Shown: positions 1 through 35,920, counted from the first letter of the stretch. The stretch: DNA of 35,920 nt from Desulfobacterales bacterium (GCA_020057225.1 JAGVGH010000278.1:1-35920), one strand, 5' to 3'. Program-made: numbers and translations. Notes: a model not told the origin generated them from the sequence alone.

Positions 1-17
1 AGCGCAGGTTCACCCGA
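1..17 (+). repeat. Partial copy (3' half of hairpin) of a dispersed palindromic intergenic repeat
   Basis: agcgcaggttcacccg matches the 3' half of the hairpin at 20421-20458 (ccgggtggttctgcgcgaagcgcaggttcacccgg); truncated by window start. Confidence 0.55.
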
Positions 18-209
18 CAATATCCTCATATATCTTTAAGCAAGAATGCTCATATAAGTTAGCGCCTATGGGTTTCAACCCCAGGACATGGAACAGCCAG
101 TATCACCGCAAAAAACGCGGATAATCCGGACATAGAACCTAAACGCCTCCCAAATGCCCGGTCCGCCCGGGAGGACACCCTCTCCAGCGGCGAAAATCCC
201 TTTTTAACG

Positions 210-369
210 GAGGCAATCGCAAAACTCAAAGAAACGACAAATTTAACGCGGGCCGGATGGTTCCGCCCGAAGGGCATGTTCATCCAACACATAGAAATCA
301 TTTTAGAAATGTTGTGTACACACGGGCCTTGCTGCCCGGAACCTCCCAGCCTGCGCTTTATTTTGCAAT
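210..369 (+). repeat. Composite two-hairpin intergenic repeat (REP/BIME-like), copy in + orientation
   Basis: gaggcaatcgcaaaactcaaagaaacgacaaatttaacgcgggccggatggttccgcccgaagggc...catccaacacatagaaatcattttagaaatgttg...cccggaacctcccagcctgcgctttattttgcaat aligns along its whole length to the reverse complement of 18957-19115. Confidence 0.8.
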
Positions 370-482
370 ATAACCTGCTGCTTCCGGCGGCGCCCTCCAA
401 GCGCGGACGGCCGCCGCCGCCTCCTGTCTTCCCCCTCACGACCCCTGGGCGTAACTTTTCCTCATCCCTCATCCCTTCCCTC

Positions 483-665
483 TCACGACCCCTGGGCGTA
501 ACACCTCCGGGGCACCAGGCACGTGGGAGCAGGATTGCCAAAACCCCGGCCCTGGGGCGGCGGCAGCTTGCATCCCACCGCCAGCACCTCCTCCGCCACA
601 AGCTCAATCGCCCGAAGCCTGGGCGTTGTGTAGGCGCGCTTCTCCCTCTTGTCCTCATCCGTCAT
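483..665 (-). CDS. Candidate RiPP precursor peptide, 60 aa: MTDEDKREKRAYTTPRLRAIELVAEEVLAVGCKLPPPQGRGFGNPAPTCLVPRRCYAQGS
   Basis: Internal ATG at 665 of ORF 483..851. Start overlaps the 3' end of the radical SAM gene (stop at 655-657) by 11 nt. Leader-like N-terminus, then a Cys/Gly/Pro-rich C-terminal half with Cys32, Cys49 and Cys55. Located with PqqD-like and radical SAM/SPASM genes. Confidence 0.72.
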   Translation of the reverse strand: MTDEDKREKRAYTTPRLRAIELVAEEVLAVGCKLPPPQGRGFGNPAPTCLVPRRCYAQGS

Positions 666-1731
666 GGGACACCTCGCTTTCGCCTCCCAAAATGGCCGCG
701 TGCCGCAAATGGGCCATTTGGCAGATATAATCCGACACCGTTTCCGCCGATCCGGTTTCCAGTCCGAAAAAACCCGGGCATGCGTCGCAACACGCGGCTT
801 TATCGCATCGGGCGCAGGGGAAATCCGGCGCAACCGGTTGTTCCCTGACACGCTTCATAAGCGCCCAGCCCTCTTGAAACCTCCCCCCGGCCAGAGGATA
901 AGACGGCTCCCGGACCAAAAGACAGGGCCGGAGCACTCCCCCAGGGTCCACATGAAATTCTGTCAGCCCGGCCCCGCAGTTGTACAGAGCCTCGAACACG
1001 GGCCTGCCGGAGGTTTTCGCGTAGTAGTCGCGCCACAGCTTGAGGCGGCGCGGGTCGGAAAGCTCCTCCGCCACGGCCTCGGCGGGGGAAACCCGGAACG
1101 CGAGAGGCTCTTTGCCTCCGGAAAGCCCGGGCATAATGGCCGCGTCCACCCGGAAATCCACGCCAAGGTCCCGGGCGATATCCCGCATCTGATGGATACC
1201 GCCGGAGTTGAGCGTCATCTGCACGGTCTTAAGGCTCACACGGACCCCCCGGGAGCGCAGCGCGCGGACGCCTTCCAGACAGGCGGAAAACGACCCCGGC
1301 GCGCCTGTCACCCGTGCGCTGGTTTCCGGACCCGCCCCGTACAGGCTCACTTCCACCACGTGGGGAGGATATACCGAGAACGCGTCGAGCGCCTCCGGCG
1401 TAATGACTGTCCCGTTGGTGAAAACCGTGGTGACAATCCCCTGTTTCGCGGCCCGGGTGTAAATTTTTGGAAAATCGGGCCGAAGCAAAGGCTCGCCGCC
1501 TGTAAGCAAGAGGTAGAGGCAGCCTTCTGTTGCCAGGGTGTCCACAAGGGAAAGCCAAAAAGCCTCGGGAAGCTCCTCCTGGTCCGCCGCGTCCCTGGCG
1601 TAGCAGTGGGCGCACCGGAGGTTGCAGCGCCTTGTTAACTCGATGGTCCCGGAAAGGGGCACCCGGAGCGCGGCCATTTTGTGGTTGAGGGAATCGTAGA
1701 ACGCCTGCCTGGTGTTCCGGGAGTCCATCAT
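655..1731 (-). CDS. Radical SAM/SPASM domain peptide maturase-like protein
   Basis: CNLRCAHCY (CxxxCxxC) near the N-terminus. C-terminal Cys-rich SPASM-like region (CGAGLTEFHVDPGGVLRPC...CARCDKAACCDACPG...C). Overlaps the upstream PqqD-like gene by 4 nt. Confidence 0.93.
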   Translation of the reverse strand: MMDSRNTRQAFYDSLNHKMAALRVPLSGTIELTRRCNLRCAHCYARDAADQEELPEAFWLSLVDTLATEGCLYLLLTGGEPLLRPDFPKIYTRAAKQGIVTTVFTNGTVITPEALDAFSVYPPHVVEVSLYGAGPETSARVTGAPGSFSACLEGVRALRSRGVRVSLKTVQMTLNSGGIHQMRDIARDLGVDFRVDAAIMPGLSGGKEPLAFRVSPAEAVAEELSDPRRLKLWRDYYAKTSGRPVFEALYNCGAGLTEFHVDPGGVLRPCLLVREPSYPLAGGRFQEGWALMKRVREQPVAPDFPCARCDKAACCDACPGFFGLETGSAETVSDYICQMAHLRHAAILGGESEVSHDG

Positions 1732-2015
1732 CCCTTTCTTTCCACAAGCCCCGCCGCGAGAAGCTCCCCGGCAAAGGCGAGCACCTCTTCCCCGGCGTTT
1801 TCGGGCGCGTTGTCAAAGGCTTCCGCGACCATGCCCGCCACGTCCCCCAGGGTGCGGACGCCGTCCAGGCGCTCCCAGACAAAGGCGCCCACCGGGTCCA
1901 GGGAGTAGATGCGGCGCATGTCCGCGAGCCTGCCCTTGACAGGGACAAGCAGGGTCTCCCCGGCGATTGCCCGGGTCACCACATCCGGCGCCTTTGTGAG
2001 CAACGCTTCCCGCAA
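1728..2015 (-). CDS. PqqD family protein (RiPP recognition element-like)
   Basis: 95 aa; 'RRIYSLDPVGAFVWERLDGVRTLGDVAGMVAEAFDN...VLAFAGELLAAGLVERKG' has the typical PqqD winged-helix pattern. Adjacent to radical SAM gene. Confidence 0.9.
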   Translation of the reverse strand: MREALLTKAPDVVTRAIAGETLLVPVKGRLADMRRIYSLDPVGAFVWERLDGVRTLGDVAGMVAEAFDNAPENAGEEVLAFAGELLAAGLVERKG

Positions 2016-2033
2016 AGAAAACCTCCCGCCCTG

Positions 2034-5000
2034 TCAGTAGGGCACACCCGGCGGCCGCAGGTCTTTGGGGAATCGCAAGGCCGGGTCGCCGAAAAGATTG
2101 TAAATGGACGGCATAAGGGTATCCCCCGTGCGTCCCCTGTAATTTACAAGAGCCTCCAAAAGCGCGTCGCCCAGCCGCGCCCGGCCCAGAACAAAGACCG
2201 ATTTGACAAGCTCCTCCGAGAGGGTCCGCGCCCGCACATGGAGGGAAAGTCCCGCAGTGGACCACATGGCGATGGCGCCTCCCTGGGGCGTGACGGTCAA
2301 GTCTTCGGAGAGGAAGTCCACGCCCGGAATTTCAAAGCGCCCCACGTTGCAGGTGTAGGCCCCCACCACAGGAAGCCCCGCCGCGGGCGTAAGCCCGGGC
2401 ACGTCGGAGTTGACCAAAAAGCCCTCGTCGGCAAACTGGCCGAACCCGCCATGCCCCATATAGTTGACGAAAACAGCACCCTCCTGCCACGCGCCGATAA
2501 GCGCTTCCCGGGCGTTTTCAACAGTCCGGTTGGAAAGGTAGATTTTGTTCTTCTGGTACTTGGACGGGAAGAGCGCCCCCGCGGCGTCGGAGTCTCCGGG
2601 GAAATTCGAGCCGGCCTGGGGCTGGTCCGCGGCAAGGACGACCCGCTGCTGCCAGGGCGCGGAGTCCCGCGCCTCATAGCTGATGATTTTATCCGCCAGG
2701 GCGAGAAGCTCCGCCGCGGAGGACACGGGAAGCCGCCCCACCGCGATTTCAGGAATCCTGTCATCCCCCTCCACATCCCCGTACAGGCTGTCCGAGGCGA
2801 ACAGGCCCTCGGGCGTGCCCGCCATGATGGCGGGGACGTGGTTGCCGCCGCAGCCCAAAAGCTCTTTGTAATCATAAGAGCCGTCCCCGGCAAGGAGAAC
2901 ATAGAGGGGCGGCGTTGTCCATGTGGAGCGCGCGTGGGCGAGAAACGCCCGGATGGCGGCGGGGTCGTAATTTCCGTGGTTGAACACGTCCATCACGTCC
3001 TCGACCGTGACCACCATGGAAGAGAGGCCCTGGCCCGCGCGGTGGGCGGCCAGGGGTGCCGCGGCGTCCGCAAACGCCCTGGGCGCGATGACCAGCCATT
3101 GGGCGGCGTTGGCCGCGCTTAAAAGGTCCGGAGGGTCTCCCGCGGCGCTCATCCCGGCGGGCGCAAAGGGGTTTGCCATGTCCGCGGCCAGATAGCGCCT
3201 TGCATAGACACCGGGTTCAAAGCTCAAGCGCCATTTGCCCGCCTGGGAATCCACAGTGGTCCCTCCCAGGCGGACCGGCAGGCCCGGGGTGGAAAGGTCA
3301 AAGACGGCAAGGCCGGCGCTGTCAAACCCTCCCACGGTTACCACCGGGTCCTCCAGTCCGTCCATCACAAGCTGGCCGTTTTCCGCCAGGGTTTGGCGGG
3401 GCCATGTCAGGTCGAAGGAGTCCACGGCCACATAGCTGTACTCGGCGCCGGTGTCCAGAAGCGCGGTGACGGTTACAATGTTGCCTGTTTCCGCCAGCAG
3501 GGAGGCGTCAAAATCAAAGGACGCGGTCCGGGAGGCCATGCCGTCCAAAGTGGCGTCTCCCGCCACCGTGCCGTTCACGCGCACCCGGACATGATGGTCC
3601 TCCGCCGCTGTGGCGGAAATCCCTTTGAGCGCCACTTCGATGGACGCGGCGCCCGGGCCGGACGCAAGGCCCGGCGCGTCCACCGTGGCCGTGAGGGTGT
3701 CGCTTTCAGGGACGCCCGCCAAAAGCGTGACCCAGGCCCAGAAATCGGCGTCCGGGTCATCATGGTAATCGGTCAGAGCCTCGTGCTCCTCCTCGAAGTG
3801 CCGGGTGTAAGGGAACACAGAAGGCGCGGACGCGGGGGCCGGGCCGTTTTGCACGGGCGCGGTTCGAAGTTCCGCCGCGGCCTGGAGAATCCACAGGGCG
3901 TCCAGGGTGTCCGCCGCCCCGTCTCCTGTGGCGTCTCCGGCCCAGGCCGGGCGGCTTCCCTCTTGCGGTCCCATTCCCGCGGCGAGCCTTAAAACCGCCA
4001 CCGCGTCGCCGACTCCGGGGGTGCCCGAGCCGTCCACGTCTCCTGTCATTTCCCTGGGCAACAGGCGGCCCTGGCCCGGAGCGAGCCAGTAGATGTTTTC
4101 GGTCGTGTAATTCGATTCCGGGTTTTCCCCGATAAAGAAGAGGGAGGCGTAGTCTTCAGTCGGGAACCAGGGCACGTCCGCGCCCTTGTTGGTGAGCGCG
4201 ATCCCGTTTGCCGCCAGAAGGCTTCTAAACGCCTCCGTTGTCAGTCCCAGAAGGGGCGCGGCATCCGCCGCAAGAATCCGGTGGAGTCCGGGCCGGGCGA
4301 CCTGGATTCGGATGCGCGTTCCCGGCTCCGTGTCCAGGGTCTGCATTCCCTTTTCCGAGGCGGCCGGGGCGGCCTCTTCCGGCGCCGGGGAATCGGCGCG
4401 GGCCGGATGGGGCGCGCTGGCAAACGCCTCCGCGCTGTCCGGAACCCCGTCGGGTCTTTCCCCGGGTGTCACCGTGAAAGGACCATAGACCGGGCGCCTG
4501 CCCCCGGCCTCCAGTTCCACCAGCCTATACACGGACTCTCCCTGCAGGGGCGCGTCCGGGTCAACCAGCCTGTACCATCCGCCCTGGGGCGCGGAGTGGA
4601 AGCCGGGAACAGGCCGCGCGTTGACGCGGGTCCAGGTTTGCGCCCCGGTGTCAAAGCGTTCGAGGTAGAACCCCAGGGTCCGGTTCTCGCTCACGGTCTC
4701 CCAACAGACCACAAGGCGGCCCGCCTCGGCGAATGCTCCAAAGGAGGCGATGACAGCCCGGGTGGCCACCAGGGCGGCCACGCTGTCCAGGTCCACCACC
4801 ACGTCGCCAAGGGGGTCGGTATAGGAAAGGCTGATGTTTTCCGTGTTGTTTGGAGTCACATACAGGCGCCCGTCCCCGGGCACGCTGGTCTCGCTGTCCA
4901 GGGGCAGCTCGAACAGGTAGCGCAGGGAATTGTTGGCGAAAATCCCCGTGTCCGGTCCTGTCTCGTAGAGGGTCACGGTCTCGGAGTCGCCGTCCGGCGA

Positions 5001-8000
5001 GGTGACCGTGACAGTGATGCTCTCGATAAGGTCGGGGTTCTCGTTGTGGTCCGGGTCAAACACCTTGAGGTGGATGGTGTCGTGTTCCTCGTAGATGCTG
5101 AACTCTCCGCCGGGAGTGACAGGGTTGCCCGAGGCGTCGGTGAAGTTCGCCGTGGGGATGCTCCGGACCACGTGGGTGACGGAATCGGTGGCGGGGTCCA
5201 CGAACTCGCCGCTCACCGCATAGACGGTGTTGGTGACAGATCCTGTTTCGGGAGGGTTGTTGACTGTGATCTGATAGGTCACGGTCATGCTCCTGCCCGG
5301 CAGTAGTGAATACGCGTCCGAGGCGGACACGAGGTCCAGCGGCGCGTCCCCGGGCTGGGTTTTGGTGGTGAAGATATTTGTAAAATCAATCCCCTGCACC
5401 CAGGCGGCGAAATTTTCGCCGGTGCGCACGCGCTGGAGCCGGACGGAGGTGTTGGCCGCATACCGCGCGGAGAAATCCGGAGTGGGGTAGTTGTTCCCGT
5501 CGTTAGCTCCGCTGTTGTAGGAAAGGGCCATACTCTGGCTGGGGGAAAGGGCCGTGTCAACGGTCACGTCATAGCTTGTGAGGTCCGAGTCCCCGTTGGC
5601 TTTGAAGCGGTAGTCCACAGCCAGGCCCGAATGGGTGAGGGCGTAAACATCGAAGTCCTTGGCCAGGGCGTAATGCAGGCCAACGGCCACAAGGGTTTCG
5701 TTGGTGTTTTGGGCGACGCCGTTGCCAAGGGTGATGACCGCGCCTTCGAGCTGCCTGCCCGTGCCCTGGGTGTCGGTGAATCCCGTGCCCCAGACCCAGG
5801 TGTTGTCACGGACCACGGAGGAGATGGCGGACGTGTTGTACCCGGTTGTCGCGTCCACGCCCGCGCCGCCCGCCGAGCCTGTCACGTTTCTTCGCTGCAC
5901 GGTCCACTCGCTGCCCCATTCCAAAACCATCACCGTGCTGGTGGAGGCGGCCCGGTTGAGGGTGGCGCTCCGGGACCAGTTGATAGTGCCGGTCCCGGAA
6001 GGCCAGTAGCGCAGATGGCAGCAGGACATGTTGTTTTGCGATGTGTCCGCGCTGTTGATTCCCGCGCCGTTGGCGCCGGCCATGAGCAGAACCTGGTTCA
6101 GGCTGGTCCAGCCTATGGCCGAGGTGTCCGTGCCGCTGGTGACGTTCAAGCCGTGGGAGGTCCGCTGCACGTCCAAAAGCCGGAATCCCTTGGTGCCGGT
6201 GGCGGCGCTGTCCGCGCACTCCACCACTGTCACCACTCCGGTCCAGTTTTGGTTGGACCCGTTTCGTTGCAGGCGGACAACACGCGGTCCGGAGCTTACG
6301 TTGAGGTCGCCCGTGCCAAAGGGATCCTGGATGAGCGAGGCATAGGTCACGTCCGGACCTTCATTCCCGCTCCGGTTGGGCGTGCCCTGGATGATGACGA
6401 AATAGTTGGGCGAAAGGTCCTGGTTCAGCGTGAGGTCGTAGGTGGTTCCCGTGAAGGTTGCCACGGGGATGTAGTATTCCGTCACCCGGAACGCCTGGAC
6501 GGGAGCCGTGACGCTGGTGCTGTTCGCAACGTGGGTGGTGCCGGGCGCCAGGGGGTCTTTCACCACAACCCCGGTGGCCTCGGCAAGACCGGTGTTGGCC
6601 ACTGTCACCGTGTAGGTCACTGTATCCCCGGGATAGAGCGGATCCACTCCGTCCGATGTTTTATCCACTGTCAGCCGCGTCACCTGGGCTGTATCCGTCG
6701 AGGAGTTGTTGCCGGTGTTGGTTTCCCCGGTTCCCGTGTTCACCGTGGCCGTGTTGGAGACACTGGGGAAGGCCGCGTCCAGAACGGTGACCGTCACTGT
6801 GATGGGCGGCAGACTTTCCCCGGGTCCCAGGGGACTGCCCGCCGAGACCGGATAGGTCCAGGTCACGGTGGGCACGCCTGTTTCGTTGACCGTCCATCCC
6901 GGGGCCGAACCGGACACATAGGAAACGCCCGCCGGGAAGGTGTCTGTCACGGTGACCTGGGAGGTCTGGGTCGCCGTGCCGCTGTTGGAAACGGATATCG
7001 CATACTGGGCGGTCTGGTTTACTGAAAACGCGCCTGTGTGGGCTTTGAAAACCGCCAGGTCCACTCCCGGCGCGGGCAGCACCTCCAGGGAGGCGATGCC
7101 CGTGTGGGTCACCTGGTTTTCCGTGCCCTCCTTGGCCCGCACCGTGGCTGTCCAGAAGCCCACAGGACCGTTGGACGGGATGTTTAAGGCGTACTCGTAG
7201 GTCTTGGTGGCCGCGCCCGAATCGTTGACCATGGGCATGGCGGCGCCCGAAACCACGGTGTCGCCGTTGGCGTCCACCACGTCCAGGGTGGCGGATGTGA
7301 TGTCCGCGGAGCCAAAGGGGTCCCCCGCAACAGCCCGCACATACACGGTGTTGGCCACGTTGGCCTGGGCCACCAGGGTTCCGCCCGCGTAGGCCGCCGT
7401 GTAAAAGCCCACCGAGTCCACATTGATGACAGTGTTGAACTGCATCTCTGTGAAGGACCGCAGGCCCGAAACCGTGTCCAGGGGATACACCCGTATCTGG
7501 CGCGTGCCGGTTCCGCTCTCGAGAAGAGCCACATTGACGTTGAGCCAGGAGCCTGCGGGAATGGTGATATCCGTGGCCGGCGTGATGGCCAGGTTGGCCG
7601 TGAAAAGCTGCACCACGGTGGTCAGCGCGCCCGTGAAGTTCCACGTGTAGGTGCCGATGGTTTGGGTAACCGCGCCCGCGGCCGAGAGTGTCACCCGGAC
7701 GTTTCGGTTTGTGGTGGTGTCCCCGGCGCGGGTCATGAGGAGATAAACGGGAATGACTCCCTGGTCCCGCTCGATCACGATGGCCCTTTGGGCCACGGGT
7801 GTAAGCGGCCAGTTGGTCGAGGCGTTCTCGTTGATTTGCACGTAGTTTTGAGGAGCCGCCGGGGGTGTCCGAACAAGGGTGGGACTCTGGCTGAGATACA
7901 GGGGCTTGGTGCCCGCGCCGGGAAGCTGGGAGTCCTGCACATAGACCGTGGGGGCTGTTGCCGTGCCGCCAGGGCCTGCGGGGTTGGTGATGGCCGCGCT

Positions 8001-11000
8001 GTTGTTGATGGCGGTTCCCGCGGCCAGCGGGGTGTCAACGCGCAGCGAAAACACAACGTCCGTTTGCCCGTAGGCCGGAACCGAAATCCCCGTGACAGAC
8101 AGCCTTCCCGTGCCGTTGGCCCCTCCCGCGAGCATCTGACACGTTGCGCCGGGGGGACACGAAACCGCCTGGGGAGTGTTGGTGTTGGCGGGCATGTCAT
8201 CGCTTAAGGTCACTCCCGAGACCGCCACGCCCCCGCTTTCGACAACCGTCACCGTGTACATGAGGGTGTCGCCGGGGTTCACATCCCCGCCGTTCACGTC
8301 CCCCACGTCCTTGACCGGGGCGGAGAGGTCCGGGCCGATGACCACGGTGGGGTCGCTGAACGAGTTGTTGCCTGTGTCCGGGTCCGCGTAGGCCACAGGC
8401 GCGGTGACCGTGACCGAGTTGGTCACCGAGGAGACCGCGGCCGCCCCAGGCCGCACCACGAGTTCGATAATAGGAAGCCCTGTCCCTGGCCGGAATCCGC
8501 CCACGCAGGGATTGGTAAAGGTGATGGCGGGAAGCGCCGCCGTGTTGACAGTCCAGCCTGTGGCCGATGCCGAGACAAACGTCATTCCCGCGGGCAGGAC
8601 ATCGGTCACGGTTATCGGATGGGTCACGAGGTTTTCCGTGATGGTGCTGGGCCCCGCGTTATAGACCTCGATCCAGTAGAGCGCGTCCACGCCGGACTGG
8701 AAGTTACCGATGTGGCTTTTGATGGTGTAAATGTCCGCGGTGGGCTGGGAATAGACCCTTATGTCCTCGTCGGTCTCCGGATCCTCTCCCGGGGGTGTGC
8801 CCGCGTCCTGGGCGATGATGCCGTTGTCGTCAATGGCCCCGGTCTCTGTGCTGGCGGCGCTGGCCGTGTTATCGTAGGTTCCCGCCGCGACTCCGACGGT
8901 GCTGACGGTGAAGGCTATGGAGAGGGCGCCGCCGGGACTGATGGTCCATGTGCCCCAGGTGAGGCTGGACGCGCCCGCGGCGGGGGTGAGGAATCCGGTG
9001 CGCGACGCGCCGGTTTCCACAATGGTGTCTGTGGAGGCAAGCGGCATTCCGCCGACAAGGGTGTCCGAGACCGTGACCCCGGTGAGGGGAAGGGTGCCGG
9101 TGTTTCGTACCACCACGCGATAAACAGCGGTGGGATAGGCCGGGTCCGAGACCGCCACCAGGGCGTCCTTGTCAATGGTCATCCAGTGCCGGACGGTGAT
9201 GTCCTCGTCGGTTTCCGGGTCCAGGCCCGGCGGCGTGTCCAGGTCCTGGGCCACGGCGCCCGAGTCGTCAACAGGCCCGGTTTCAGCGCTCTGGGCAAGG
9301 GCGCCGTTGTCGTAGGTTCCCTCGGCCACCGTGGCCGCCACGGCCACGTCAAAGGTGATGGCGACGCTGCCCCCGGACTGGATGGTCCATGTTCCCCAAA
9401 GCGGCGTGCCGGTGCCCGCCGTTGGATTGGTTGTGCTGGTGCGCGTGGCGCTTTCGGCGGTGATGGAGACGGTGCCGGCGTAGGTGAATCCCGGCTGGAG
9501 GTAGTCCTGGGCGGTCACGCCGGTGACCTGGGTGGCGCTGGAGTTCCGGAGCGTGATGGTGTAGCGCGCGTTCCCGGGCGCGAGAACCTCGGGCGTGCCG
9601 GTGTCCTTGTCTATGGTGAGGGCTGTGACGGTTATGTCCTCGTCGTTTTCCGGGTCCTCGTTGCCGGGAGTGCCCAGATCCTGGGCCGCGGTGCCGATAT
9701 CGTTGATGTCGCCCGTCTGGGTGCTGTATGCCTCCAGAGTGTTGTCATACACCCCGGGCGCGACAGCCGCCCCCGCGTTGACCCGGAAAACGATGGTGAC
9801 CCCGCCCCCGGCCTGAAGGTCCCATCCCCCCCAGTAAGGCGTGGTGTCTCCGGCGGAGGGATTGTCCGTCCAGGTGCGGGTCCCGTTGGTGAGCGTGATG
9901 GAAAGATTGGAGTTGAAGGTGAAGCCTGTGGGCAGGGTGTCTGAAAAGTCCACATCGGTAACAGGCGTATCGCTAATGTTCCTGGCTGTTATGGTGTAGT
10001 CCGCGGTGCCTCCGGACTGGGCGTAGGGAGTCGCCGCGTCCTTGTCCACCACCAGGGAGGTCACCTGCATAATGGCGTTGTCCCAGGGGGAGAACACCTG
10101 GCTTCCCTCAAGCCGCTCGCCGCGCGCCCGGGCCGTGTTGACCGCGATCATGCCCTGGGTCACGGTGGCGTCGGTGACGATGCCGAACGTGAGGTTGAGG
10201 GTTTCCCCAGTGCGCATGTTGAGCCCGCCCAGGGTGGCGTTGGACCAGGTAATGTTCTGCCCGGCTATGGAGGGGTTGGCGGCGGTGCCCAGAATGAGGG
10301 AGTTGTCCGGCAACTGGATGACGGTGCTGTCCGCCACATAGCTCCATCCGGCGGGCAAAAGGTCGGACACGGAGATGTTGAGCACGGGGAATTCGTAGGT
10401 GGTGATGGTAAGCGACACGGTGGAGACCTTGCCCGCCACGGGCGCCACCACTGACGGGTCAACGGTCTTGTCAATGGCCAGGGTGAGGTCCAGCCAGTCC
10501 CTGTCCATGGGCAAAATGGTGGAGCCGAGGTCGAGATAGGGCACGCTTGTCCCGGCCCTGTCCGGGTCCTGGCCCCAGGTCACGACGATGGGGCTGGTCG
10601 AGAAAATATGCATGCCCGTGTTGTTGTTGTCCGGGTCAAAAATCTTTTGGGCCTCCAGGCGGTCCAGAGTGTAGGTCTGGTCAATCACGCCATCGGTGGG
10701 GGAGAAATCCACGAACACCACGGTCTCGTCCTGGGTCACGGTGACATAGGCCGGGGAGCCGTTGTTGGCCGGTGGAACCTGGGAGGTGCCGGGCGCCCAG
10801 GTGAGATGGTAGTCGTCCGTGAGCACATTGGCGGGAACCAGGCTGTAGCCCCACTCGTAGGTGATGGATTCGGCGTCCGAGGAGCCAATACCCCAGAAGA
10901 TGTCGTCGGAGTAGAGATATACGCCGGAATTTACGGGGACATACCTGCCCGCCCCGTCGGAGTAAGAGAGTGTTGTCCGGGCACCCACTAAAAACTGGCC

Positions 11001-12005
11001 GGAACCGCTGGTGTCCTCGTATTCAATGATGATGGGATAGGGGTTGGGGTTGTAGATGTAGAGATCGGTGTCGCCGTTGTTGGCTCCCGGCACGGCGTTG
11101 TAATACTCGTTGTCCCAAAGGCTGTCCGGAAACGCGGTAAAGCCGCGCATCTCGTAGAGGTTTCGTGTGATGCTGCCCACGATGAACTGCACCTGCACAG
11201 GCTGGTCCGCGTGGATGTGGGTTCCCGCGTTGATGCGGTCAAGCCGCGTGGCTTGGCCGGTGTTGAGTGTCGCGGTCACCTCCACCCCGGCAAGGGTCGG
11301 GTCGTCTATGGTGACAAGGTTGTTGTCCGTGGTGGACTGGACGATTACATAGGCGTGCTCGAAATCGGTGTAGAAGGGAGAATTCCAGGCCAGGTCTTCT
11401 CCGATGGGAATGGTGTAGTCGGTGAGGAAGGGCTTGACGGGCAACAGGGTGAAACACAGGGAGATGACGGTGCCCTCGGATTCGGTCCAGGCCGAGCGGG
11501 AGACCGCCACGGTTGCCCCGGCCACATAGATGCGGTCTCCGCCGTCGTAGTACACGGCGGCGCCGCGCGGGTTAACGGGGATGCTGCCGCCCACATACTC
11601 TTTCACCTCTCCGGCCTGGAGAATGTCCTTTCTGTCGGCTGTGGCGTCCGGGTTGTCCGGGTCAAAGTCGTAGCCGTCCTCCCAGTGGTCATAATAGACA
11701 GTGGTCTCGTCGCCGGTGGCGGTGATGGAGATGACGCAGTGCATGCCCAGGGCGATGTTGATGTTGCCGCCCGCGTCGTCGGAGATGTCGTCAATGATTG
11801 CCCAAAGCTGTTCTTCGGGCCCTGGGATGAAGTATTCCGTGTATCCGGCGACGGAACCCGCCTGGGCCGGGCCGGGAAAAAGGAGCGCCACAAGAAGTAA
11901 CACGGCGGGCGGGACAAGGGCGGCCAGAAGACCGGGACGGTGAAGATTCCCGGTGTCTCCGGCGGTGTCCCGGGCCGGCCTGGATATGCTCCGGTGAAAA
12001 CGCAT
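2034..12005 (-). CDS. Giant secreted multidomain protein: surface-protein N-terminus, DUF11-like repeats, dockerin-like repeats, C-terminal C25 (gingipain-like) cysteine peptidase
   Basis: Single ORF 2034..12035. ATG at 12005 has a GGAGG Shine-Dalgarno and is preferred. Signal-peptide-like LLAALVPPAVLLLVALLFPGPAQA. Repeats such as 'LTIDKDTGTPEVLAPGNARYTITLRN'. Dockerin-like 'GDVDGSGTPGVGDAVAVLRLAAG...GDATGDGAADTLDALWILQAAAEL'. C25-like catalytic segments NYMGHGG and AYTCNVGRFE. Confidence 0.92.
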   Translation of the reverse strand: MRFHRSISRPARDTAGDTGNLHRPGLLAALVPPAVLLLVALLFPGPAQAGSVAGYTEYFIPGPEEQLWAIIDDISDDAGGNINIALGMHCVISITATGDETTVYYDHWEDGYDFDPDNPDATADRKDILQAGEVKEYVGGSIPVNPRGAAVYYDGGDRIYVAGATVAVSRSAWTESEGTVISLCFTLLPVKPFLTDYTIPIGEDLAWNSPFYTDFEHAYVIVQSTTDNNLVTIDDPTLAGVEVTATLNTGQATRLDRINAGTHIHADQPVQVQFIVGSITRNLYEMRGFTAFPDSLWDNEYYNAVPGANNGDTDLYIYNPNPYPIIIEYEDTSGSGQFLVGARTTLSYSDGAGRYVPVNSGVYLYSDDIFWGIGSSDAESITYEWGYSLVPANVLTDDYHLTWAPGTSQVPPANNGSPAYVTVTQDETVVFVDFSPTDGVIDQTYTLDRLEAQKIFDPDNNNTGMHIFSTSPIVVTWGQDPDRAGTSVPYLDLGSTILPMDRDWLDLTLAIDKTVDPSVVAPVAGKVSTVSLTITTYEFPVLNISVSDLLPAGWSYVADSTVIQLPDNSLILGTAANPSIAGQNITWSNATLGGLNMRTGETLNLTFGIVTDATVTQGMIAVNTARARGERLEGSQVFSPWDNAIMQVTSLVVDKDAATPYAQSGGTADYTITARNISDTPVTDVDFSDTLPTGFTFNSNLSITLTNGTRTWTDNPSAGDTTPYWGGWDLQAGGGVTIVFRVNAGAAVAPGVYDNTLEAYSTQTGDINDIGTAAQDLGTPGNEDPENDEDITVTALTIDKDTGTPEVLAPGNARYTITLRNSSATQVTGVTAQDYLQPGFTYAGTVSITAESATRTSTTNPTAGTGTPLWGTWTIQSGGSVAITFDVAVAATVAEGTYDNGALAQSAETGPVDDSGAVAQDLDTPPGLDPETDEDITVRHWMTIDKDALVAVSDPAYPTAVYRVVVRNTGTLPLTGVTVSDTLVGGMPLASTDTIVETGASRTGFLTPAAGASSLTWGTWTISPGGALSIAFTVSTVGVAAGTYDNTASAASTETGAIDDNGIIAQDAGTPPGEDPETDEDIRVYSQPTADIYTIKSHIGNFQSGVDALYWIEVYNAGPSTITENLVTHPITVTDVLPAGMTFVSASATGWTVNTAALPAITFTNPCVGGFRPGTGLPIIELVVRPGAAAVSSVTNSVTVTAPVAYADPDTGNNSFSDPTVVIGPDLSAPVKDVGDVNGGDVNPGDTLMYTVTVVESGGVAVSGVTLSDDMPANTNTPQAVSCPPGATCQMLAGGANGTGRLSVTGISVPAYGQTDVVFSLRVDTPLAAGTAINNSAAITNPAGPGGTATAPTVYVQDSQLPGAGTKPLYLSQSPTLVRTPPAAPQNYVQINENASTNWPLTPVAQRAIVIERDQGVIPVYLLMTRAGDTTTNRNVRVTLSAAGAVTQTIGTYTWNFTGALTTVVQLFTANLAITPATDITIPAGSWLNVNVALLESGTGTRQIRVYPLDTVSGLRSFTEMQFNTVINVDSVGFYTAAYAGGTLVAQANVANTVYVRAVAGDPFGSADITSATLDVVDANGDTVVSGAAMPMVNDSGAATKTYEYALNIPSNGPVGFWTATVRAKEGTENQVTHTGIASLEVLPAPGVDLAVFKAHTGAFSVNQTAQYAISVSNSGTATQTSQVTVTDTFPAGVSYVSGSAPGWTVNETGVPTVTWTYPVSAGSPLGPGESLPPITVTVTVLDAAFPSVSNTATVNTGTGETNTGNNSSTDTAQVTRLTVDKTSDGVDPLYPGDTVTYTVTVANTGLAEATGVVVKDPLAPGTTHVANSTSVTAPVQAFRVTEYYIPVATFTGTTYDLTLNQDLSPNYFVIIQGTPNRSGNEGPDVTYASLIQDPFGTGDLNVSSGPRVVRLQRNGSNQNWTGVVTVVECADSAATGTKGFRLLDVQRTSHGLNVTSGTDTSAIGWTSLNQVLLMAGANGAGINSADTSQNNMSCCHLRYWPSGTGTINWSRSATLNRAASTSTVMVLEWGSEWTVQRRNVTGSAGGAGVDATTGYNTSAISSVVRDNTWVWGTGFTDTQGTGRQLEGAVITLGNGVAQNTNETLVAVGLHYALAKDFDVYALTHSGLAVDYRFKANGDSDLTSYDVTVDTALSPSQSMALSYNSGANDGNNYPTPDFSARYAANTSVRLQRVRTGENFAAWVQGIDFTNIFTTKTQPGDAPLDLVSASDAYSLLPGRSMTVTYQITVNNPPETGSVTNTVYAVSGEFVDPATDSVTHVVRSIPTANFTDASGNPVTPGGEFSIYEEHDTIHLKVFDPDHNENPDLIESITVTVTSPDGDSETVTLYETGPDTGIFANNSLRYLFELPLDSETSVPGDGRLYVTPNNTENISLSYTDPLGDVVVDLDSVAALVATRAVIASFGAFAEAGRLVVCWETVSENRTLGFYLERFDTGAQTWTRVNARPVPGFHSAPQGGWYRLVDPDAPLQGESVYRLVELEAGGRRPVYGPFTVTPGERPDGVPDSAEAFASAPHPARADSPAPEEAAPAASEKGMQTLDTEPGTRIRIQVARPGLHRILAADAAPLLGLTTEAFRSLLAANGIALTNKGADVPWFPTEDYASLFFIGENPESNYTTENIYWLAPGQGRLLPREMTGDVDGSGTPGVGDAVAVLRLAAGMGPQEGSRPAWAGDATGDGAADTLDALWILQAAAELRTAPVQNGPAPASAPSVFPYTRHFEEEHEALTDYHDDPDADFWAWVTLLAGVPESDTLTATVDAPGLASGPGAASIEVALKGISATAAEDHHVRVRVNGTVAGDATLDGMASRTASFDFDASLLAETGNIVTVTALLDTGAEYSYVAVDSFDLTWPRQTLAENGQLVMDGLEDPVVTVGGFDSAGLAVFDLSTPGLPVRLGGTTVDSQAGKWRLSFEPGVYARRYLAADMANPFAPAGMSAAGDPPDLLSAANAAQWLVIAPRAFADAAAPLAAHRAGQGLSSMVVTVEDVMDVFNHGNYDPAAIRAFLAHARSTWTTPPLYVLLAGDGSYDYKELLGCGGNHVPAIMAGTPEGLFASDSLYGDVEGDDRIPEIAVGRLPVSSAAELLALADKIISYEARDSAPWQQRVVLAADQPQAGSNFPGDSDAAGALFPSKYQKNKIYLSNRTVENAREALIGAWQEGAVFVNYMGHGGFGQFADEGFLVNSDVPGLTPAAGLPVVGAYTCNVGRFEIPGVDFLSEDLTVTPQGGAIAMWSTAGLSLHVRARTLSEELVKSVFVLGRARLGDALLEALVNYRGRTGDTLMPSIYNLFGDPALRFPKDLRPPGVPY

Positions 12006-12353
12006 GGGCGGCCTCCGGGAGTCTGGAAAAGGCAAACAAACGGCTTTCCTGTGATATCAGGGTAAGGCATGGGCGCCCTGGGTGTCAAGCAAGGCGCGCG
12101 CAAATCTTCTTAGAAATATATGCAAAACAGGCGCCGCGCTGTTCCAGAGGCGCCTGCCCGCGTCAAATCCCGCGCCCGAGGCAAATCCTCCAGGCGAAGC
12201 ACGGCCCCTTCCCGCAAAACCGCGGCCAAAACCGACAGAAACGCGCGCCGCCCCCCCTTCCTTGCCCCCAAAAAAAGACTTTGACGAATTCCAGTCTTGG
12301 AGTAGGATTTCGAACGCTTGTTAGCCATGAACCCCCCGGACCTGGAGGAAGCT

Positions 12354-14363
12354 ATGTACAAGTACCTCTTCTCCCCTGTCACCATCAACAAAACTGTGGT
12401 CCGCAACCGCACCTGCTACCCTTCCCTTGGCCTTCTCTACTCATACGACGGCAAACTCAACGACCGCTACTGGAATTACTTCACCGAGCGCGCCAAAGGA
12501 GGAGTGGGCATCCTCACTGTCGGACCCGTGGGAGTGGACTACATCGGCTCCGGATCCGTCGTCCTCACCATCGCCACCGACGAGGCCATCGGCCCCATGT
12601 CCAAACTCACCCGCGCTGTCAAAGACGCGGGCGCCTCCCCCTTTATCCAGCTTTTCCACGCGGGGCGCTACTCCCACCCCATCCTCATCGGCGGCGAAAC
12701 TCCCCTCGGTCCTTCCCCTGTCTATTCCCGGTATTCCAAATGCACCCCCAGGGAAATGACCAAAGAAGACATCGCCCAAATCCGCAAAGCCTTTGTTGAC
12801 GCCGCGATCCGCGCCCAAAAAGCCGGATTCGACGGCATCGAAATCATCGCCTCCGCAGGCTATCTCATCACCCAGTTCCTCTCCCCCCTCACCAACCAGC
12901 GCTGCGACGAGTACGGCGGATGTTTCGAGAACCGCACCCGTTTCCCCAAAGAGATACTCGAGGAGTGCCGCGAAAAGCTCGGCCCGGACCAGGCCCTCAC
13001 CATCCGCATGGCGGGCAGCGACTTTGTGCCGGGAAGCAACACGGATACCGAGACCCCGTTGTTCGCCCAGGTCTATGAGAAGGCCGGGGTGGACGCCATC
13101 AGCGTGACAGGCGGCTGGCACGAGTCCCGGGTGCCCCAGCTTCCCATGGAACTGCCCCGGGCGGCCTGGGCCTTTCTCGCGCGGAATGTTAAAGAGGTGG
13201 TCCGGGTTCCGGTCATGGCCTCGAACCGCATCGCCACTCCGGACGCCGCGGAAAAAATCCTCCAGGACGGATTCGCGGACATGGTGTGCCTGGGCCGGGT
13301 GCTCATCGCGGACCCCGAGTGGCCGGTAAAGGCCAAAGAAGGCAGGGCGGACGAGATACGCCCCTGCGTGGCCTGCTCCCAGGGCTGCACAGACCAGATT
13401 TTCACGGGCCAGCCTGTCTATTGCATCGGCAATCCCCGGGCCGGTTTTGAAGGGGAGCGCGCGGTCACGCCCGCGAAAAAACCCAAAAACGTCCTGGTCA
13501 CCGGCGCGGGCGCCGCCGGGCTCGAAGCCGCCTGCACCGCGGCCCAGGCAGGGCACACGGTCTCCTTGTATGAAAAGGGGGAAGACATCGGCGGCCAGCT
13601 TTGGATGGCGGGCGCGCCTCCCCACAAGCAGGAAATCTGGGAGTTTGTCCGGTACTACCGGGCCATGCTCCGGCGCCTGCCCATTGCCCTTCACCTCAAC
13701 ACCCTGGCCACCCCGGAGCTGATACAAGAGAAAAAGCCCGATTACATCATCGTGGCCGAGGGCGCGGATCCGCTTATACCGCCCATCGAGGGAAAAGACA
13801 GTCCGGGGGTGTGGAACGCATGGCAGGTTCTTGGGGAAAACCCCAATCTCGGCAAAGAGGTGGCCATTGTGGGCGGCGGAGCCGTGGGGCTGGAGACGGC
13901 GCTTTTTGTGGCCGCGAAAGGCACGCTCACGCCGGAGATTGTGCATTTCCTTCTGGCCTACGACGCCCTGGACGTGGAGCGGGTGAAAGAGCACATGTTC
14001 CGGGGCGCCTGCCGGGTCACGGTGTTCGAGATGCTCGACAAGGCGGGCAAGGACGTGGGCCGCTCCACCAAGTGGGTATTGATGGACAATCTGAGGCGGC
14101 ACAAGGTTTCCATTCTTACGGGCGCCAAGGTCTTGTCCATCAGGGACGGCGTGGTGCGGTATGAGAAGGAAGGGGCGGCCGCCGAGCGGAAATTTGACTC
14201 GGTGGTTTTGTCGGCGGGGTCGAAGAGCGTGAAAACCATGTCCGAGGCGGTGGCGGGCCTGGGGATACCCTTTGCCGTGGCGGGGGACTGCACGCGGCCC
14301 GGAAAGATCAGCGACGCGGTGCATGGCGGGTTTTTGGCGGCCTTGGCGATACCGGGGGAGTAG
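12354..14363 (+). CDS. FAD/FMN-dependent oxidoreductase, Old Yellow Enzyme / 2,4-dienoyl-CoA reductase-like family
   Basis: N-terminal OYE barrel (LFSPVTINKTVVRNRTCYPSLG...), Cys cluster CVACSQGCTDQIFTGQPVYCIGNP, then a Rossmann FAD/NAD domain (VLVTGAGAAGLEAACTAAQAGH). Good SD (ctggaggaagct) before ATG 12354. Confidence 0.9.
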   Translation: MYKYLFSPVTINKTVVRNRTCYPSLGLLYSYDGKLNDRYWNYFTERAKGGVGILTVGPVGVDYIGSGSVVLTIATDEAIGPMSKLTRAVKDAGASPFIQLFHAGRYSHPILIGGETPLGPSPVYSRYSKCTPREMTKEDIAQIRKAFVDAAIRAQKAGFDGIEIIASAGYLITQFLSPLTNQRCDEYGGCFENRTRFPKEILEECREKLGPDQALTIRMAGSDFVPGSNTDTETPLFAQVYEKAGVDAISVTGGWHESRVPQLPMELPRAAWAFLARNVKEVVRVPVMASNRIATPDAAEKILQDGFADMVCLGRVLIADPEWPVKAKEGRADEIRPCVACSQGCTDQIFTGQPVYCIGNPRAGFEGERAVTPAKKPKNVLVTGAGAAGLEAACTAAQAGHTVSLYEKGEDIGGQLWMAGAPPHKQEIWEFVRYYRAMLRRLPIALHLNTLATPELIQEKKPDYIIVAEGADPLIPPIEGKDSPGVWNAWQVLGENPNLGKEVAIVGGGAVGLETALFVAAKGTLTPEIVHFLLAYDALDVERVKEHMFRGACRVTVFEMLDKAGKDVGRSTKWVLMDNLRRHKVSILTGAKVLSIRDGVVRYEKEGAAAERKFDSVVLSAGSKSVKTMSEAVAGLGIPFAVAGDCTRPGKISDAVHGGFLAALAIPGE

Positions 14364-14385
14364 GGGGGGGTAAGTTTTTTGTCTC

Positions 14386-14422
14386 AGACCGGGGAAGAGG
14401 GCAAACGCTTTTTTCCCCGGTC
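14386..14422 (+). terminator. Stem-loop after the OYE-family gene, terminator-like
   Basis: gaccggggaa (14386-14395) pairs with ttccccggtc (14413-14422), ~22 nt after the stop codon. Confidence 0.5.
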
Positions 14423-14614
14423 AGCGGGTCGGCTCTCTCGCCGCAAGATAAAATTTGCCGCGCGATTTTTCTTGCCTGTTTTAAAAGGTTGTGGTAGTTG
14501 AAGACCATGTTTTTCTTCGCGAGTACGCCATGGGCAGTTATGCTGTACCCGAAGAAAGGGCCTGGATATTACCAGCCAAGCAAAAGTTCGTAGGTGCCAT
14601 ACAGGAGCGGGATC

Positions 14615-15640
14615 ATGAGCAAGAGAATCGTCATGTTCAATCACAAAGGAGGTGTTAGCAAAACAACATCTGTCTATAATATCGGATGGATGCTCTCGAA
14701 AGACAATAATGTCCTCATTGTTGATGCAGATCCTCAATGTAATTTATCAAGCTTAATGCTTGGAGAAAATTTCGAAAAATACTACTATGATGAAAACACA
14801 AGAGAGCATAATATTAAAGATGGTGTCAAATCCGCGTTCGAGGGAAAGCCAATTCCATTAAAACCAGTTGATTGCTTTTCACATGAGCGCTCAAAGAGAT
14901 TATTTCTTTTAGCCGGACACGCCAATTTATCAGAATATGACGCATCGCTTACTTTTGCGCAAACATCTAATAATGCTATACAAACGCTTCAAAATTTACC
15001 GGGGGCTTTTTCAAAACTCATCGAATTAACAGAAGCAAAATATAAAATTGATTACACGATAATAGATCTCAACCCGAGCCTAAGCGCGATCAACCAAAAT
15101 TTATTTTTATCTTCCAATTTTTTTATAGTACCAACAAACCCAGACCCATTTTCTCTCATGGCGCTTAATACACTGTCTGAAGTGCTTCCGCGCTGGATGA
15201 AGTGGAAAAAATCTGCAATTCAAATATTCTCAGAATCTGTTTATCCTATTCCTGATTGCACACCAAAATTTATTGGGACCCTTATTCAAAGATTTAACAT
15301 TAGAAACAAACAACCGGCAAAACCATATCGTGAAAATATTGAAGAAATCCAGAATTATACAAAAAGCATGTTATATGAAAAAATAAAGAAAGAGGGAATG
15401 ACCATTGAAAATTATCCATGCGCCTTTAGCAATAGCGGATATTGCATTGCGCATATACCTAATTTTCAAAGTCTTCTTCAGGATGCTTACCGGTCTGGCG
15501 TTCCTGTCTTTTGCTTAAAAGATGATGAAATCAAGCAAACCGGTGTGATATCAGAGAATTTGATTGTTAAACGCGACGAATTTTTTAAGCTTTTTTCAAC
15601 AATTGCTGAAACTATAGAAAGAATGATTGACAATGAATAA
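14615..15640 (+). CDS. ParA/MinD-like P-loop ATPase
   Basis: Deviant Walker A FNHKGGVSKTTSVYNIGWML, VLIVDADPQCNLSSL, IDYTIIDLNPSLSAINQNLFLSSNFFIVPTNPDPFS. SD 'caggagcgggatc' precedes ATG 14615 (MSKRIVMFNHKGG). Confidence 0.9.
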   Translation: MSKRIVMFNHKGGVSKTTSVYNIGWMLSKDNNVLIVDADPQCNLSSLMLGENFEKYYYDENTREHNIKDGVKSAFEGKPIPLKPVDCFSHERSKRLFLLAGHANLSEYDASLTFAQTSNNAIQTLQNLPGAFSKLIELTEAKYKIDYTIIDLNPSLSAINQNLFLSSNFFIVPTNPDPFSLMALNTLSEVLPRWMKWKKSAIQIFSESVYPIPDCTPKFIGTLIQRFNIRNKQPAKPYRENIEEIQNYTKSMLYEKIKKEGMTIENYPCAFSNSGYCIAHIPNFQSLLQDAYRSGVPVFCLKDDEIKQTGVISENLIVKRDEFFKLFSTIAETIERMIDNE

Positions 15641-16268
15641 TGCGCTAAACTTATTTAAAAATAATATTAACTCGGCCAAAGAAATTACTGGCCTCTACGA
15701 TTATTTGCATAATACACTTCATGCAAATATCTATACTGGCGATGATTTATTAAGGGCACAGATCGTCTATGCTGTCAGCGCGTTTGATAAGCTAATGCAC
15801 GATATAATAAGGGTCGGAATGATAGAAATTTTCCATAATTTTAGGGCTGTGACCCCAAAATACTCGCAAGAAACGTTTTCAATTGAAACTTTTAGCGCTA
15901 TATTTGAAACATCTGATATTTATGAACAACAAAACAACTTTGAGAAAGCTATTATCTTCAAGTTTCGAGCCGTTTCCTATCAAAAATCCACAAAAATAGC
16001 AGATGGGCTAAGTTATATATGGAATGAAAGTCATAAATGGCAAAAAATAGCAGCACGCATGAATATTCCAGAAGCAGAAATCAAAGAATCTTTAGATCTT
16101 ATATTTAATCAAAGAAATCGAATTGTGCATGAGGCAGACCACAATCCATCCACGCTTAATAAATATACTATTGATAAAAATATAACAGAGCAATCAGTGC
16201 AGTTGCTTGAAAATTGTGGCGAAGCAATCGTAGCGCTTGTTGATGACGCGGGCAACTACCTTATATGA
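15633..16268 (+). CDS. HEPN-like domain protein, putative ribonuclease partner of the ParA-like ATPase
   Basis: ATG at 15633 overlaps the ATPase stop (15638-15640) by 8 nt. All-helical sequence with 'YAVSAFDKLMHDIIR' and C-terminal 'NQRNRIVHEAD', matching the HEPN Rx4-6H motif. The 15627 start in the ORF track is a TTG. Confidence 0.7.
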   Translation: MNNALNLFKNNINSAKEITGLYDYLHNTLHANIYTGDDLLRAQIVYAVSAFDKLMHDIIRVGMIEIFHNFRAVTPKYSQETFSIETFSAIFETSDIYEQQNNFEKAIIFKFRAVSYQKSTKIADGLSYIWNESHKWQKIAARMNIPEAEIKESLDLIFNQRNRIVHEADHNPSTLNKYTIDKNITEQSVQLLENCGEAIVALVDDAGNYLI

Positions 16269-16346
16269 CAGAAGTGGATTCTTGCTTGAAAATATAACAG
16301 CGCGCCGCCGGAAGATGTTGACAAACCCCGCCGGGTCGGGTACGAA

Positions 16347-16412
16347 GGACTCAACCGGGAGGCAGGAAGCCCCCAAAGCGAAGAGTCCGGATGAGAACGG
16401 GGCGCCGCCCCG
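16347..16412 (+). ncRNA. Possible structured RNA / leader element upstream of cbiM
   Basis: GGACTC (16347-16352) pairs with GAGTCC (16383-16388) enclosing an internal GGG(A)GGC/GCCCCC stem, followed by the hairpin CGGGGC-GCC-GCCCCG (16398-16412). No known riboswitch consensus recognised. Confidence 0.3.
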
Positions 16413-16443
16413 GCAAAAACCGCGTCATCTAAAAATGGTCACG

Positions 16444-16475
16444 AAGGCCAGCCGGAACACGGCTGGCCTTTTTAT
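16444..16475 (+). terminator. Strong rho-independent terminator
   Basis: AAGGCCAGCCG-GAACA-CGGCTGGCCTT: perfect 11-bp stem followed by a T-rich tail, between the HEPN gene and cbiM. Confidence 0.85.
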
Positions 16476-16549
16476 TTCCACGGGCGGGCCGGAGGGTATC
16501 CGCAACAGCCTGCACGGGACCGCGCCCTGCGCGGCGGAGGAGCCCCGCA

Positions 16550-17197
16550 ATGCATATTTCCGAAGGCGTGCTTTCCGGACCCGTGCTCGCCGCGGGCTGG
16601 GGTCTGGCCGCCGCCGGCACGGCCATGGGACTTAAAAAACTCGAAAGCGCCGAGATGCCCAAGACCGCCCTTCTTTCCTCGGCCTTTTTCGTCGCGTCCC
16701 TGGTCCATGTCCCTGTGGGCCCGTCTTCTGTCCATCTTATCCTCAACGGACTGGTGGGCGTTCTGCTCGGCTGGCCCGCGGTGCCCGCGCTCTTGGCGGC
16801 GCTGATGCTCCAGGCTGTCTTTTTCGGCTACGGCGGCGTCTCAACCCTTGGCGTCAACACGGTGGTCATGGCCGCCCCGGCTGTTTTGTGCCGGTCTATC
16901 GCCGGTCCCCATATCGGAAACCCGGGCCGCCTTGCCGCCGCCATGGCCGCGGGGGCCGGGGCCTTCGCCGTTTTCGCCTCCGCACTTCTCATGGCCGCCG
17001 CCCTGTGGTTTACCGAGGGCCGGTATCTCGTCACCGCCGGGACCGTTGTCGCGGCCCATCTTCCAGTCATGGCGGCGGAAGGCCTCATCACCGCCCTGTG
17101 CGTGGGATTCCTGCGCCGGGTGGAACCCGGGCTTTTACCGGCGCCGCGCGCCCCGCGCGGGGCCGCCCCGGAGGAAAAGGAGCGGCTAAAACCATGA
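16550..17197 (+). CDS. cbiM: CbiM-type cobalt/nickel ECF transporter substrate-specific component
   Basis: MHISEGVLSGPVLAAGWGLAAAGTAMGLKKL... N-terminal MHIxEG motif and hydrophobic protein typical of CbiM. Confidence 0.93.
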   Translation: MHISEGVLSGPVLAAGWGLAAAGTAMGLKKLESAEMPKTALLSSAFFVASLVHVPVGPSSVHLILNGLVGVLLGWPAVPALLAALMLQAVFFGYGGVSTLGVNTVVMAAPAVLCRSIAGPHIGNPGRLAAAMAAGAGAFAVFASALLMAAALWFTEGRYLVTAGTVVAAHLPVMAAEGLITALCVGFLRRVEPGLLPAPRAPRGAAPEEKERLKP

Positions 17198-17841
17198 AAC
17201 AATCGCTTTGCCTTGGTCTTATTGCGGCCGCGGTTTGTGCCGCCATGCTCACAGCGCCCGCCCCGGCCCGCGCCCACAAAGTGGTCGTGTTCGCCTGGAC
17301 CGAAGGAAACATGGTCCATACCGAAAGCAAGTTTCCAAACGGGAAAATGGTCAACGGGGGAAAAATCCTGGTTCTGGATTCCCGGGGAACCCGGCTGTTG
17401 GAGGGAACAACCGACGCGAACGGACTGTTTTCCTTTGCGGCTCCTGGCAAAGCGGACCTGAAAATCGTGCTGGAGGCCGGGATGGGCCACAAGGCGGAAT
17501 GGCTTGTCCGCGCGGACGAGCTGTGCGGCGCTCCCGCCCCCGGTCAAAGCGCTTCAGCGCCCGCGGCTCCCGCCGCGCCGCCCGAACCTTCGATGGCCAC
17601 CGCCCCGGAGTCTTTGCCTCCTCCGGAGGTCCAAACCTCCGCCTTGACCGGCGCGAACAGTCCAGGCATTGAGAAGCGGCTGGAGGGCATCGAGCGCGAA
17701 CTCACCGGCCTCAAGAGGCAGATTGCGGAGCAAAGCGGCAAGGAAGCCGGGTTTCGGGACATTCTTGGCGGAATCGGCTATCTCTTAGGCCTGTTCGGCG
17801 CGGCGGCCCTGGTCAAGGCGCGGACGAAAAAGGGGGAGTGA
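17194..17841 (+). CDS. CbiL/NikL-like accessory component of the Co/Ni transporter
   Basis: ATG 17194 overlaps the cbiM stop (ATGA). Signal peptide, AHKVVVFAWTEGNMVHTESKFPNGKMVNGGKILVLDSRG..., C-terminal TM helix. Lies between cbiM and cbiQ. Confidence 0.8.
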   Translation: MKQSLCLGLIAAAVCAAMLTAPAPARAHKVVVFAWTEGNMVHTESKFPNGKMVNGGKILVLDSRGTRLLEGTTDANGLFSFAAPGKADLKIVLEAGMGHKAEWLVRADELCGAPAPGQSASAPAAPAAPPEPSMATAPESLPPPEVQTSALTGANSPGIEKRLEGIERELTGLKRQIAEQSGKEAGFRDILGGIGYLLGLFGAAALVKARTKKGE

Positions 17842-18602
17842 GGCCTGTGGTCGAGGAAATTTTTGCCCGGGGCGGCTCGCCCGTCCACAAGATTGACCCC
17901 CGGGTCCGGGTGGCCGCCGGCGCCGCGTTTTCCATTGTCACGGCCCTGGCGCAGCATTTCGCCGTTCTCTGGGCCGCGCTGGCCATGGGAGCGCTGCTCG
18001 CCCTTGCCGCCCGCCTGCCTGCCGCGCCCCTTTTCAAACGGATGCTCTATCTCAATTTTTTCATCCTCTTCCTGTGGGCCGTGGCCCCCCTCACCTTCCC
18101 CGGACCGCCCCTCTTCTCCGTTGGCCCCCTCGCCTTTGCCCGGGACGGCGTCCTTCTCTGCGCCAAGGCCACCCTCAAAGCCAACGCCATCGCCCTCTTC
18201 TCCTTCGCGGCCTTTACCACCATGCCCATGGCAAAGCTGGGCCACGCCCTCCACCGGCTCAAGGCGCCGCCCAAACTCGTCCATCTGGTTCTCATGTGCC
18301 ACAGGTACGTCTTTGTGATTTCCCGGGAATACCAGGAAATGCGCCGGGCCGCCGCGCTCAGGGGGTTCGCGCCCAGGCCGGACATGCGAACCTGGCGCAC
18401 CTACGCGTGGCTTGTGGGCATGCTCTTTGTCCGCGCCCACGCCAGGGCCGCCCGCGTGCATCAGGCCATGCTGTGCCGGGGTTTCACCGGCGTGTTCCAC
18501 TGCCTGGACACCTTCCGTTTCCGCCCTGCGGACACAGCCTGGGCCGCCCTCTTTTCCCTTGCGGTTCTGGGCCTTGCGGTCGCGGAATTCGCCCTTTCCT
18601 GA
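17838..18602 (+). CDS. cbiQ: CbiQ-type energy-coupling factor transmembrane component
   Basis: GTG start overlaps the previous stop (GTGA). DPRVRVAAGAAFSIVTAL..., CHRYVFVISREYQEMRRAAALRGFAPRPDMRTWRTYAWLVGMLFVRAHARAARVHQAMLCRGFTG is typical of ECF-T proteins. Confidence 0.92.
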   Translation: MRPVVEEIFARGGSPVHKIDPRVRVAAGAAFSIVTALAQHFAVLWAALAMGALLALAARLPAAPLFKRMLYLNFFILFLWAVAPLTFPGPPLFSVGPLAFARDGVLLCAKATLKANAIALFSFAAFTTMPMAKLGHALHRLKAPPKLVHLVLMCHRYVFVISREYQEMRRAAALRGFAPRPDMRTWRTYAWLVGMLFVRAHARAARVHQAMLCRGFTGVFHCLDTFRFRPADTAWAALFSLAVLGLAVAEFALS

Positions 18603-18782
18603 GATTGTCCCCTTTCCCGGCTCCAAAATTCCCGGCCTACAAAAATGTTGGATGGCGAAACCGCGCTTTGTGTGGCTCCGGGCGCGCTGTCCGGCGGAAA
18701 TGTTTTTTGGGGGGACTGCGAGGGAGCGCTGACATGGAGACAGAACCCGGGATTTTTGGCTGAACTCCATTTTGTTGAAAAG

Positions 18783-18798
18783 GCGACAAATTTGTCGC
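18783..18798. promoter_or_regulatory. Perfect 16-bp palindrome GCGACAAATTTGTCGC
   Basis: Read directly; gcgacaaa|tttgtcgc in the intergenic region downstream of cbiQ. Could be an operator or chance. Confidence 0.3.
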
Positions 18799-18956
18799 TC
18801 ATTCCCAGGGAGGAGCAACGGGGAGTTGAGCGTCCAATCCCGGACAGTGACACATGCCACACATCTTGAGTGACATGCTTTTGTTTTCATGCGACATTTG
18901 CCCGCCATCTGAACGCTGCCCGCCTGCTTCTCTCAGGAAATTAAGGCGATAGAGGA

Positions 18957-19115
18957 AATTGCATAATTGGCGCAGGGTGGGTGGTTCCGGGCGGCAAGGC
19001 CCGGGTGTGCCCAACATTTCTAAAATGATTTCTATGTGTTGGGTGAACCCGCCCTGCGGGCGGGACCACCCGGCCTACGTTAATTTGTCGTTTCTATGAG
19101 TTTTGCAATTGCCTC
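18957..19115 (-). repeat. Composite two-hairpin intergenic repeat (REP/BIME-like), inverted copy
   Basis: Reverse complement aligns to 210-369. Inner hairpin cccgccc-gca-gggcggg differs from the other copies but remains self-complementary. Confidence 0.82.
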
Positions 19116-19324
19116 TATAGAATTGAGAAGTAGTATCAGTTTACTAAATCAACTGTGATTTCAATCACAAAAAGCGAAAAAAATATCCACCGTCCGGCGG
19201 GTCTGGAACCTGATTTGCAGTTTACCCGGGCGAGTGCAAACGGAACCGGGAAACCCGCAAAAAAAACCGCCCCAGGGGGCGGAAAGCCGCCAACGGATGG
19301 TTGGCAAATGTGATGCGAGGAGCC

Positions 19325-19570
19325 ATGAGAAATCTTGACTGCCCACATTATGACATTTGCTTGAGCCGCGCCGCAAAGCACAACAAAACAGACTGGGACT
19401 GCTCCATCTGCGTGCACAGGGGCGCCCGCGCGGAGCGGACTGAAAACGACATGCTGGGTTACCAGATTTTGCTCCGGGCGATCTTTGCTCCGGACCTTTA
19501 CGCAATCTACCGCGGGGGAGACAGGCAAAAGCCGGCCCGCCACGCCAAAGCCTCCCCCGTGGAGGTCTAA
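19325..19570 (+). CDS. Small four-Cys (zinc-ribbon-like) protein of unknown function
   Basis: [65 protein letters not shown]...; CPHYDIC...CSIC pattern, start after 'gcgaggagcc'. Confidence 0.6.
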
Positions 19571-19639
19571 GGCGGCGGCCCTTGCCTGAACCCGCCTTCC
19601 CGCCAGAAACTTCCCGGGGCCGCGCTCCCCTTCGCTCAC

Positions 19640-20235
19640 ATCATGGTGTACCGCGGCCCCCCCTCCCCCCTCGGGACAGGTCCATCGAATATTCCCATAA
19701 GGGTCCTTCACATCGCAGGTCTTGCAGCGCAGACAGTTGGACGGGTTTAGCCCGGCCTGAACACCCCTGCCGCGTCCGTTCCCGGCTCATAGACGCCGGC
19801 CGGGCGGAACCGCGCGCAGGGCCATCCGTATTCCTCCGGTCCGGTTTCTGGGCGCGCTCCGCAAGCCGGGGTGTCACCTTGGAAAGGCGGACAATGTGGC
19901 AGTCCCTGCTTTGAAGGGCGGGCGGGACAAACGGCGCGCGAAAGGCGCGGCGGGGGGAAGGTAATAGAAAGCGTCCCGGACTTCCTCCTGTTCCAGCGGG
20001 AATTCCTGCTTCCGGTAATCCGGGAAAAGGAGGGCCAGGGCGCGGGGGTCGAGAACAGCGCCGGAAAGGGAATGGGCGCCGGGATGCGCCGCTTTTTCGA
20101 TGACCGCCACGGATATTTCGACGCCGGTCTCGAGGGCGAGGGAGGCGAGGCGGACGGCGCCCGCGAGGGACGCGGGACCGGTGCCGACAAAGAGCACATC
20201 AGAGGGGGGGGGGGTTCCTTGTTTTGGATTTCCAT
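19640..20235 (-). pseudogene. Degraded electron-transfer flavoprotein:ubiquinone oxidoreductase (ETF-QO) remnant
   Basis: N-terminal fragments MEIQNKEPPPP... and 'LFVGTGPASLAGAVRLASLALETGVEISVAVIEKAAHPGAHSLSGAVLDPRAL' are in different frames, separated by an 11-G run (20204-20214). C-terminal ETF-QO signatures 'FRPAGVYE' and '[26 protein letters not shown]' are in another frame. The central catalytic region is missing. Confidence 0.85.
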
Positions 20236-20302
20236 GGGGACCTGTCAGGACGCGGGATTATATGGCGTTTGTCAGAATGCCGTTCCGATTGCAGGGGATA
20301 GA

Positions 20303-20458
20303 ATTGCCGGGTGAACCCGCGCGCGAACAACCCTTTTGCCGCAACACATCACTCCGGCGCGCGCGGAACCATCCGACCTTCGCTTTATTTTGCAATTACC
20401 TTTTGTGAAAATCATGCGCAGGCCGGGTGGTTCTGCGCGAAGCGCAGGTTCACCCGGC
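20303..20458 (+). repeat. Rearranged copy of the two-hairpin intergenic repeat
   Basis: cggaaccatccgaccttcgctttattttgcaatt (shared with copy at 340-369), followed by hairpin ggccgggtggtt-ctgcgc-gaa-gcgcag-gttcacccggc (20421-20458). Confidence 0.75.
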
Positions 20459-20705
20459 AGGTTTATCAATCGGAACGGATTTACGAAAAACACTCGAGGT
20501 GGCGGCGTGTTTGGCGCATACCTTAGCGGGCGGGGGGAGCGCCGTCAAGCCCGGGACAGGGGGCCGCGGGGTTCCCAAAGACTCTTTCTTGCCAATTTCC
20601 CCTGGGCGTGCTACAAAGTAAACGTTCATTCGTTTTTGAAACCCGGCTCCCTTTAAAACGCCAATAACAGAGCGGGGTTCAGGCAGGAACCGCGACAGGA
20701 AAGGA

Positions 20706-22844
20706 ATGAAGATGGCTTCAAATCCGCTCCACACCATCATGGCCCCCCAATCCGTCGCCATTCTCGGCGCCAGCAACAACCCCGCCAAAATGGGCACCCT
20801 CCAGTGCCTCAACATCGCCTTCGGCGGATTCTCCGGCCAAGTCGTGCCTGTCCACCCCACAGAGGACACCGTCCTCGGCAAAAAGGCCGTCAAGCACATC
20901 CTCGACCTTCCCTTTGCCCCGGACCTGGGCATGCTCGTGGTCCCAAGTCCCCTTGTCCCGGACATGGTGGACGACTTCGGCAAACTCGGAACCCGCCACA
21001 TGATCATCATCACCGCCGGATTCAAGGAAACAGGCCCCGGGGGAAAAGCCCTCGAAGCCAAACTTCTCGACATCGCCGCCAAGCACGGCATTCGTTTTTT
21101 GGGTCCCAACTGCATAGGGGTTTTGAACACCCATCTGCCCTTCAACGCCACCGTGGTCCCCTGGACAGACCCTCCGGGCTTCCTCTCCATCGCCTCCCAA
21201 AGCGGCACCTACATCGCCCAGTCCCCCGCTTTTCTCAAACGCACCGGAGTCCGCTTCTCAAAAGCCATCAGCGTGGGCAACGAGGCCAGCATTGATATCG
21301 TGGACTGCCTGGAATACCTGGGCGAGGATCCGGAAACCAAGGCCATCGGCCTCTACATCGAGTCCATCCGCCGCGCGGACCGCTTCTTGGAGACCGCGCG
21401 CCGGGTTGGCCGCGAAAAACCCATAGTGGCCCAGTACGTGGGCGGAACCCAACTGGGGGCCCGGTCCGGGACCAGCCACACCGGTGCCCTGGCCAGCCCG
21501 GATTACGTCTATGACGGACTGTTCGCCCAGGCCGGCATCATCCGGGTCCAGACCATCGAGGAGGTGTACCGGGTCGGCAACGCCCTGGCCCTGCAGCCTC
21601 CCCTCTCAGGAAACCGGGTGGCCGTTCTCACCAACTCCGGCGGTCCCGGCACGGCCATGGCCGACGTGTGCGACAGAATGGGCGTGGCGATGCCGGAGTT
21701 TTCCCCGGAGCTTCAGAAAAAGCTCAAGGCAAACCTCCCGCCCCATGCCAGTCCCAAAAACCCGGTGGACCTCACCTTTCACATGGGCATAGAGCTTATG
21801 ACCAAGACCCTGCCGGAGCTGATGCTGGAAAGCGGGGAGATTGACGGGCTGTTGGTCCATGGAATCATGGACACAGGCTGGGGCGAGCTGATCTGGCCTG
21901 TCTTTAACAAGGCGTTTGGAATGAGCCGGGAGGCCCTGCGCGCCACCATGCTCTTGGACGTGAACCCCCTTCTCCGTCTGGCGGAAAAGCACGGCAAGCC
22001 GCTGTGCCTTTCCTCCTTCATGGACGAGCGCCTGGACAACGCCACTGTGGAGTTCCACAAAGCAGGAATCCCGGTGTTTGATTCCCCTGAAAAAGCGGCC
22101 TACGCCATGGGCTGCTTTTACCGGCACCTGTTGATACGGCAGCGCGTCCTGGACCCCCCCGCGCCCCTTGGCCCGGCGCCGGAGGCGGCCCGGTCCCTTG
22201 TCGCGGCGGCGGGCGCGGATCCCATGGACGAGCACGCGGCCAAGGAGATTCTCCGGGCCTACGGAGTTCCGGTGTGCCGTGAGGTTCTGGCCCATGGGCT
22301 TGAGGAGGCTCTCAAGGCCGCCCGGGAAACAGGGTATCCGGTGGCGGTAAAAGCATGCTCCAAAGACATCCTCCACAAAACCGAGCGCGGACTGGTCCAT
22401 TTGGGAATTAAGGACGCCGGGGGTGTCAAGGCCGCCGTGGACGCAATCACCAAGGAGGCCGGGGAGGTGCCGCTTCTGGTGTGCGAGATGGTGAAATTCG
22501 ACCGGGAGTTTTTGGCGGGCATGGCGCGTTTTCCCGGTTTTCCGCCCTGCGTGCTCTTTGGTCTGGGCGGCGTGCAGGCCGAGGCCCTTCGGGACACGGC
22601 CCTCCGGGTGGCGCCGCTTTCTTTGGGGGACGCCCGGGAGCTTGCCCTGTCGCTTTGTTCCAAAGACCTTTTGGGCGCGTGGCGGGGAATGCCGGCCGCG
22701 GACCTGGACGCCCTGGCCCGGGTGCTGGCGGCGGTGGGGAACATCGCCCTTCACTTCCCGCAAATCCGGGAGATGGATTTGAACCCCATCGCGCTTTCCG
22801 GTGGAAAACCTGTGGTTCTGGACGCGCTGTTTGTAATGGAATAA
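20706..22844 (+). CDS. Acetate/acyl-CoA synthetase (NDP-forming), CoA-binding + ATP-grasp fusion
   Basis: LHTIMAPQSVAILGASNNPAKMGTLQCLN... CoA-binding domain, SQSGTYIAQ, GTSHTGALASP, and C-terminal ATP-grasp 'AAKEILRAYGVPVCREVLAHGLEEALKAARETGYPVAVKACSKDILHKTERGLVHLGI'. Confidence 0.93.
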   Translation: MKMASNPLHTIMAPQSVAILGASNNPAKMGTLQCLNIAFGGFSGQVVPVHPTEDTVLGKKAVKHILDLPFAPDLGMLVVPSPLVPDMVDDFGKLGTRHMIIITAGFKETGPGGKALEAKLLDIAAKHGIRFLGPNCIGVLNTHLPFNATVVPWTDPPGFLSIASQSGTYIAQSPAFLKRTGVRFSKAISVGNEASIDIVDCLEYLGEDPETKAIGLYIESIRRADRFLETARRVGREKPIVAQYVGGTQLGARSGTSHTGALASPDYVYDGLFAQAGIIRVQTIEEVYRVGNALALQPPLSGNRVAVLTNSGGPGTAMADVCDRMGVAMPEFSPELQKKLKANLPPHASPKNPVDLTFHMGIELMTKTLPELMLESGEIDGLLVHGIMDTGWGELIWPVFNKAFGMSREALRATMLLDVNPLLRLAEKHGKPLCLSSFMDERLDNATVEFHKAGIPVFDSPEKAAYAMGCFYRHLLIRQRVLDPPAPLGPAPEAARSLVAAAGADPMDEHAAKEILRAYGVPVCREVLAHGLEEALKAARETGYPVAVKACSKDILHKTERGLVHLGIKDAGGVKAAVDAITKEAGEVPLLVCEMVKFDREFLAGMARFPGFPPCVLFGLGGVQAEALRDTALRVAPLSLGDARELALSLCSKDLLGAWRGMPAADLDALARVLAAVGNIALHFPQIREMDLNPIALSGGKPVVLDALFVME

Positions 22845-23062
22845 GGAAGACCGGCGGGGTTCCGGGGCCCCGCCGTCCGGATTGCAAGGGCATTGCCCGG
22901 GTCCCTGGGGCCGGACGGGGAAGGCGCTAAAGCTGTGGGCCTGCTGTTTCGTCCGAGTCTTTTTCTTGACACCTGCCCGTGGATGTGTTAACTTAAAATT
23001 TTGGCGCTATGCGGAACAACCGCCGTTTATTCGGAATTCCGAGAAAGCAAGGGGGTGATCCA

Positions 23063-23161
23063 TTGGGCAGCGTAATCAAGAAACGCCGGAAAAAGATGCG
23101 GAAGCACAAACACAAAAAACTGCTTGCCCGGACGCGGCATCAGAGAAGGAAAGGAAAATGA
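23063..23161 (+). CDS. AURKAIP1/COX24 domain-containing small basic protein (32 aa)
   Basis: TTG start after 'aagggggtgatcca'; translates to MGSVIKKRRKKMRKHKHKKLLARTRHQRRKGK*. Too short for the supplied ORF track. Confidence 0.85.
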   Translation: MGSVIKKRRKKMRKHKHKKLLARTRHQRRKGK

Positions 23162-23197
23162 CGCGCGCCTTTCTCCGCGGCGGCTTGGCCTGGGATT

Positions 23198-23226
23198 CCG
23201 CGCTCTGGTGATTCACCAGGGCGCGG
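23198..23226. terminator. Stem-loop between convergent genes (possible bidirectional terminator)
   Basis: CCGCGCTCTGGTG-ATT-CACCAGGGCGCGG: 13-bp near-perfect stem with one mismatch; no clear U-tract. Confidence 0.55.
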
Positions 23227-23290
23227 CTGTTTCCAGGCCGCGGCGGGCCGAACATAAAAACACTCCCGCGAAAGCGCCTCCCTCACGCTT

Positions 23291-24136
23291 TCATTCCCCG
23301 GCGCTGTCCGGCAGGCTCCGGCACCAGTCCTCCGCCGCCCCCGCAAACACACGCCGGAAATTCCCGCTTCCCCCCAGTCCCTTGCGCCCGAACACGAAAT
23401 TGATCTCCAGCAGCATGGGACAGGGAACCGGCGAGGTGGCGTCAAACACCACGTCCACCGCCGCCAGGTTGATTTCCGCCTTTGCGCAGAGCGCAAGCGC
23501 AAGCTCCCTGCCCGCCTTTGTGTGGGCCGCTGGCCCCTCCGGATCTATCACCGCTCCCTGTCCCACATTGCAGCGGAATTCCCGCCGGTTTTCCTGCACT
23601 CTCCAGTAGGTGTGCGCCCTTCTGCCCACCACCACCACCCGTAAATCCCTGCCGCCGTGGGGAATGAACTCCTGGGCCACAATGGGTGTGGGATAGCTCC
23701 GGGTCTTGGAAAGCCGGAACAGGGTCGTGAAGAGCTCCTCCCTGTTCCGGACAAGAAACACCTGGGTTCCGCCTCCCCCCTCGTTTCCCTTGAGAACAAA
23801 GGGATAGTCATGGGGACTCGTGGCAAGGCCGGGATGCCGGGCGTGGAAGTCCGCCACGGACACGTAGCCCACACTTCTGGGGTGCGGCAGGCCAAGCCGC
23901 TGGAAAAGCCGCATGTTGCCCACTTTTCCGGGATAGTGAAACCGGGAGGCATACGAGGGGAAAATATGCCTGCACCGGCTCCGCAATGCTTCGTACTGTT
24001 TTTCCTTGATGCTTTGCGGCACGATAGCGGCCCGCGCCTGGGAGAAAAGAAGAAGCTCTTCCCGGGAAAACTCCTTCCCCGGGGTAAGCGCGACGCGGAT
24101 GTCGCCTGAAAAATGCGGATGGAGCGAGACCACCAT
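23291..24136 (-). CDS. ATP-grasp (RimK-like) domain protein
   Basis: GKVGNMRLFQRLGLPHPRSVGYVS...DYPFVLKGNEGGGGTQVFLV...IVAQEFIPHGGRDLRVVVVGRRAHTYWRVQE...NLAAVDVVFD...PMLLEINFVFGRKG: ATP-grasp core. Confidence 0.82.
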   Translation of the reverse strand: MVVSLHPHFSGDIRVALTPGKEFSREELLLFSQARAAIVPQSIKEKQYEALRSRCRHIFPSYASRFHYPGKVGNMRLFQRLGLPHPRSVGYVSVADFHARHPGLATSPHDYPFVLKGNEGGGGTQVFLVRNREELFTTLFRLSKTRSYPTPIVAQEFIPHGGRDLRVVVVGRRAHTYWRVQENRREFRCNVGQGAVIDPEGPAAHTKAGRELALALCAKAEINLAAVDVVFDATSPVPCPMLLEINFVFGRKGLGGSGNFRRVFAGAAEDWCRSLPDSAGE

Positions 24137-24139
24137 TTC

Positions 24140-25235
24140 CTACATCCCCGCAAGCAAAACCCCTTCGATAACGGGGTCAATCTCCCCGTCCAACACGGCG
24201 GAAACATTTCCGATTTCCATGTTGATACGGTGGTCCTTCACCATCTGGTAGGGCTGGAGCACATACGACCGTATCTGGTTTCCCCAGGCGATCTCGTCCT
24301 TGCTCTCGTACACCTCCTGCATCTGCTTTTTCTGCGCGTCCTTTTCCCTCTGGTACAGCCGCGAACGCAGCACCTTCATGGCCATGTCCTTGTTCCTGTG
24401 CTGGCTTTTCTCTTGCTGGCACTGGACAATGATGCCTGTCGGAATGTGCAGAACGCGTATGGCGGAGCTGGTCTTGTTGACATGCTGCCCTCCGGACCCG
24501 CTTGCCCGGAAGGTGTCTATGCGCAGGTCCTTTTCCTCGATGTCAATCACGATTTCCTTTTCCACTTCCGGATACACGGAAACCGAGGCAAAGGATGTCT
24601 GGCGTTTGCCGCTGGCGTTGAAGGGGGAGATGCGGACAAGACGATGCACCCCCTCCTCGCGCTTCAGATAGCCGTAGGCGTAGCCGCCGCTGGTCTGGAA
24701 CGTGGCGCTCTTGATGCCGGCCTCGTCCCCGGGCTGCAAATCCAAAAGACGGGTCTCATACCCCCGTCGCTCGGCCCAGCGCAGGTACATGCGCAGAAGC
24801 ATCTCGGCCCAGTCCTGGGCGTCGGTGCCGCCCGCCCCCGCGTTGATGGAGACAATGGCCCCGGAACGGTCATCCTCCCCGGACAGCATCGAGTCCAGGG
24901 TAAACGCGCGGATGCGGGCCTCGACCCGTGAAAGCTCCCTGGCCGCCTCCTCCCTGGCCGCGGCGTCGTCCTCCTCCTCGGCCAGGTCCGCCAAAACCTC
25001 CGCGTCGGCCAGCTCCCTTTCCAGTCCCCCCCACCGCTCTTTGCACTCGGTGATGGCGGTGCGTTCCCGCATGGTCTGGGCCGCCTCGTCCCTCCCGTCC
25101 CAAAACCCGTCCGCGGCCATCTTTTTTTCAAGCTCGACAAGCCGCGCCGTCTTCCCGTCTATGTCAAAGATACACCTTGAGCTGTCCCAGTTTTTCCTTC
25201 AGCCGCTTCACCGTCATTTTGTATTCAGATCCCAT
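24140..25235 (-). CDS. prfB: Peptide chain release factor 2, with programmed +1 frameshift
   Basis: GGQ motif RASGSGGQHVNKTSSAIRVLHIPTGIIV. ATG at 25235 (GGAGG SD) gives MGSEYKMTVKRLKEKLGQLKVYL* ending at CTT TGA C (UGA 25166-25164), then +1 into DIDGKTARLVELEKKMAADG..., which continues as ORF 24140..25120. Confidence 0.96.
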
Positions 25236-25318
25236 GACAAATACCTCCGTTCCTCCCGCGCCATTGGGGCGCGTCCGTTATTCCGGGGCGGCGCGATCCC
25301 GGATTCCTTCGCGTGTTT

Positions 25319-26935
25319 TCAGCGGCTGTTTTTCCGGGCAAGCCGGTTTGCCGTCCATTTCCGCTCCATGTTCCAGAGCAGAAGGAGAAGGGCGATGACC
25401 GACGCGGCCTGGACGAAGATATCGCCGTGCCGGGTGTAAAAGGTGAGAATGGGCCGTACCGGCGGTGTTTTGGGGAGATTCCGCATTTCCGCGGCCTCCG
25501 TCTCAAGGGGGGTCTGGAACAGCACAACGCCGTCCGGGCCGATATGGCCGGATATTCCTGTGTTGGCGGCCCTTGCCAGGGGCCGCTTGTTTTCAACCGC
25601 GCGGAACACGGCCATGGAAAAATGCTGGTACGGGGCGCTGGTGGTCCCAAACCACGCGTCATTGGTAATATTCACTAGCAGATCCGCGCCCGCCGCTGTT
25701 TGTTTCCGCGCTATATCGGGAAAAATCACCTCGTAACACACCAAAACGCCCAAATCATGGCCTCCCCAGGCGAGCGTGCTTCCTTCCTCTCCCCGGGCAA
25801 AGTCCCCCACCTGGGCCACCAGCTTGTCAATAAACGGGAAAAAGCGCTGAAGCGGCACATACTCGCCGTAGGGGACAAGATGCGCCTTGTCATGGCGTCC
25901 GGCCACGCCCCCGTCCGGATCCAGAAGGTACGCGGAGTTAAAGAGCTTGTCCTCTTTTCCCTTTCCAGGCTCCTCATAGGCGGGCGCCCCCGCCAAAAGC
26001 CAGGACTTGAATTCCCGGACATCCTGCGCCGCCTGGGGAGTCCAGCGCGGGTCTCTTAAAAAATAGAAAGGAAGAGCGGTCTCCGGCCACACCACAAGGT
26101 CCGCCCCTTTGCATTTTTCAAGGGTGAGCTTCTTATACCGGGCAAGAGTCTCCCCGATCTGGTCCTCATCCCATTTCATGTCCTGCGAAATATTGGCCTG
26201 GACAACCCCGACCTTCCAGGTCCCTGCCCGGGCGGCGCTCTCCCGTGTTTCCGCGAGCCGCAGAACCCCGTGCAGACCCGCAAGGGCAAAGGCGGCGCAG
26301 ACGAAAACCGAGGCAAGCGCGGCGTCGCCCCGCGAGGGCGCTGTCCGGACCCAGCGTCTGCCCTGGACGTGCAGAACAACCAGGAGCAGGGCCGCGTTGC
26401 ATAGTAGAATCAGGGCTGTCACCCCGTGGACTCCAAAAATGTCCGCGGTTTGAATGAGCCAAAGACGTTGGTACTGGCTGTAACCCGCAAGCTCCCAAGG
26501 GAAACCGGAGAAAAGATAAATCTTGAGGTAATCCAGCGCCACCCAGAAAAGCGGCGCCGCGAAAACAAGACGCGCGGGTTTGCGGACGCACATCCTGAGC
26601 GCCCAGGCGAACACCGCGGGATAGAGGGCCATGTAAGCGGCAAGCAATAACAGCGCCGGAACCGAGACAAACACGGGCAGCTTCCCGTACACCCGGACAA
26701 CGCCTTCAATCCAGTATAAAAGGGCCGCGTTGTGGGCCATGCCGAACACAAAGCCAAGCCAAAAGGCGCCCTTGGGTTTCTGGACCCGGATGGCGTAGAG
26801 CAAGGGCAGAAGGGCGGCCCAGGCAAGGAAATCCAGGCCGGCCTTGGGAAAGGCGGCGGCGAAAAGCAGACCCGAGAGCAGGGCGAGCCCGGTTTCCCCG
26901 GGGTATTTTTTAAAGGCGGACACAATCCGGAGCAC
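25319..26935 (-). CDS. lnt: Apolipoprotein N-acyltransferase
   Basis: GLLFAAAFPKAGLDFLAWAALLPLLYAI...GFPWELAGYSQYQ...VVWPETALPFYFLRD...LVPYGEYVPLQRFFPF...GVLVCYEVIFPDIARKQTAAGADLLVNITNDAWFGTTSAPYQHFSMAVFRAVENKRPLARAANTGISG: Lnt nitrilase-fold hallmarks. Confidence 0.96.
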   Translation of the reverse strand: MLRIVSAFKKYPGETGLALLSGLLFAAAFPKAGLDFLAWAALLPLLYAIRVQKPKGAFWLGFVFGMAHNAALLYWIEGVVRVYGKLPVFVSVPALLLLAAYMALYPAVFAWALRMCVRKPARLVFAAPLFWVALDYLKIYLFSGFPWELAGYSQYQRLWLIQTADIFGVHGVTALILLCNAALLLVVLHVQGRRWVRTAPSRGDAALASVFVCAAFALAGLHGVLRLAETRESAARAGTWKVGVVQANISQDMKWDEDQIGETLARYKKLTLEKCKGADLVVWPETALPFYFLRDPRWTPQAAQDVREFKSWLLAGAPAYEEPGKGKEDKLFNSAYLLDPDGGVAGRHDKAHLVPYGEYVPLQRFFPFIDKLVAQVGDFARGEEGSTLAWGGHDLGVLVCYEVIFPDIARKQTAAGADLLVNITNDAWFGTTSAPYQHFSMAVFRAVENKRPLARAANTGISGHIGPDGVVLFQTPLETEAAEMRNLPKTPPVRPILTFYTRHGDIFVQAASVIALLLLLWNMERKWTANRLARKNSR

Positions 26936-27140
26936 GCTCTAACCCTCCTTGTCCGACCGCGCGGCGGCCTCTGGTCCGGGAATCATCACGTCATGCTGTA
27001 TTGTATCCTTGGCGGAATATTTTTGCAAGGCGGGGGGAAACCTTTTTAATGTCTTGGGCGGGCGTCTTGGCGCGGGACAGGGGATATTTTGCCCGGCGGC
27101 CCTGGCATGGACGCGCCGGCTGAAAAACGGAACGCCCGCC

Positions 27141-29870
27141 CTATGTGGAAAGGGCCTCTTGAATGGCGCGGGCAAGCCCGTCCCGGGTGACAGGCTTGAA
27201 AACCAGACAGCGGATGCCGGCGCGCCGGACAGTCTGCCGGGACACAAGGTCCTGGTATTCCGCGCACATCACAATGGGGATGTCCGGACGGGTCTCCAAC
27301 AGCTTTTTCGCCAGCGCCAGCCCGTCCATGCCGGGCATGCCCATGTCCGTGACAACCACATCGAACATCTCCGGGCAGGTGCGGAACATCTCAAGGGCCC
27401 CGCCTGGATTTTCAAAACCATGAACCGTGGCGCCGTTAAGCGCAAGGAGCTGCCGTGTCATGCTCACAATCCGGGCTTCGTCATCCACCAGCAGCACCGT
27501 GAGCCTGCCGCGCCGGGTGTTCTGCCGGGATTCCCGCCCCGCTTCCGGAAGGTACAGGGTGAAGCGGGCGCCCTTGCCGGGTATGCTTTCACACCGTATC
27601 TCTCCCTGGTGTTTCCGCGCGATTCCCCGGGCAACGGCCAGACCCAGGCCCGCTCCCTTGTTGGGCGGTTTGGTGGTAAAGTAGGGGTCGAAAATCCGCT
27701 CCAAAAGTCCGGGCCTTATTCCGGGTCCTGTGTCCGAAACCGTGAGAGTGGCGTAGGCGCCCGGGGCAAGTCCGGAAAGCTGGCCATCCTCGCTTTCCGC
27801 AACGTGTTCGCGTCCGGTTTTCAGAGACAAAACGCCTCCTTTTTCCTCCATGGCGTGGAAGGCGTTGGCGCAAAGGTTTACAAGCACCTGTTTTATCTGG
27901 CCCGGGTCCGCGTTCACTGGTTCCAGGTCCTCTTCCAGCGCGGCGCGGATTTCAATGGTGGCGGGAAGGCTCGACCTCAAGATGGCGACGGTCTCCTGGG
28001 CCGCGGTTTGCAGCAGCATGGGCCTGGGGCGGTCCTCGCTTTTCTGGCTGATGGCGAGAATCCGGCCCACAAGTTCCTGGGCGCGCTGGGTGGCGGCAAG
28101 AACGTGGGAGAGGTTTTGGCGCCTTGGGGAGTCTTCGGCCAAATCCATCATGGCCATTTCCGCGTATCCCAGGATAAGGTATAAGATGTTATTGAAATCA
28201 TGGGCGATTCCGCTCGCGAGGGTTCCAATGGCCTCCATTTTCTGCGCGTCGCGGATACGCCGCTCCAGAGCCTGACGCCGGATTTCCTCGGCCCGCTCCC
28301 CGGTTTTGTCCCGAAGCGTGGCCACGGACATGCGGCGCCCTCCGGTGTCAAAGACGCTCCCCCTGTATTCCCCGTAAAAAACCGTTCCGTCCTTGCGCGC
28401 CATTAGCGCCCCGACAGGTTCCCCCGGATTTTCCAAAATCCGCTCCCGCAGGCGTCCGCGCTCCTCGGGCATTGCCATAAGGTCCGCCAGGTCCTGACCT
28501 TCGGCCTCCCCGGGAGACAAACCAAAGATATCCAGAAAACGGGAGTTCACATCGAGCACCCGCCCGTTCTCATGAAAAACCACCCCCGCGTCCGCAGCCT
28601 CGGCAAGCCGACGGTAACGCTCCTCGCCAGCCTCCTTTTCCGAGAGCGCTTTCCGGAGCCGCTCCTCTGTCCGGAGCCGCTCCTGGTTTTCAAGGCTCAA
28701 CCGGGCGTTTGCGGCCTCCAGCTCGGCTGTCCGCGCGCGGACCAGCTTCTCCAGCCGCTCGCGGTTGTCCCGCAGGGTCATGTCCCGGCATATCCCGAAA
28801 AAAACCTCCCCGCCGCGCCACAGGCCCCGTGTAATCCGGGTTTCCGCGGGAATCCGCCTGCCGTCCCTGGCGCGAAGGGGAAGATGGCATTCCCGCATGG
28901 CCCCTGCGGCCATTCTTTCCCAAACGTCCTTGGCCTCTTCCCGGACTTCGGGCGGGTGGACCTCAAGAAAACTTTTCCCCTCAAGCTCGGAGAGCGAAAA
29001 GCCAAGACTCGCCTCCACAGCGGGATTCATGTGAATCAAAACGCCTTCGCGGCTTACCACAAACAGCAAATCATCCACCCAATTGAAAAGCGCCTCGAAA
29101 CCCGCTGTCTCCAGGGAGCGGACGCGGGCCTCCTCTTTCAACGAAAGAGGGACCGGGCGAAGGGTGAGGGCAGAGGAGGGGTTGTCGCGAGAGGACTCCG
29201 GCAAAGGGGCGCGGACGCATTCCAGAAGCGTTTCCCCGCTCTCCCGGAAAAGCGTCACAGGGACGGGCGCATTGGACGGAAGCGTCAAGGGATGTACAGG
29301 GTGTCCGGTGTGAAGGTCAAGCAGAGGAAAAACATCCTGGACCGGCCTTCCCACAGGATCCTGGACTTGGGCAAAACTCCGCGCCTGGGCGTTGGCGTAG
29401 GTGATGATACTCTCTTTGTTCAAGCAGAGCGCCCCGGCGCCTGTGGAATCCAAGAGGGTTTCAAGCCGCGCCGCGCGCTCCCTCAGCAGGCGCTCCCGCG
29501 GATGCAGGCTTAAGGCGGTTTCCACGGCGGCGGCAAGCTCGGCGGGCTCGAAGGGTTTCAGCAAAAAGCCGTAGGGCCGCGCGGACCTGGCGCGCCCGAC
29601 GGTTTCAGGCTGTCCGTGGGAGGTCAAAAAAATGACGGGTGTGTCAAGATTTTCGCGGATAGCCAAGGCGGCCGCGATGCCGTCCCTGTTGCCTTTGAGG
29701 GCCACATCCATGAGGATGAGGTCCGGGGCGAGGTTTTCCGCAAGAATGGCGGCCTCCGCCGCCGTGCGTGCCGGCCCCAGGGCCTGGTGCCCCAGGGCGC
29801 CGAGGCAGGCCGCGATATCCATGGAAACAAGGACCTCGTCCTCGACCACAAGAATGCGCGCCCTTGTCAT
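27141..29870 (-). CDS. Hybrid sensor histidine kinase: REC-PAS-PAS-PAS-HisKA-HATPase-REC
   Basis: N-terminal receiver (ILVVEDEVLVSMD...LILMDVALKG), PAS segments, 'ASGIAHDFNNILYLILGYAEM' H-box, 'VLVNLCANAFHAME' N-box, 'DTGPGIRPGLLERIFDPYFTTKPPNKGAGLGLA', C-terminal receiver (VLLVDDEARIVSM...VVVTDMGMPGMDG). Confidence 0.95.
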   Translation of the reverse strand: MTRARILVVEDEVLVSMDIAACLGALGHQALGPARTAAEAAILAENLAPDLILMDVALKGNRDGIAAALAIRENLDTPVIFLTSHGQPETVGRARSARPYGFLLKPFEPAELAAAVETALSLHPRERLLRERAARLETLLDSTGAGALCLNKESIITYANAQARSFAQVQDPVGRPVQDVFPLLDLHTGHPVHPLTLPSNAPVPVTLFRESGETLLECVRAPLPESSRDNPSSALTLRPVPLSLKEEARVRSLETAGFEALFNWVDDLLFVVSREGVLIHMNPAVEASLGFSLSELEGKSFLEVHPPEVREEAKDVWERMAAGAMRECHLPLRARDGRRIPAETRITRGLWRGGEVFFGICRDMTLRDNRERLEKLVRARTAELEAANARLSLENQERLRTEERLRKALSEKEAGEERYRRLAEAADAGVVFHENGRVLDVNSRFLDIFGLSPGEAEGQDLADLMAMPEERGRLRERILENPGEPVGALMARKDGTVFYGEYRGSVFDTGGRRMSVATLRDKTGERAEEIRRQALERRIRDAQKMEAIGTLASGIAHDFNNILYLILGYAEMAMMDLAEDSPRRQNLSHVLAATQRAQELVGRILAISQKSEDRPRPMLLQTAAQETVAILRSSLPATIEIRAALEEDLEPVNADPGQIKQVLVNLCANAFHAMEEKGGVLSLKTGREHVAESEDGQLSGLAPGAYATLTVSDTGPGIRPGLLERIFDPYFTTKPPNKGAGLGLAVARGIARKHQGEIRCESIPGKGARFTLYLPEAGRESRQNTRRGRLTVLLVDDEARIVSMTRQLLALNGATVHGFENPGGALEMFRTCPEMFDVVVTDMGMPGMDGLALAKKLLETRPDIPIVMCAEYQDLVSRQTVRRAGIRCLVFKPVTRDGLARAIQEALST

Positions 29871-30000
29871 GCGGATATCTTCCCCCGCCCTGGCATTGGG
29901 AATGGGTTGCGGATTGAAACCAGGTCAAACTGTTTGACGGCGTGCGCCAGGGAGGCCGTATAAGGAGTTATGCAATACAAATGCCGGGACTGGATTCTAT

Positions 30001-30400
30001 GCCCGGACCAATGTCATTAACTTTCGGCTTCCCCCTCACCCTGGCCCTCCCTCCAGGGGCGAGGGAATATCCCCGCCGGATTATTTGGCAAGAACACGTA
30101 TAATGGCTGGACAGAGTCTTGAAAAAAGAGCCCTGCCTGTTTCTTTGAAAAAGGGGCTTTGGCTGTTTTTTTGAGTGTGTCCGTCTGGCGCGGAAGCCGT
30201 TTTATCCACACGGGCCGCGCGGGGCCACCTCGCCCCCCGGTCTTTTTCGGGGGGAGATGGCCAGGGTGAGGGGGGATTAACTCCTTGCCATAATTCAATT
30301 TTTTAATGCGTGGCCAAGATAGCCTTAAGTTGATGACATTGACTATGCAATTACCTCACAGGGCGAAGATAACCTTAAGTTGATGACATTGGTGCCCGGA
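30001..30400. repeat. Intergenic element with ~22-bp terminal inverted repeats and a nested 16-bp inverted repeat
   Basis: Left end gcccggaccaatgtcattaactt (30001-30023) is complementary to right end aagttgatgacattggtgcccgg (~30377-30399). Nested exact inverted repeat ccccctcaccctggcc (30031-30046) / ggccagggtgaggggg (30259-30274). Confidence 0.6.
30316..30391 (+). repeat. 26-bp direct repeat pair (aagata[g/a]ccttaagttgatgacattg), 50-bp period
   Basis: Copies at 30316-30341 and 30366-30391 differ at one base. Confidence 0.8.
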
Positions 30401-30462
30401 TTATCCGCGTTTTTTGCGAAGATAATGGCGCAGCCCTCCAAAACGGGCCGTTTTCAACCTGT

Positions 30463-30502
30463 CCTAAAGCCTAAAGTCTAAAGTCTAAAGCCTAAAGCCT
30501 AA
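30463..30502 (+). repeat. Heptamer tandem array (C/T)CTAAAG, ~5.7 units
   Basis: cctaaag cctaaag tctaaag tctaaag cctaaag cctaa. Confidence 0.9.
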
Positions 30503-30617
30503 TACCAAGGTGCAATCAGACAAGTAATGCCCTCACCCCGGCCCTCTCCCACAGGGAGAGGGAGATTGAGCGGGAGCTTTCATCTGGTGTTACGGATTGG
30601 ACCGCATTTTGGTATTA
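30500..30617. repeat. ~118-bp MITE-like element with terminal inverted repeats TAATACCAA(gg/aa)TGC
   Basis: taataccaaggtgc at 30500-30513 and gcattttggtatta at 30604-30617. Interior contains the palindromic ggccctctccca-cagggagaggg segment. Confidence 0.6.
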
Positions 30618-30659
30618 GACCATGGCCTGCCTCCCGGCGCCATCCGCGTCCTCACAAAA

Positions 30660-32540
30660 TCACGCCTTGCTTTGAGCGTTTCCCTTGACCGGCTCCTTGG
30701 CGAACTCCTTCTGCGCCATGGCGCGCAACACTTTCTTGTCTATCTTCTGCACCGCCGTCAGCGGAAACTCCGTCAAAAGGCATACCCGTTTGGGCACCGC
30801 GTATTTCGCCACCCTCTCCCTCAGCCATGCGGTTATGCCGTCCTCGGTGACATCCGGATACGCGGGGTTGGGCACCACAAACACCACCGGCCGCTCGCTT
30901 CCCTCGCGGTCCGGATCCGGCGCGCCCACCGCCGCCGCCATAACGACCCCGGGGTGCTGGTAGAGAATATCCTCGATTTCCCGGGAATACACCTTGTACC
31001 CGGAAACGATGATCATGTCCTTTACCCGGTCCACAATGGTGAAGTACCCCCGCTGGTCCATGACCACCACATCGCCGGTATGCACAAATCCCTCCGGGTC
31101 CTTGCCGCTTCCAGGCTCCGGCCAGTACCCCAGCATGGCGTGGGGCCCTTTTAAGCACAGCTCGCCCCGCTCCCCGGCGATGACCTGCTCCCGGGAAAGC
31201 TCCTTGCCGGTTGTAACGTCCAAAAGCCGTATCTCGCTGTCCGGCAGAGGAATCCCGATGGCGCCCCGTTTCTCCATGGCCCGCAATTCCGGGTCGGCTC
31301 CGGATTTCCGCACCTTGCGCGCCACAACAAAGTTGACGGCCTGCCCCACGACCCGGGGTCCCAGTTTCCGCAGCACCGCATTCGCCACAGGCGCAAGTCC
31401 GGGCGCGGCCAGTATCTTACGCATACGGCGCGCGCGCCCGGTTCCGCCCGCAAGACGGTAGATGAGCGAGGGATTTAGAAACGCCACAGGCCCCATCTCC
31501 GACAGTCCGTACCCCTCGACAAGGCTGCCTCCGGATTTTTCCTCATACGCCTCGTGGGTCGAGGACGGCAGCGGAGCGGACCCGGACATGCCCAGCATGC
31601 CGCATCCCCCCGGTTCCTCCCTGGCCAAATTCAAAAACTGGGTGGGCACTCCCATCAGCATAACGGGCCGGTGTGCGCGGATCATCGCCACGATGCCCTT
31701 GGTGTCCCGGGGGTCCGGCACGAGAATCTGATTGGCCCCAAGCCGGGTAAACAGATGCATCATAATGTGCCCGTAGGAATGATAAAAAGGAATTCCCAAA
31801 AGAACAGAAACCGCGCCTTCGACAGCGCGCGCCGCAGGGCCGCCGAATCCGTCCAGGGCCTGGGAGATGTTGCACAGCAGGTGCCGGTGGGTGATCATGC
31901 AGCCCTTGGGCAGTCCGGTGGTGCCGCCGGTAAACAGAAGGGTTTCGAGATCCTCCCGGGGGGTGATGGAAAGCTCCGGCGGCTCGGGGGGATGGGAGGC
32001 GACGAGATCGGTAAACCAGACAGCGCCCGGCGCGGAAAGGTCAGGCCGGGCCGGGGGGGGAGCGGCGGAGTAATCGGCAAGGTCCGAGACAATGATGTGC
32101 CGAAGGTCCGCCCCGGCGGAAACCCGGAGGGCGAGGTCCAGGTGCTCGACCATGGTGAACAGGGCCTTGGGCGCGGCGTTCTTGAATTTGTGGATGAGAT
32201 TTTTTTCAGGCTCAAGAAAGGTCGAGGGAACATGCGCGAGACCGGCAAGGGAAATGGCATAGTCGGCCAGGGCGAACTGGACGGAGGTGGGCAGAATGGT
32301 GGCGACCCTGTCTCCCTTGACAAGGCCGAACGCGGCGAGGGCGGCGGCAAGGCGGCGGGCGTGGTCCCATGCCTCGGGATAGGAGAGGAGGCGGCCCTGC
32401 TGGATGAATCCGGTTTTGGGGAAAATCCGGGCGGCCCGTTCCAACAGGCTTGCCACAGGCCGTTCGGGGTACGGCTCCAGGGTTTTGGGGACTCCCAGAA
32501 TCTCGAATTCGTTTTCCCAGGGCATGTTGGTGAGGGACAC
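30660..32540 (-). CDS. AMP-dependent acyl-CoA synthetase/ligase (long-chain fatty acid-CoA ligase-like)
   Basis: LLFTGGTTGLPKGCMITHRHL (AMP-binding motif), VEGYGLSEMGPVAFLNP, HTGDVVVMDQRGYFTIVDRVKDMIIVSGYKVYSREIED. GTG 32540 with SD 'aaggagacccgcc' is preferred over the ORF-track start at 32612. Confidence 0.94.
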   Translation of the reverse strand: MSLTNMPWENEFEILGVPKTLEPYPERPVASLLERAARIFPKTGFIQQGRLLSYPEAWDHARRLAAALAAFGLVKGDRVATILPTSVQFALADYAISLAGLAHVPSTFLEPEKNLIHKFKNAAPKALFTMVEHLDLALRVSAGADLRHIIVSDLADYSAAPPPARPDLSAPGAVWFTDLVASHPPEPPELSITPREDLETLLFTGGTTGLPKGCMITHRHLLCNISQALDGFGGPAARAVEGAVSVLLGIPFYHSYGHIMMHLFTRLGANQILVPDPRDTKGIVAMIRAHRPVMLMGVPTQFLNLAREEPGGCGMLGMSGSAPLPSSTHEAYEEKSGGSLVEGYGLSEMGPVAFLNPSLIYRLAGGTGRARRMRKILAAPGLAPVANAVLRKLGPRVVGQAVNFVVARKVRKSGADPELRAMEKRGAIGIPLPDSEIRLLDVTTGKELSREQVIAGERGELCLKGPHAMLGYWPEPGSGKDPEGFVHTGDVVVMDQRGYFTIVDRVKDMIIVSGYKVYSREIEDILYQHPGVVMAAAVGAPDPDREGSERPVVFVVPNPAYPDVTEDGITAWLRERVAKYAVPKRVCLLTEFPLTAVQKIDKKVLRAMAQKEFAKEPVKGNAQSKA

Positions 32541-32723
32541 GGCGGGTCTCCTTTGGCGGCTGGTCGTTGGGATGGTTCGCCGCAAGGGAGGGGCGGGAAT
32601 CTGGCCCAACACACACCGTTGCGGCGGGAAGGGCCTATGTACATCAAACGGCGGGGGCAGTAAAGGGGGAAGCGGAAGGACGTTTCGCTTAAAAAAAACC
32701 GGACGCGGCCTCTCCCAACCCTT

Positions 32724-33563
32724 CTATCCCGCCACAATCCGGTTTTGAAGCGCGCCGATTCCCTCTATCCTGCACTCCACCACGTCCCCCGCGGACAGCG
32801 TGACCGGCGGATCCCGGAATATCCCCACCCCCGCCGGGGTTCCTGTGGAAATCACGTCCCCCGGAACCAGAGTAATGTCCCTGCTGATATACGCGAGAAT
32901 TTCGGGAATCTTGAAAATCAAATCCCGCGTGTTCCCCGCCTGCATCCTATTCCCGTTCACCAGGGTTTCGAGCGTGAGATTCCCGGGGTCGCCCAGCTCG
33001 TCCGGAGTGACCAGAACCGGGCCCATGGGCGCGAACATGTCAAAGGACTTGCCCCGGAACCACTGTTTGTCGCCAAACTGGGCCTCGCGCCCGGAAACGT
33101 CGTTCATGACCATGTAGCCCGCGACACAGTCCATGGCCTCCAAAGGGGAAACCCGCCGGCATGTCGTTTTGACCACAACGGCCAGTTCCACCTCAAAGTC
33201 CACCTGGCCTGAGCTTTCCGGCAAAACAACGGGATCGTTTGGCCCGCACACGGTGTTGGGCGTCTTGCAGAAAAGCAAAGGCTCCCCGGGCAGGGACATG
33301 TTGCCCTCCCGTGCGTGGTCGGCGTAGTTTTTCCCCAGACAGATGATTTTTTCAGGACGGGCCACCGGCGGGCCCAGCCGGACTCCCGGGGAGGGTCCCG
33401 GGCCGTCCAGGTTTTCAAGAACCCGGACCCAGGCGTCCGTGAAAAAGAGCGGACCCAAATCAGGAAGCCCCGGAAGGAGGGAAAGGATATCCACAATCCG
33501 TCCGTCGGATTTAAGGATGCCCGGACGCTCAACGCCCCTTTCGCCGTATCTTACAAAACGCAT
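32724..33563 (-). CDS. Fumarylacetoacetate hydrolase (FAH) family protein
   Basis: KIICLGKNYADHAREGN...PLLFCKTPNTVCGPNDPVVLPESSGQVDFEVELAVVVKTTCRRV...GYMVMNDVSGREAQ...GDVISTGTPAGVGIFRDPPVTLSAGDVVECRIEGIGALQN. Confidence 0.94.
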   Translation of the reverse strand: MRFVRYGERGVERPGILKSDGRIVDILSLLPGLPDLGPLFFTDAWVRVLENLDGPGPSPGVRLGPPVARPEKIICLGKNYADHAREGNMSLPGEPLLFCKTPNTVCGPNDPVVLPESSGQVDFEVELAVVVKTTCRRVSPLEAMDCVAGYMVMNDVSGREAQFGDKQWFRGKSFDMFAPMGPVLVTPDELGDPGNLTLETLVNGNRMQAGNTRDLIFKIPEILAYISRDITLVPGDVISTGTPAGVGIFRDPPVTLSAGDVVECRIEGIGALQNRIVAG

Positions 33564-33647
33564 ATTACCTCCATGGGAAAAAACCGGATGCCCCCCGGCG
33601 CGCGGGTCAGTCCCCGGGCGGGGCGCCGCGGGCGGGTGAGGAGGAAA

Positions 33648-33721
33648 TCGGGGCGGAGGGATTTGAACCCACGGCTTCCTGCTCCCAAAGCAGGCGCGCT
33701 ACCAGGCTGCGCCACGCCCCG
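33648..33721 (-). tRNA. tRNA-Pro (anticodon UGG)
   Basis: Minus strand CGGGGCGTGGCGCAGCCTGGTAGCGCGCCTGCTTTGGGAGCAGGAAGCCGTGGGTTCAAATCCCTCCGCCCCGA: 7-bp acceptor stem, anticodon arm CCTGC-TTTGGGA-GCAGG, T-arm GGGTTCAAATCC. CCA not encoded. Confidence 0.96.
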
Positions 33722-33977
33722 TTGCGATCTTTTGTTGTAGCACGGACCTGGACGGGGCGCAAGGGCCTATGCGGCCTTGTTTCGCATGTCCAGGCTGGCG
33801 CCGTGTCACGGACGCCCTTAAAAAAATCTTCCACGGGAGTTGCCGCCCGCCTCATTACAGGATTGCCCTGGCCAGCGTTTCAGGGTAGTATGGCCGCCCA
33901 CGCCATCCCCGGGAAAAAAGCCGCGCGGGACCGCGCCCTTGCGCTTCACGCGCCGCATGGTCCGCAAAAGGCCCGCC

Positions 33978-34178
33978 ATGCGAACAAAGACCCTGCTCAA
34001 GCGTATCATGGTTTCCAGGGAAATCGAGTCCCGGGTGGACGCCATGCCCAAACATGCCGGCTCCTTTGGCCGCGCCCCCTGGGGGTTTGACGCCGAGGGA
34101 AGCAACAGCGGCCAGCTTCCCCGGGGCGGTATTCCGGCCGGCGCGGTCTCAAGCGTTCCGGGATTGTTAAAACCCTAA
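33978..34178 (+). pseudogene. Possible N-terminal remnant of a lysophospholipid (1-acylglycerol-3-phosphate) acyltransferase-like gene
   Basis: MRTKTLLKRIMVSREIESRVDAMPKHAGSFGRAPWGFDAEGSNSG resembles the pre-domain N-terminus of such proteins as remembered; then runs to a stop without a catalytic domain. Confidence 0.3.
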
Positions 34179-34340
34179 CTGAAAACGGCCGGTAAAACCC
34201 GTGCGTCCGTACCGCCGATTCAGCGCGCCCGCTGTTTTTTCCGGTTCTCCAGACATCATCCCGCCTTCCGCGGGAGCACAGGCCGCGGGAACTCTTCCGC
34301 GTCCTTTCGCGGGCATGCCACAGCCCTGGAGTTTATCATC

Positions 34341-35021
34341 ATGTTCACCATAGCAAGCGAAGTGACCGTTGAAAACGGGGAGATGATCTTCCGGGAAGAC
34401 GGCCTGGGAGACTGCCTGTATCAAGTGCTTTCCGGGGCGGTGGTCATATCGGGGACCATCGGGGACAAGACCCTGGTGATGGAGGTGCTGCGGGCGGGCG
34501 AGATTTTCGGCGAGGATTCCCTGCTGGGCGCGGGCGCGCGGGGCGCCAGCGCGCGCGCCCTTGGAAAGACAGTCCTGGGCGTGGTGGACACCCGGGGCAT
34601 GGCGCGGGAACTGGCCGCCCTGTCGCCCGCCCTGAGAACGCTTTTTGAAAGTGTTTTCGCGCGTCTTGGCCGCATGACAGAGACTGCGGCGGGAATCAAG
34701 ACCCTGAGACGGGAAACCCGTGTGGAAAAGGTGTGGTCCCTGTATCTCGACGGGGACGGCCAGTTCAAGAAGGCGTTCAGCCGGGAGGTGAGCGCCCAGG
34801 GCATGTTCATCAAGACTCCCGCCCCTCTGGCCCGGGGGGAGCGTTTTGATCTCTTGCTGCGCCTTCCCGGACAGACAGACCCCCTTGCCATCCGGTGCGA
34901 AGTGGCCTGGAACCGGATGGAAACGGATAATCCCCAGGACTTTCCCGTGGGAATGGGGGTTGAGTTTGTTGAAATGAGCGCAGCGGACACGCATAAGCTC
35001 AGGGATGCCCTGGCGGAGTAG
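34341..35021 (+). CDS. Cyclic nucleotide-binding domain + PilZ domain protein
   Basis: N-terminal cNMP-binding-like fold (GEMIFREDGLGDCLYQVLSGAVVISG...VLRAGEIFGEDSLLGAGARGASARAL); C-terminal PilZ-like (FSREVSAQGMFIKTPAPLARGERFDLLLRLPG...VAWNR...PVGMGVEFVEMS). Confidence 0.82.
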   Translation: MFTIASEVTVENGEMIFREDGLGDCLYQVLSGAVVISGTIGDKTLVMEVLRAGEIFGEDSLLGAGARGASARALGKTVLGVVDTRGMARELAALSPALRTLFESVFARLGRMTETAAGIKTLRRETRVEKVWSLYLDGDGQFKKAFSREVSAQGMFIKTPAPLARGERFDLLLRLPGQTDPLAIRCEVAWNRMETDNPQDFPVGMGVEFVEMSAADTHKLRDALAE

Positions 35022-35179
35022 CCCGGAATTCCGCCGGACCGTCCGGGCCAGGACGGCCGTTGCCGTTTTGCGCGGCTTTGGGCTTCCTACAGGCGGATGG
35101 TTTGTGCTATGGTGCCGACGTGCGTTTTCCCCGGACAGAATCATGACGCCAAAGGCTACAAAGTCCAGCGAGGAGTTCC

Positions 35180-35920
35180 ATGCCAAAGGAAGTTCTAATA
35201 GTTGACGACGAGGAGATCTTCCTGGGTTTTCTTAAAGAGCGCCTTGCGAAACATAAAGAGGCCTTCGTGGCCCACTTCGCCGGCGACGGGGCCGCCGCAC
35301 AGAAAATCCTGGCGCGGGCGGCCATCTCGGTGGTGGTTACCGATATCCGGATGCCCCGGCTGGACGGATTCGCCCTTCTTGCCCATGTCATGGAGCACTA
35401 TCCGGAGGTTCCCGTCATTCTCATGACCGGGTATCCGACAGCGGAGGCCAAGGTTCTGGGACAAAAGGGCGGGGCCATCACCCTCATCGAAAAACCTTTT
35501 GAGATGGACGAGCTTGTCAGGCGCATCAATTCCGTGCTCAAAAGCGAGTCCGAGGGGGGAACCCTGCACGGGGTATCCTCCGGCATGTTTCTCCAGCTCA
35601 TCGAGATGGAGGAGCGGAGCTGCACCATCCGCATTGAAAACAGGCGCACCCGCAAGACGGGCCTTATGTTTTTCCGGGACGGCGAGCTTCTCGACGCCCG
35701 GCTGGACCATTACAAGGGCGAGGACGCGGCCAAGCGGATTTTCGCGTGGGACGAGGTGACCATCTCGATTCAAAACGGTTGCCCCCGCAAGGAGCGCGCC
35801 ATTCAGACAGGCTCCCAGGGCCTGCTCATGGAGGCCATGCGGCTCAAGGACGAGGGGGGATTCAAGGACGCGCCGCCCCCGGAGCCCCCGCCGCGGCCAA
35901 AGCCAGCGGCCCGTCCCGCC
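35180..35920 (+). CDS. Response regulator receiver domain + C-terminal DUF4388 (PATAN)-like domain, truncated by window end
   Basis: MPKEVLIVDDEEIFLGFLKERLAKHKEAFVAHFAGDGAAAQKILARAAISVVVTDIRMPRLDGFALL...LMTGYPT...IEKPFEMDELVRRINSVL; then 'SSGMFLQLIEMEERSCTIRIENRRTRKTGLMFFRDGELLDARLDHYKGEDAAKRIFAWDEVTISIQ'. Open to 35920, hence absent from the ORF track. Confidence 0.87.
   Translation, partial: MPKEVLIVDDEEIFLGFLKERLAKHKEAFVAHFAGDGAAAQKILARAAISVVVTDIRMPRLDGFALLAHVMEHYPEVPVILMTGYPTAEAKVLGQKGGAITLIEKPFEMDELVRRINSVLKSESEGGTLHGVSSGMFLQLIEMEERSCTIRIENRRTRKTGLMFFRDGELLDARLDHYKGEDAAKRIFAWDEVTISIQNGCPRKERAIQTGSQGLLMEAMRLKDEGGFKDAPPPEPPPRPKPAARPA

Follow-up and report, generated by a model that had tools for sequence, protein, structure and literature searches.

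A radical SAM/SPASM RiPP maturation cassette paired with the C25 peptidase domain of a giant secreted protein in a Desulfobacterales bacterium and its relatives

The window considered here is the whole of a contig (C278) of 35,920 bp from a 3.5 Mb genome bin assigned to a Desulfobacterales bacterium (GCA_020057225.1). It carries four minus-strand genes in tight order, which encode a giant secreted protein, a PqqD-like protein, a radical SAM/SPASM enzyme and a short peptide (Table 1). The giant gene and the PqqD-like gene are separated by 18 nt (2016-2033), the latter overlaps the radical SAM gene by 4 nt, and the radical SAM gene in turn overlaps the peptide gene by 11 nt. This arrangement, given in the original prediction, has been confirmed to the base from the open reading frames and their coordinates. 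The TTG start of the PqqD-like gene is preceded by GGGAGG.

Table 1. Genes and features of the cassette, with positions counted from the first nucleotide of the window
Feature	Position	Strand	Basis or remark
RiPP precursor peptide, 60 aa	483..665	(-)	YxxPxL leader, EVLAVGCK junction, 3 conserved Cys, C-terminal Gly-Ser
Gly-Ser at the precursor's C-terminus, predicted site of the kinase	486..491	(-)	near-invariant in relatives
EVLAVGC, putative leader/core junction	570..590	(-)	distinguishes C25-linked precursors
YTTPRL, the YxxPxL RRE-binding motif of the leader	615..632	(-)	sequence; conserved Y12/P15
Radical SAM/SPASM maturase, 358 aa	655..1731	(-)	PF04055 E 2e-22, alignment A1, tree
SPASM cysteines of the maturase	about 721-978	(-)	
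CxxxCxxC of the maturase	about 1603-1626	(-)	
PqqD-like stand-alone RRE, 95 aa, TTG start	1728..2015	(-)	PF05402 E 5.8e-15
Giant secreted protein, 3323 aa from ATG	2034..12005	(-)	signal peptide (apparent), DUF11, PorU-like region, C25
Peptidase_C25 catalytic domain, extreme C-terminus of the giant	2073..3095	(-)	
C25 catalytic Cys	about 2349-2351	(-)	
C25 catalytic His	about 2451-2453	(-)	
Dockerin-like segment of the giant	3885..4043	(-)	below Pfam cut-off

An imperfect 36-nt direct repeat (89%, spacing 47 nt) is located at 420-502, with one copy overlapping the peptide gene at its 3′ end and the other just downstream of that gene; it may stem from a small duplication or from the assembly. 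Elsewhere in the window, overlapping plus-strand genes at 14594-16268 encode a ParA/MinD-like AAA_31 ATPase and a RiboL-PSP-HEPN protein, possibly forming a HEPN-based two-gene module, for which PADLOC gave no convincing match, and a tRNA gene lies at 33648-33721 on the minus strand.

The domain assignments of the two central genes are confirmed by Pfam, PF05402 scoring 55.8 bits against a cut-off of 23.4 and PF04055 reaching the E-value listed in Table 1. In the radical SAM enzyme, C36, C40 and C43 are invariant in alignment A1, as are C252, C270, C306, C309, C315, C318 and C337, the seven conserved cysteines of the SPASM region, where the last spacing is Cx2C, the standard one being Cx3C. 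With the motif and SPASM cysteines, an RRE partner and an adjacent conserved precursor all present, the locus is, as judged from these sequence features, a radical SAM/SPASM RiPP system. It is not a PQQ, mycofactocin or GeoRSP maturase locus, the respective equivalog cut-offs being missed (73.9/381, 91.6/265, and 68.7/400). A PADLOC match to viperin (pVip, E 1e-15) reflects generic radical SAM similarity rather than a defence enzyme, since the SPASM region and the PqqD-like and peptide neighbours fit RiPPs.

The best NCBIfam matches are ScmD for the PqqD-like protein and ScmE for the radical SAM enzyme, and among annotated systems SynChlorMet (SCM; TIGR04248-04250, ScmD, ScmE, ScmC and others) is the closest to the locus. 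Both share a small Cys-containing peptide, a leader with an aromatic-xxP motif, a PqqD-like protein and a radical SAM/SPASM enzyme, and the HprK-like proteins of the two may correspond as well. However, SynChlorMet has two radical SAM enzymes (ScmE and ScmF), whereas the window and the C25-type loci have a single one of the A1 type, and the C25 giant and the missing MsbA-like exporter are features of the cassette described here. Membership in SynChlorMet was rejected on the single radical SAM enzyme and on cut-offs failed widely (ScmD 42.8/100, ScmE 91.4/400); the protein from locus L043 compared with ScmC scored 28.8/125 bits. A literature search, in which coverage of subscription papers was incomplete, found no publication naming SynChlorMet and none coupling C25 peptidases with RiPPs or radical SAM enzymes.

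The 60-aa peptide occurs once in its own genome, and a full-length alignment of ten relatives retains M1, Y12, P15, L22, C32, C55 and S60, with C49 and G59 kept nearly always. Such conservation of the open reading frame, which had been proposed as a check, indicates that the peptide is a real gene product. Common to the C25-clade precursors are the YxxPxL and EVLAxGCK motifs, three Cys and a Gly-Ser terminus, the latter being found in 26 of 28 of them and in 14 of 15 precursors of a sister clade with EEAVL leaders. With regard to sactipeptides and ranthipeptides, which are defined by Cys thioether crosslinks, what the precursors show is three conserved Cys in the core region. YxxPxL is a motif conserved in lasso peptide leaders (PMC10368454). 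Leader type follows the presence of C25: among loci with EVLAxGCK-type leaders, C25 lies within the retrieved stretch in 20/23, and in the remaining three (L160, L169, L191) a same-type C25 protein is encoded elsewhere in the genome, whereas C25 is found at 0/14 loci with EEAVL-type leaders. This association is in part shared ancestry.

The sister class with EEAVL leaders (L053-L057, L059, L060, L153, L155-L157) has a kinase and an S26 gene without C25 and is hosted by Omnitrophota, Cloacimonadota, Aminicenantes, Aerophobota and others. At six clostridial loci (L102, L112, L116, L117, L122, L125), a distant A1-type radical SAM enzyme is encoded, in most cases with an HprK-like and a PqqD-like gene, together with YxKPxI peptides of 80-95 aa that are Ser-terminated and mostly multi-Cys; these may be a further RiPP class.

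The C25 assignment of the giant protein is unambiguous (PF01364, 262.1 bits against a gathering score of 23, E 1.2e-77), and eight stretches of DUF11 were found in it. Thus far, Pfam bears out the domain content anticipated for this protein; the dockerin that had also been proposed falls outside the conserved pattern and is sub-threshold, reaching 18.2 bits (E 0.003) against the Dockerin_1 cut-off of 22.9, and this only in a scan restricted to the segment, so that a dockerin-bearing cellulosomal protein was not accepted. Five cohesin domains over the cut-off are encoded elsewhere in the same genome (contigs C32, C246 and C293). The His/Cys dyad is kept in 53/53 C25 domains and in 25/25 of the cassette/terminal type; hence, the giant's domain is a member of peptidase family C25 with an intact dyad, and proteolytic activity is predicted for it. 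Most cassette-type proteins end 0-8 residues past the C25 domain, while those of Verrucomicrobiota extend about 140 residues beyond it. The repeat region is exchangeable between loci (SdrD_B replaces DUF11 in L043) and C25 stays constant, which marks the C25 domain as the part linked to the cassette and makes proteolysis or transpeptidation on, or controlled by, the peptide the most likely shared function.

In a phylogenetic tree, the cassette C25 domains (23 linked and four same-type unlinked) form one clade with an SH-aLRT of 99, set apart from the 21 further C25 domains that were taken from the class for comparison, several of which share genomes with linked ones. An AlphaFold2 model of the domain (mean pLDDT 85.8, pTM 0.68) matches the gingipains RgpB and Kgp as well as PorU, the type IX sortase, with 4ief and 1cvr as the best structures (E about 1e-19). 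Gingipains R and K share with the giant the C25 fold and, in most cassette domains, an acidic residue at the position of RgpB Asp163, but they show about 20% identity, another domain organisation and no such cassette context. Asp or Glu aligns with Asp163, which contacts the P1 Arg in RgpB, in 23/25 domains and is absent from those of L043 and L039, a weak pairwise match underlying this alignment. On this residue, a preference of C25 for a basic P1 is likely, and GCK of the precursor would supply the basic residue. Cleavage strictly at GCK was not adopted as a rule because the peptides of L042, L043 and Chloroflexota lack a basic residue after the junction Cys.

To follow the pairing in other genomes, 59 related genomes were searched, and homologues at 41-47% identity were found in nine genomes, the one under study being counted among the nine. 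In these neighbourhoods, PqqD adjoins the radical SAM gene, and mostly the peptide follows the radical SAM gene and a C25 giant precedes PqqD. While a single-sequence scan of genome contigs gave nothing, an alignment-based scan worked; a profile scan of GTDB contigs yielded 80 further loci in many phyla, and a class-wide scan yielded 30. Profiles for C25, PqqD, HprK-like and S26-like proteins, their thresholds resting on few seeds (4-9 sequences), were run on all loci, duplicates being removed manually. The order C25-PqqD-radical SAM-peptide recurs in Thermodesulfobacteriota, Planctomycetota, Verrucomicrobiota, Kiritimatiellota and Aminicenantota, usually followed by genes for an HprK-like kinase and an S26-like peptidase. 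The four-gene operon exists as originally described, but it is part of the system only, and the co-occurrence of radical SAM/PqqD homologues with C25 giants, whose absence would have counted as a refutation, extends over at least five phyla.

In the radical SAM tree, a clade of 30 (SH-aLRT 100) has C25 adjacent in 26 cases and elsewhere in the genome in three, one being unlabelled, and the C25 label requires at least four changes over the tree. Apart from this main clade stand the Anaerolineales/Chloroflexota cassettes (L063, L068, L074, L076), where C25 comes after the kinase and not before PqqD, and where the C-terminal tails are longer. A third arrangement (radical SAM, S26, C25 giant, PqqD) was observed in one genome, G038. 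Across 390 genomes of the class, C25 is present in 28/35 radical SAM-positive and 55/355 radical SAM-negative genomes (Fisher p 5e-15, uncorrected for kinship). Chance adjacency is ruled out, the order being kept in dozens of genomes while C25 is found in only 83/390 genomes of the class, mostly in 1-2 copies each. The distances among the radical SAM enzymes are correlated with those among the C25 domains (Mantel r 0.70), as expected if the pair travels together. Computation yielded the gene order, the conservation, the co-occurrence, the intact catalytic residues and a dedicated C25 subfamily, and the functional tie between the cassette and the C25 giant is supported by the recurrence and co-occurrence. 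The locus is best explained as a cassette for RiPP maturation that belongs to a distinct subclass dependent on C25.

In the genome under study, homologues of the kinase and S26 genes are present as single copies on two other contigs (C223, with the kinase gene at 13012-13878, and C38), well inside them, which argues that they were relocated rather than cut off by a contig end. HprK-like kinases of the relatives bear the motif H..GxxGxGKS..D[DE] (alignment A3), the second Asp being Glu in some, while lasso precursor kinases have H, GxxGxGKS and a DD motif, and classical phosphorylated lasso peptides have a C-terminal Ser (PMC10368454). By analogy with paeninodin-type lasso peptides, this motif and the terminal Ser of the precursors suggest that the cassette kinase may phosphorylate that Ser. 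The site cannot be universal, since the four precursors from Chloroflexota lack a terminal Ser despite an HprK-like gene being present. Phosphorylated lasso peptides (paeninodin type; BsfA/K/B1) share with the cassette the PqqD-like RRE, the YxxPxL leader and the HprK-like motif (PMC10368454) but differ in that the cassette has a radical SAM/SPASM enzyme, and neither a lasso cyclase nor a B2 protease is among its recurrent neighbours.

Every chemical step, the direction in which C25 and the peptide act and the export route are what we infer from these data. With the YxxPxL leader held by the PqqD-like RRE, the radical SAM/SPASM enzyme would act on the peptide thus presented and alter its core, probably at or between the three conserved Cys. 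The HprK-like kinase, usually encoded in the operon and here on another contig, would then phosphorylate the C-terminal Ser. On export of the giant by Sec, the C25 domain would come to lie outside the cytoplasm and cleave at a specific site, one probably preceded by a basic residue, and so remove the leader or otherwise activate the peptide at the cell surface. Proteolytic finishing of the modified peptide by C25 outside the cytoplasm ranks first among the readings considered, and we hold it tentatively, at somewhat under an even chance. Against this reading speak the S26-like peptidase kept by cassettes that lack C25, the peptides and C25 domains in which the basic or the acidic residue is missing, the location of the kinase and S26 genes outside the window operon, and the failure to find an exporter for the peptide.

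Ranked second, and unlikely, is the possibility that C25 acts as a PorU-like transpeptidase that joins the modified peptide to a surface protein or polysaccharide or uses the peptide as an anchor, so that the RiPP would be a covalent surface decoration or anchor and not a free product. PorU shares with the giant a PorU-like region, the C25 catalytic domain and the His/Cys dyad; it is the nearest PDB relative by sequence (6za2, E 8e-14, vs 2e-5 for gingipain R), and PorU models are the best NCBIfam matches, although structural E-values put the gingipains slightly ahead. The near-invariant terminal Gly-Ser, the polysaccharide export and chain-length genes of some C25 loci (Wzc-like in 8/19, Wza-like in 6/19) and the failure to find any peptide exporter in C25 loci also speak for a surface linkage. 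The original remark that no dedicated ABC exporter is visible holds for the whole type, an MsbA-like exporter being found in 0/19 C25 loci vs 13/21 SCM-like and 3/11 EEAVL loci. Unlike PorU, however, the C25 domain here forms the terminal part of a giant protein with repeats and the T9SS C-terminal domain is absent, most of the proteins ending where C25 ends; PorU membership was rejected accordingly (NF033707, 203.6/420 bits). The T9SS component SprA was found in 0 of 59 related genomes, a search in which the control was silent too. The more specific proposal that a PorU-like C25 installs the radical SAM-modified, C-terminally phosphorylated peptide covalently on a surface protein or polysaccharide, without type IX secretion, appears quite improbable.

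The third reading, which is doubtful as well, assigns leader removal everywhere to the S26-like Ser-His peptidase and regards the C25 giant as a surface adhesin or protease that is co-regulated with the peptide (when biofilm or exopolysaccharide is formed, for instance) but does not act on it. The S26-like protein, in which the archaeal/SipW-type Ser and His are conserved, is a candidate rival leader peptidase: its gene belongs to most types of cassette, whether C25 is there or not (where it is not, in 12/15 EEAVL and 19/20 SCM-like cassettes), so that leader removal may not need C25, and some C25 loci adjoin polysaccharide genes. Mere co-regulation sits poorly, however, with a C25 domain that remains constant while the repeats vary, that forms a dedicated clade, that occurs with the cassette in three separate arrangements and whose presence is tracked by leader type (20/23 adjacent vs 0/14). 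Fourth and least probable is that the modified peptide regulates C25 as an inhibitor, activator or cofactor, with C25 as the effector degrading external protein: peptide and C25 are paired one-to-one, mostly by adjacent genes, and the conserved basic residue could fill the S1 pocket, but the sister clade with EEAVL leaders has the same peptide architecture (leader, three Cys, Gly-Ser) despite lacking C25.

The pairing of C25 with the cassette is too regular for chance and points to an undescribed route by which RiPPs are finished or deployed. RiPP biology would gain a new enzyme class with this C25 peptidase, which has a caspase fold and is fused to surface proteins of kilo-residue length, and if the PorU-like installation were true, a RiPP would link or decorate the cell surface in several phyla. 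The cassette occurs widely in lineages from sediment and groundwater, few of whose members have been cultured, and it offers a testable set of about 28 precursors, a defined RRE, a single radical SAM enzyme, and a kinase and a protease for which, respectively, a target site (the C-terminal Ser) and a catalytic dyad are predicted. Comparison of the C25-linked subclass with its C25-free sister isolates the role of the peptidase.
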